A stretch of DNA of 64,000 nt from Mycteria americana (Eukaryota > Chordata > Aves > Ciconiiformes > Ciconiidae), in NCBI RefSeq assembly GCF_035582795.1, contig NC_134390.1, forward strand, positions 851,060-915,059, given 5' to 3'. The notes beneath the pieces are model-generated. The model searched no databases. It worked only from the letters and a program-made list of their open reading frames with translations, and was not told the origin of the DNA. Of this stretch, positions 1-64,000 are shown one piece after another (the first letter of the stretch is position 1; the number at the start of each line of letters is the position of its first letter). The position numbers were made by a program, and so were the translations under genes.

Positions 1-1285
1 CGTGACCCCTAGGCCTGTGTCCATGGCATGTCCACGCCCAACTCCATGCCACGTTCATGCTCATGCCCATGCCATGTCCGTGCCCTGTGCCCATGGTGTT
101 CCCCAAGCCCCATGACCATGGCTTGCACATGGCATGTCCATGCCTCATGCTGCGTTCATGCCCATGGCATGTCCATGCCTCCATCCCTCATGCCCATGGC
201 ATGTCCATGTCCATGCCCCATGCTCATGGCATGTCCATACCTCCATCCCTCATGCCCATGGCACGTCCATGTCCATGCCCCATGCCCATGACATGTCCAT
301 GCCTCCATCCCTCATGCCCATGGCACGTCCATGTCCATGCCCCATGCCCATGGCATGTCCATGCCTCCATCCCTCATGCCCATGGCATGTCCATGTCCAT
401 GCCCCATGCCCATGCCATGTCCATGCCTCCATCCCTCATGCCCATGGCACGTCCATGTCCATGCCCCATGCTCATGGCATGTCCATGCCCCAGACCACGT
501 CCATGTGCATGCCATGTCCATGCCCTGTGCCCATGGTGTTCCCCAAGCCCCATGACCATGGCTTGCACATGGCATGTCCATGCCTCATGCTGCGTTCATG
601 CCCATGCTCATGCCATGCCCATGCCCTCTGCCCATGGTGTCCTTCATGTCCACGGCTTGCCCATGGCATGTCCATGCCCCACACTATGTTCATGCCCATG
701 GCATGTCCATGCCTCCATCCCTCATGCCCATGGCATGCCCATGTCCATGCCCCGTGCCCATGGCATGTCCACGCCTCCATCCCTCATGCCCGTGGCACGT
801 CCATGTCCATGCCCCGTGCCCATGGCATGTCCATGCCTCCATCCCTCATGCCCATGGCACGTCCATGTCCATGCCCCATGCCCATGCCATGTCCATGCCT
901 CCATCCCTCATGCCCATGGCACGTCCATGTCCATGCCCCGTGCCCATGCCATGTCCATACCTCCATCCCTCATGCCCATGGCACGTCCATGTCCATGCCC
1001 CATGCTCATGGCATGTCCATGCCCCATACCATGTCCATGTCCATGCTGCGTCCATGCCCCTGTGCCCATGGTGTTCTCCATGCCCCATGCCCATGGCTCG
1101 CCCATGCCGTGTCCATGCCTTGTGCCCACGGTGTTCCCCGTGACCATGGCTTGTCCATGCCGCATCCACACTCCATGACCGTGGCATGACCACGCTGCAC
1201 GCCGTGTCCATGCTGTGTCCATGCCCCTGGGCTCACGGTGTCCCCATGCCCATAGCATGTCCACGCCCCACGCCCATGCCGGTGC
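1..1285. repeat. 62-bp minisatellite in a MAP3K12 intron
   Basis: Tandem array built on CATGCC/CATGTCC. The clearest units, each containing CCTCCATCCCTCATGCCCAT, recur every 62 bp at about 176-480 and 710-1020. Degenerate units fill the rest. There are few stop codons in any frame, so long shadow ORFs run through it on both strands. It lies directly downstream of the donor of the kinase N-lobe exon. Confidence 0.93.
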
Positions 1286-2748
1286 CGGCAGCACCCACGC
1301 TCACTTGAAGGTGATGATGTTGGGGTGCTTGAGCTTGCGCAGGTGCTTGATGTCGGTCTCCTTGAGGTCCCGCACCTTCTTCACGGCCACCTCCTCACCG
1401 TGGAAGCGGCCCAGGAAGACAGCACCCTGCGCCCCGCTGCCCACCCACTGCAGGTCCAGGATCTCCTCGAATGGCACCTCCCAGGGGTCTGTGGGCACCC
1501 ACGCCCATGGCACCCCCGCATCGGCACCCCCGGTGCACCCACGCCCATGGCACCCCCGCATCGGCACCCCCGGTGCACCCACGCCCATGGCACCCGCATG
1601 CTGGCACGGCCAGGGTGCAGCCCCCCTTGGCACCCTCACCCCAGCCCTACTGCTCCCACCCTGCCCCACTGCACCCCAGCACCCCGCTCCTTGCCCCACT
1701 GCCCCATTACACCCTTCTTCGCCCCATCCCTGTCCCATTGCACCCCTTTCCCTGCCCTATGGCCGCCCCCTTTCCCTCAGCACCCCAGCACCCCTTTCCC
1801 TGTCCCACCGCACCCTCCTTTGCCCCAGTGCACCCTCCCTGCCCCATAGCACCCTCCCACCCCCATAGCATCCTCCTTTGCCCCATAGCACCCTCCCAGC
1901 CCCGTAAGCACCCTCCTGGCCCCCTTGCACCTTCCCGGCCCCCTTGCACCTTCCCAGCCCCATAGCACCCTCCCACCCCCATAGCATCCTCCTTTGCCCC
2001 ATAGCACCCTCCCTGCCCCCTTACACCCTCCCTGCCCCATAGCACCCTCTTGGTCCCATGGCACCCTCCCTTGCCCCCTTGCCCCCTCCCTGCCCCATAG
2101 CACCCTCTTGGTCCCATGGCACCATCCCTGCCCCCTTGCACCCTCCTTTGCCCCATAGCACCCTCTTGGTCCCATGGCACCATCCCTGCCCCCTTGCACC
2201 CTCCTTTGCCCCATAGCACCCTCTTGGTCCCATGGCACCATCCCTGCCCCCTTGCACCCTCCTTTGCCCCATAGCACCCTCTTGGTCCCATGGCACCCTC
2301 CCTGCCCCCTTGCACCCTCCCAGCCCCGTAGCACCCTCCCTGCCCCATAGCACCCGTGCCGCACCCCCTCACCTTCCTGGGGGTGCTTGTGCTCGGCGGC
2401 GTAGGCTTTGCCGATCATGGTCCAGACGGGCTTGAGGCAGCCGAAAAGCCCCTCCAGGAACCCCCCGCCCGCCTGGCACCGCAGGTGGGCGGCCTCGGCG
2501 GCCAGGGGCCCCGCTCCCTCGGGACCCAGGTCGGGGTGCCGGGGGGGCCCGCGGCGGGGCCAGGCCTCGGGGGGCGCGGCGGGGGCGGCGGGGGCGGCGG
2601 GCAGCACGTCGCGCAGCACGCACTGGGTGGGGGTCAGCTCCTGCTCCGGGGTCCCGTCCGAGGCCAGCGCCAGCGAGGGCGAGGGCGTCCGCGTCTCGTG
2701 CAGGCAGGCCATGGCGGGGCCCCCCGCGCCCCCCCGCCGCCCCCCGGC
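1..2748 (-). CDS. MAP3K12: MAP3K12 (DLK) gene, 5' part, two coding exons, continues past the left edge
   Basis: Dual leucine zipper kinase, a MAP3K that acts through MKK4/MKK7 on JNK and is best known for axon-injury signalling. Two exons join in frame: 2712-2373 (113 codons plus one base) and 1488-1305 (two bases, 60 codons, two bases). Together they give residues 1-174 plus the start of the next codon. The N-terminus [13 protein letters not shown], the [11 protein letters not shown] block, [20 protein letters not shown] and the start of the kinase domain match vertebrate MAP3K12. The remainder of the kinase domain and the leucine zippers must lie left of base 1. Compared with human, the alanine/proline-rich segment at residues 38-60 is divergent and the region after residue 13 lacks an insert that some human isoforms carry. 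The gene is divergent from TARBP2, as in human. Identification is by recall of family sequence, not by a database search. Confidence 0.96.
1305..1488 (-). CDS. MAP3K12: MAP3K12 second coding exon, kinase N-lobe
   Basis: The acceptor is CAG at 1491-1489 and the donor GTGAGC at 1304-1299, exon phase 1 to 2. The exon encodes [18 protein letters not shown] and onward: the glycine-rich loop GSGAQG (residues 130-135), the ATP-anchoring Lys150 in VAVKKV, and the helix C region [16 protein letters not shown]. Almost every residue agrees with the mammalian DLK N-lobe, so this exon is under strong protein constraint despite minisatellites on both sides. Confidence 0.97.
1494..1606. repeat. 40-bp minisatellite, about 2.7 copies, MAP3K12 intron
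   Basis: Units beginning GCACCCACGCCCATGGCACC start at 1494, 1534 and 1574. The array starts just upstream of the acceptor of the exon at 1488-1305, replacing a normal polypyrimidine tract with C-rich repeat on the transcribed strand's complement. Confidence 0.9.
1620..2362. repeat. 58-bp minisatellite, MAP3K12 intron
   Basis: The core is 58-bp units containing CTTGGTCCCATGGCACC, repeated at about 2050-2300 with spacings of 58 bp. They are flanked by shorter, degenerate 18-22 bp units of the type GCACCCTCCTTTGCCCCATA. The array fills most of the intron between the two MAP3K12 coding exons. Confidence 0.92.
2373..2748 (-). CDS. MAP3K12: MAP3K12 first coding exon (ATG at 2712)
   Basis: The start codon is 2712-2710. 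It is preceded by 36 nt of 5'UTR and by a good acceptor (CAG at 2751-2749, with a CTGAC branch-like motif upstream), so at least one non-coding exon lies further upstream. The donor is GTGAGG at 2372-2367, phase 1. Cys92 in [10 protein letters not shown] corresponds to the cysteine reported as palmitoylated in mammalian DLK. This start is chosen because [13 protein letters not shown] is the conserved DLK N-terminus. The exon is extremely GC-rich. Confidence 0.95.
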
Positions 2749-2870
2749 CTGCGGGAGGGGCCGTCAGCGGCAGCGGGGCCGCGGCCCCCCCCCCCCCCCG
2801 CGCACCCGCGGGGCCCCCCGCGCACGCACCTGCACCCCTCGCACCTCTGCGTGCGGCCCCGCCTGTGCAC
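2749..2870. other. GC-rich MAP3K12 upstream segment
   Basis: Unique or low-copy GC-rich DNA upstream of the first coding exon's acceptor, in the 5'UTR intron. It holds C and G homopolymer runs. No further feature is recognised. Confidence 0.5.
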
Positions 2871-5340
2871 CCCCTCGCGTGCGTGGGCCCCCCCTTTACG
2901 CACACGCGCACCCCCCCTTGCACCCGTGGGCACCCCCTCGCGTGCGTGGGCCCCCCCCCTTTACGCACACGCGCACCCCCTCTTGCACCCATGGGCACCC
3001 CCTTGCACGCACCTGCACCCCTTTACACGCATGTGCACCCCTTGCACCCACGCGTGCACCCCCTTGCATGGATGGGCACCCACTTGCACTCATGTGTGGA
3101 ACTCCGTGTGCACCCCCGTGCACCCATGGGCCCCCCCTTTGCACACACGTGCAGCCCCCGTGCACCCATGGGCACCCCCTTGCACGCACCTGCACCCCTC
3201 GCACCTCTGTGTGCGGCCCCATAGGGGCACCCACTTGCACTCGTGTGTGGAACCCCGTGTGTGCACCCCCGTGCACCCATGGGCACCCCCTTTACACACA
3301 TGTGCACCCCTTGCACCCACGTCTGCAGCCCCACGCATGCGTGCACCCGTGGGCCCCCCCTTTACACACACGCGCACCCCCTCTTGCACCCATGGGCACC
3401 CCCGTGCACCATTGGGTGCAGCCCCACGCGTGCACCCCCTTGCACGCACCTGCACCCCTTGCACCCACGTCTGCAGCCCCACGCGTGCGTGCACCCCCGT
3501 GCACCCATGGGCACCCCCTTGCACGCTTGTGCACCCCTTGCACCCACGTCTGCAGCCCCACATGTGTGTGTGCACCCCCTTGCACCCACGGGCACCCCTT
3601 TACACGCACGTGCACCCCTTGCACCCACGTCTGCAGCCCCACGCGTGCACCCCCTTGCATGGATGGGCACCCACTTGCACTCATGTGTGGAACCCCGTGT
3701 GTGCACCCCCGTGCATGCATGGGCCCCCCTCTTTACACACACGCGCACCCCCTCTTGCACCCATGGGCACCCCCTTGCACGCTTCTGCACCCCTTGCACC
3801 AATGTGTGCAGCTCCACAATGCGTGCACCCCCCTTGCACCCATGGGCACCCCCTTGCACGCACCTGCACCCCTTGCACCCACGTCTGCAGCCCCACGCGT
3901 GCGTGCACCCCCGTGCACCCATGGGCACCCCCTTGCACGCACCTGCACCCCTTTACACACAAGTGCACCCCTTGCACCCACGTCTGCAGCCCCACGCGTG
4001 CGTGCACCCGTGGGCCCCCCCTTTACACACACGCGCACCCCCTCTCGCACCCATGGGCACCCCCGTGCACCATTGGGTGCAGCCCCACGCGTGCACCCCC
4101 TTGCACGCACCTGCACCCCTTGCACCCACGTCTGCAGCCCCACGCGTGCGTGCACCCCCGTGCACCCATGGGCACCCCTTTGCACGCTTGTGCACCCCTT
4201 GCACCCACGTCTGCAGCCCCACGCGTGCACCCCCTTGCATGGATGGGCACCCACTTGCACTCGTGTGTGGAACCCCGTGTGTGCACCCCCGTGCACCCAT
4301 GGGCTCCCCCGTGCACCCATGGGCCCCCCCTTTACACACACGCGCACCCCCTCTTGCACCCATGGGCACCCCCGTGCACCATTGGGTGCAGCCCCACGCG
4401 TGCACCCCCTTGCACGCACCTGCACCCCTTGCACCCACGTCTGTAGCCCCACGCGTGTGTGCACCCCCGTGCACCCATGGGCACCCCCTTGCACGCTTGT
4501 GCACCCCTTTACACACATGTGCACCCCTTGCACCCACGTCTGCAGCCCCACGCGTGTGTGCACCCCTGTGCACCCATGGGCTCCCCCGTGCACCCATGGG
4601 CACCCCCTTTACACACACGCGCACCCCCTCTTGCACCCATGGGCACCCCTGTGCATCCTTGGGTGCAGCCCCATGTGTGCACCCCCATGCACGCACCTGC
4701 ACCCCTTGCACCCACGTCTGCAGCCCCACGCGTGCGTGCACCCCCGTGCACCCATGGGCACCCCCTTGCACGCACCTGCACCCCTTGCACCCACGTCTGC
4801 AGCCCCACACATGCGTGCACTCCCGTGCACCCATGGGCACCCCCGTGCACGCACCTGCACCCCTTGCACCCACGTCTGCAGCCCCACGCGTGCGTGCACC
4901 CCCATGCACCCATGGGCACCCCTTTGCACGCTTGTGCACCCCTTTACACACATGTGCACCCCTTGCACCCACGTCTGCAGCCCCACGTTTGTGCGCACCC
5001 CCGTGCACCCACGGGCACCCCTTTGCACGCATGTGCACCCCTTGCACCCCCGGGTGCAGCCCCACGTTAGCAGCCCCTCACAACCACGGGCACCCCCTTG
5101 CACGCTTGGGCACCCCCTTGCACTCGCGTGTGCATCCCCAGCACGTGCGTGCACCCCCTTGCACGTGGATGCGCCCTTACACCCCCCTTGCACCCCCACC
5201 TGCAGCCCTACACCCGTGGGCGCCCCTCGCACGCACGTGCAGCCCCTTGCACACGTGTGCGCACGCCTGCGCGTGTATGCACCCCCTCCCCTGCGCGTGC
5301 ACCCCCGTTTTTTGTGTGTGCACCCCCTTGCACGCGTGCA
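2865..5340. repeat. 2.5-kb higher-order minisatellite, 79-bp and about 99-bp units
   Basis: Built from CACCCCTTGCACCCACGTCT and GCACCCATGGGCACCCCC modules. The marker CGTCTGCAGCC recurs at about 4715, 4794 and 4873 (79-bp spacing), then 4972 (99 bp, one extra 20-bp module). Larger blocks carrying GGAACCCCGTGTGTGC and ATTGGGTGCAG recur several times, so the array has a second level of repetition. Three overlapping plus-strand ORFs of 696-1074 codons are by-products of stop-free repeats. Confidence 0.93.
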
Positions 5341-5399
5341 CTCCACTAGGCTGGGGGGGGGGCACGGGGGGGGCTGGAAGAGGCCCTCCATAACGCACA

Positions 5400-5620
5400 G
5401 AGGGCACACGAGCGTGCAAGGGGGTGTACGAGCGTGCAAAGGGGGTCCACGAGCGTGCAAGAGGGTCTACGAGCGTGCAAGAGGGTGCAGGAGCGTGCAA
5501 GGGGGCGCAGGAGCGTGCAAGGGGGTGTGCAAGCGCACGCACGAGCGTGCAAGAGGGCGTCCAAGCGTGCAAGCCCATGCACAAGCGCGTGGGAGCACGC
5601 GGCAGCGTGCAAACGTGCTG
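5400..5620. repeat. 20-bp minisatellite GAGCGTGCAAGGGGGTGTAC
   Basis: About ten units of 20-21 bp containing GAGCGTGCAAG. The strand composition is G-rich on plus, the reverse of the C-rich array immediately to the left, so the two arrays are roughly inverted relative to each other. Confidence 0.88.
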
Positions 5621-5622
5621 GG

Positions 5623-5637
5623 GGGAAACTGAGGCAG
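5623..5637 (+). repeat. GGGAAACTGAGGCAG, copy 1 of 3
   Basis: An identical 15-mer occurs at 6024-6038, and a 14-base match (GGAAACTGAGGCAG) at 11886-11899, each at the edge of a tandem array. It resembles the antisense 3' part of MIR elements, but the copies are too short to assign. Confidence 0.5.
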
Positions 5638-5639
5638 GG

Positions 5640-5760
5640 CCGGGGGGGGGGGGGGGGCGGGGGCCGGGGGGGACACCCGGGCTTCCGGGGGGGGTCCGGG
5701 GGGTCCGGGGGGGGGGGAGGGGATGAGGCCCGATCCGGATCCCCTGAAAATTGGGGGGGG
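5640..5760 (+). other. G-run cluster, G-quadruplex-prone
   Basis: Consecutive runs of 5 to 14 G separated by one to three bases. The plus strand is the non-template strand for neither gene in the immediate area. Any role in the MAP3K12 5' region is inference. Confidence 0.6.
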
Positions 5761-5762
5761 GG

Positions 5763-5780
5763 CTGTTGCCATGGCAACAG
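5763..5780. promoter_or_regulatory. RFX X-box palindrome
   Basis: CTGTTGCCATGGCAACAG is a perfect 18-bp palindrome containing the full RFX-family consensus GTTGCC-N0-2-GGCAAC at 5765-5778. It lies about 3 kb upstream of the MAP3K12 start codon in GC-rich DNA. The target gene is inferred from position only. Confidence 0.65.
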
Positions 5781-5940
5781 CGGAGCCGGCGGATGAGGTC
5801 ATCACTAAAATTAGGTGGGGGGGGGGCGAGTCACCGGGGGGGGGCGTGGGCGGGGCTTAGCGTCACCCCGAGGGACCCGGGGGGGGGGGGGGGCAGGGGA
5901 CGACCCGCCCCTCCAGGTGTCGTGTCCCCCCCGTGGTGAC

Positions 5941-5963
5941 ATCACGTCACGCGGTGACGTCAT
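5941..5963. promoter_or_regulatory. CRE (TGACGTCA) inside an imperfect palindrome
   Basis: A full consensus CRE at 5955-5962 is the right half of ATCACGTCAC-GCG-GTGACGTCAT. The left arm supplies a second half-site, and 9 of 10 positions pair. CREB/ATF bZIP proteins bind this motif. Another CRE-like word, TGAGGTCATCAC, sits near 5794. Confidence 0.6.
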
Positions 5964-6234
5964 CCCGGTAAGGGATGGAGCTTCCCCCTCCCCCCCGCCC
6001 TCCCCCCCCGGCGGCTCCGCACGGGGAAACTGAGGCAGAAGCGGGGAACCAGCGACCCGGGGGAGGGGGGTGGGGGGGGGTCTGTCACGACATGAGACAG
6101 CGCCGGCCCCGTGTCGCGACAGAGCGGAGCTGGAGGAGGAGAGAGGGGGAGAGAGCGCCCCCGCGCCGCCCCCGCCGACATGGCATGTCGGGACATGGCG
6201 CCCTGTCGCGACACGGGGAGGGGCGGGAGGAGTG

Positions 6235-6845
6235 GGACGGGCTGCGAGGGGCACACGCGCGTGCGTGGGGGGCACACGCGCGTGCCAGCGGGTGCACAGG
6301 CCTGTGGGGAGGGGGTGCCCCCCCCTGCAGGGGTGCCCACGCGTGTGCACAGGGCTGCACACGCACGCGAGGGTGCACACGCGTGTGCAAGGGGGTGCGC
6401 GTGCCTACGGGGGGGTGCACACGTGTGCAGGGGTGCACACACGCGTGGGCAAGGGGTGCGCACACACGGCGGGGTGCGCACGCAGGTGCACGGGGGTGCA
6501 CGTCCCCGCGGGGGTGCACACACGTGTGCAAGGTAGCGGGCACTCGCGTGTGCAAGGGGGGGGTGCACGCGCGCGTGCAAGGCGCTACGCACAAGCGCGC
6601 CAGGCGGGCACACGCACGTCGGGGGGCACGCACGGGTGCCGGCGCGCGTGCACGCCCCTGCAGGCGTTGCACACGCGTGTGCAAGGGGGCCCACGCGTGT
6701 GCATGGGGGTGCAAGCACGTCTGCAAGGGGGGGGGGGCGGGGGTCACACGTGCGCGCGGAGCTGCCCACGCGTGTGCAAGAGCAGCTCACACATGCGGGG
6801 GGGGGGGGAGGGGGGGCACACGCGTGTGCAAGAGGCCGCTCGTGT
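6235..6845. repeat. Minisatellite of GTGCACACGCGTGTGCAAGG type
   Basis: Degenerate units of about 20-25 bp, each centred on alternating purine-pyrimidine tracts such as GTGCACACGCGTGTGCA, separated by runs of G. Alternating tracts of this kind are prone to form Z-DNA. Confidence 0.85.
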
Positions 6846-7139
6846 CCCCTGCCCCCCCTCCCCCCCCCCAGGCCCCACCGAGCCCCGGGGGGACCCGGGC
6901 GGCCGGGAGGGGGGGAGGGGAGGGTGCGGCCCCCCCGGGCCCGGCCTGGCGGGGGGACCCCGGCGTCCGGGGGTGGGGGAGGGGAGCACGTGCCCCCCCC
7001 CCCCCCCCCCCAATCCCGGCCGCATCCCTGGTCCTCCCCCCCCTCCCCCCCCCGGTGCCCCTCCCCCCCTCCCGGGCCTCCCCGCCGCTGCCCGCGGCCC
7101 CGTGCCCGGTCCCGGTACCTGGGGGGGGTCCGGGCCCCG

Positions 7140-7220
7140 CGCCCGGTGCTGCCGGTGGGGGTGATGCCGGTGGTGCCGGTGATGCCGGGGGTGATGCCGG
7201 TGATGCCGGGGGTGGTACCG
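7140..7220. repeat. Short GCCGGTGATGCC repeat
   Basis: Several 9-21 bp units of the pattern GGTGATGCCGGGGGTGATGC within the GC-rich segment between the 6.2-6.8 kb and 7.4-8.0 kb arrays. Confidence 0.75.
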
Positions 7221-7224
7221 GGGC

Positions 7225-7375
7225 CGGGGCTGGGCCCGGCGGGGCCGGGGCGCGGGCGGGCGGGGCCGGTACCGGGGCCGGTGCCGCGGTCAGGGAGAGC
7301 GGCGCGGAACGGCCCCGCCCGGCGCTCGGCGCGGCCCCGCCCCGCCCGCCCCGCCCCGGCCCCGGGAGCCCGCGG
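7225..7375 (-). promoter_or_regulatory. GC-box-rich CpG region, candidate MAP3K12 promoter
   Basis: Contains multiple Sp1/KLF-type GC boxes in both orientations, for example near 7250-7266 (GGGCGGGCGGGGCC) and a run at 7334-7362 built of CCCCGCC words. It has high CpG content and the densest cluster of GC boxes between the two divergent genes on the MAP3K12 side. No TATA box is visible. Assignment to MAP3K12 is inference from position and from the need for an upstream non-coding exon. Confidence 0.35.
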
Positions 7376-7379
7376 GTAC

Positions 7380-8050
7380 CGGGAACCCACCGGCACCGGG
7401 ACCCCTACACCGGCACCGGGACCCCTACACCGGCATCGGGACCCCCCTTACCGGCACCGGAACCCCTACACCGGCATCGGGACCCCCCTTACCGGCACCG
7501 GAACCCCTACACCGGCAGCGGCACTGGCACCGGGACCCCGAATGGCACCGGGACCCCGAATCGCACCAGGACCCCCCGACCGGTCCCGAGACCCCTATAC
7601 CGGCACCCGGACCGGCACCGGGACCCCCCCAACCAGCACCGGGACCCCGAATCGCACCGGAACCCCCCCAACCAGCACCGGGACCCCGAATCGCACCGGG
7701 ACCCCCATACCGGCACCAGCACCGGCCCCGGGACCCCCCCCACCGGCACCGGGACCCCGAATTGTACCGGGACCCCCCCACTGGCACCGGGACCACCGGC
7801 ACCGGGACCCCCCCAACCAGTACCGGGACCCCGAATCGCACCGGGACCCCCATACCGGCACCAGCACCGGCCCCGGGACCCCCCCCACCGGCACCAGCAC
7901 CGGCACCGGGACCCCCCCCCACCGGCCCCAGCACCGGGACTGGGACCCCGAACCACACCGGGACCCCCCGACCGGCCCCGGGACCCCCCAGGACCAGGAC
8001 CGGGACCCCCCGGTGCCCCGGGACCCCCCCGACACCGGGACTGGGACCCC
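7380..8050. repeat. 17-bp ACCGGCACCGGGACCCC minisatellite
   Basis: Tandem ACCGGCACCGGGACCCC units with interspersed versions carrying AACCAGCACCGG and CCGAATCGCACC, giving composite units of about 34-60 bp. Confidence 0.92.
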
Positions 8051-8094
8051 CCCGCCCCCCCCCCCCAGTGTCCCCCACCGGCTGCAGCCCCACA

Positions 8095-9775
8095 CGGGGG
8101 CCCCAGTGCAATCCCAGTGCTCCCAGTATGGGAGTCCCCCTGTCCCCAGTGCTCCCAGTTCAGGTGTCCCTGTCCTAGTGCTCCCAGTCTGACCCCAGTG
8201 CTCCCAGTATGGGAGTCTCCCTGTCCCCAGTGCTCCCAGTCTGCCCCCAGAGCTCCCAGTATGGGAGTCCCTCCGTCCCCAGTGCTCCCAGTCTTTCCCC
8301 AGAGCTCCCAGTTCAGGTGTCCCTGTCCCCAGTGCTCCCAGTCTGTCCCCAGCGCTCCCAGTATGGGAGTCCCCCTGTCCCCAGTGCTCCCAGTCTGTCC
8401 CCAGTGCTCCCAGTTCAGGTGTCCCTGTCCTAGTGCTCCCAGTCTGACCCCAGTGCTCCCAGTATGGGAGTCCCTGTCCTAGTGGTCCCAGTCTGACCCC
8501 AGTGCTCCCAGTATGGGAGTCCCTCTGTCCCCAGTGCTCCCAGTCTGTCCCCAGTGCTCCCAGTTCAGGTGTCCCTGTCCTAGTGCTCCCAGTCTGCCCC
8601 CCGAGCTCCCAGTATGGGAGTCCTTGTCCCCAGTGCTCCCACTGTGACCCCAGTGCTCCCAGTATGGGTGTCCTTGTCCCCAGTGTTCCCAGTCTGTCCT
8701 CAGAGCTCCCAGTATGGGAGTCCTTGTCCCCAGTGCTCCCAGTCTGTCCCCAGAGCTCCCAGTATGGGAGTCCTTGTCCCCAGTGCTCCCAGTCTGACTC
8801 CAGTGCTCCCAGTATGGGAGTCCCCCTGTCCCCAGTGCTCCCAGTCTGTCCCCAGTGCTCCCAGTATGGGAGTCCCTCTGTCCCCAGTGCTCCCAGTCTG
8901 TCCCCAGTGCTCCCAGTATGGGAGTCTCCCTGTCCCCAGTGCTCCCAGTCTGACCCCAGTGCTCCCAGTATGGGAGTCCCTCTGTCCCCAGTGCTCCCAG
9001 TCTGTCCCCAGAGCTCCCAGTATGGGTGTCCCTGTCCTAGTGCTCCCAGTCTGCCCCCAGTGCTCCCAGTATGGGAGTCCCTCTGTCCCCAGTGCTCCCA
9101 GTCTGTCCCCAGAGCTCCCAGTATGGGAGTCCTTGTCCCCAGTGCTCCCAGTCTGTCCCCAGTGCTCCCAGTCTTGGTGCCCTTGCCCCCACTGTTCCCA
9201 GTCCAGCATGATTCTGTCCCCAGTGCTTCCAGTTTCCTTCCAGTGCTCCCAGTCCAGGTATCCCTGTCCCCAGTGCTCCCAGTCTGTCCCCAGAGCTCCC
9301 AGTTCAGGTGTCCCTGTCCCCAGTGCTCCCAGTCTGTCCCCAGAGCTCCCAGTAAGGGGGTCCCTCTGTCCTCAGTGCTCCCAGTCTGTCCCCAGTGCTC
9401 CCAGTATGGGAGTCCTTGTCCCCAGTGCTCCCAGTTTGACCCCAGTGCTCCCAGTATGGGAGTCCCTCTGTCCCCAGTGCTCCCAGTCTGCCCCCAGAGC
9501 TCCCAGTATGGGAGTCCTTGTCCCCAGTGTTCCCAGTCTGTCCCCAGAGCTCCCAGTATGGGTGTCCTTGTCCCCAGTGCTCCCAGTCTGTCCCCAGAGC
9601 TCCCAGTATGGGAGTCCTTGTCCCCAGTGCTCCCAGTTTGACCCCAGTGCTCCCAGTATGGGTGTCCTTGTCCCCAGTGCTCCCAGTCTGTCCCCAGAGC
9701 TCCCAGTCCAGGTGTCCCTGTTCCCAGTGCTCCCAGTGTGTCCCCAGTGCTCCCACTCTGCTCCCAGTGCAGGCG
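8095..9775. repeat. 50-52 bp minisatellite, about 32 copies
   Basis: The marker AGTATGGGAGTCC recurs at 8711, 8761, 8811 and 8863. The unit also contains CCCAGTGCTCCCAGTCTG. It is intergenic between MAP3K12 and TARBP2. Confidence 0.94.
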
Positions 9776-9839
9776 TCCGTTTGTCCCCATGGCCCCTTGT
9801 CTGTCCCTGTCACACCCTGCCTGTCCCAGCCGGTCCCAG

Positions 9840-10565
9840 CCTGACCTTGTCACCGCTGGCCTGTCCCCATCGCTGCCTGTCCGTCTGTCCCCATCACTGC
9901 CTGTCCGTCTGTCCCCCTCCCTGTCTGCCTGTCCCCATCGCTGCCTGTCCGTCTGTCCCCCTCCCTGTCCGTCTGTCCCCCTCCCTGTCTGCCTGTCCCC
10001 ATCGCTGCCTGTCCGTCTGTCCCCCTCCCTGTCCATCTGTCCCCCTCCCTGTCTGTCCCCATCGCTGCCTGTCCGTCTGTCCCCCTCCCTGTCCGTCTGT
10101 CCCCATCGCTGCCTGTCCGTCTGTCCCCCTCCCTGTCCGTCTGTCCCCCTGTCCCCCTGTCTGTCCCCATCACTGCCTGTCCGTCTGTCCCCCTCCCTGT
10201 CTGCCTGTCCCCATTGCTGCCTGTCCGTCTGTCCCCCTCCCTGTCCGTCTGTCCCCCTGTCCCCCTGTCTGTCCCCATCGCTGCCTGTCCGTCTGTCCCC
10301 CTGTCTGTCCCCATCGCTGCCTGTCTGTCTGTCCCCCTCCCTGTCTGCCTGTCCCCATCGCTGCCTGTCCGTCTGTCCCCCTCCCTGTCCGTCTGTCCCC
10401 CTCCCCGTCTGCCTGTCCCCATCGCTGCCTGTCCGTCTGTCCCCCTCCCTGTCCGTCTGTCCCCCTGTCTGTCCCCATTGCTGCCTGTCCGTCTGTCCCC
10501 CTCCCTGTCCGTCTGTCCCCCTCCCCGTCTGCCTGTCCCCATCGCTCCCTGTCCCCCCATCCCGT
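9840..10565. repeat. CTGTCCGTCTGTCCCCCTCC minisatellite
   Basis: About 20-bp submodules (CTGTCCGTCTGTCCCCCTCC, CTGCCTGTCCCCATCG) are arranged in varying order. The reverse complement, GGGGACAGACGGAC, recurs in the arrays around NPFF at 22.0-22.6 kb. Confidence 0.92.
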
Positions 10566-10749
10566 CCCCACTGCCCCCGTTCGTCGGTCACCTTCGATCC
10601 CTACCTGTCCCTCTCCCACCTGCTCACGTCCCCTCCCCGTCCCCGCTCTGTCCCTGTCCGTCTGTCCCCACCGCACCCTGCCCGTCCCCACTGTCCCCGT
10701 CCGTCCCCGTCACACCCTCTGCAACTGTCCCCATCTGCCCACCCCTTTT

Positions 10750-11858
10750 ACCCTGTCCCACCTGTCCGTCTGTCCCTGTCCCACCCCGTCTGTCTGTCCC
10801 TGTCCCACCCCGTCCCTGTCCCACCTGTCCGTCTGTCCCTGTCCCACCCTATCTGTCCCTGTCCCACCGTGTCCATCTGTCCCTGTCCCACCTGTCCATC
10901 TGTCCCTGTTGCACCCCGCCTGTCCCCATTGTCCCCATCCATTGACCCCTGTCCATCCCTGTCCCACCATGTCTGTCTGTCCCTGTCCCACCCCGTCTGT
11001 CTGTCCCTGTCCCACCCTGTCCCTGTCCCACCATGTCCGTCTGTCCCTGTCCCACCCTATCTGTCCCTGTCCCACCGTGTCCATCTGTCCCTGTCCCACC
11101 TGTCCATCTGTCCCTGTCGCACCCTGCCTGTCCCCATTGTCCCCATCCATTGACCCCTGTCCATCCCTGTCCCACCTGTCCGTCTGTCCCTGTCCCACCC
11201 CGTCTGTCTGTCCCTGTCCCACCGTGTCCGTCTGTCCCTGTCCCACCCTGCCTGTCCCCATTGTCCCCATCCATTGCCCCTGTCCCTGTCCCACCTGTCC
11301 GTCTGTTCCTGTCCCGCCCTGTCCATCTGTCCCTGTCCCACCCTGTCCCTGTCCCACCATGTCCGTCTGTCCCTGTCCCCCCCGCCTGTCCCCATTGTCC
11401 CCATCCATTGCCCCTGTCCCACCCTATCTGTCCCTGTCCCATCGTGTCCCGTGTCCGTCTGTCCCTGTCCCACCCTATCTGTCCCTGTCCCACCGTGTCC
11501 ATCTGTCCCTGTCCCACCTGTCCGTCCGTCCCTGTCGCACCCCGCCTGTCCCCACCCATTGACCCCTGTCCATCCCTGTCCCACCTGTCCGTCTGTCCCT
11601 GTCCCACCCCGTCTGTCTGTCCCTGTCCCACCCTGTCCCTGTCCCACCCCGTCCGTCTGTCCCTGTCCCACCGTGTCCGTCTGTCCCTGTCCCACCCCGT
11701 CTGTCTGTCCCTGTCCCACCCTGTCCCTGTCCCTGTCCCACCTGTCCGTCTGTCCCTGTCCCACCCCGTCTGTCTGTCCCTGTCCCACCGTGTCCGTCTG
11801 TCCCTGTCCCACCCCGTCCGTCTGTCCCCGCCCCATCCCGCCTGTCCCCATTGTCCCC
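10750..11858. repeat. CTGTCCGTCTGTCCCTGTCC minisatellite
   Basis: About 25-bp modules of CTGTCCGTCTGTCCCTGTCC followed by CACC, with a recurrent larger block containing GCCTGTCCCCATTGTCCCCA and CCATTGACCC. It is related to the preceding array by the shared CTGTCCGTCTGTCC word. It ends about 300 bp before the TARBP2 start codon. Confidence 0.92.
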
Positions 11859-11972
11859 ATCCATTCCCCCCCCCGCCCAGGGGGAGGAAACTGAGGCAGA
11901 CCCCCCCCAACCGCAGCCACGTGGCCCCGCCTCCCGCGTCCTCCACCTTCCCAGCATTCCCCGCGCGGGGGG

Positions 11973-11990
11973 TTGTGGGAAGCGTAGTCC
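11973..11990 (-). promoter_or_regulatory. ZNF143/Staf-like site, left arm
   Basis: Read on the minus strand, GGACTACGCTTCCCACAA keeps the ACTAC-NN-TTCCCA core of the ZNF143 SBS/THAP11 motif, with mismatches outside the core. It is the mirror copy of the site in the right arm. Confidence 0.5.
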
Positions 11991-12039
11991 GCCGAGGGGG
12001 GGGGAGCGGCAGCTCCGCTGCCGCTCCCCCCCCCTCGGC

Positions 12040-12057
12040 GGACTACGCTTCCCACAA
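12040..12057 (+). promoter_or_regulatory. ZNF143/Staf-like site, right arm
   Basis: GGACTACGCTTCCCACAA with the ACTAC-NN-TTCCCA core, pointing toward TARBP2. Promoter-proximal placement about 110 bp before the start codon is typical for ZNF143 sites. Binding is inference. Confidence 0.5.
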
Positions 12058-12112
12058 CCCCCCGCGGCGCCCGTTTCCCATCGCACCCCGCGGCGCGGCG
12101 GGGGGCGGCGCG

Positions 12113-12128
12113 GGCGCCCCCTGGCGGC
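12113..12128 (-). promoter_or_regulatory. CTCF-like site
   Basis: On the minus strand GCCGCCAGGGGGCGCC matches the CTCF core CC-N-CCAGGGGGCGC without a core mismatch. It lies 47 bp after the inverted repeat and 37 bp before the TARBP2 ATG. ZNF143 and CTCF are known to co-occur at promoters that anchor loops. Confidence 0.6.
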
Positions 12129-12164
12129 GCGGGCGGCGCGGCGGCGGGACGGAGCGCGGCGGGG

Positions 12165-12217
12165 ATGAGCGAGGAGGGGGCGGGCGGCGGGGCCAGGCGG
12201 AGCGGCGGCTTCCCCAG
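12165..12217 (+). CDS. TARBP2: TARBP2 exon 1
   Basis: Encodes [17 protein letters not shown] plus two bases. It matches the MSEE start of TRBP. The donor is GTACCG at 12218. The ATG is the first in a CpG-rich promoter context just downstream of the CTCF-like site. Confidence 0.9.
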
Positions 12218-15200
12218 GTACCGGACACCCCACCTCCCCCCTCCTCCTCGGGATATCCCCCCCCCTCCATCGCGACACCCCCCCCCCATCGCGATACCCC
12301 CCCCCTCAAACCGGGGTATCCCCCTCCTGAGGGAGAGGGGGAGGTTGAGGCCTACACCAGGCCCACGGGCCTGCCCCTCGGTCACCGGGCCTGTGTGACG
12401 GGGCTCTACACTGCAGAGAGGGGGTGGCCTGTCGCCGTGTCCCCAACGCTGCGGGGGGGGGGGGGTCCCAGATCTGTCCCCATGCCATGTGATGATGCCA
12501 CTTCTGTCCCCAAGTCCCCACGCCACGTGGTAGTGCCACCCCTACCCCCATATCCTAATGCTGCGTGGTGATGCCACCCTTGTCCCCACGTCCCCACGCT
12601 GCGTGACGCTGCCAGCCTCTCCCACCACCCCGCTTTCCCCTCGCCAGTCCCCTCTGACCCCTGCTCGGGCTGGTGACAACCCTGTCCCCAGGTCCCCATG
12701 CCATGTGGTAGTGCCACCCCTACCCCCATATCCTAACGTTGCGTGGCAATGCCACCCCTGTCCCATGTCCCCACGCTGCGTGTCAGTGCCACCCCTGTCC
12801 CCACATCCCCATGCCGTGTGGCAATGCCAACCCTGTCCCCATGCCACCCCTGTCCTCATGTCCCCGTGCCACGTGGTAGTGCCACTCCTGTCCCCGTATC
12901 CTAATGCTGCGTGGCAATGCCACCCCTGTCCCATGTCCCCACGCTGTGTGTCAGTGCCACCCCTGTCCCCACATCCCCATGCCGTGTGGCAATGCCAACC
13001 CTGTCCCCACGCTGAGTGGTGATGCCACCCCATGCCCCCGTGCCATATGGCAGTGCCACCTCTATCCTTGTGTCCCCATGCTACATGTCCCCATGCTACA
13101 TGGTGGGACCAGCCCTGTCCCCGTGTCCCCACGCTATTTGTTGGTGACAGCCTTGTCCCCATGTCCCCATGCTATATGGCAGTGCCACCCCTGTCCCCAC
13201 GCTGCCTGGGGGCTCCACATCTGTCCCCATCCTGCGTGGCGGTGCCACCCCTGTGTCCCCACGCAGCATGGGAGCTCCACTGATGTCCCCATGCTGTGTG
13301 GGGCCTCCAGCCCTGTCCCCATGTCCCCATGTTGCATGGCAGTGCCACTCCTCTGGTGGGTCCCCACGCTGCGTGGGGCTCCAGCCCTGTCCCCATGCCA
13401 TGTGGTGATGCCACTCCTGTCCCTCTGTCCCTGTGCTACATGGCAGTGCCACCCCTGTCCCCATGTCCCCATGCAGTGTGGCAGTGCTGTCCCTGTCCCC
13501 GTGTCCCCACACTGCTTGCTGGTGCCAACCCTGTCCCCATATCCTAATGCTGCGTGGTGATGCCACCCTTGTCCCCACGTCCCCGCGCTGCGTGACGCTG
13601 CCAGCCTCTCCCACCACCCCGCTTTCCCCTCGCCAGTCCCCTCTGACCCCTGCTCGGGCTGGTGACAACCCTGTCCCCAGGTCCCCATGCCATGTGGTAG
13701 TGCCACCCCTACCCCCATATCCTAACGTTGCGTGGCAATGCCACCCCTGTCCCCATGTCCCCATGCTACGTGTCAGTGCCACCCCTGTCCCCACATACCC
13801 ACACTATATGTCAGTGCCACCCCTGTCCCCGTGTCCTAATGCTATGTGGCGATGTCGCCCCTGTCCCCGTGTCCCCATACGGTGTGGCAATGCCACCCCT
13901 TTCCCCATGCCCGCACACTGCCTGGTGGTGCCACCTCGTCCCCCATGTCCCCATGCCATATGACAGTGCCACCCCTGTCCCCATGTCCCCACACCGTGTG
14001 GCAATGCCCACGTCCCCACGCGACACGTCAGTGCCACCCCTGTCCCCACATCCCCACGCCATGTGGCAATGCCAGCCCTGTCCCCACGCTGAGTGGTGAT
14101 GCCACCCCTTTCCCCATGCCCCCGTGCCATATGGCAGTGCCACGCTGTCCCCATGTCCCCGTGCTACATGTCAGTGCCACACTGTCCCCGTGTCCCCATG
14201 CTACGTGTCAGTGCCACACTGTCCCCATGTCCCCATGCTACATGTCAGTGCCACGCTGTCCCTGTGTCCCCATGCTACATGTCAGTGCCATACTGTCCCC
14301 ATGTCCCCATGCTACATCTCAGTGCCACGCTGTCCCTGTGTCCCCATGCTACATCTCAGTGCCACGCTGTCCCCGTGTCCCCATGCTACATGTCAGTGCC
14401 AGCCCACGCTACATCTCAGTGTCACGCTGTCCCCATGTCCCCATGCTACATCTCAGTGTCACGCTGTCCCCATGTCCCCATGCTACGTCTCAGTGCCACG
14501 CTGTCCCCATGTCCCCATGCTACGTGTCAGTGCCACGCTGTCCCCGTGTCCCCATGCTACATGTCAGTGCCAGCCCACGCTACATCTCAGTGCCATGCTG
14601 TCCCCATGCTACATCTCAGTGCCACGCTGTCCCCGTGTCCCCATGCTACATCTCAGTGCCACGCTGTCCCTGTGTCCCCATGCTACATGTCAGTGCCAGC
14701 CCACGCTACATCTCAGTGCCACGCTGTCCCCGTGTCCCCATGCTACGTCTCAGTGCCACGCTGTCCCCATGTCCCCATGCTACATGTCAGTGCCAGCCCA
14801 CACTACATCTCAGTGCCACGCTGTCCCCATGTCCCCATGCTACGTGTCAGTGCCACGCTGTCCCCGTGTCCCCATGCTACATGTCAGTGCCAGCCCACGC
14901 TACATCTCAGTGTCACGCTGTCCCCATGTCCCCATGCTACGTCTCAGTGCCACGCTGTCCCCATGTCCCCATGCTACGTGTCAGTGCCACGCTGTCCCCG
15001 TGTCCCCATGCTACATCTCAGTGCCACGCTGTCCCCACGTCCCCATGCTACGTGTCAGTGCCACGCTGTCCCTGTGTCCCCATGCTACATGTCAGTGCCA
15101 GCCCACGCTACATCTCAGTGCCACGCTGTCCCCATGCTACATGTCAGTGCCACGCTGTCCCTGTGTCCCCATGCTACATGTCAGTGCCAGCCCACACTAC

Positions 15201-18200
15201 ATGTCAGTGCCACGCTGTCCCCGTGTCCCCATGCTACATGTCAGTGCCAGCCCACGCTACATCTCAGTGACACGCTCTCCCCATGCTACATGTCAGTGCC
15301 ACGCTGTCCCTGTGTCCCCATGCTACGTGTCAGTGCCACGCTGTCCCCATGTCCCCATGCTACATCTCAGTGCCAGCCTCTCCCACCGCCCCACTCCCCC
15401 CAGTCCATACCCTCATCGGTCCCCTGTGACCTCTGCTTGGGCTGGTGACACCCCGTCCCCATGTCCCCCTGCTGTGTGGTGTCTCCACCCCTGTCCCCAT
15501 ATCCTAATGCTGTGTGGCAATGCCACCCCTGTCCCCACGTCCCCAGCGCCACATGGCCATGCCAGCCTCTCCCACCTCCCCGCTCCCCCCAATCCGTATC
15601 CCCATCCGTCCCCTCTGACCCCTCCTGGGGCTGGTGACAGCCCTGTCCCCAGCCTGGAGCAGATGCTGGCCGCCAACCCCGGGAAGACGCCCATCAGCCT
15701 GCTGCAGGAATATGGCACTCGCATAGGCAAGACCCCCGGCTACGACCTCCTGAAGGCCGAGGGACAAGCCCACCAGCCCAACTTCACCTTCCGTGTCACC
15801 GTTGGGGACATCAGCTGCACCGGTGGGTCCCCGACACCCTCCGCTTCCAGGCTGTCCCCCGCCTGCCCCTCACCCCCCCCCCCCAACGGTGCCAGGGGGG
15901 TGAGGGGTGGGGGACAGCCTGGAGAGGGTGACCTAGGGTGGATCTCGCTCGCCTGGGATGTGGGGGGGACAGTGAGGACACGGGGATTGTCCCCAGGATG
16001 GTGGGGATGTGCTGGGGAATCCCTAAAAGTGGGTTGTGGTGGGGGGATCCCCTGGGATCCCTAAAAAAAGTGGGTCCTGGTGAGGGATCGCCTCGGATCC
16101 TGATGCCTGGGACACTCAGGGATCCCTTGGGACCCCCAAAAGTGGGTTGTGGTGGGGGATCGCCTGGGATCCCGATGCTTGGGATGCTCAGGGATCCTGT
16201 GGGACCCCAAAAAAGTGGGTCCTTGGGGGGAGGATTGCCTGGGACTCCAATGTCTGGGGCACTCAGGGATCCCCTGGTACCCCAAAAAGTGGGTTGTGGT
16301 GGGGGATCATCTGGGACCCCGAAGCCTGTGCTGTGACACAGGGATCCTCCTGGGGACCCCAACATCTGGGATGTGCCATGGCGCTTCCCTGGGAACCCAA
16401 AAAGTGGCTCGTGGTGGGGGATCGCCCAGGACCCCAATGCCTGGGACACATGGAGATCCCCTGGGACCCCAAAAAAGTGGGTCCTGCACCCAGGACCCCA
16501 ATGCCTGGGACACCTGGGGAACCCCTGGCACCCCACCCCCGGGGTTATGGCAGAGGGATCCCCCGGGACCCCGACACCGGGGCTGTGGCAGCCCTAACCA
16601 CAGCCCATGGTCTGCGAGGGGTTTGGGGGGGCCCCAGGTGCCCCCCCACCCCGCTCAGCTGGTGTCTCCCCCAGGGCAGGGGCCCAGCAAGAAGGCGGCG
16701 AAGCACAAAGCGGCGGAGGTGGCCCTGAAGCTGCTCAAAGGGGGGGACATGCTGGAACCCACCGCCCCCGAGGAGCCCAGGTGAGGGGGGACGGGGTCCC
16801 CAGGGTGCTGGGGTTCAGGGTGGGGGTCAGGGTGCAGCACAGAATAGGGTTGGAGGGAGCTGGGGGGGATCTGGGGGGATGCTGGGTGCACAGGGGAAGG
16901 GCACCGAGAGTGTCCAGGAGGTGCTGGGGGAAGTTTGGGGTGCTCCGGGATGCTGGGTGGGGGGGGTAGAGGGGGTGCCCAGGTGGTCTGGGGGCACCCA
17001 GGGGGTCGGGAGTTCCCCAGGGGTGCTGGGCACCCAGGCCCAGTGGGTTTGGGGGATCTGTGGGGGGTTGAGGGCATCCAGGGGAGTTTGGGGGTACCCA
17101 GGGTGATTGGGGATGCTGGGGGGCTTGGGCATCCCAAGGGATTTGAGGGGGTTTGGGGAGCTTAGTTGGGTTTGGGGGTGCCCGGGGGGGGGGGGTTGAG
17201 GGTACCCAGGCAGGTCTGTGGGTGCCCAGGGTGGCTCTAGGGGTGCACGGGGGGGGGTTAGGGGTGTCTTAGGGGAGCTTGGAGAATTGGGGATGCCTGG
17301 GGGGGGTGGGAATGCCAGGGGGCCTGGGGGTCCCAAGGGAATTGGGGGTGCCTGGCAGGATTTGGGGCACCTGGGGGGTGCCGGGGAGGGAGGTTTGGGG
17401 GGGGCCGGCTCGGGCGTTAACGTCTCACCTTTTATCCCCAAGCTCTCCTTTCCCCCCAGAGCCCCCGGCTGAGCTCGGCCCCACGGCCGCCCCCCCAGCA
17501 CCCGCCGTACCCCCACCCTCGCCCAGGTAACGGGGTGGGGGGCACCGATTCCCCCCCAAACCCCCAGCTCCCGGCACCCCGTTACACCTCTCCGTCCCCC
17601 CAACCCAGGGGTACTGGTGTGGGGGTGCTCAGAGCTGCCCCCCCGCTGTGCCCCCCCTCACGTCGTGCCCGTCTGCCCCACGCAGGGGCACCCCCCTGGA
17701 GATGAAGACACCCGTGTCCCCCCCCCAGTCGGAGTGTAACCCCGTGGGGGCTCTGCAGGTGGGTGACACCACGGGCTGGGACAGATGGGGATGTGCCCCC
17801 CCCCCAGCTCGGTGGCTGTCCCCGTTTTGGGGGTGACAAGGCTGTTTGGGGGCCGGCCGTCCCTGTTGGGGGGGTGCATGCCCCTTTGGGGGTGACCTTA
17901 CCCGTTTTGGGGGTGGTGGTGACCTTTGGGGGCTGCCTCTCCCCAGCTGGGGAGGGGCTTTTGCCCCTTTTGGGGACAGTTATCCCTGTTTGGGGGACAG
18001 TTGTCCCCATTTCAGAGACAGTTATCCCCGTTTTGGGGGTGGTTATCCCCATTTTAGGGACAGAGGACCCATTTTGGGGACAGTTATCCCCATTTTGGGG
18101 GCAGTAGACCCATTTTGGGGACAGTTATCCCCATTTGCGGGATGGTTATCCCTGTTTTGGGGATGGTTATCCCCGTTTTGGGGACAGTTATCCCCATTTT

Positions 18201-21200
18201 GGGGACAGTGAACCCATTTTAGGGACAGTTATCCCCATTTGCGGGATGGTTATCCCTGTTTTGGGGATGGTTATCCCCGTTTTGGGGACAGTTATCCCCA
18301 TTTTGGGGACGGTTATCCCCATTTTAGGGACAGAGGATCCATTTTGGGGACAGTTATCCCCATTTTGGGGGCAGTGAACCCATTTTAGGGACAGTTATCC
18401 CCATTTGCGGGATGGTTATCCCTGTTTCGGGGACAGTTATCCCTGTTTTGGGGATGGTTATCCCCTTTTTGGGGGCAGCGGACCCATTTTGGGGACATTT
18501 ATCCCCATTTGCGGGATGGTTATCCCTGTTTTGGGGATGGTTATCCCCGTTTTGGGGACAGTTATCCCCATTTTGGGGACGGTTATCCCCATTTTAGGGA
18601 CAGAGGATCCATTTTGGGGACAGTTATCCCCATTTGCGGCATGGTTATCCCCGTTTTGGGGATGGTTATCCCTGTTTTGGGGACAGTTATCCCCATTTTG
18701 GAGGCAGTGGACCCATTTTGGGGACAGTTATCCCCATTTGTGGGATGGTTATCCCTGTTTTGGGGACAGTTATCCCTGTTTTGGGGACAGTTATCCCCAT
18801 TTTGGGGACGGTTATCCCTATTTTGGGGGCAGCAGACCCATTCTGGGGACAGTTATCCCCATTTGCAGGATGGTTATCCCTAGTTTGGGGACAGTTTTCC
18901 CCTTTTTGGGGACGGTTATCCCTATTTTGGGGGCAGCGGACCCATTCTGGGGACAGTTATCCCCATTTGCGGGATGGTTATCCCTAGTTTGGGGACAGTT
19001 TTCCCCTTTTTGGGGACGGTTATCCCTATTTTGGGGGCAGCAGACCCATTCTGGGGACAGTTATCCCCATTTGCGGGATGGTTATCCCTAGTTTGGGGAC
19101 AGTTATCCCTGTTTTGGGGACAGTTATCCCCGTTTTAGGGATGGTGGACCCATTTTGGGGACAGTTATTCCCATTTGCGGGATGGTTATCCCTGTTTTGG
19201 GGACAGTTATCCCCATTTTGGGGGCAGTGGACCCATTTTAGGGACAGTTATCCCCATTTGCGGGATGGTTATCCCTGTTTTGGGGACAGTTATCCCCATT
19301 TTGGGGACGGTTATCCCCTTTTTGGGGTCAGTGGACCCATTTTGGGGACAGTTATCCCCATTTTGGGGACGCTTATCCCTATTTCGGGAGCAGTGGACCC
19401 CTTTTGGTGCTGGCCCTGCCGGTTTGGGGGATGGCAGTGCCCGTTTGGGGATGGCATCTCCTTTCTGGGGGCAGCTCTCCCTTTTTCAGGGGGGTGGCCA
19501 TGGCCCTGCCCTCCCCAGACCCCCCCATTTTTCGTCCCCCCCAGGAGCTGGTGGTGCAGAAGGGCTGGCGCCTGCCCGAGTACACGGTGACGCAGGAGTC
19601 GGGGCCGGCGCATCGCAAGGAGTTCACCATGACCTGCCGCGTGGAGCGCTTCGTGGAGATCGGTACGGGGCCGGGGCACCCCCCGGGTGGAGGGGACACA
19701 CGTGACAGGGTGCCAGGCTCACCTCGGTGTCCCTCGTCCCCTCCCCGCAGGCAGCGGCACCTCCAAGAAGCTGGCGAAGCGCAACGCGGCCGCCAAGATG
19801 CTGGTGCGGATCCACAACGTCCCCATGGAGCCGCGGGAGGGCAGCGAGGCCGAGGTGGAGGAGGACCAGTTCTCCATGGTACCGGCCAGCAAGGGGTTAA
19901 CGGGGGACACGGGCACCCCGAGGCCACCCCGAGGAGTTAATGGGGGACACGGGCACCCCAAGGTCACCCCAGGGGGTTAACAGGAGACACGGGCACCCTG
20001 AGGCCATCCCAAGGGGCTAACGGGGGGGACATGGGCACCCCGAGGTCACCCTGGGGGTTTAACGGGGGGACATGGGCACCCCGAGGCCACCCCGAGGAGT
20101 TAATGGGGGACACGGGCACCCCGAGGTCACCCCAGGGGGTTAACAGGAGACACGGGCACCCTGAGGCCATCCCAAGGGGCTAACGGGGGGGACATGGGCA
20201 CCCCAAGGTCACCCTGGGGGTTTAATGGGGGGGACATGGGCACCCCGAGGTCACCCTGGGGGTTTAATGGGGGGGACATGGGCACCCTGAGGGGTTAACG
20301 GGGGACACGAGCACCCTGAGGGGTTAATAGGAAGGACATGGCCACCCTAAGGGGTCAATGGGGGACACAGGCACCCCAAGGTCACCCCCTATTTCAGGGC
20401 TTATGGACCCCCAGCGATTAGAGTTGGGGGGCAGTAGGGGCAGGGGGACACCCAAGGGTGACCTGGGGGGCACCCTCTGGATTTGGGGTCCTTGGGTGGG
20501 TGAGTGCGGTCCCCACGGAGGGGCCCTGAATCAGGGGGTGTCCCGCAGTCCCCAAGCCCCCATGTCCCCTCAGGGGACGCTGCGTGGGGGTCCCAGCAGC
20601 CCCCACGTTCCTGGCGTGGCCCCACATGGGGGTCCCTGAGCCCCCTTGTTCCCAGCGTGTCCCCATATGGGGGTCCTGGCGGTGTCTGAGCCGCTGTGTC
20701 CCCAGGGTGTCCCCACGGAGGGTCCCTACGGGTCCTGAGCCCCTGTACCTCAAGGGTGTCCCTGCACGGGGGTCCTGGTGGCTCCCGAGCCCCCATGGGT
20801 GTCCCCACGTTGGGGTCCCTGCAGTTCCTGAGCCCCCACGTCCCTACGTGGGAGTCCGGAGGCTCCCTGAGCCCCCATGTCCCTTGGGTGTCCCTTGGGT
20901 GTCCCTCCGAGTGGTCCCTGAGCCCCCATATCCCCCTGCGGGGGTCCGGGTGGTCCCCACGTCCCTGTGGGGGGGTCAGGATGGTCCCCGAGCACCCTGT
21001 CCCTGCAGGCGGGCCCCAGGCTGGAGGGGCTGCGGGGCCGAGCACCCGGCTGCACCTGGGACTCCCTGCGCAACTCGGCGGGCGAGAAGATCGTGCAGCT
21101 GCGGAGTCACCCGCTGGCACCCATGGGTGCAGGGGCCTGCGCCCTCCTGCAGGAGCTCTCCGAGGAGCAGAGCTTCGCCATCAGCTACCTCGACATCGGT

Positions 21201-21502
21201 GAGCCCCCGCCCCACGGGCATCCCCCCCCCTGCCCCGGCCACCCCACGGGTGCCCCAGCCTGGGCTCGGGGGTGTTGTGGGTGGTTTGGGGGGGGGTCTG
21301 GGGTGACAGCGGCCCGTCGCTGTGTCCCCCCCCACCCCCCCCAGATGCGTTGAGCCTCAGCGGGCTGCACCAGTGCCTGGTGGAGCTGTCGACGCAGCCG
21401 GCCACGGTGTGCCACGGCGCGGCCCCCTCCCGCGACGGCGCCCGCTCCCAGGCCGCCCGCAACGCCCTCCAGTACCTCCGCATCATGGCGGGGGGCAAGT
21501 GA
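12165..21502 (+). CDS. TARBP2: TARBP2 (TRBP), complete, nine coding exons
   Basis: TRBP binds double-stranded RNA, partners Dicer in microRNA processing and RISC loading, and inhibits PKR. Nine exons (12165-12217, 15653-15822, 16675-16780, 17443-17526, 17686-17758, 19545-19662, 19751-19878, 21009-21198, 21345-21502) join in frame to 1080 nt, 359 residues against 366 in human. dsRBD1 (about 28-97) ends with [13 protein letters not shown]. dsRBD2 (about 157-226) includes [14 protein letters not shown] and [13 protein letters not shown]. The C-terminal dsRBD3 (about 287-355), which in the family mediates protein contacts, includes [14 protein letters not shown] and ends [11 protein letters not shown]. 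The linker between dsRBD1 and dsRBD2 is proline-rich and poorly conserved. All introns use GT-AG. Introns 1, 2, 3, 5 and 7 are largely minisatellite. Identification is by recalled family sequence. Confidence 0.97.
12648..12691 (+). repeat. Decoy 3' splice-site block A
   Basis: CTCTGACCCCTGCTCGGGCT followed by GGTGACAACCCTGTCCCCAG parallels the true acceptor at 15609-15652, including the branch-like CTGAC, and ends in AG. In block A the following base is G, consistent with a usable acceptor. Confidence 0.75.
13637..13680 (+). repeat. Decoy 3' splice-site block B
   Basis: Identical to block A at an offset of 989 bp. A further related block near 15419-15460 has lost the terminal AG (CCCCAT in place of CCCCAG). 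Confidence 0.75.
14140..15372. repeat. 37-bp minisatellite, TARBP2 intron 1
   Basis: Units of GCTACATGTCAGTGCCACGC followed by TGTCCCCGTGTCCCCAT, with variants (CTACGTGTC, CTACATCTC) and shortened units CAGCCCACGC. About 33 copies, ending some 280 bp before exon 2. Confidence 0.94.
15653..15822 (+). CDS. TARBP2: TARBP2 exon 2, dsRBD1 first part
   Basis: Begins with C completing Ser18, then [20 protein letters not shown]. The acceptor is CCCCAG at 15647-15652 and the donor GTGGGT at 15823. It contains the helix 1 and strand 1 residues of dsRBD1, nearly identical to mammalian TRBP. Confidence 0.97.
15990..16600. repeat. About 73-bp minisatellite, TARBP2 intron 2
   Basis: Units containing GGGACCCCAAAAAGTGGGT and GGGGGATCGCCTGGGA. 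The AGTGGGT marker recurs at about 16142, 16215 and 16288. Confidence 0.9.
16675..16780 (+). CDS. TARBP2: TARBP2 exon 3, dsRBD1 second part
   Basis: Encodes [20 protein letters not shown] and on to LEPTAPEEP. The KKAAKHKAA motif is the dsRNA-backbone-binding lysine cluster. The acceptor is CCCCAG ending 16674 and the donor GTGAGG at 16781. Confidence 0.97.
16795..17420. repeat. G-rich degenerate repeat, TARBP2 intron 3
   Basis: Loose units of 20-40 bp with GGGGGTGCCCAGGG and GGATGCTGGG words, strongly G-rich on the transcript strand and likely to form G-quadruplexes. Confidence 0.75.
17443..17526 (+). CDS. TARBP2: TARBP2 exon 4, proline/alanine-rich linker
   Basis: Encodes [20 protein letters not shown] and a proline-rich tail. 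The acceptor is the CCCCAAG at 17436-17442. The stronger-looking CCCCCCAG 17 bases further on gives a frame with an early stop, so this start is decided by reading frame. The donor is GTAACG at 17527. Confidence 0.85.
17686..17758 (+). CDS. TARBP2: TARBP2 exon 5
   Basis: Completes Arg138 and continues [20 protein letters not shown] to GALQ. The Ser149-Pro site equals human Ser152. The human Ser142-Pro site is replaced by Gly-Thr-Pro. The donor is GTGGGT at 17759. Confidence 0.95.
17840..19400. repeat. 21-bp minisatellite, about 70 copies, TARBP2 intron 5
   Basis: Units GTTATCCCCATTTTGGGGAC plus one base, alternating with GTTATCCCCATTTGCGGGAT versions. Twenty-one is divisible by three, so each frame reads as a 7-residue repeat such as GDSYPHF. 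It fills almost the whole intron. Confidence 0.95.
19545..19662 (+). CDS. TARBP2: TARBP2 exon 6, dsRBD2 first part
   Basis: Encodes [20 protein letters not shown] followed by [19 protein letters not shown]. The acceptor CCCCCCAG ends at 19544 and the donor GTACGG starts at 19663. It is nearly invariant relative to mammals. Confidence 0.98.
19751..19878 (+). CDS. TARBP2: TARBP2 exon 7, dsRBD2 second part
   Basis: Encodes [20 protein letters not shown] and an acidic stretch ending EVEEDQFSM. The acceptor is CCCGCAG ending 19750 and the donor GTACCG at 19879. [13 protein letters not shown] is the RNA-binding lysine cluster of dsRBD2. Confidence 0.97.
19895..20395. repeat. About 40-bp minisatellite, TARBP2 intron 7
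   Basis: Units with GGGGTTAACGGGGGACACGG and GCACCCCGAGGTCACCC. One longer block (19950-20030) recurs at about 20120-20200. Confidence 0.92.
20540..21000. repeat. Degenerate repeat, TARBP2 intron 7
   Basis: Units of 30-60 bp with GTGTCCCCACG, GGGGGTCC and CTGAGCCCCCATGT words, reaching to within 10 bp of the exon 8 acceptor. Confidence 0.8.
21009..21198 (+). CDS. TARBP2: TARBP2 exon 8, dsRBD3 first part
   Basis: Encodes [20 protein letters not shown] through [16 protein letters not shown]-like sequence. The acceptor CTGCAG ends at 21008 and the donor GTGAGC starts at 21199. Residues 276-284 read RSHPLAPMG where human TRBP has the ERK-phosphorylated Ser283/Ser286 segment, so both serines are absent. 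Confidence 0.96.
21345..21502 (+). CDS. TARBP2: TARBP2 exon 9 and stop
   Basis: Encodes [20 protein letters not shown] and onward to LRIMAGGK, then TGA at 21500-21502. This is the Dicer/PACT-interacting end of dsRBD3. Confidence 0.97.
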
Positions 21503-21856
21503 GCCCCCCCCCCACCCATCCACCGACAGCCGGACGGACCCACGGACACTCCGACAGACCCACAAACGGACCTCTGCACTCACCGACCGACACACGGACC
21601 TCTGGACAGATGCCTGGGCCCACTGGTGGACACCTGGACCCACCCACGGACACCCAGACAGACACCCGGCCCCACTGACACACCCTGTGGGCACCCGGAC
21701 CTGCTGACAGACAGACGGACAGACACGCGGCCCCCCAGACGGAGCCCGGACAGACCTCAGGGCCCAGGGGCACCCTCCGTCCTGGCCCCCCCGGGGCTGG
21801 GGAGGGTCCCTGGGTGCCAGCCAGCCCCCGGGAATAAAGCTGGGGGGGTTTGTAAA
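21503..21856 (+). other. TARBP2 3'UTR
   Basis: From the stop to about 20 bp past the AATAAA. It contains a degenerate tandem repeat (21515-21760) of GGACAGACGGACC-like and CCCACGGACACCC-like words. Confidence 0.75.
21833..21838 (+). terminator. TARBP2 polyadenylation signal AATAAA
   Basis: Canonical hexamer 331 bp after the stop codon, followed by a GT/T-rich stretch (TTGGTGTCTTTT). Confidence 0.85.
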
Positions 21857-22000
21857 CTCCCCGCGTTGGTGTCTTTTGGGGGGCTGGGGGGCACGGGGGG
21901 GGGCAGTTGTGGGGTGTTGGGGGGCAGGAAGGGGGCAGGTCCCCCCCTTGTCCCCCAGGGGCAAAACCAGGGCGAGCGTTCAGGGGGTGAGCGGCAGCAG

Positions 22001-22006
22001 TTTATT
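22001..22006 (-). terminator. NPFF polyadenylation signal
   Basis: TTTATT on plus is AATAAA on minus, 118 bp after the NPFF stop codon. The two convergent polyadenylation signals of TARBP2 and NPFF are only about 165 bp apart. Confidence 0.8.
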
Positions 22007-22009
22007 GGG

Positions 22010-22640
22010 TGACGGATGGACCCACGGACAGACGGACTCAAGGACGGACTCACAGACGGCTTTCCAGACAGACGGCTCCCGGGACGGACGGCGGGATGGA
22101 CGGCGGGACGGACAGATGGACGCTCAGCGGCGGCGGCCGAAGCGCTGCGGTGTCGCCATGGTCCAGAACGGGGCGGCCGGGGGGTCCCAGCTGCGGGGGC
22201 TGAGCTGGGCCTGGGCCCCCCCCCGCAGCCCCCGCCCGAACCTGCCGCGGGGACACCGCACCGCTGACACCCGCCGACGGGGACAGACGGACGGGGACAG
22301 ACGGACGGACGGGGACAGACAGACAGACAGGGGTGGGCAGATGGGGACAGACGGGTACAGATGGATGGGGACAGAGGGACAAAAGGGGACAGAGAGGGAT
22401 CCAGAGGGACGGAAGGGGATGGACAAATGGACAGGGACAGACAAGGATGCGGGACTGGGGACAGACAGACAGACGGAAGGGGACAGGCTCAGTGCCATGG
22501 ACAGATGGGGACAGCGGGACGGACAGGGATGGACAGACTGACGGCTGGATAGATGAGACGGATGGGAACAGCCTGAGGGAGGCGGACAGAGGGGGACAGC
22601 CAGCCGTGGGACGTGCATGGACAGACGGACACCAACAGGG
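22010..22640. repeat. GGACAGACGGAC repeat across NPFF 3'UTR and intron 2
   Basis: GGACGGACAGA- and GGGGACAGACGGAC-type units occupy the NPFF 3'UTR (22010-22123) and most of intron 2 (22260-22640), interrupted only by the last coding exon. The same words occur in the TARBP2 3'UTR on the same strand. Confidence 0.88.
22124..22241 (-). CDS. NPFF: NPFF exon 3, RF-amide completion and second peptide
   Basis: The acceptor GCGGCAG precedes 22241. It encodes FGRGLRGGAQAQLSPRSWDP, PAAPFWTMATPQRFGRRR and TGA. A mature C-terminal peptide ending APFWTMATPQRF-amide is predicted after Gly-Arg-Arg-Arg processing. Confidence 0.94.
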
Positions 22641-23215
22641 ACCCCCATCCCGGCACCGGCCAGGCCACCCACGTGTCCCCTTTAGGTGTCCCCAAACCAC
22701 CCAGGTCCTTCCCCACCCCAGGATTCCCCCCGGTGTCCCCAAACACCCGACTCCCTCGACGGCCGCGCAGCGCCCCGGACCCCCCCGGTGCCCCCAGACC
22801 CCCCCCCCCCCCTCCGGTGTCCCCGGACCCCCCCCGCACCCCGGGGCCCCCCGGTCCCGCTCACCTCTGCGGCTGGAGGAGGGAGCCCGGGCTGCGGCCG
22901 GGGCGTTGCAGGGAGCGGAGCAGCGCGGCCAGGGCGGCGGCGGCGGCCTGGGGAGGGGTCGGACGGGGGGGGGGGTCACGGCAGCCCCGGGCCCGGGGAA
23001 CCCCCCCCCCCCCCCTCCCGACCCCCCCAAAACCGACAAGCCCGTTCCCTCACCCCGGGCGCTTCCCGCTGCCCGGCCCCGACGGCGCGGCGCTGGCCGG
23101 GGCTCACCGGGTCGGGGTCGGGGCCGGTAGCGGGGTCGGGGGCCCCGAGGCAGCAGCGGGCGGCGCGCAGGGCCCCCGCCAGCAGCAGCAGCAGCAGCGC
23201 CAGCCGCTCCGCCAT
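22124..23215 (-). CDS. NPFF: NPFF, neuropeptide FF precursor, complete, three coding exons
   Basis: Precursor of RF-amide neuropeptides that act on NPFFR1/NPFFR2 and modulate pain and opioid signalling. Exons 23215-23108, 22947-22865 and 22241-22124 join in frame to 102 residues. Residues 1-20 form a signal peptide with the leucine core LALLLLLLAGAL. Residues 37-64 include LRSLQRPGRSPGSLLQPQRF, matching the ERPGR-...-QPQRFG block of mammalian NPFF. The C-terminus is APFWTMATPQRFGRRR then stop, matching the FW-x-x-x-x-PQRFG end of the NPAF region. Both RF sites are followed by Gly (amide donor) and basic residues. The gene lies tail-to-tail with TARBP2 and in tandem with ATF7, as in human. The main oddity is loss of the FLF of the classical NPFF octapeptide. 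Confidence 0.92.
22865..22947 (-). CDS. NPFF: NPFF exon 2, first RF-amide region
   Basis: The acceptor CCCCAG precedes 22947 and the donor GTGAGC is at 22864-22859. It encodes an alanine run, then LAALLRSLQRPGRSPGSLLQ and PQ. The Arg codon is split across the intron, placing the splice inside the QPQ-RF motif. Confidence 0.92.
23108..23215 (-). CDS. NPFF: NPFF exon 1, signal peptide
   Basis: 36 codons, MAERLALLLLLLAGALRAAR followed by CCLGAPDPATGPDPDP. The donor GTGAGC is at 23107-23102, phase 0. A CGG-type triplet repeat lies immediately upstream in the 5'UTR. Confidence 0.9.
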
Positions 23216-23248
23216 CGCCCCCGCCGCCCGCCGCCGCCGCCGCCGCCT

Positions 23249-23254
23249 CTTATA
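23249..23254 (-). promoter_or_regulatory. NPFF TATA box
   Basis: TATAAG on minus (CTATAAGAGG context), 34 bp upstream of the start codon and followed by GCC triplets. A TATA box is expected for a tissue-restricted neuropeptide gene, but the spacing implies a very short 5'UTR. Confidence 0.6.
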
Positions 23255-23259
23255 GCCGG

Positions 23260-24160
23260 GCCGGGCCGGGCCGGGCCGCCGGGGGGGTCCCGGGGGAGCG
23301 GGAGATTGCGGGGATCAATCCTGGCCCCGCCGCCGCCGGGCGCCGCTAATGAGACCCATTTACCAGCCGCGACAGCCGCCCCCGGGGACGCACGGACGGA
23401 CGGACGGATGGACGGGGACGGCCCCGCACCCCCCCGCCCCGCCCGGGACCCTCAACCGGCACCACCGGGGCTACCGGCACCACCGGGGCTGCCCGCACCG
23501 TCGCAGCGAGACCGCCCGTCCCCGTCCCCGTCCCCGGGACCCCCCGAAACCAGGACCCCCGCACCGGCCCCCCCCCCCCCCCCGGACCAGGACCCCCGGA
23601 GACGGCCCCCTCCCCTGCACCGGCCCCCCCACCCCCGGGCCCGTCCCGTCCCGCACCGGGCCCCGGCCCCCCCCCCGCCCGCTCCGCCGCGGTTCGTTGC
23701 CGCCATCCCGTGGCCGCGCCGCGCTCCTGCAGCCCCGACGGGGCGGCCCCGGCTCCGCCGCTCCCCGGGTTTCCCCCGTTCTTTCCGACCCCAAACCGGC
23801 TGAAATCGCCCCAAACGCTCACCCCGAGGGTGTCCCGGGCCACTGCGGCGTCCCCGTGTCATGTGTCCATCGTCCGTCCGTCCGTCCGTCCGTCCCCCCA
23901 AGCAGGCTCACCCGCTGTGTCACCCAGGTGGGCGACAGCCCCGCGGTGTCCCCAGGCAGGGCCGACGGCCGGACGGTGTCACCCGGGGGGGGCTGAGGGT
24001 TGTCACAGCCAGCACTGTCACCCCCTACCCAGTGACAACCGCACCGTGTCCCCCCGGGCAGGTGACAGCCAAGGGTGTCCCCGGGACAGGTGACACCAGG
24101 GTTGTCCCCAACCGAGCCAGCTCCGGGGCCCCCCCCCGTGCGAAGCAGAGGGCGGCAGCC
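23260..24160. other. NPFF upstream / ATF7 downstream spacer
   Basis: GC-rich DNA without recognised genes. It contains GGCACCACCGGGGCT duplicates (23457-23490), a GTCC tetranucleotide tract (about 23873-23895) and loose GTGTCCCC repeats (23930-24110). Confidence 0.6.
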
Positions 24161-24164
24161 ACCA

Positions 24165-27100
24165 TCTCCTGGGTAATATTTTAATGTTATATTTGCAGCA
24201 TAAATAAAAGGCACATTACATGTTTGGTACGACGCGGCTGGGGGAGGGGGGGGCTGGGACGTGTCCCCCCTCCCCCGCCTCCCCCCGTGTCCCCGGGCCC
24301 CCGCGGGGGCTGTGAGGACCCGCTCACAGGAGCCCGTGCGGAGGGGGGGGTCCCTCGGGGCCCGGGGGGGCCGCGGGAAGGGGTTACAGCTAGAAAACCA
24401 TTTCGTTGCGTAAGGAGCTGCGCATCCGTTCAGGAAGTTGATATATGTCTATATAGGTCTGTATATACTCATAGATACGTATTTTTTTTATAGATACTAC
24501 ACCCTCGTGGTTACGCTTTTCGGGGAATTTCCTTTTTCTTGGGGTTTTTTTTTTTTCCGTTATTGATCGTCAAAGCTCGCCCTACAAAGCAGCTGGGGGG
24601 GGATGGGGTCCCGTGTCCCATCGGGTCCCTCCGTCACCTCCTGGGCTCGTTTCGGGGCCGGAGAGCATCACCACTGCCAGAGCCCGCGCGTGCACAAAAC
24701 CAGGGGGGAACCAAACAGAAACGGGTCCGCAAGTCCAAAACCGACCAATTTCCCGGCTGAGCCATCGAAATCCGGAACCAAGGAGCCAGCCTGGGGGGAA
24801 AAGGCGGCACCAAACCCCCCCAGCCCCCCTCATCCCAAGGGATTTGGGGGCGGACGAGGAGATCTTCATCTCCGCCGGAGGGCGAGGAGGGAGCTCCCCT
24901 CCGTCACCAGCCCTCCCGGGGTTCAGCATCGCCCCGGGGCGGGGGAACGGCTGCCCCGGGACGCCGTTTTTCAGCCATTTGTTTCTATTCGACATCACAG
25001 CGAAGACGGATCGATAAAACCCCCGACTCCGAACGGCCGCCGACGCCGTTGGGGCTCTCCCCGGCTCCATCCCAACCTAAACGCGACCTTTAAACCCTGC
25101 GGGGCTTTTCCACGCTCCTGCGAGGAGCCCCAGCGTCGCTCTCCCCACGTCCATCAGGCCACGGAGGAGGGAAGGAGATCCCGGGCGATCCGAACACCGC
25201 TACCGCAGAGATGGGATTTGGGGGAAGACGCGTGGGAAGCCACAGGACTGACACCGGCACTAACCGGGGTTTCGGTTAAGGCACCGCGGCCGAGGCCCGA
25301 GGGCTGGCAGAGGAAAGTGCAGGTGCCCGGCGAGCTGCCGAGCGGAGCCGGCCGGGCGGCTGCCATCCCCCGGGAGCCTCTGAAAAGCAGAGAAACCATC
25401 CTAGAGCAGAAATCTGGGGGGAGGGGGGGTTTGCCCCACCCAAAGGCGTCCGCAAAGTTTTCAAGCAAGAGTTGAACCAGCATGGGAAGGAGGAAAAGAA
25501 GAAGCCACCTTCACCCTCGCCCGTCCTCACGGGTCTGGGGGGAACCCTGCCATCACCGACCTGCCGGAACGTCCATCTGCCCAACCAAAACCAACCCCTA
25601 ACCGCCACCAAAACCGGAGCACATCCTCTACAGCTACTGCCGCGCCGGCCTGGAGAAGAAACGGCCTCCAGGAGAGGGGAGGAGGAAGGAGGAGACGATG
25701 TGGGGCAGAAACCCAGCAGCCGTTGGGCTCTTCGGAGCTGTTTGAAGCGCTCGGCGGGGATTTCCACGCCTCGGAGCCCAAAGGCTCCCCGGGAGCAGCG
25801 CGGGGAGCTCGGCTCCGGGAGAGGAGCCCACACCGACCCCGTTTTTCCAGCAGCCGGCTTTTAATTACCTGGGCAGCCCGACGTATCCACGCGCGGCCGC
25901 GCCATCGGCGTGGAGGTGCTGGAAAAAGCGTTGGTGGAAAACGTGCGTTTCTATGTACCCTCCTCTCCGAAAAGCCCAGAAAGAGTCACCTCTTAAAAAC
26001 CAAACCTGTCCCTCCCGCCGGAAAAGTGACAGCCACCCCAGCGTGGTGACGTTCAGCTCCTTCTGAGGTTTAAGACCGGCTCGGCATCGTCTCTGCCGGG
26101 CACCAACAAGGGAGGAACCTCACCCATGTGCCCCAAAGTGACATTTACGGCTTGGGACGCCCATCCATCGCACCGGGATGGGACCGGAGAATCCCCCCCG
26201 ATGCCTGAGGCTGGCGGGGGGATGTGGTAGCTAAGGGTCACGCTGGGTTTTTTGGCTACCTTCCTCATCGCGGGCTTAGCCTCACTGGGAGGATTCCTGC
26301 TTCGCACCGCCCGTCTCCCTCCCTGCAAGCAGGGACGCTGTCAGCAAGAGAAACGGGGACCTGAAACCTGCTCCGGGACCCGCTTTCGCAGCGGCGGTGC
26401 AGGTGTCGAATGCTGTTGGGGTAAAACACACCCGAAGGGGACACAGGAAAGCTGCAACCTTGTCGATTAAAAAAAAAATAATAATGTTAAGGTACGGTCA
26501 AACACTTGTTCCCCGATTGTCGCTGCCCGGGTTTGGAGCTTTACAACCGCGTTTTCACGGGTTTGCAGATTTTTCAAGACACTAAGCACGCGCAGGCGGA
26601 GGGGAGCTGAGACGGGGAGATGCTGGAGCGGGGCAGCACCGATCAGGAGCACCGAGGCACGGAGGGATGGGGAGAAAAGCCGCGCTCTGCATCCCCCCAC
26701 TCGCCACCGGCAAGGACTGAGCTACCTCGCGCTGCCCGACGGTGCTACGAGGTTTCAAGGGTCGGAGCGGTCAGGGCAGGGAAAGCCCTTTTCTGGGCCG
26801 CAGGCAAGCCGCAGGCAGGCTGGGCGATCTCGGCTCTCCTACCACACAAAATCCGGTCACTTTTAGTCCCTAAGGGTAAAACCAAGGGGTCGGGGAAGCT
26901 GCTGCATTCGACGCTAACGCTGCCGTGCGTCTCGCTGTCCTGGATTCGTACCTCTTCACCGTCACCCTTCGCTTTCTCCTTCCGACCCCACCAGCAAAGC
27001 CACCGGCTGCTCCTCGCCTCTGCCTCATCCACCAGACCCCGACGCCACGAAGCAAACAAGGAACGAGCGGTGGGATCAGCCCAGAGCTCAATTCCTCCTC

Positions 27101-29758
27101 TCTCTCTTCTTTCAACGAACCCTTTTCCTCGACAGCGAGGGTTTTTCCGCAGAGCCGAGCACTTGGTGAGCCTAGGAGGAGCTGGTGAGCTGCTGTCGGT
27201 GCCGCCGGGCACACGACCGCGCGCTCCCCGCACGCTGTCCCAGCTCCTGGGCTCCCAGGCCCTGACCAAGGGACAGGGACCCAACGGCTGCCGGGCGACG
27301 AAGCAAATATGTTTACAACACATTTTTGTCATTCCTGCTATTCCCGGACAAAGAAAGGAAGAGAAATGCTTGTTTCAAAGCCCCCGGAAGCAAACCGAGC
27401 GGATTCAAAGAGCAGAGCGAATCCCTTTGCTGCAAGACGGCTCATTTTTACACTTTTTTGGGTCACACAAAGGAGCACAGGGTTTTCCGCTGTTCCCTGC
27501 CGCAGCTCTAGAACCTGCATCCAGCAGCCGCTCCAAGAGAGGAAGCAGAGCCAGGCTGGATCTTGTTCCTCCTGCGAACCTCTGCTTTAGATCCCGGCCC
27601 CCCAAAAAGGTCCTGAACCCCCGCTGTGCCTCCACCTGGCCGAAACCCCTTTTTGTCCAGGTCACGCAGCTTTTAAGACGTGCCGAAACCCCCCCCGTCC
27701 TCTTCTCGCAGCTCGCTCTCGCTGCAGAAACACATACCGTGTCAGGATACCGAGCCGAAACATCCGTCTACACCCAGACTCTGCAGAAACAGCTTTACAG
27801 AAACAAAAGGCGGGGCTGGGGGGGGCTATGCAGGATCTGAACCAGAAGCGCAAACTGCCGAGGCCAGAAGTGACGCTGATTACACACAAGACGACTCTCG
27901 AGATGAGCACGAGAAACCAGGAGAGCACGAGAGCAGCACGGCGTTGAGACAAACCAAACCCAGGAAACGCTGCGGTCGATGCTGCTAAAAAGTCGAGGGA
28001 AAACTGAAAAAGAGCGGGGGGGGGGGGGGGGGGGGGGAGACAGATCCCATCGATAGAAAAACCAAACCGCTGAACTTCCCCGTCCGTAATGGGATCCGGT
28101 TCCTTGCTCAGACTTTGCTTTGGGTTTTGCTGTCCCTGGAAACCTTCCAAGTCTGGATAAGCCAAACAAAGTCACTTTGACAAACAAACTTGGCTCAAAA
28201 GTGGCGAGTGCAACCTGAGGTGGGCGAGAGCTCAGGTGAGGAGGGACCTCCCGAGAAGGAGGGGAAGACCAAGGGCTGATGCAGCTCCACGGACTTTGAC
28301 GAGGTTCCTTCTAAGAGCCCGAACGCACACAGCACCCCTTCCCATTTCCAAACTATCGACTCCGATCGCTTGCCCAGGGCCAGCGGCAGCCTCGGGAAGG
28401 ACACACAGACACACACGCATGCTACGGCCGCCCGGCAAGAAAGCGGACCCGATTCCGAGCGTCTTTCAACGTCAAGGCTGGGTTTTTAAGCGGCCCTGTG
28501 AAACTGGAAGCTCTGTGAATCCTTGGTTTGCTCTGGCTGGGAAGCAACGGCTGCTCCATCACCGAGAGCGGAAGATAATCAGGAAGAAGAGGTAAAAGAC
28601 CGGGCAAATAGAAACACTCTTTCGTGCTCCCTCCCCTTGGAACAGGCAACTAATTCATGATTTAAGGCCACCGTTTTTAAGGTCATCGAGGTTATGTGGA
28701 AAGGAGATGATCCTTGGAAATGGCGGGGTTTGTTTGCTAAGGTGTACAGCGGAGTGGGGAGCAGATGATGAATTCTGGGACTCACATTATTATCACCTGC
28801 TGGGCCGGCTCGTCCTTTCATGTACCTCCCAGAGCGCCTTTGCACCGGTCCCAGCCGACGCAGATCAGCACCAATTTACTGTAAGGAAGACTGAGAGCAG
28901 CCCCTCCGCTGCTAGAACAGACGGTACCTTTTCTCCAGCCACCACAGCGTCCCGTTACGAGAGCAGCACGCGAACGTCTGCAGCTCCCGGTGCGGCACAA
29001 GTAACCAGGAACACGCGTGTTCCCCCCCTGGCCCCACGTCCCCCTCTCCCGACCGTTGGGCACAAACCGATTTACAGCGATTACACTCCCATCGCGTCCA
29101 AAATCTGTCGCTGGCATCTTGGGAGTTAGCGTGTGACAAGACTAACCTCGATCCCTTTAACCTCAGAGCTCAAGGAAGCTTCTTGTGCGAAGGTGCAATG
29201 TTTCAGGTAGCTAGAGCAGAGGGGGGAGCAGATGCCTGGAAGCAGCATGCTGTTAAAAATAAAATACATTGACAGCACGACTAAATGTCACAGCCTCCCA
29301 AGAGCTATGTTTTCCTTTGCTGAGAGTGGAGGAGGAGGGAGGGGGGGGGACTTGGAAGAGTGAAAGCGCCAAGGGGATCCACCAAGCATGGAGGTTTAGT
29401 GTTAATGTAACTGATACCTGAAAGTGAACCTTTCAAGGTGCTTTTCAAAGTGAGGCTCTGCGTGTTCGGATGACTCTGTGAGTTGACGGATCGTCAACTG
29501 AAGGATCGAGAAAAGCGCTCAATCCGCGGCCGTCCTGCGGGGACGGGCGATGGCAGGGCAGCGGCCGGGGGCCAGGATCTGTACAGGCTATGCAGTGTAA
29601 GAAGCGCCATAGCTGCCCTTAACTCACTTGGAAAAAAAAAAAAAAAAAAGAAAAAATAAAATCCTTATCGGCCCCCACTCGTCAGGGACTTAGTTATGGT
29701 CAGTCTCTCCGGCTGCGAGTTCGCGGTTAGCTCCGTGTCACACGCACAGGCTGTGACA
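24165..29758 (-). other. ATF7 3'UTR (putative extent)
   Basis: The region following the ATF7 stop codon contains no further convincing coding exon. ATF7 is known for a long 3'UTR. An AT-rich end with ATTAAA on minus (24185-24180) is the best candidate for its 3' end, giving about 5.6 kb. It contains a poly-G run at 28015-28037 and an A-rich tract at 29631-29656. Confidence 0.5.
24180..24185 (-). terminator. Candidate ATF7 polyadenylation signal ATTAAA
   Basis: TTTAAT on plus, embedded in an AT-rich island in otherwise GC-rich DNA, about 930 bp before the NPFF TATA box. Confidence 0.4.
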
Positions 29759-29976
29759 TCATCTGCCAGCAGACTGCGACTGTGGAGCCATGATGACGTG
29801 TGACGGTATCGGCATGCTCAGTTCTGTCCTTTGGCTCGCCATCTGAGTGAGCACCGAAGTGGCAACCGCTTCTGCCGCCGAGCGGACGCTGAGCCCGTTG
29901 GGGGAGGCCGTCACGGAGCTGTGCTGGATGACGGGAGCGGGAGAGCCGGTGGGCTCAGAGCTCTCCTTTGGGCTTT
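29759..29976 (-). CDS. ATF7: ATF7 last coding exon
   Basis: Completes Glu409, then SPKESSEPTGSPAPVIQHSS to PQSQSAGR and TGA (29761-29759). The acceptor is CAG at 29979-29977. An alternative AAG three bases upstream would insert one Gln, a NAGNAG-like choice. Confidence 0.96.
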
Positions 29977-32900
29977 CTGCTTGACCAGAGAAGGAGAAGA
30001 GGATGGAAAAAAAAGAAGAAAACAAGGTTAGAGAGAGGCTGTGCGTGTCGCTACCGGTGTGAGCAGCGAGGCGATGGGACGGGAGACCGCTCCTGCCTCG
30101 GAGGGTGTGCAGAAATTAGTCAGGTATTTCCTTAACGCTCGCCTTTCCAGCCAAAGCAGCCCGGAGCGGAGAGGCTGATCCCTACAGGAATCCCAGCTCC
30201 CCCCACCAAGCTGGGCCCCCCCCTCAAGCAGCTGTTTGGCAAAAGCAAGTGAGGACTGGCAATAAAACTGATTAGAGTTGGGACGTAACGACCCACCGGG
30301 GCGGCTGGCCCCGTCCCTTGGAGAAACACCACCGAATCTTACTGAATTCACGCCAGGAAGGCATAAAGCGCAGGCTTCCCACCAAGGATGGCAGAACCCA
30401 GCATAACCTTTATCGTAATAAATCTGTTTCCTCATTGTAACAAATGAACTTTCCTACACGTTGTTTCCTGGCGTGGTACTTGGTTCAAGGCCATTTAGCC
30501 CAGAGACTGAATAGTTCCTTCAGAGTCCTTACCATCTGTTGGGTGAGCACACAGGAAAGCACGCAACAGAAACCCTTCTGTAAAGGCAGGGTTTTTTTTT
30601 GCCATTTTTTATATAAATTACCTGGTTTGCTCTTTATTGTTCTCTAGAACATTAAAATCAATTACAGCCCATTACAAACTGTTTGCTTGCTCGATTTCTT
30701 TCGGGAACTTGAAGCGATATGATTGAAGGGATGGGAGGCAAACAAAGGCAGAGACCTTCTTCTGTGCTCTTTTCTGAGCGACGCAGATTGGTTTCCAAAA
30801 CTTTGGATTCTCTCCCACAAACAGCCCACTGCGCCCAGGCAGAGCTTCTAACACAGAGGATAATTTGTGACCTATCAAATGCCAAGGCGAGAGCAATCAG
30901 ACCTCTCTCTTTGGGGGTATACACTCATTATCTACAGATGTCAGGAGGAAATTCCCTCCTGTGCACTTGGCTAGATGAATTACGGGTAAGATGCGGTCAC
31001 CTTCCTTTAAAAGAGCAAAATAATGGCACGAGCCGGGGTACTTCTTCCACGTCAAGAGGGTAAACCCCATGACACCGGGGCGGGGGGGAATCAGAGAAGA
31101 GGTTTACAACCTTACCGGGCATTGGCAAACGTATTTTAGGGCGCGGTTTTGTACCGGGTGCTTGAATATTGTACCCCGTTCCCAAACGGGTTTTACCTTC
31201 CCTTGTGAAACCTTGGCTTGGCCTTCGCCAGCATATTGAAAGATGCGGCTAGCACAGCAGATTTGAAAACTGACTTGGCGGTGAGAGAGAAGGTCGAGCA
31301 GAGCAATATAATAGTTTGGCATCCCAAAAAGGAGATTTACAAGGTATTACAAATAAAACAACCCAACTGTACATGAGGCAGCTGTAATTCCATCGAGGGA
31401 ATCTGGCATTTTTGTTTAAGGACCTGCTTAGTCACAAATCTCAATAATAAAAAAGGCAGCCGGGGAGGGGGGGGGGGCATGGGGAGGGAGGTGTGAATTT
31501 CATTTTATTATTCAGATGTGTGATGAATTCCTATTATTGGAGCAGACAGACTGCGAGGAATAATAATAGGAACTGTAAACTTTGGAAGTTAACAGGAAAA
31601 ATCATGTCGCCTCTCTGCATTATACACAGAGCGAACACCTGTCTGCAAGGGCTGGGGGACAGCGAGGATTTTCACGACCACATTACTCAAGCTCTGAGTC
31701 ACCGTAATGAGTGAAAATAAACTGGCTGTGCCAGGCCCTGTACAGCACGTAGCTGTGCCTCACCGCACAGGCGAAGAGCGTTTCAGAGACCCAGGAGACG
31801 GGAAGCGGGAGGCAATCGGGAAGGACAGCGCCTGCTTTCTTGGCTTTGGTTTTCTCCCCTTTCCTTTTCGTATCTCCATCCATCCCTGCCTGTCGTCCTG
31901 TTAATCTAGGCAACGCTAGGGGACTCCAGCATCCTCCCAAAGTCTTTGCACAAATACCACGGCGTGGAATTGTTATTGCAGAGATGACATAAGAATCCAG
32001 ACATAATGTTTAGCTCCCAGGTTGATTATAATGAAATAGGCAGCATTAAAAAAAAAAAAAAAAAAGAAAGAAAGAAAAGAAGATAAAAAAGAGGCCTCCT
32101 TAGTTCCAAACCCGAGCCAATTTGATGTGAATTGCAGAGAATGAGATATAGAGCCCCATGATGTCATTTATAGAGTCTGGCCTTTTCTGACTCTGGCTTC
32201 GCTTTCAGAGCAGCAATAGTTTTTAACTTCAAAGAGAATATCAAGTGCTTGGCATGCTGCCTGGGAGCGGGTGGAGAGACGCTGGCCCGCGCTCCAGGGA
32301 GAAGCGGAGATATGGATCTCTGTCAAATATTCCACGCTACAGACACACGGAGGGAGATGCGCTACCTCCTTCCCTCGGCGCTTTCGCACCGCGGTTGCCC
32401 TCACTGCCTGGTTGCCGGATATTATAAACCAGGTTAAAGTGCCAATTTGCAGTGCAAATTTGCAGGTCCAGCCTGGGTGATCCTCCTCCCTGGGGAGGCC
32501 ATATCAGCAGAAGACACAGGACCAAGGTCTGTCCTGTCCTGCCAGGGGCAGTCGCTGGAGGGTGACAGAGCAGAGACTAAGATGAAGACTCCTTTCCTTT
32601 ACATCTGACGCAGGTTTCATCTGCTTAGACCTACTTAAAGGGTAGCGAGGACCAGTAAAAGTCATCACTCACCAAGATAGCCCTGTGTTTTCTTCTGTAG
32701 TGCAGTGACGGGGCAGTCCTTGTGAGCCAGCAGGAGCTGTTTAAGTTGAGCAACTTCGTTCCTCAGTAGCGTAACTTCATTCTGAGATTGAAAAACAAAC
32801 ACGCACGTATGCATCACTCACGCTCTTGAAAGCAGCCTCTAGCAACGGCAGGACATTAATTTATGTGCCCTGCAAACGTACAATTTGTTGTCTAATTTGA

Positions 32901-35900
32901 GATGCCTCTGGCCCGAGAACACCAAACAAAGTTTCTGGGTTTGGGGAATTTAGTATGCGAGACAGGGACGGCAGCATTTCCCTCCAGCAGCCCCCACCGC
33001 TGGCTGGAAAGCCCCTCGCTACGTTAATCACCGAATCCTGGACAGACATTTGCCGGAGCCCTCCTGCTAATGCCAACTGCTTGAGTCAGACACTCCGGCG
33101 TGCTGTTGGCTCCAAAGGAAAACTAAACAGAGCGAGAAGCTGAGTGTATAACGGGCTCAGCCCACACCGGGCCGTGGGGAACACCAGAGCTCCTCCAAGC
33201 TCTCGGTACCTCCGTGAGCTTCTTCTGTCAACCAGGTCTGCTCCCCTGAAAACTTTGTGCAGCGTATTATTCCTCTATTGAAACGTTTGGAGAAACAGCT
33301 GAAACCCAGTCAATTGTATTTCACAATTGCCCGAGGAAACAGTTTCTATAATTATCTTGGGAAGAGAATAAAAATACCATGATCAGTGCTATTGAAAAAA
33401 ATCCCACCGCATGAGTCACTAGCCACCAGCGAAAGAAAAAAGCCCAGAACGGACACGAGTTCAGTCTTTGCAGACCCTTCACTCCTCGGCCAGTGCTGAG
33501 AGCATTAACAAGGGGGCTAATGGCAACGGAAGTGAAGTCTGTATTTTTCCATGCGTTGCACTTCTGCTAGGCACGCTGGGGGTGCTGCCAGAGAGCCGGG
33601 GAAACCCAACTCTTCACAAAAACCAGTACGGCTGCGGGCCGCAGCTGCAGAGCCTCCCTGCTCACCCCTGTGCCAGGTCCGCCATGCAGGGAAGGGAACT
33701 GGGACTGCTTCTGCTGACCCCGTGCCAGCAGAGAGCTCTCCCTCGCGTAGGGAGGTTTCCACTCCGCAAATACAGCTGCTTCCTGGGGCCTCTGCGCTCT
33801 GCTCCCGAGGCGGGCGTTGCTCCTTGAGCTACGGCCTTGATGGGCAGAGGCAGAGCCCTTTCGAGGGGGACGCGGAGAGAAAGAAGAGCACTGAAGCGCT
33901 CTTTTCCCCGTGGCCTGCTTGAGGCAGAGGATCAGGATGGAAAGCAGGGAGTGAAATCTAGGCACAGAGGCAGCAATCCTGCCCCAGAGAGCAGCATCCG
34001 AACGCACGTTGTCTCTGCAGCACTGGGAAGATGTTCCCTCCGGAGCGACGGTCCTAACGCTGGCGAAGGGCTGTGCTCAGCCTCCACGGTTACATACTCA
34101 CGCTCAGCTGGATGTTCTGGGTCGTGAGCTCCTCGGCTTTCTTCTCCAAGGAAGACACCCAGAGCTTGCGTTTCTGACGGCAGCGGGACGCGGCAGCCCG
34201 GTTCCGCTCCAGGAACCGCTGCCGACGCTCGTCCGGGTCTTCGTCAACCGTGCGTCTCCGTCGCCCGCCGGTGCTGGGGGTGGGCTGGGCAGGGGAAACC
34301 TGGAGATGGGGCACGTGAAAGAGAGATACTGAAAAGAAGCTCCGGTGCAGGCAGGCAGACGCACGCTGGCGTAACCAAGGTTTGGCAGAGGAGATGCCAG
34401 CTCTTGCGGCTGGGGCAAAAAGGGTTTTGCTTTTGCAGAGCAGCCAGAACTGTACAGGCTGGGGGGCTGGACCAAGGGCAGCCCGGGCTGCAATGGGGGA
34501 GCTGGGGACAAAGCCCCTTTCACAGGCGTTTCTGGCAGCCCTTCCTCAGCTGAGTCTGAAGTGCCCTGCAAACTTAAGGTGTGAATCCACACGAAGTCTC
34601 CGAGATCCTGAACCGGGTGAACGTGTGAATGTCAGGGGAATTAGTTAAATCCCAAACTCCTACAGTCAGCTAACGGCACGTAACCGACAGCAGAAGTTTC
34701 CTCCCCTCCATGACGAGGAGCTAATGTGGTAAATGACCACGGGCAAGGCAGAGAAAACAGCCTTCCTTTTAATTTCACTTAAGAGAGTTTAAAAAGCACT
34801 TCACACTGCAATGCCTTAGGAGATTCCCACATGGCCAGCGACCACGTATCAGCTGACGGAGGGTAACTTCCAGCTGCAGGGCCGGGAGCGCTCGATCCTG
34901 CTCTGACGCACGTAACCACGCACGGTCAAAGGGTCATCTCCATCTGGGTTCAGTAACTCCACTTGGGTTGGGTAACTCACTCGCGGAGCACAAATGACAG
35001 TTTTTGAATGGGTGATTGGCTTTAAAAATTAATCTGGGTTAAATTTTCCCCGAATGTCTTCAGCTAAACAAGCTCTCAGAGGCAACTGGTACAAAAAAAT
35101 TTCGTAACGCCGCACATTTCCCGGTTTTATTTTGGGAGAACAAAGGAAAAGTCAGCGAGGGCAAACGGTCCTGCAGACACGGCCTTGCCGGCACTTCTGC
35201 AAGGGCTCTGTAATTACACTGCCACAATCGGGGAGTGCAGTTACACTTCGGTACTCGCTGTCAGGCAGCATATGGATATTAAACTTTTGGAAGCCTATCT
35301 AACTGACGGAGCAGGTGGCGATCCTGATGGAAGGCTGGCATTTGGTTAGCTGGCAGGAGCCGGTGGAGTTGATTGCCTAAGAGGGGAGCGTTTAACCCCA
35401 GTAATTGAGCAGGGAGAAGAGAGTGAAATATTCTTTCGAAACTCCAGACCTTGTCAAGCAAATTAACATGTTGCTGAAGTTTTCTGCCTGGTGGTATTTG
35501 AGAGTATTACTACTGAAGCGGCACTGAAAAAACAAGGTTTTTAACCCGTTCTGCAAACCAGGCAGCTGCAAGATTTTCCTTCTCTTTCCCCGAGGCCTGG
35601 AAACCCGCAGCACCTCCAGCCCAGCCTCGCGGGCTAAGCAGCAGCAGACCTGTGGCTGAGCTGGGGAAGGGGCGTCAGGGTGCTGGACAAGTATCTGACT
35701 CTGCTCCGGACGTGCGGTCACCATCGTGCTGGCTGAGCCCACCACCAGGTTGCTGCCGTTCAGTGAGGAAGATGCCGTCAAGCTGGCCTTCAGCCTCTGT
35801 TAAAGGAGAAAAAAGGACGTCAGGGGACCCGTTCTCCATGCTGTTAAGGCTTTAGCCAGCTCCTCTATCACCCAAGGAGCCAGGCCGCGAGGGAACAGGC

Positions 35901-38900
35901 TCTTCAGGGACTGCGGCTGATTCAAATCCAACTGAAAGCCATCACCATCTGGCCTATCCAAAGACAGACAGTGGCTTCCAACTTAGGCACGAGCGGACAG
36001 GTGTTTGCATCCCAAAATTGCTACTGCAACTGGCACCGATCCGCTCCCCAGCTGGCAGGCTCTGCAGAAACACCACGGACTGAACAGCCTGCGGAGCCCA
36101 ACTGTCCTTGAGCACCCACAGAGGGGTCTTTCTGGGACGGAGAAGGACCTACGCGTGATCAAGACCATGTCTTGCAAGTTCCTTCTCTGGGCAGCCAGAC
36201 ACAGGCCAGCGGGGCAGGATGGCTGTTTCGTGCCTCCGAGTTGAAGATCTCTCACCCCACTTGTAGCTCTGATCCGCCCATGAATCCTGCAGACACCTAA
36301 GCAGGGTGCAATGGGAGCAGTGACAACGCCCCTGCAACGGTGAGCGGCACCGCGGAAAGAGGCGGGTTTGCAAAAGTCTCGACCCTGCCTCAGCCAAAAA
36401 AACCAGGGGGTTTCGCTGCTCTTTGTTCGCAAACTTAGTTTTCCTTCCCCCTGCTCTGCGTGCACCTAGTTTGAGCCACGAAGAGCCAGGAGAGGAAAAT
36501 TCTTTTGTAAACTTTTCGTTAAAGAGGTCTACATGAAAACTATTACCAGGATCCTTGGATTACAGCGCAACATCTCTTCTCTTGGCTCTGCCTTCCTCAA
36601 GCCCACCTCCAACCCATCTGTTACCTTGGAACTAGAAGCACCAGCTTTACAAAACAGCCGCGTTTAGGATGGGGCTGAGGTTTGTCTTGACAATAGCGTG
36701 CCTGCTCTGCCTGCCAGAGCCGCAGCGCTGATTAGTCTAATATTCCTGGTGGCATTTGCAACACCTGCTCTCGGTGCGGGGAGGCGCAGCGCAGGATTTC
36801 GGAGAAGCAGTGGCTCTTCGCGAAGGCTGCAGGGAAAAAGCCTCCAGACGGAGTCTCTTCTGGAGGAGCTAGCGAAGACTGAGGGACAACACTGTGGACG
36901 TGACACCCTCCCCGGCATGTATTTGGACACTTACCATTTTGGCTTCAGAGTGCATTGGAAGTCCTGATGGTGAAATGGACCCGCTGCTGTTGATGGGCGG
37001 CCCAGGAATACCGGGAATGTTCGGCACCATGGACATCGGCCGAGCCAGCTATCGGGGAGGAAGCAATGCATGGGTTTTGGAAGCCGAGGTGCTTTCGCGA
37101 GCGCGCTCCGCGAAGCGGCTCTGTAATAATTCCCCGACTGTGCACATTTATAAATCTTGACAAACGTTCAGCGTTTAACTACTGCCATCAATTATGCCTG
37201 CTGTCACTGAAGGCCAGCAGCCACTCCTTTGGTGGCCACGGTGGCTGTTTCGGAATCACCCAGCCATACCAGCCTAGCACTGAGGGCAGCCCTAAAGCCT
37301 CCCTTCTTCCCTTCCCTCCCAGAGGGCTTTTCCCCACCAGAACAGGAGAGCGGATGGAGAGGGAGGGTACGAGATTCCCTCTGGTTCTCTGCCCGGCTCT
37401 ATTGCAAAGTTGCCGCAACACCAAGGGTAAGTCACAGCATCCCCTCCTAAACACGGAGAGCTTTCTCCCTCACCAAAGAGGGAAAAAACCCAGGATTTGC
37501 GCTTGCTTTTATAAGCCACTCAGGCACGCTGTTGCAAAGCACTACAAACGCTGTTTCAAACGATCAGGAAGGTGCGAAGATGTTTCCGTGCCCACAAGCT
37601 ATGCCGAGCTGCCTGCGGTCTGCCTACTTTGACGTCAACATCCCTGTTACCTGAGGCAGAAGGTTTTGGCCATTACTCACTCAAAACCCAAAAGACGTGC
37701 CCAGCAGGACAGACAGGATTCACAGGGGCTGCTTGCTCGGGAGCTGAAGCGCTCGGAAGAGGTACAAGCCACCCACCAGGCAAATCTGCTCGTGAGTTCT
37801 GCACCACGGAAAATTCTCCGTATGCAAAAAGCACAACCCGCAAGGCTGATATTCAAACAGCTCTTCAGCACACTGGCGAGGTTAGGGTGGCTTTCCTGGC
37901 CTGCAAAGACGAACATGTTCTCTGCAAGCTCGAATGGTTTCAATTGAGGCACGCTGTTCCAAATGGAAGCAGCTAATCAGGGATCCTACCGTTCCCAGCC
38001 CTGGATCAATGGCATGAGCCATCTGTCCAGGCAAGGCTTTGTTTTTTTCCAGACTTATTGCCCTCTAGTGTGATCGACATGTTATTACTACCTTGCCAGA
38101 GCTGGGCCCCCTCCTCCTCCTGCTCTTCCAGTCGTATCTTGCACAGAGGGGGAGATATATTTTAATTTTTACAAAATGGAAGTGTATGCATAAATTTGGC
38201 AGGGGAAAAACGCTGTCCCCTCCTCTGTCGCGCAGAGCTGCGTTGGAAGTTTCTCTCACCGATATAACAGAAGGCATCTGTACGGGAGGGCCTGGGAGGA
38301 CGGGCATGGTCTGTCCATTTGCAAGCTGCACGACAAGTGGAAGGGAACCTGTGGGAGACCTGGAGAAACAACAAGTCAAGTTCTCATGGATTGTTTCAAG
38401 TTTATGCTGTCCCAGCAGCCCCATGAGCTCAAGGGCAGAAGCACGAATTAATTCTGGTTAGTGGATTTGGGCTCATTTTCCCATTTCTGAATGGCACGTT
38501 CTGAACGGGTGGGTGCAAAGCCTAGCTGAGCACGTGTTAAGGTAACTCAGCCTCCCGCACGCTCGCTGCACGGCAGCCAGCACGTGCCAATGTCACGCCA
38601 AGGCGACCCAGGCTGCCGCTCCTCGCTCGGGGCTAGCAGTGATGCCGATGGCCAGCGTTACGACGTGCCCTGGTTAACTCCTGGGCGTACATCGGCCGGC
38701 CGAAACACCGTGGCTGCCAAAGCCCCGAGACACGATGCCCACCTGAACAGACAGAAAAGCACATCCAGGGGCTGCTGCAACTCCTCCTCGGGGAGATTAA
38801 AAGTGCCCTCCCGGGCTGAGCCTGGCACCAGGCAGATGGGGGACCTGGGCAGTGGCTCCTGCCTAGCAGTAACTTCTTGGCCTGTGAGCCACGTCTGCTG

Positions 38901-41900
38901 AACTCCCACGAGAGGGTTTGCAAGGATTTAGCTTTCCATTAACAAGAGCTTCTGACTCTGACTCCAGAGAAAACCTCCTAAATATGGAGTCAGTGCAGGG
39001 CTGGCTTGTGTCTGCCCAGACAATGGCTCTGGGAGACGGGAACGGCCCCGCTCACTGCAGGCTGGGGGAGGAGGCGATCGCGCCGGAGCCTAATTGTGAC
39101 AAATTAAAAATACCGAGAACTTTTTCCATTGCAGATCACTTTGCAGCAAAAGGCGGCGTTTCTGCATGTGGTGACAAACAGGCACACACACCCCTGCCTC
39201 CACTTCGGAGCGTCACAAACCTCACCGCGCTCCGGCTCTGACCCTCCGGATTCAGGCTTTCTAGGAGAGCGGAGGAAAAGCCAGAGCTGATCTGCTCCAG
39301 CCGACGGGGAGAGGAAGGAAACCGTCCCTGCCAGCAAGGGCTGATCTCCTGCTCCTCCTCAGCTCATGACAGCGCAGCAGGGAGCCGAATGGAGGCAGAG
39401 ACGAGCCGGGAAGAGAAGAGCAGAGCTGCTGGGAGCCTGACTTTGGGGGAGGGAGAAAAAAAATTGGCTGCTGCCTCCTCTGCCGAGCCCAGGGAAGGGG
39501 ACAGAGGAGGCTGGGCTGCCTGGGATCCATCCTCGGAGGAAGCTGCGCTGGCATGGAGTAACTGCAGGGTGGGGAGAAGCAGGGGATGCGGGTCAGAGGG
39601 GGGAGTTCATTGTGCCAATAACTCAGGCTGGAATTTTTAAGGCTGCCTTGGGAACGCGAACGCTCGACTCTCATTCATTTCTATTGGGCATCCCAAATCC
39701 TCCAGGCTGCTTTGAAAATCCCAGCCTAACAAGCCGAGTTACAAGGAGGTCGCAGCCTACCCTCCATCTCTGTCACGCTGACAACCCCACCACATCCGCA
39801 GTGGCCCTAACACAGGGACCCTCGTTAAAGCTGCGGCCCAGCCTCTCCGTAGAGCATGTTCAACTTTCACGCCCTAGGAGGGATCTACCCCCATGGGCTG
39901 CAAAAGGCACATAAAATCATATTAAAGTCTAGCTTACTCCAGTTCTGATTTTTTCATGCCTCCAAGCACAAGGGGACTCGGTTCCAAACAGCCCCACGAG
40001 TCTCCGCCTGTGCGGGGTTCCAGAAGGAATATAATGCCCTTTCAAAACCCCAGGACAATCACTTAACCCCTTAATGCCTCAAGACAGGATTTAAAACTTT
40101 CCATCAGGAAGTCTGGATTGATGGTGCCAGAGGGTCAAAGCAAAAACACACACAAAAATATGGACTGACAGCCAAAAAGAATGGCCCGGTTAATGCAAGG
40201 AGCCAGCCTCAAACAAGGGTAATTAGAAAGAGGCCAGGACCACAGCAAAAAAGAAGCATCCTGACACCAAAGAATAGAAGTGGGGCTAAATATACGTCTC
40301 CTGAGGGCTCATTGTAATGTGTTTCCTGCATCCTTCAGGCTCCTTCCTTTTATGTGCAGGGCCAGAGCTACCTAACAGTGTGGCAGGCTCATAACCGCTG
40401 CAGCGAGGGCTCTGGAGCCTGCGATCCAGATTGTTAAAGGGGCAAAAAGGAGCAGGTCATTAGATCTGCTGAAACAAACAGCTCCCGAGGCAGAAGCTGA
40501 CCATGAAGGAGGCCAGCAGGTTGCAGAAGAGGTTACACTTCAGAGGCAACAGCTGTCTGAGAAAACCCAAAGCCATTAAAGATCCAGACAATTTCCTACC
40601 ATCGGTTTAGCTGAGCTCTCTCCACCGCCATCAGGCTGCAAAAGCAACTTGGGAGTCCCCAGTCAGGCCACGCTCCCATCGTAGACAGCGAGCGTCATGT
40701 CAACGTGACTGGGGATTGGGTTTAATTTCTCCCCGCGGTGAGTTTTGCCTCGTTTCGTTACACTACGACAATTAGTTCCCGCTTTCTGCACTTACACCCC
40801 ATTCTGCTTTTGTAGACAGTGCTGCAACGAGGCCCTTATGCCCAAGCAGCCGCAGCCGGAATTGCGGCACCTCAGTTGTTCTGACAATCAAGGAACTTAT
40901 TTAGGTACCTAATTACTGCCCAGGAAGCCTGACGGTACGGGAGAAAAACCTCAGCGCATGTGTCCCTCCTCTGTACTTACCCAAGCTGTCTGTTGGAAGG
41001 GGGAGCCTGGGTAATGACAGAGGTTGGGGAAGGCAGCGTAGGGTGGAGCGGGTCATAACCCAAGTGTAGTGGCAGCGAGCCTGGACGCACGATGGTTGGA
41101 GTAGGCGTAGAAATGATTACGGGCTTGGAGGTGATCTCCTGAAGAGGATCAACAGACAAAAGGAGACACGCTGTTACTTATTAGCTTCATAATCACCTGG
41201 CTGTCTCTTCCGTCTGACGGCTTAAAAGCAATTTAGTGAAAGTTAAGCCACCTTCGCCACAGAAACCGAGGCACAGAGCGGAGCGACTTACCCAAAGCCA
41301 CACCGATTTGATGTCAGTGCAGGGAACGGGGCACAGAAATTCAGACTCCTGCTGCCTGCAGCAGCCACTGGGCAATAATCCCCCTCTCCAAATTACCGCT
41401 CCGGCCCCAGCTAGCGTCTCTAGAGTGGGAGGTTATTCAGATGGAGACTGTGTCACCTGCACTAATCTGCTCTGAATCACCACCCAGGACACGGGGAGCC
41501 GCGTCGGAGAAGATGCGTTACTTGTTTGGCACTTTCGCCCTGCCAGAAAAGCATTCCCAGGGTGAACAGCAAGGCTTTCTACGTTAGCCAAATCCACGTG
41601 GAGACTTAAGGGCAGCAAACGTGTATTTTACCGAACAAGCTTTTCTCTTTCTTTCTGGAATGAGGGGAACCTCACAAGCCCAAATCAAGCCTTGGTACCC
41701 AAATGGAGAAAAAGCTTGTTCTCATCCAGAGAAGGAGAGACCAACACCTCCACAGGGCACCGTCGGGGAGACCTACCTTCTCCTTGTTCTGCGGTGACTG
41801 TGGGTTAGAGGCAGGGCTGTCCGGTGGGGAAGAGTCCACCTCCACCGGCTCTTCCTCCTTTATCTTGATGTCTGGGGTAGAGGGCAGAGACATGTCCAGG

Positions 41901-44900
41901 GCTCCGGCACTCTACAGAAAAACCAGCCACGGATTGAAAGGACAATTAGCTCATATTGTTTGTGAAACATTCGGCTGCTCCCAGAGGAAGAGCTACAGCT
42001 CTGAGCTCTTGCCAAATTATTATTATTTATTTGTACTGAAGTAGCATCTGGGAGCCCGAGGCGGAGAGCAGTGCCGCGCCGCGCCGGCCCCGTCCAAACA
42101 GAGACGGAGGCCTAGGAAAGACGGTCCCTGCCCCAGATGGCACCATTTTGTGGTTTCTCAGTAACACACACACAATTCTTTCCATGGGTTAGGGTTGGGG
42201 TTTTTTTTTTTTTTTTTTTTTTTTCATAAAAGAGCTCTGCTAAGGAGAACAGGTAACAAAGCCAAATGCCTGCGAGTTACAGAAGGCACTTTCATTCACA
42301 GAAGAGCTGTAAAGCATTGTATAAATCAGCCTGAATTATTTTATTACCCGATTATCAAAAGCAAACAAAGAGCCATGCAAGTTATTAAATATCTATGAGC
42401 GCCCCATTAAAATAAAACCCAACCATATGCCTGAACCTGGCAACTTGCCACCACCCTGGGTTCCAGCAGTGCCACGTGCCCCATTTTAACCAGTTAATGA
42501 CTTGCTGGGGACGAGAAAAGGGCAGGGGGACAACAAGGGAGGGGGACAAAACTGAGCGGCCACCTCTCCCCTCCCTAGACCCGGAGGAAGAGAAGACCTG
42601 GGAGAAGATGGCGTACGGGAGCACCGGAGGAGCACGCATCGGAGCGAGACTCCGACTGCAGGATGCTGCATTTAATTGGGCTCCAACAGACCTCGCAAAT
42701 CACCCGGTCCCTCCCTCCGTCCGGGGCAGGAGAAACTCTCCCTAAATCAATCCTGACGGCTGTTTGTCCAGCCTGCTCTCCCTCCCTCCACAATCAATCC
42801 CAGCGCCTTCCTTCACTCGCCCGACTGCTGACAGTTTGTCCTAGCATCTAACCTAAACCTCCTCCTTTGCTTGCATTTTAAGTCCTCTCAAGGGAGGGAA
42901 AATTGCGGCAAGAGGGTAAATCCGGGCATCTACGGATGCTCTCGACGCTCTCGAGTGGGGTGCGGCTCCAGCGCCTCGCTCTGCACTGATTTACGCAGGA
43001 GCTTTGCTTGCGGTAAGTGCAGTAACCATTTACCTGCCCTCTTAAGCAGCGATGTTGCACTGGGAATCACAAAGGAGAAGGGATTAACATGCAGGAAAGT
43101 TTCAAACCGCTTAAAGTGCCTCCAGGGAAGCTCCCGCTGTGCCTATGTTTTTAATTAACATGCTGGTGTGGAGACCACCCTTGGAACTGGAGGACAAAAC
43201 ACAACCGGGCTCAACGCGGCCAAATGCTGAAAGCATCTCAGAAATGCAGCAGGCAGCTCTGGCCAGGTTCGGTGAGTGACGAGCCATCTGGGCCCGGGGA
43301 CCTCGCCTGTGCAGAGATTTTCTAGGAGGGATAATGCTTTCCCTAAACGCCTGAAACCACCCCAAGCTTCACGCCGCCCCGTTCGCCTGGCTGCTGGCAG
43401 AAATATTTAGACTGCAGTCATCCTAAAGCAAAAAAGGAAAACATCGAACAGGCTAAGGATCTGAGCTGCAGCTATTAGGTAGCGCAGCCCAGGAGATGGG
43501 TGGTCTTACAAATAAAACGACTGGCTAGACTGTGGGCTGCTCAACCATTTATATGTGAAACCACAAACGAAAAGCTACCTTCTCCCAGCGCTCGGGGTCT
43601 GGGCTGCAGAGAACAAAAGGCAGGGAATTCAGAGCATAAAATGCCACGCAGCCCCGACAAGGCCCTGCAGCATACCAATGAGAGAGATCAATTTATGCTT
43701 TAAAGAGCCCTGTTATTAGGAGAGTGGGTGAAAGACAGTTTTCAGTTTTAATTCTGAATTCCTCCGTTCCCCATCTCGGTGAAGATTTACGCGGCTGTGC
43801 TCCTGCAGTTTATTTCCGAGCAGCGCCGCTGACTGTGAGCGTATGTACATACATATATCAATTTAGTAAATGTATGTGCCAGTCTAAGAGCCCAATACGC
43901 ATCTGCTGTTCCTCAGATCCTGGAAAGGGGAGGGGGGGGAAATGTCCTTAATTAGCTGCTATCTGACGAGATCCCGTTGTCCTTCAGACCCTTGTGCTCC
44001 TGAGGTTGGCAGGGGCAGCCTGAATCGATACCGCTTGCATATGAGGGAGCTCTTTGTTAGAGAAAGCCTCACTCCTCCATGGAGCCCCTCTCTCTGTTTG
44101 CACGTACCCTGACACCGTTCAAATGCCAAAGGATTTGAAGGCTGAGCTCGGTCCCTTCCCTGCCGATTGCACCTTAAAGGCATCATCGTTAAGGATCTTG
44201 ATCCCCGAGGAGGCTCCGAGTGCATTTTTGCTCTGATCCTGAGCACTTAACAGAGTCCTGCTCTTTTCCTGCCTCACCTTCCCAAGGTGCGAGGTATTTC
44301 AGGTACTGCCTTTTTTTTTTTTTTTTTCCTTTTTTTGAAGTGAAAAGCCAAACGAATAATAAACCATTAAAATCCACTCTCACCGGGCCTTGGATTGCAG
44401 GATAGCCAGCCAAAGTCACCCGAGTTAAAAAAATAAAGTCCCATGTAAGCCAGCATATTAAATCCGAGACCACACTTAGTTACCCTACAACATATGCCTT
44501 TCATCAGAACAGCACCGTCCCCCCTCCAGCCCCCACAATATGCACCCGGCTCAGTTTTATGGCAACGCTGGCCTTTGCCTCTTGCCTTTTTCTCGTCATC
44601 CTCCGCAGCTTTCTTGAACTCGTGCTCAAAGGAGCTGGCCAGTTCATTGAAGAGTCCCACTTCTTCGCAGTTCTTCAAGAACCTAGTTGGGGTCGGAGTC
44701 TGATCTGTTGGGGTTGTAACACCAAGCACCGGTTAAAGAGAGGCTAGAGAATTCATTTTAACCACCCTAGTCCTCTCCGGGGACCCCTAGGAAATCTGGT
44801 CTCTGTTCTGTGAAAGTCTGGATGCTCTTCCGCTAAGGTGTGTGTCGTGTTTGCAAAGCAAGTGACAATTCAGAAAGGGGAAAATAATTTCTTGTTGATT

Positions 44901-47900
44901 TTGTTTCTCTGGTAAAACGCCGTTTAAAAAAAAATAATCATTGCAGCGAGAGGCATGCAGTGATTTCTGTGAAATTGCTGCCTTTGGGTTGTGTCCTGTC
45001 CCTCTCACCCCAGGGTTTCGCTTGTCCTCATCTGAATTGCTGCTGCAAGGAAGGAAAATAGTGGGGTTTGATGTCCCTGAAGCAGCAGATCTTAAAAATA
45101 CAAAGTGATGAGAGGGGAAACGGCTCATCGGAGCAGCTTCACTGCTGATGTGGAATAGAGCTGGGCAGAGTCGCTTCCCTCCCTGTGCCGGCTCCGTACA
45201 TTAATGCGCATCCTAGGACAGACGGCTACGTGGGAGTGCTAATAATTACCACCGCTGTCCAAAGCAATCCCTCTGGGGCCCGTTTTCCACCATATTAACA
45301 CATTGAGTCATGATCTCTCTGGCCACCACCCAGGCTATAAAGCAGAAAGAAATCTCCCCACTCCCAGCGAGCCTCGTTTTTCTGCGTGACGTTAGGTCAG
45401 GAGTCCAGGTACTAGCGGGAGCCCAGCACGAGCACATTACACCGAAAGAATCCATCTGGCAGAAAACTACATAGATTTTTAAGCACAAAGAGGATCCCCG
45501 GGATAGTTTAGCCTGACCTCCTGCATAAAACATTGGCTGTTTGGCACGGATGCTCCCCGTTCGAGCGCAGGAGCTGGGCTTGAGCTGAAGTGTCTACAGA
45601 AAACATCCCATTTGATTTCAAACCGGCCAGTGGCGGAGAGTCTCCCGTAGCCTTCAGAAAGCGACTCTGGTGATTACTTTGCCTTGCTGTCGCAGAACTA
45701 CACTTTATTTCCAGCCTGACTTCAAACCCTACCTATTGGTTTTGTTAATAAAGCAAAGGCCTCCTCTGAGCACACTTTGGTTCCCCCCAAATCTCTCTTC
45801 ATTAAACCAAGAAACTTTGTCAACTAAAGATCTCAGCAGGAGGCTGGTTTTCCAGTGCTTTAACGGCTCTCAGGGCTCTTTTCGGACCATTCCCCATTTA
45901 GCAATGTCCTTCCGAGCCGCGCACGCCAGCCCGGGGCCCAAATCTCCAGCAGAAGTTTTCACAATGCCACAAAGCAAAGCCGTATAACCTCTCTCGTCCT
46001 ACCCTTCCCCAATTCGTACCTCCAGGAATTGCAGCAGCTCTTCCGCCCACAGCATCACCCCAGAAGTGCACGTTCCCATTTAAATAAGTCTCTCTGCTGC
46101 CAGCTATAACCGGCAGAGAGAGAACAATTCTTTACGATTCTCTTTAGCTTAACCACAGAGTTACGACAAGAGATGTACGCTGAATCCTCCTGCTCATTAA
46201 CACACGGGCTGCTGCCCTGGACTCAGCACAAAGCAAGAGGGAGGGAGAGAACAAGAAAACCCAGAGACAAAATGGTGGCTTAAAGAAAAAAAAAAAGGAC
46301 ATTAGGAATGTAGGGCAATAACGCCCTAGATCTCACTGCTCAAAGCCAGCATGCTTTATAGCCCTCGCAAAGCCCCCGGCAGCTCTATCCGCCGTCAAGA
46401 CCTCAGCCAGGGAAAGCTGGTGTTAAATAGGCTGGTCTTGCACTGACCACAGCTAAATAAGTTTGGGGTTTTTTTTTTGCTTTGTGGCTTACCCCGGAGC
46501 AACCCACAGAGCACCAGCCCAGAGGAGCTGGGAGAGGGGGCTAGACCTGCCCTCGCTGCTCTTCCTTGTGCTAAAACGGAAGCGTTTCATCCCACCCACG
46601 GTTTTACCCGGGAGAGTTTGCGCGCAGGAGGAGTATATACCTCCGGGAGCTGCAAAGAGGAGGACTTTTAATGGTGCATCCTTGTTAGAGCAGGTGGGAC
46701 TTCAGCTGGAGATTGGACCGTACCCCATTTCTGCTCCCCCATCACCGCCTGGCCAGTTTACACCCTGCGTTTATCAAGCAAAAGCTAACCCTCCCGCTGT
46801 GCACCCTGTTTAGAAAGGGGGTGAACTGAAGGAAAAACGACCTTTAGGAAGCCGAGGTTTCTTTCAGCCCCTGCCCCAAATTCTTCGCCATCAACTCCCA
46901 TTAGCCTGATGCCATTTGAAATTAATTCTCCCTCTGGGAGCCTGTTTCGTCTCTGTGAGCCCTCCCCTGGGAGAAGCTTTCTGCCCTTCCAGCAGGGGCT
47001 GTGTGAGCTCTCTTACGACCCTACCCACATCTACAATTAACTTGAAGGCTTTAAGAAACCAACTACATAGTTATTTCCTTCAACATCAAATTTGGGCTGG
47101 AGATGAACCTGGGAAAAGGGTGCCAGGCTCCTGCAGCAGACGCTTCGTTTCCCCTTCTGAACTCTCAAGGCTTCAGAAAGCATTTCCTCCTCTCTTCTTG
47201 TTCGCAGCAACAGCCTTTTCATCCAGCGGTAACACAAACCTCACGCCCTTTTAAGCAGCCCGAATGAAAGGGGACTGACAAGGCAGGAGAGTGTCTGTAA
47301 CCGGCAATGATCTGCTGCCAGACAACAATATACATGGGGTTTTTTTCCCCCCAATCTTATAAAGGCTGCATTGACCGTGCGCTGCCAGAGCGCCTCATTT
47401 GGGCTCTGTAAATGCACTCTCGGCAGTAGCCAGTGCACTCGATGGCATTTTAATTTATTAACTGCTAGCCTAAAAGCTCAAGAAAATTGACACCTGGGCT
47501 GAGGAGAGGAAGCTGGGTTTGTCAGATTTTGTTCATCGTCCTCAAAGCACATGCAGAAACGTGAAAGACCTTTTGTCCATAAATCTTCCAGTCTTAATAA
47601 AAAGGGTGAGAGCTAAAAAAAAAAAAAAAAACCCAAAAAAAAAAAAAAACCCACAAAACCTGATACTACCATAAAAAAAGAAAAAAAAAAAAAAAAGAAA
47701 CTTGGAAGCCTCTGGCTTTCCTTTCCTCCTGATTAAATGCAGATCACAAGAGCTTTTTATGGGAGGTAGAGACGTTTTTCAGTGCATCTGGTCCCTGGTA
47801 TTAATCTTGCAGTCATGCTATATTAATGTGCACCGTTTTCAGAGCTGGCCTGGATTGAACGCCACATACCTGCTATGATGACTGAGTCAGTTCGAGCAGG

Positions 47901-50900
47901 GCCGAATTTCAATGTCATCTCATGCTTATGTTTATGAACTGCCAGGTGGTCCTCGTTTGTAAACCTCTGAAATGAAACAATTTAGAAAATCGTGAATAAA
48001 TGCATTTTGTGTTTTACGGGTACATCCTGCAGCAGGGTGGGGGAGAAAGCCGCCCGGAGAGCAACTGTAACACAATCGGCTGCCGAGCGTTAAGCAAAAC
48101 CAGAGCGGGACAGATTGTTTGAGAAGCGGTGTGTGAACACATTGCTTGAAATGAAAAAGCCATTACACGGGGCTTCTGGGGAACGGGGGACAAATATTTT
48201 TAATAATCTATTTTTTTAAGCGGTGGGGCCACGCGGTGGCTGCAACCGATCTAGGAAATGCAAATCCGCCCCGCTCGGCGAGATGCGCCGCTTTATTGCT
48301 GGCTAATGGAGGGATGAATTAGATGCTATTAGGGGTCAGGAAACTTTTTTTGGATGGCGTGCGGCAGAGCTGGCACCCGCCTGGCAATTCAGGCCGTGGC
48401 TTTATGGAGCAGGACGGAGGCGGCTGCCCGACGTCCCTGCCCGTGGCTCTTTGCGACGGCACGGAGCAGCCTGAAGCACGGCTGCAGTCAAACCTGGGGG
48501 GGGGGACACGGACACACACGCAAGCATTTCACGTGCCGTAAAGACGCTGTCTGAAATTCCACCTGCGGGAGAATTGCAGGATAAAAGCCCAGCCGTGATG
48601 GCTTTAGGGATGTGCCGGGTGGGGGGGGGGGCTCACCTCCACCCCGCGAGGCAGGGCTGGGTGCACGGGACCATCGTTGACACCCCAAAAGGGCAGCGTT
48701 GCCCGTTGCAGGGCTGCTTGGAATGGCCGCGCCAGCCCCACGCATCGAGCTTGAGGAAAGGGGGGGGGGGGGGGAGAGAGGCAGGGACGGGGTTAAAGCA
48801 AATAATCATAAAGACCCGAGGATGGATTGCGCCTCTCCTGATAGACTGCGACAAACCCGGAGGCTGAGGGCATTGCACAGGCCGTACTGCAGGATTTTTA
48901 TGCATCCGGGAGCTGCGCAGCATCGGGCTTGTTGTTTCTAGAAAGAGCTGCTGCTGCAGCGAAGGAGTTCTGCCCTTTTCCCCTTCCTTTTTTCTCTCTC
49001 TTTACACCAACCAACAAACAAACCAACCCAAAGCCACCTGTTTCTGCGAATTAGCTCAAGCGTGACACCCCGGGTTGGCTTGCTCTTTCCGATTCTTATT
49101 TACGACTCAATTTTTTTATCGAGCAAAGCTGCGTTTTCCAGGCTGGAAGCTGCCGCAACGCCTTCCCGGGAGCCGTGTGGTGGGGGGGGGGACGGGGACG
49201 TTAGCAGAGGCAAGGGACAGCACTGCCGAGACAACGGGCGCATCCGCCCGCGTCCCATCGATCTTCCCCTTCGGTGCAATAACAAGTGTATTACGCAAAG
49301 AGTCCTTCAAAGACGTTGTATGGGAAGGTGCTTTTGATGATGACTCGTAACTGGGGCTCAAATTAAAAGAAATTAGAGCTGGGGGGGTCTTAAGACACTT
49401 GCAGGGAGAAAACCAAAAAGGTTTTTGCCCGCGTAACTCTGGACGCACACTCCGGCTTTCCCAGCCACTGCTCCCCGATCTGGTCCGTAACTAAACCTTA
49501 AATAAAATTTCTCCATGGTTTTGCTAAAGATACGCATGTTCTCCGTTTCTTTCCTTCCTGCAGCTTCCGAAACCCTCAGCTCTGCTCCAGCCCCAACGTA
49601 ACTCATTTCCAAGCGGCGTTACAAATCTCAGCGACGCCGAAACTCCACCGAACAAAGGAGAAGCGAGCGAACCGCCGCCGTTTTCTGAGGGAGACAAAAT
49701 TTGCAGCATCGTTTTGCATCGCACCATAAAGCGCTCGTGGAAGGGGGGACCGGGGAGAAAGGGTGGGCACCGACACTTTGTCATATTTCTGGCCCAAAAC
49801 CACCCTGGCTTTTAACGTACTCGGCTGCCAACCCCGCTTGCCCCTTGCGACACGGTGACGAGCCGTTAGCGGAGGAAAATAGGTGGGTTATGGTAAGCAG
49901 AGAAAAATAAATCAGGTTTTTTGTGAGGACAGAGGAGCAGCCGGTTTCAGATGAATATTTAGCAGGCAGGCGGCCGCTGCTCCAGCGGCATCTCAAAATA
50001 TTAAACATGCAGAGCCAGGGAAAAAAAGGAAAAGGAAGAAAATTCCCAATTCTCCGATGCTGTTTCATACTGGGTAAAGAAACAGGAGATTTTTAGGTCA
50101 ATAAGGGAAGCAGCAAGAAGACAAAGTAGGGAATGGGGTCACATTTCTCTCCCCCCATGCTCTCCCCACCAGCCCTGGCTCCACAAGGGGCACGTTTCAG
50201 CCCGGCCTCGGTATCTCTGAATTTATTTTAATCTTTCATTTTGCTCCATCACAGGATTTTTTTTTTTTTTTTTTTTACTTTTTTTTTTCCTAGGGCACTT
50301 TTCCTGCTTTCGGTGTGCGTTACAGCTCTATTTAACATCTTTATGTGGTCTCACTAGCTTGGGAGCTCTCTCTTTCTCTGCACAGAAATGCTCACAGACA
50401 CAATATATCTTTCTACATACATTTCCAAACGCCGAAACCTAGAGGCTGAGTCTGGCACTTCAGTTCTAAATCATGTCATTTTACACAGAGAAGAAAGCAG
50501 GGGGGGAGAAAGGGGGAAGAGTGGGGGGGGGGGGAATCGAATGAGTTAAAGCCACAGCACTGGCTTTAATATTTAATCTCCTTCCATCAGCAGCTGACAT
50601 ATAGCAGTGTTATTTCAGCCTGCTATTTTGCAGGTGTCTGAATTAAAAAGAAGATGTAGACTGTAAACTCTTTGGGGCGAGGGACAGGCGCTGGGATAAC
50701 GCCGCTGCCTCCGCGCTGCAAGTCGGCCCCGAAAGCGGAGGCAACCCTTCACGCTGCAATGGCGAAGGGCTGCGTAAAATAAGAATTTAAACACCGCACG
50801 CAGCCCTGATTTCTGCTTTTCTCTCCCCCCACGATGGCCCTACGGCTGCCTTTGGTGCAGGGGACGGAGCACGGATGGCATTTGGGGTCTGGGTAAACGC

Positions 50901-53900
50901 GGGGCTGGGTTTATTTACCCCAGAGACGGTAACAGCTTTTTGGAGAAAACAGATTTGAGGCGGACTAAGGCTGGCCAGTCTGCATTCTTTACTCAACAGG
51001 CTGTGACAGCTCGATGAATAAATGTGCTCATTTAAAAATCTTTATTTAATAGGACACAATACTTCCAGCTGGACCAACGCGCCATCTCCATTAGAGCAAG
51101 AGCCAGAGAATAAATGCAGTAGGCTGAAGCCTGGATCTTTAGTCAGAAGGAGATTTTTTCCATCGGTTTAATAAGCACAACATGAAAAACAAGGGGTTGC
51201 TCAGGGTTTTTCCTTGCTTTTGTAAAGCCTACAACTGCGTTTGATGCAAAAGGAGGGTCAGGCGAGTGCCGAACCCACCGCATCCAGCCCTCCGGCCGTG
51301 CAGGAGCCCAGGCGCTCGCTGGCTCTCCCAGCAGCTCCAGCGCACAAGCTGCATGGCTATTTTTTAACCTTGACAGTAATTTTCAGAGAACATAAACACC
51401 GGCTGCGCACCGAGCCAGTCGCTTGGCCAAAATTCAGTTTTAATATAGACCAAATGTAGGCTGCAACAGCACAAACTGTTCCACGGGCACACGCTTGTAA
51501 AAAGGAGACTTTACCTTGCCGAAAGCACAAGCCCTGGTCCCGTCTCACCAGACGTGAAAAGGGTGAGGAGCCAAACCTGTCTCTATCAAGCTCATTACAC
51601 GGATGAATTAATAAGCTGTCATTAATAGAGGGAAGCTGAAACGCTGCTCCAATATTAACTCCAGCACAGCGGCGTGTTATTCTGCCCACGGACATGACGA
51701 TACTGCCGTGACATGGTTGAAACACCTGGATACCAGGGGAAACAAAAGAAATCAGCACGTGTCTCGCAACTGCAGTGCCGGAGGTAAACGACTGCACTAA
51801 GCGCTCCGGCGTGGATAAGCTGAGCTCAAAATCACCGACTTTGAAAGGAGCCACAACAGGTTTCACTTCCAAAGTCCGTCTGGTTGCTGTGATGCCCTAC
51901 AGTGAGCGATCGCGGTGCGATCAGCCCAGGACGAGGGGGCTGGGGGATGTTCTGGGGTCTGCCTTGCTCTCCTGGCACCGCCTCGGGCGAGGGGCACCTA
52001 CCTCCTTCGTTTGGGGACCTGCCGGCGGGCAGGACACCCACGCGAGCCGGGAGACGCAGCATGCAAAGAGCAAGGCCAACGCCACATGGAGATGCTGGAC
52101 CTCCCGCACGCATCCCAGCCCACCCAGCATCCAACGCAGCACATCCTCCCCGCGCTTCCCGGCTGTGGCAGACCCGCTGCCTACGCCCCATCCATACATC
52201 TCGCCGTGACAGGGCTCAGATGGATTTCTAGCCGCGTGGCAGGCTAGATAGATATTCCCCGTTCACTCGGCACAACTGCAGAGGTAACTAATGCAGGGTC
52301 ACGGATGCCCCCAAGGGCTGGGTGCCCAAAGGTTAGCTGTTACGGCTGTGAGTGATGTGACCCCACAGTTCTTGCGCAGATCTGGGCTCCATCTCACCCA
52401 TTTCCCATCTGAGCAATGACAACGATAATTCCCTCCCTCACAGAGAGGCTGTAAGGATTAATTCGCTAATGTGCATAAAGTGCCCCGATACTGGAGTGAT
52501 TCATAGATTTTAAAGGCCGGGGGGACCATTACAATTATCTGCCCGGGACCACGTGAATCCCCAGATGGGCCCATTTCCATAGGAAAGGAGGTGTCACGAG
52601 ACGACAAGGAGATAACGCCGCAAAGGCTTGTTGGTTTGAAAGAATGCAACAATAGCACGGCCAAGTTGTCTTATTTTTACACTTACGAGAGATGACAGGC
52701 AAAGATTTTGGACCCGTTTCCTCTTGGAGGGTTCCCCATAAGGCGGTGCTCACCGGGCCAGGTTTCAGAAGAGCTCGGAGCCCAGTTGCTCCCGCTGGAA
52801 AGCTCATGGCTATGTTTTCGAAAGCAGCCAAGGCACCGAGTCCGTGCAGCTCGAAGGTGGCCGCAGCAGCTTTGGTTACCGAGCGCTTCTGGAAAGCTGG
52901 TTTCAGTGGCAGCATCCTTCCACTAGAGGAGGGAAGAGACAGCACCTCCGCGAGCCTGAACGAGGATAAATGAGAAGAAGAGCGAAGGTTTATGAGAGAT
53001 CAGCTCAAGAACGAAGGGAAAAAAAAAAACAGATCGTGTATTGCACATATAGGTATTCAAAGAGAGCTCTGCCGCTCCTGCTCGAGCACAAAGCCTTTTG
53101 CAGGAGGGGGAGCGGCTGCTCGGTGGGCTGCGAGTGCAGCACAGGGTTTATATCGAGAACGCCCCTGAGCCAAGGTCATTTCACCCCAGCCCATGCGGGG
53201 GAGAAACTAAAACCTGAAAGAGGGGCGAGACATAATCTCCACGGCTGCATCAGCCGGGGGACGTCAGCTCAGCGTCCGCTTCAGGGCTCTGCTTTGTCGC
53301 TGCCGCAGCGGGGCCGTTCCTTGCGTCGCAGCAGGATGCTTGCCTGCAAAGTGTTCGGGCATTAAGTGCCCGGTGCCCTTCCCAGGTTGGAGGCAGCAGG
53401 AAAAGCTTCTTTCTACTCACTCAGGTCCTGTGAAAATCAGAAAGGCCACAGCCAGCTCAATCACCTCGGAGGGGAGCAGGCTCAGATGCATTTTGTGCAA
53501 TGCCCCCCTGCAGCTCCCCCCCCCCTTAAAACTGCATCGAGATTAAACCTCGAAATGTTATTTTTGGCGCAGGCAACTCCAGGGGCGCATGTGGCTATGC
53601 CTTTTACTTTAAAAATCCGCTTACATCCTGCCCTGTGATTAATTCACGTTCCTTTCCTTGTTTAAAAAAAAAAAAGAAAGAATAAGAATCAGAATCAGAA
53701 ACTTCAGCCTGTTCACAGGCAGCATTCAGTGCTGGTGTTAGGAAGCCACGACCAAACAGCCAAAAAGCCCTTTAACAAGCACTTTGTTTGGGATGAATAT
53801 TGTGCAAACCACAAAAATTTGGCTTTTTTTTTTTTTTTTTTTTTTTGCTCAGAGAGAACCATCTGCCTTCAGATTTTGTTTTTCTGGGGGATTGTGCATT

Positions 53901-56900
53901 TTGTTTTTAAGCTAGTTATCACAGAACAGCGCTGCACAGCAGCACCTTCTCCGTGTCATACAATCTGCCCTCTGAACGCAGACGGCTCCACGTCAGGCTT
54001 CTCCCATCTCCAGCGAGCCGAGGGAGAGCAGCAGCAAGGTGAAGATGCCAACGCGTGACACAGGACACTTTGGTTTCCCCGAGATCAGCACCTGGGAGGT
54101 GACAGACGAGCTATGTTTTTTGTAAGGCAGCGAGGACCAGGCCGGAGGGAGCAGATTTTTTATGGGCAGTTCGGTATTCGGCTCCTACCAAATCACTGGC
54201 AATTAGTGCCGAGATACTCAGGTTGCTCCGCAAACTTCCCTGCAATTTAAACAAAGAGTTAACCAGGTTCTGGAGCCCGTCCCATCGTCCCATCCTGTTC
54301 CTCCTTGGCCAGAAGGGCAGAGCATTTAACTCGGAGTAGGTAAATAATTTAATTTACATTTCTATAGCTTCACTTATCCCAGAGGGCTTCTCATACACAT
54401 GCCCCTCCACTGAAATGCAGGTGTTTCAGCAGGGGGGAAGGCAGCAACCATCTGGCCTACAGCACACCATGTAGCGGTGAGGAGGGAAGCATTCGGCCAA
54501 GGACATACGGGGCAAACTCTTTAATAAACTCTGTATTCAACTTTTTCTTTTTTTTTTTTTTTTTTTAATTTTAATAAAGTCTCATATGGTAGACACAGCC
54601 TCTCCTTCCTCTCCAACGCTACTTAAGTTGAGCATCAGCACATCTGGGTGCAGAAAAAAAACAAGCACCAGCCCTCCGGAGCAGCCAGCACCCGACCTGC
54701 TTGGCCAGGAAGGCATTCACCCCAGCTGGATTTAACCTGAGTTAGACACCGGGTGCTTTAGCTATCAAACCCAACTCTCCAGCTACTGAGGAATTTCTCC
54801 GCAGCACACCGAAGGACCACGAACCAACCTTCTCTCCTTCTTAAAAAGGGGCATATGTAGAAAAACAGCAGATGGTCGAGGTGGTTTATGGAGCACCTGG
54901 GAGGAAAGCAGCCCCTTGTTTTGCCCAAAGTACACCTGGTCCCACAGACGAGGAGCCCTCAGTGCCTCGTAGGCACAGCTCCTCCGGGACGGCCGCTGGA
55001 ATTACAGCCCAAACCCCAGGACGCAAACCTAAGCTTGGAAGACCAGGCTCCTAAATCTCCAACGGGTCTACGCTACGTGAGAGCAGGCAGGATTTTCTAA
55101 GACACCGATACCCTCCTCCTCTGCTCGAGTGATGCTCGAGGGGGACGGACACCTCGAGGAGTCAGTCTGCTCCTCCCGAGCTCTCTGTCCGCAGGCATCG
55201 GCTGCTCCATCCCGCCGGCAGCAGATCTCTGCAGCCAGACGCAGACGAGCGATGCGGGGACCTGCCCGCAGTCGCACAAAGCCTGCGGCACTCGGCTAGA
55301 ACCTGGAAATGCAATAATTATTTACTTCCACACGGTGGAGCATTTTTAGCCTTGTTTCGATAAAAGTGAAGGTTATTAAAATACATGTATTAATTACCGC
55401 TGCCACATAACTTAAGAGGAGAGGCACAGCGGTAATTAACGGAGGTGAGCGAGGGGGTGGAGTTGCAGAGCGTCAGCGACTCCACAGCTTGTGCCTATGG
55501 ATACGCGCCTGCCCCATGGGAACCCCCAGATAGCTCCAGTGTGGATGTGAATCATTATTACGTCCCCGGCTCGAATCCCAGCAGCACCACAGGTTTTCAG
55601 TGTGACCTTGGGCAAGCCATCAATTCTTCTCCTACCTACCAGACAGAGCAAATAAAAAGGGAAAAGGCACCATACTTCACGAGGGCGTTAGGAGAGGAAG
55701 CCGACCGCGCATGCAAGTACCAGGAGCCATGTGAGAAGCACTGCAGAAAAAAAAAAAAAATATTAACAAAGGCAATTACAGCTGTGTTTCCCTAACCGTA
55801 TTTTAAGCGCGGGCGCTCGGTGATTCATCAGGAGCTCAGCATCTCTTCCCGTCACGAGAGCTGGGGAGTAGAGACCAAGGAAAACGGGCAGAGGCACGGC
55901 GGAGGGCAGGGAGCTTGGGCTAAGTGAAATTCCTGCCCTGCCCTACCGCAGAGAGCTGCTCGGGCCGAGCAGTTTAGGAAGTTATGTGGCATTGAGGGAG
56001 GAAAGGGGTGAATTATGCAGCCGCGCTGTTGTGTTATTTGTGGGGCTCTGCCCTCGTGCAGTGCGGAGACAGAATCGTGAGCCCCTGGTGCTGGTGGTAG
56101 AGAAGAAAGGGTAAAAAAGAGAACACCCCCCCCCCCCCCCCCCAAAGACTTCAGATCTACCACAGAAACCCAATCTGGGCTCCTGCCTTCCCCTGCAAGC
56201 CTCTGCTGTTTACCAAATGAGTCACCCTTCCTGCCTTGAACACTCGACAGCTCCTGAATGAATAATCCGGGAGCAAAGACTTTCTCGGCAAACAAACAGC
56301 ATCGGCAGCAAGTCCCGCGCGACGCGTGCACGCGAGAGATAATTTATAGAGTGAGAAGAGAAGAATAACAGGAAACTCCTTCTCTGCATACCCCGAGAAA
56401 CAAGAATGTATGTGTAAAAATAATTAAATCCGAACTGGAGTCGATTAATTTGTCTACAGGGCTGAGGATTTGTGCTTTGGGAGGCTGCACGGGGATCTTA
56501 AAAAGTCTCTGGACGGTGGCCAAGTCTGTCAATACTGCACGGGCGAGGAGAGGCTTTGGCAGCAGGTGCCGGAGCACATGCAGCTCCGGCAGCGCCGTGG
56601 TACGAGCCACTCCGGCTTCCCTGCTCCCTGCCAAACCATACATCGCAGCCGAGTGCTCGGCCTCATTGGAAACGCAGCCCTTAAGCCCGGGGTGCCAACG
56701 GGGAGCCTTGCAGCCTGCATGTCCCTGCACAGGGCGGGGACGCTGCGATGCTCCTCCAGCAAGGCAGCGCTATCGGCACCGGGGAGGCGAGCTTAGAAAT
56801 GTAGGTAACGGGAAACCGAGTGGTTTGAGCCAGCAGAACTGAGCCAAAGCCAGGACTTGGACGTCTCCCTTGGACCCGAGATACCCAACGCAGTTGCGTC

Positions 56901-59900
56901 TCAGCAAGGGTCTGCTGTTGGGTCCTTGAGCAGCAGGACAGCGCTGCAGGGAGCTGCTGTGCCCGCGCGTGGGATGGTGATATCTCCCTTTCTGTACTTA
57001 CCCTGGGAAGAGCGTAAGAGAAAGCTGTGCTGGGCAAGCGGGACTCCAGCAGCAGACTCTGCTCCGGACAGCCGGTCCCTCAACTCCAATCCAACCCCCT
57101 TACGGTCATTTCCAAAGCAAATTCTCCGCCGAGGGAGCGGAGGTTAAATTTGGTCTCATCCGAGAGGCTTGGTGTTTGTCCTCTCGGAAGATGCCTTGCA
57201 CCAGGCTAACACGATCCTCTCTGCTGCACTATTGTTTCAGGGCTACGAGAAAGCCGATCCTAAAAAAAAAAGTTAGCTCCAATGGAAAAAAGCACTCATT
57301 GTGCCAGTGTGCTGCAGCTTGAAAAAGTCGACGTGACTCAGCCTTGACCTTTGAACAACACTACAATTAGAAAAAGGATGCCATGGTCCCCATTCAGTTT
57401 TTTAATGCACTGGAAGGTTGATTTCCTTCAATTCATTTGCAATATTGGGTATGCGCCCACCCATTCATGCTGTGCGAGCCTCTCCCTTACAGGCTTTATT
57501 GCCTGAAAAAAGGGGTGTTTTTTGTGAACCTGAGCTAGGACCTCTCCTGGGGAAGCTCCAACAGCCACAGTCTGGAGAGGGCATCATGTTAAATGAAGAC
57601 GGAATTCAAGTGGCTTAGAGGCTTGGGTTTTTTCTGCGTTAACGTTGGCATTTGCTAGTTAGAGGGAACAAGCTGTAAGCAAGCGTAGACCCACATAACC
57701 GGAGGTGCGCGGGCACGACTTAAGTACACTCACGCAGTCTAAAAATGGGGAGGGTAATTATTGAGGGTGGTAGATGGGGTATCATCAAGCGGAGAGGAAC
57801 AAAACGCAGGAGGCGATTTGAGATTTATGGATCCTTGGCCACCTTGAGAAGAGGCTGGGGCATTTTGGAAACGAGCCATAAAAATAAGAGGGCTCTGGCC
57901 CCCTTCACCTATACCAAGAGGTTCAAGCGCTCCGCTCAGCAGAGATGGCTTCGGCCAGCTCCGATTTCCACAGATGTCCCAGTGCAAGATGTGAAATGAG
58001 AGACCGAGGAATTCACCAAACCCCTGCAGCGACTCCCATCAGGCCAGAGCCAGTCCTGCCCTCGCATCCCTTCCATCCATCCGTACTTAGGGAGCTCCAG
58101 ATCTTATCTGAGGGCATGATTTCCCCCCACGACTAACCCATTGTGTAGCTCCCTTCATCTTCTTTATTCCAAGGCGCCTTTAAAGCACAAACAGCTTTCC
58201 AGCACCAATCTGACCAACACCACTTATGAAAACCCATCCTTTCTTTGCGCCTCTCCACACTTTTCTCCCGGAGATTTCGGCCAACCTGCAGAGCCCCTTT
58301 GCTCTTTTGTCTGCCCCTGCTTTCCAGACACAGACGCAAAACTAAGCCCTGCATTTTATATAGACCATGACTGCCCATGATAAGTTGTCAGATGTCAGCG
58401 CACCACGGTAATTAAGCTTTTAAAAGGAGATAGGCAGCAGCAGCAGAAAAAAAATTCCGGGCATTTGACTATTTTTGCCTCTTGGAAGAGCCACCTGTTT
58501 TATCGTAACAGGTAGATTTATGGGCATATTAACGCGGCGCTGCTGCTCCCACCCTGATGAGGTTCTCAGTGACCCTCTTCTCTCTCGAGATTTATGATTT
58601 CTCAGAGCAGACTATTGCAGAGGGGTCTAACTCCAAGCTCTTTGCCTGACTCTCTCCCAGCACTCTGGGTGCAGGACGTCTCCCACACCGAGGATCTGGA
58701 TCCCTTCCTCCCCCCCCCAAATCATCTGCAATCATTACGCAACTGCACCGTCTTTCAAAAGGTGCCAAGTTTTCCCCAGCAAGTCAGGTCAGGTTTACAG
58801 GGAAGCAAGTCTCCTTGCTCTTCTCACGTTCGTTTCCAAATGCTTCGCAACGCCTGCCATTACAGGAGCTCACGACGGGGAGGTTTCAGCTGTCTACACA
58901 ACAGGATTACGTTCGAGGAGCGCATTAACGTGCTCCCAGCTCTCCGGCGCTTGCCTGTGTACTTAGTGACCCGACAAAATCCCCAGCAAAAGCCTTTCTG
59001 CCTCTGAAGCAGACTCCCCAGCTGCAATTCACACCAGCCCAGGGCTCTCGCTCACTTCTAATTGCCTCCTTAGCCTCTCCTGGCTAATGCTAAACCCTTT
59101 TAACATTACTTCCCACCTGCAGCCCTTAATAAAAATTAAGTGGATAAACTCTTAAGTGCAAGAAAAATCAGACAAGATAGAGCCAAGCATAACGCAAGCA
59201 GCTTTCCCATAAGCTTTTCCCCACGTTGTTTGATCTACAGCTCTCCTCCCCAGCCCCGTCTGTGCTCCCAGCCTCGCAAGCAGAGATTACCCCCGCTGAG
59301 GTGCCAACTGGGTGATGATTCAGCGATGTAGAAATATACAGCTGCGGTCACCAAAATCGCTTTACTCGCATCCTTAGGGTCTTAACAATTTTTCCGCCTA
59401 CGTTATGGGCTGCAGATAATAAAATTTCACATGCAGTCAAAGCAAAATGCATTTAAATTTTCTTCTAAAGCTTACAAATGTTTGAGGTTTATAGCAAACA
59501 TCACACGAGCCTCTTAAAAGGGAGACAAGCTAACACAGCAATCACAAATTGCTTTTAATACCTAAAACGTGTGCAGGAAACACCTCCCCCAGCCACAGAA
59601 ACAAAAGCTTGGATTAATAGCCCAGCAAGTAGGTGAATTAGCAGATTTTACAAGTGCAGAAGCCAGAATTCAGACGTCGACAGCGATGCTGTGCAATGAA
59701 GAGCTCACACCTGTATCTTCAGCACTGCAAGTATCTGGTAACACATCGCACAGTGACTTTGCCGATGTCTGGGGTAGCAGAAGCGGTGGGGAAGGCAGGA
59801 GTCTCACAACAAAAAAAGCAAAGAAAAGAGCAAGCAAGGCACACACGAGCAAGACATCAGTGGAATGATCTCTTTCTTATTTTTAAGTCTAGCTTGGATT

Positions 59901-62900
59901 ACTTAAAATCTGGTCCTTTGAATATTTATTCTTATAAATGAGCTTTTTTGAGACTGAACCGCTCGTCTCCCTGTCTGAAGCCCATATTAAGGGGGTTTAA
60001 GCAGATCAACATGACAGGTGATGCTTTGAATTCCTGTCAATTATTCCAGTGTCCATAAACCCCTCCCTGTCTATCCCCCAAAATAAACCCCGCTTCTCTG
60101 CCTAAAAGCGGCAACTGACACAGCTACACAAGATACATTTACCATTCATAAATAACCTGAAGAAGTTAAGAAGCCAAAAATCTTTAACTGCCCCAAAGAC
60201 AGACTGATTCAACGTTTTGCAAGAACTTCATTTTATGAAATGGTTTAATTTAGCAGGCTTTACTGCTGAGATTAATTTATAGCTTGTTTTGCACTGCTGC
60301 AAAACTCTCCCGCCCCATCCCCTATACACACACAATTCTTTATTGTCTAGATGTTTACTCTCAGGGGGAATTTTAGGACTTTAATGTTTTTATTGTTTTA
60401 ATCCGGCATATAAAAAAATTATTTGAGCAAAACAGCTGGTACAAGTGCTTGGAAAGTGGTGGTGCAGTTTCTCAGCTTGCATCATTAAGCAGGTGTTAAA
60501 TAAACACGATGCCACGCTCCTCCCGAGATTTACCACGGCAGGAGATTTGCAGGGGATTTTTTAAGAACGGCAGGGATGTTACCGAGCTGACAGCTCAACC
60601 TCGCCTGCCCGGACCTTTGCTTTTCTGCCAACACACCCAGGACCTGCTTTAGCCTAAATTCCTCCAGACAGTACCACTAACCCAGGGAAGGGGTGAACCG
60701 TGGCAAAGAAAAAAATCCCTGCTTGCTACCTTCTGTACACAAAGGGGATTTCTGCAGATTGGCCACGTGCCCTCTTCTTTACGCACAGAGAAGAAAAAGC
60801 CCAAAAGGTACTTTTTTTTCTCTCTGACACACACACACGGTAGTCCTTTGTGCGGCTACAGCATCACAACCCCCAGCGGCAGGATAACTCAGTGTTTGCC
60901 CAGCAAATCCATCAGCCCTTTACAAATCTCACGTTTCCTCCTGCATCAAAAGAGCTGCTAGAAATAAACGTCTTTATTGTGAGCTTTTACACCTCAACCC
61001 ACGAATTGACTCTTTAAGGAAGGTTCTCACGCAAAGCAGCAACCACCGAGGGGAGAGAAGTGTTAGCCAAAAACCCCCTAAAGCTTAAAAAAAAAGGCAT
61101 GACGAGAAATCACTTCTATGAATAGCTCCGCTTTCATTCTCAGATCTCACATGAAATCTCTAGAAAGGACCTCAGATATTACGGCTTAAATGTTTTTTTT
61201 TCCCACCCTGCTTTCCAGCAATGAGATGCTCGGGGGTTTCCTCCCCACCAAGTGCATAAGGACACGGCATCTCCTGCTCGCCTGTGCTCCCGCATCACCG
61301 CTACTGCTGCCGCCACGGCCGCATCGATCGCCCGACGCGCTGCTCTGCGCCAGCAGCCGTGCCGGCCCGGCTGCCGCAGAGGGGCGGAGCGGCCTCCGCC
61401 ATCCAACAATGCCCAGCTCCGACCCAGAGAGCATCCTTGGGAGAAAAAGAGAAGATTTTAGCTGCCTTTCCAATTACCAAGAGCCATCTCGAGCTGCCTC
61501 CTCGTGTCTTTGCGAAGCTCAGTTGTGTCTTTCTGGGATTAGAGAATTGAACAGGGGAAGTGGGCTCATGAAAAAAAAAAAAAAAATCCCCCAGTTATTT
61601 AGATATTGAAATAAAACCAGGTCATAGGCTTATTGGTTACTAATAACTCCGTGCAGGGTCTAAGGAGCCGGAGGAAAACATGCCTGTCTTTCTCCTTGAG
61701 AACCAAAGCAGCCTCCTCAGCATCGTTTTTGCTGGGGAAGGAGACGGAAGTCCCAGGCAGAGTCCCCCTACTTGTTTTTTTGTCCTTAAGCGACAACTTG
61801 GCTGGATTTTATGCAAGAAGTTTACAGAAAATACTGCAAACTCATGCACCTTTTTGAAAATTAAATGTATCCGTGATGGCATGATAACGAGGCCTCTGTC
61901 AAAGCTACGTGCTGCATCCGCACTTGGAGTATAAGTTATCTGTTCATGCAGTAAAACACCAAGCATTCATAATTTTCTCAGAGATTAGCAGACAGGTAGC
62001 AAGTGAGGCTTTGAACAACAACCAAAAAAAAAAAAAACCAAACCACAAAACCTAACAGCCTTGTCTTCAAAAAACTGTTTTTAACATAAGGAAGTATTTT
62101 ACTGGCCAAGAGAAAAAAAACCTCCAGAGCTCAAAAGAGGCAGGAAAAATTCAATACTGAGCATAAGGCAGGCTTTGATTGTACCTTACGGATCTCTCTC
62201 TCGTTTCCTAACCAAGCCTCCTCCCTTCTAAAGCCTCCAAACCCAGTGCCCTATCCCTCATTTGCTTTACAAGGGATGGCGGCTGCCATACAGCAGGGAT
62301 GAAAAACAGGTTTTGCAGTTCTTGAGATAAGATCACATGAGGTTAAACTCACAAGCCAGGTCAACATGGCAACACTCACAGGTCTGCATTCGGCTGCAAG
62401 AGCGTGCAGCCACCGGCAGCTTTCTGCTCCTATTAAGCTTAAGACCACAAGCAAGCTTTTAGATCAGTCTAATTTCAAGTTAATAAAAGAGCCTGGCTCA
62501 ATTTATGGCTTCGTGCTAGCAGCACAACGCAGTTTGCATTTTTGATATAGAGCAAGAGCTTTAGGTAAGGACTGGGCTGAGATTAGTTCGTTCCAAGCAG
62601 AAACTCCATGGTTGTGAAACTCCCTTAAATCAAAAAGAGAAGAAACCATTCCCTGCGAGCGCACAGCCATGTTCCTTTGTGGGTATTTTTGCAGCCCTGA
62701 TCATGTTCCCAAGAAAGGGGAAACCCTCCCTCCTTGTTCCCCCCCGCTGCAGAAAGTGGAAACCATCTGCCATAATCTGGGAGCAACGAGGACATGGCTC
62801 AGTAAAAAAAAAAAAAAAAAGAAACAAAAAAAAAGAAACAAAAAAAAAGCCAAACCAAAAACACCCAGAAATTTAAATCATTAGAAACCTGGCAGCGTCT

Positions 62901-64000
62901 GAGAAACTCCAGACCCGGTTCCATGGGTTTCGCTGGCCTGCAAGCACACGACCAACTGGTTCTGCAGGTGCGAGATGTGCACAGGGGCTCTCGCGTGCTC
63001 GGCGAGAGGGGAGGCGAGAACGGCAATACCCTCTTTGAAATAGCAAGCCCGGAGTAAAGCGCACACATCAACAGATACCCTGCAAAACCTGCCTCCCCTG
63101 GCCCCGTGCAGAGGCCGCTTTTCAAGCAGGGGATGCTTTCCTACATCGATGTCCAGAGTAATGACTGTTGGCTTTCCTTCCTGCTGCCCTCAAGTATATG
63201 GCATCAAACAGCCGCAACAAAGGGGGACTGGTAGCCAGGATACGTTCATATTCATATAAATATATATGTAGATATGCATATGACTGCTTATATAGGAACA
63301 TATCCCGGCGTGCACGCGCTCTCTCCCCCTCTCTATATTTATAGTTGCTGAGTCTGCAAGTCACCCATCGAAAAGCAGATGGCTTAACAGTCCAGCTTTC
63401 CCTGGAAATAAGGCTTGACGCCCCGCAGCACTACTCAGCGTCCTTCCTCTGAAACGAGGAAGGTTAAACGAAGTTTTAAGCCGCTCCAAAGAAAACTGGG
63501 CTGCTGCCTTCGAGCTCTCAACCCCTGTCTCGCTGGCAGGAGGGGCTCCCTTTGCACGGGAGACCAGAAACGCACCTTCCCCAGCGCCGCGGCTCAGCGG
63601 TAGGTGCATTTCTGATGTGATTTGTGACCGGTTGAAGAATCCTTTGGGACAAGAGGTGCTCCAAAAGGGCAATTAGATCCATTACTGGCTATTCTATTGC
63701 CACATGAAATAGGTTTACCGGTTGTGTGCCGCCTCATATACTCCATTTTTATGCCAAAATGAACAAGTATGCTAATGAAGCGATTGGAGAGCGTGCCTGA
63801 TACGGCAGCAGCGGACGGTGAGCCAATGCTTTGCAGCACAGCTCATCCTCCGATAGCGTTTTCTTTGACGGGACCTGCATTAAAGCTGGCTTCTGCATAT
63901 TTTAAGGCGTTATTAGGTATTCTGCAGCCTCAGCACAGCATCTCTAAGACGATAGTGGGGAAAACCATACAGCTATTTCTTCAAATCCAGAGGTGCTATT
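29759..64000 (-). CDS. ATF7: ATF7, ten of its coding exons; first coding exon lies beyond the window
   Basis: A CRE-binding bZIP transcription factor of the ATF2/ATF7/CREB5 group, nuclear, and phosphorylated by p38/JNK. Exons at 47966-47870, 44704-44586, 41911-41777, 41138-40981, 38359-38260, 37048-36935, 35796-35650, 34299-34102, 32781-32673 and 29976-29759 join with matching phases to 464 residues plus stop. Adding the 16 residues of the missing first exon gives about 480, against 483-494 in human isoforms. Visible parts are the histidine half of the C2H2 finger, Thr51-Pro and Thr53-Pro in DQTPTPTRF, the KIKEEEPVEVD sumoylation-type motif, the proline-rich middle, the bZIP basic region (about 319-345) and leucine zipper (about 350-390), and the conserved C-terminus ending SQSAGR. 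The intron after the second exon here is GC-AG. Confidence 0.97.
29977..32672 (-). other. ATF7 intron
   Basis: Mixed-composition intron with an A-rich tract at 32047-32085 and a poly-G run near 31467. No other feature is recognised. Confidence 0.8.
32673..32781 (-). CDS. ATF7: ATF7 exon, leucine zipper
   Basis: NEVTLLRNEVAQLKQLLLAH then KDCPVTALQKKTQGYL plus one base. The heptad leucines continue from the previous exon. The donor is GTGAGT at 32672-32667. Confidence 0.98.
34102..34299 (-). CDS. ATF7: ATF7 exon, bZIP basic region
   Basis: 66 codons from VSPAQPTPSTGGRRRRTVDE through the DNA-contacting NRAAASRCRQKRK to NIQLS. The N-x-x-A-A-x-x-C-R signature of the CREB/ATF basic region is intact. 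The donor is GTGAGT at 34101-34096. Confidence 0.98.
35650..35796 (-). CDS. ATF7: ATF7 exon, STMVTARPEQSQ region
   Basis: 49 codons beginning RLKASLTASSSLNGSNLVVG and ending SPAQPQ. The HQVSSINGG stretch of human is replaced by ASSSLNGSN. The donor GTCTGC is a weaker match to consensus. Confidence 0.94.
36935..37048 (-). CDS. ATF7: ATF7 exon, LARPMSMVPNIPGIPGPP
   Basis: 38 codons ending SEAKM. The acceptor is TAG at 37051-37049 and the donor GTAAGT at 36934-36929. Differences from human in the HPIP segment (here LPMH) are conservative. Confidence 0.96.
37049..40980 (-). other. ATF7 introns 37049-38259 and 38360-40980
   Basis: Ordinary intronic sequence. The 38.6-39.6 kb part is locally GC-rich. 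Nothing further is supported. Confidence 0.75.
38260..38359 (-). CDS. ATF7: ATF7 exon, SPTGSLPLVVQLANGQTMPV
   Basis: Starts with G completing the split glycine codon, then 33 codons ending VQMPSVIS. The donor is GTGAGA at 38259-38254. Confidence 0.96.
40981..41138 (-). CDS. ATF7: ATF7 exon, proline-rich region
   Basis: Encodes EITSKPVIISTPTPTIVRPG followed by SLPLHLGYDPLHPTLPSPTS and so on to NRQL plus two bases. The donor is GTAAGT at 40980-40975. Confidence 0.97.
41258..41362 (-). mobile_element. MIR SINE fragment, antisense
   Basis: On plus, GAAACCGAGGCACAGAGCGG, then GACTTACCCAAAGCCACAC, then ATTCAGACTCCTGC follow the reverse complement of the MIR core (…GAAACTGAGGCACAGAGAGG… CTTGCCCAAGGTCACAC…). 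It is an old, diverged copy between two ATF7 exons. Confidence 0.7.
41777..41911 (-). CDS. ATF7: ATF7 exon, KIKEEEPVEVD region
   Basis: 45 codons starting SAGALDMSLPSTPDIKIKEE and ending SPQNKEK. The acceptor is TAG at 41914-41912 and the donor GTAGGT at 41776-41771. IKEE within DIKIKEEE fits a sumoylation consensus. Confidence 0.95.
41912..44585 (-). other. ATF7 intron with GC-AG boundaries
   Basis: The donor is GCAAGA at 44585-44580 and the acceptor TAG at 41914-41912. It contains an old sauropsid repeat at 42014-42142, poly-T at 42199-42224 and a T-rich tract at 44309-44336. Confidence 0.85.
42014..42142 (-). mobile_element. Ancient sauropsid interspersed repeat, antisense tail
   Basis: ATTATTATTTATTTGTACTG, AGTAGCATCTGGGAGCCC and AGACGGTCCCTGCCCCAGA follow in order the reverse complement of a retroelement tail that I know as common in turtle and crocodilian genomes. 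I cannot name the family with certainty. Confidence 0.55.
44586..44704 (-). CDS. ATF7: ATF7 exon with JNK/p38 sites; GC donor
   Basis: Encodes DQTPTPTRFLKNCEEVGLFN and ELASSFEHEFKKAAEDDEKK. Thr51 and Thr53 are the MAPK-regulated residues. The exon ends AAG followed by GCAAGA (44585-44580), a GC-type donor. No GT donor exists nearby that would keep the frame. Confidence 0.95.
45470..45545 (+). mobile_element. Ancient sauropsid interspersed repeat
   Basis: CATAGATTTTTAAGCACAAA, then TAGTTTAGCCTGACCTCCTG and CATAAAACATTGGC match the order of a sauropsid repeat with ATAGATTTTAAGGCC and CTGACCTCCTGCATAA. A second copy of its start is at 52497-52550. Confidence 0.5.
47616..47698. repeat. A-rich microsatellite
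   Basis: Runs of 9 to 17 A interrupted by ACCC and AGAAA words, 150 bp downstream (in gene sense) of the zinc-finger exon donor. Confidence 0.9.
47870..47966 (-). CDS. ATF7: ATF7 exon, second half of zinc finger
   Basis: Encodes RFTNEDHLAVHKHKHEMTLK and FGPARTDSVIIA. It carries the two zinc-binding histidines. The paired cysteines are in the upstream exon, which is not in the window. The acceptor is CAG at 47969-47967 and the donor GTATGT at 47869-47864. Confidence 0.97.
50653..50690 (+). mobile_element. Fragment of ancient sauropsid repeat tail
   Basis: TAGACTGTAAACTCTTTGGG followed by GCGAGGGACAGG is the sense-strand counterpart of the sequence seen antisense at 42014-42142. Confidence 0.5.
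52392..52498 (+). mobile_element. MIR SINE 3' part
   Basis: CATTTCCCATCTGAGCAATG, then CTCACAGAGAGGCTGTAAGG and ATTAATTCGCTAATGTGCAT follow the MIR 3' consensus (…CATCTGTAAAATG… GGATTAAATGAG…). It runs into another repeat at 52499. Confidence 0.65.
52499..52550 (+). mobile_element. Ancient sauropsid interspersed repeat, 5' part
   Basis: ATTCATAGATTTTAAAGGCC then GGGGGGACCATTACAATTAT match the family's ATAGATTTTAAGGCC-AGAAGGGACCATT start. Short and diverged. Confidence 0.5.
55562..55645 (+). mobile_element. MIR SINE core fragment
   Basis: CCCCGGCTCGAATCCCAGCA, CCACAGG and TTTCAGTGTGACCTTGGGCA then AGCCAT match the tRNA-derived and core part of MIR (GGTTCGAATCCC … TGTGACCTTGGGCAAGT). This is the best-preserved MIR in the window. 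Confidence 0.8.
57334..57356 (+). promoter_or_regulatory. AP-1 site next to DR1 element
   Basis: TGACTCA at 57334-57340 is followed after four bases by TGACCTTTGAAC at 57345-57356, a DR1-type HNF4/RXR/COUP site. They sit in an AT-rich, repeat-free part of the ATF7 5' intron. Function is inference. Confidence 0.35.
62803..62850. repeat. A-rich simple repeat
   Basis: Poly-A followed by GAAACAAAAAAAA units. Possibly the tail of an old retroelement, but no body is recognisable upstream. Confidence 0.8.

Follow-up and report, generated by a model that had tools for sequence, protein, structure and literature searches.

A perfect palindrome before the TARBP2 start codon of Mycteria americana: a possible divergent ZNF143/THAP11 site pair made symmetrical by copying

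In Mycteria americana, a 103-bp palindrome (11964-12066) precedes the start codon of TARBP2 and carries one putative ZNF143/THAP11 site at the outer end of each arm. We lean towards reading it as promoter DNA and not as an element of the RNA: two divergent ZNF143/THAP11 (SBS2-type) sites, separated by 53 bp, would have been made symmetrical by hairpin-templated copying. The window, that is, the whole stretch of 64,000 nucleotides analysed, is C26:851060-915059, which puts the palindrome at C26:863023-863125, and the assembly searched comprises 1.348 Gb in 279 contigs. Positions below are those of the window unless a contig is named. The features at the locus are as follows.

11964..12013, plus strand: left arm of the perfect inverted repeat, 50 bp
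12014..12016, no strand: spacer TCC, 3 bp
12017..12066, minus strand: right arm, exact reverse complement of the left arm, 50 bp
11964..11988, minus strand: putative ZNF143/THAP11 SBS2-type site in the left arm, with an exact M4 motif at 11976-11988 (minus) and 18/27 agreement with SBS2
12042..12066, plus strand: putative mirror SBS2-type site in the right arm, with an exact M4 motif at 12042-12054 (plus) and 18/27 agreement with SBS2
11948..11965, plus strand: putative third ZNF143-type site (TTCCCAGCATTCCCCGCG), sharing 2 bp with the left-arm site, to which it stands tail-to-tail
12165..12217, plus strand: first coding exon of TARBP2, from ATG to splice donor, frame MSEEGAGGG..., 53 coding bases

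Perfect arms of 49 bp around a 5-bp spacer, ending 98 bp short of the start codon of TARBP2, had been described in a sequence-only reading of this DNA. The repeat is real, and it extends inwards by one further C-G pair (12013/12017), which gives arms of 50 bp with no mismatches and a spacer of 3 bp. Pairing stops abruptly at 11963/12067, just 3 of the next 20 outward positions being paired. Each arm has a GC content of 78%, six CpG and one run of nine G. The distance to the gene holds as well: the sole plus-strand ATG within 11901-12200 is at 12165, 98 bp after the palindrome, and the 53 coding bases that it opens splice in frame onto a TARBP2 exon beginning at 15641 or 15653. The segment 15645-15800 matches TARBP2 chains in the PDB (best E 2.4e-31). 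Further exons match a TARBP2 query. On the minus strand upstream lies a frame with its start near 2712 that we presume to be MAP3K12, and a kinase piece of this gene matches MAP3K12 in the PDB (4.9e-34); it stands head-to-head with TARBP2, its start codon about 9 kb off. A bZIP-like frame at 34093-34545 (minus) resembles ATF7. A CR1-tail word, sought as a mark of bird DNA, does not occur in the window. When 11001-13000 is divided into 200-bp bins, CpG observed/expected (1.02) and GC (0.85) both peak at 12001-12200, and thus the palindrome lies at the edge of a CpG-rich core. In the examined region 10000-14000, tandem-repeat tracts flank this promoter core at 10008-11860 and 12458-14000, with units of about 20-24 bp upstream and 38 bp in intron 1.

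Such arms are far outside chance expectation. Block-shuffles of the first 26 kb (n=8) gave longest arms of 10-12 bp, and shuffles of the local kilobase (n=200) gave none longer than 13 bp. The runner-up among perfect inverted repeats in the window (spacers of at most 60) reaches arms of 20 bp, based on poly-G/poly-C. A scan of 282,475 bases, made up of the window, six loci of 3 kb (L003-L008) and twenty 10-kb pieces taken from the same 2.99-Mb contig, found no perfect arms above 20 bp with a spacer up to 60 besides the TARBP2 palindrome, and a local hotspot was rejected on this result; L001 and L002, being copies of the window, were omitted from it, and L018 shares 4,940 bases with the window. 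As single-stranded DNA the palindrome is predicted to fold completely (-79.8 kcal/mol, z -19.3). At assumed rates, the zero divergence between the arms puts their age at no more than 5-30 Myr (95% upper bound), an estimate that is invalid if copying recurs and drops below this range if the 9-G run slips.

Two familiar kinds of hairpin element were tried and rejected. A 301-bp query around the palindrome had at least 24 matches in the genome: two were the locus and its mirror image, and the other 22, all weaker, were confined to the part after the palindrome. Across the palindrome itself the TARBP2 locus alone matches among the matches listed, and the direct repeat at its flanks is just 1 bp, both of which speak against a mobile foldback element or MITE. 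A miRNA precursor was dismissed on the finding that all 11 Rfam matches in 10500-13500 fall under the gathering score, the best reaching 44.3 bits where 100 are required.

What the arms do contain is a known promoter motif. The M4 motif (SBS2), given as 'ACTACAATTCCC', is a ZNF143/THAP11 core-promoter site. Its published form ACTAYRNNNCCCR (PMC5006282, in excerpt) occurs exactly twice in the 64 kb, once per arm (0.63 expected), which supports the earlier proposal that the palindrome is DNA able to form a cruciform and carries a mirrored pair of ZNF143-like sites. Compared with the SBS2 consensus of 27 bases (PMC7154149), both arms score 18/27 and are among the window's top three, tied with one unrelated place. 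The pattern ACTAC-NN-TTCCCA-NN-A-NN-C-N-CCGCG is free of mismatches in both arms, against 0.04 expected with up to 3 mismatches, a flattering expectation given that the fixed letters were picked with the sequence in view. On both sides the final base of this pattern is the outermost base of the arm; the 25-bp site definition was also set after the data were seen. The third site lies just outside the left arm, and of the 21 positions in 11947-11967, 17 are complementary to 11962-11982. The word TTCCCAGMATKC, a ZNF143-type core, is exact at 11948-11959 (0.06 expected).

The sites also bear on where transcription would begin. M4 motifs peak at -89 relative to the start site (PMC5006282, in excerpt), from which the TARBP2 start would be expected at about 12131-12143, 3' of the palindrome; a start at about 12131 would leave the palindrome untranscribed. 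According to the excerpted review, which cites Fish 2019, ZNF143 is an upstream regulator of human TARBP2 and raises its expression in breast and lung cancers (PMC7154149). A CTCF-like word at 12113-12127 (minus) lies between the palindrome and the start codon, at chance level (3.15 expected with up to one mismatch). A 37-bp ZNF143-CTCF spacing rule has been published (PMC7782510, in excerpt) and has since been traced back to SINE/B2 repeats (PMC11687419, in excerpt); with the word at chance and the rule so traced, a CTCF partner site there is given no weight.

Is the divergent arrangement peculiar to TARBP2? Pairs of sites were sought across the genome with a relaxed pattern, TGGGANNNGTAGT ... 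ACTACNNNTCCCA, and the counts obtained are lower bounds. Relaxed divergent pairs numbered at least 1, at least 16 and at least 1 at gaps of 0-29, 30-60 and 61-91, with reversed-pattern controls of 0 each. The excess at 30-60 has a binomial P of 2e-6, or 4e-5 when three palindromes are left out. The strict pattern gave at least four divergent loci at gap 30-60; gap 0-30 yielded just one of these again, on C13 with its gap of 30, gap 60-90 yielded none among the matches listed, and the reversed-pattern controls were 0 in all three ranges. The gaps of the 13 non-palindromic divergent pairs bunch at 40-41 and 50-52, with 10.5-bp phasing (p 0.0003). Once the palindromes (gaps 38, 46 and 53) are added to make all 16, the phasing R falls from 0.78 to 0.59 (p 0.002); gaps 38 and 46 lie off the phasing peaks and the TARBP2 gap of 53 lies on one. 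These phasing and concentration statistics, like the boundary statistic given below, were selected post hoc with the data already seen. They suggest that divergent pairs at set spacing would be a working arrangement in putative promoters. Examples of divergent pairs are C2:118112702, C3:2630055, C6:7133211 and C14:17025499, the last of which adjoins a frame that we presume to be ZGPAT-like.

Convergent pairs at gap 30-60 number at least 16, with p 0.53 for equal gaps, 0.10 for gaps within 1 and 0.03 for phasing. Direct pairs at the same gap amount to at least 1 strict pair and at least 32 relaxed rows, against 13 in the reversed control; 21 of these 32 are repeats on contigs C98 and above, and nothing is concluded from direct pairs. 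Tandem arrays with an SBS2-type site every 55-61 bp are seen at C98:46893-47194 and C102:44427-44673, several units of the former containing AAGATGGC, which we take to be YY1-like. A segment of some 75 bp, carrying two SBS2-type sites in direct orientation, recurs almost unchanged on C118, C206, C220, C221, C231, C238, C241, C255, C264 and C268; on these ten small contigs it is a dispersed or unplaced repeat family.

Among the inverted pairs, 3 of the 16 divergent and 1 of the 16 convergent ones found are perfect or near-perfect palindromes. The three besides TARBP2 are as follows.

C5:58484928, divergent: palindrome on the VRK1 side, arms of 45 bp with 1 mismatch, spacer 6
C23:3003422-3003517 (L036:193-288), divergent: palindrome with arms of 48 bp, 0 mismatches, spacer 0
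C2:809370, convergent: palindrome with arms of 39 bp, 0 mismatches, spacer 15

Interior pairing in the divergent palindromes is 25/26 at TARBP2, 23/23 at C23:3003434 and 16/19 at C5:58484928. The distribution is bimodal, 12 of the 16 divergent pairs being at chance, with C8:28199748 as the sole weak intermediate (14/26, p 0.027). Among the convergent pairs C2:809370 is symmetrical, and the other 15 of 16 look asymmetrical by eye. The C5 palindrome lies 6.2 kb before the coding start of VRK1, a frame of which matches VRK1 in the PDB (6.6e-15), and is assigned by position as the putative VRK1 promoter. That of C23 is a 96-bp sequence that reads the same on both strands and has an SBS2-type site in each arm; the word GCGCATGCGC at its centre is presumably NRF1-like. 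The arms of all four have the site in common, and those of TARBP2 and C23 can be aligned further, over 34 columns, and the two may therefore be less than fully independent cases. The search was anchored on SBS2, ETS and NFY words only. Among the control inverted pairs (2 ETS and 9 NFY) none of 11 is symmetrical, the highest pairing being 9/22. Palindromes at 4 of 32 inverted SBS2 pairs (gap 30-60) versus 0 of 11 controls do not differ significantly (Fisher p 0.56), and therefore we claim recurrence and not specificity to ZNF143 sites.

How might a pair of sites become a palindrome? We propose that ZNF143/THAP11/HCF-1 would be recruited by the two outward-facing sites to drive TARBP2, with an upstream antisense start being possible. 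During replication or repair a strand could fold back at the inverted sites, and a polymerase could then copy one half off the other by template switch, converting a quasi-palindrome into a palindrome and leaving a symmetrical spacer. What is needed would be the sites, not the symmetry, which would mostly be a scar of copying, recent on the evolutionary scale. Template switching is known to yield perfect inverted repeats, with a median templated length in great apes of 12 and a maximum of 128 (PMC7954356, in excerpt), and to give novel perfect stems (PMC8794818, in excerpt). Such an event leaves a perfect reverse-complement copy nearby, as is seen at TARBP2. The arm boundaries bear on the order of events. 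Arm sequence beyond the 25-bp site amounts to 0, 4, 0 and 4 bp at TARBP2, the VRK1 side, C23 and C2, respectively (P 0.0025 under uniform placement). This coincidence of arm ends with site ends is expected if the inverted sites came first and their homology set the edges, and so the boundaries favour homogenisation of a pre-existing inverted pair.

The palindrome could instead have arisen in one step, a single SBS2 site and some 25 bp being reverse-copied alongside by a template switch and the resulting pair being retained for its workable spacing. Perfect arms, a tiny spacer and lengths inside the published range (PMC7954356, in excerpt) would suit such an inverted duplication, and by inspection a self-complementary CGCG at the outer arm end offers possible microhomology; but it predicts no coincidence of arm ends with site ends, which is seen at 4 of 4 loci (the P of 0.0025 being post hoc), and the chance-like interior of 12 of the 16 divergent pairs, together with the asymmetry by eye of 15 of the 16 convergent ones, also counts against it. 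We regard it as unlikely, though less so than the readings that follow. Those same asymmetrical pairs tell against selection on symmetrical DNA per se, whether as a cruciform or as an obligate symmetrical ZNF143/THAP11 platform, which would account for a favoured, phased divergent spacing and for four palindromes; this we hold to be very doubtful. Slightly more credible than selection, yet still quite improbable, is an in-vitro or assembly artefact, in which snap-back synthesis or an erroneous consensus at an inverted SBS2 pair produced reads with symmetrical spacers that then entered the assembly. Promoters rich in GC are difficult to sequence in birds, and snap-back in vitro predicts the same arm boundaries as copying in vivo. 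Library preparation does make such chimeras at inverted repeats (PMC10908179, in excerpt). Nevertheless, an error would have to beat true reads at four loci, while 12 other divergent pairs, mostly GC-rich as well, are asymmetrical; the VRK1-side locus retains a mismatch and C2 a 15-nt loop, and the end of pairing at 11963/12067 is not that of a kb-scale fold-back.

It had also been proposed that a 49-bp duplex in the 5'UTR, bound by TRBP, PKR, ADAR or Dicer, would feed back on TARBP2 itself if transcription starts upstream of it. An RNA of 11964-12170 would indeed form a 50-bp perfect stem in the predicted fold (-197.6 kcal/mol, z -12.9). However, the start is expected downstream of the palindrome, no Rfam match there reaches its gathering score (11/11 below), and a cap-proximal stem of such stability should block scanning. 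Moreover, the same architecture stands at three other loci, upstream of VRK1 and at C23 and C2, which makes a dsRNA-protein logic unnecessary. Autoregulation through the hairpin thus fares worst, as a highly improbable reading: RNA feedback is unlikely, and the DNA reading is to be preferred and broadens to a small class of recurrent structures.

If promoter-site copying is the true explanation, a mutational process, template switching at hairpins, would be tied to the grammar of housekeeping promoter sites, and a single genome would offer a natural series of asymmetrical, partial and perfect site pairs on which both could be dated. A spacing rule for divergent ZNF143/THAP11 pairs would be predicted that can be checked in any vertebrate genome, and the idea of RNA feedback on TARBP2 would give way to a testable one of promoter dosage. 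A bolder generalisation, which we offer tentatively and think rather less likely true than false, is that inverted ZNF143/THAP11 pairs, their helical spacing kept by selection, repeatedly seed copying from hairpins in the promoters of vertebrates and turn some of these into perfect palindromes, the symmetrical double site being a distinct promoter class capable of a cruciform under the supercoiling of divergent transcription.

The sites, their link to TARBP2 and template switching as such are already known and ordinary. A literature search on 'TARBP2 promoter' returned no papers, and no palindromic ZNF143 promoter appears among the titles of the matches listed. The string 'palindrom' is missing from PMC7154149, PMC11118474 and PMC11687419, and in PMC5006282 it concerns other matters. 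A human palindrome catalogue mentions ZNF143 once, among several proteins at a SNP (PMC7680136), and a ZNF143 motif is present in promoter primers for RNaseH2A (PMC9797495, in excerpt). Neither palindromic ZNF143 site pairs nor a spacing rule for divergent pairs appears among the matches listed or in these papers.

The TARBP2 palindrome resembles known ZNF143/THAP11 SBS2 sites in its exact M4, in the SBS2-like spacing of ACTAC, TTCCCA and CCGCG, in its position near the start codon and, according to the excerpted report of control by ZNF143, in the gene concerned, but it differs in having two mirror-image sites inside a palindrome with 50-bp arms. With bidirectional ZNF143 promoters (Anno 2011, via the excerpt of PMC7154149) it shares divergent sites and a head-to-head neighbour, MAP3K12, the start codon of which is, unlike there, about 9 kb away. 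To template-switch or quasi-palindrome conversion it is alike in its perfect reverse-complement arms, short spacer and probable hairpin intermediate; in contrast to the template-switch mutations described, the arms exceed the great-ape median of 12 nt (PMC7954356, in excerpt), and the structure recurs here at four loci that share one type of regulatory site, with the arms ending where the sites end.
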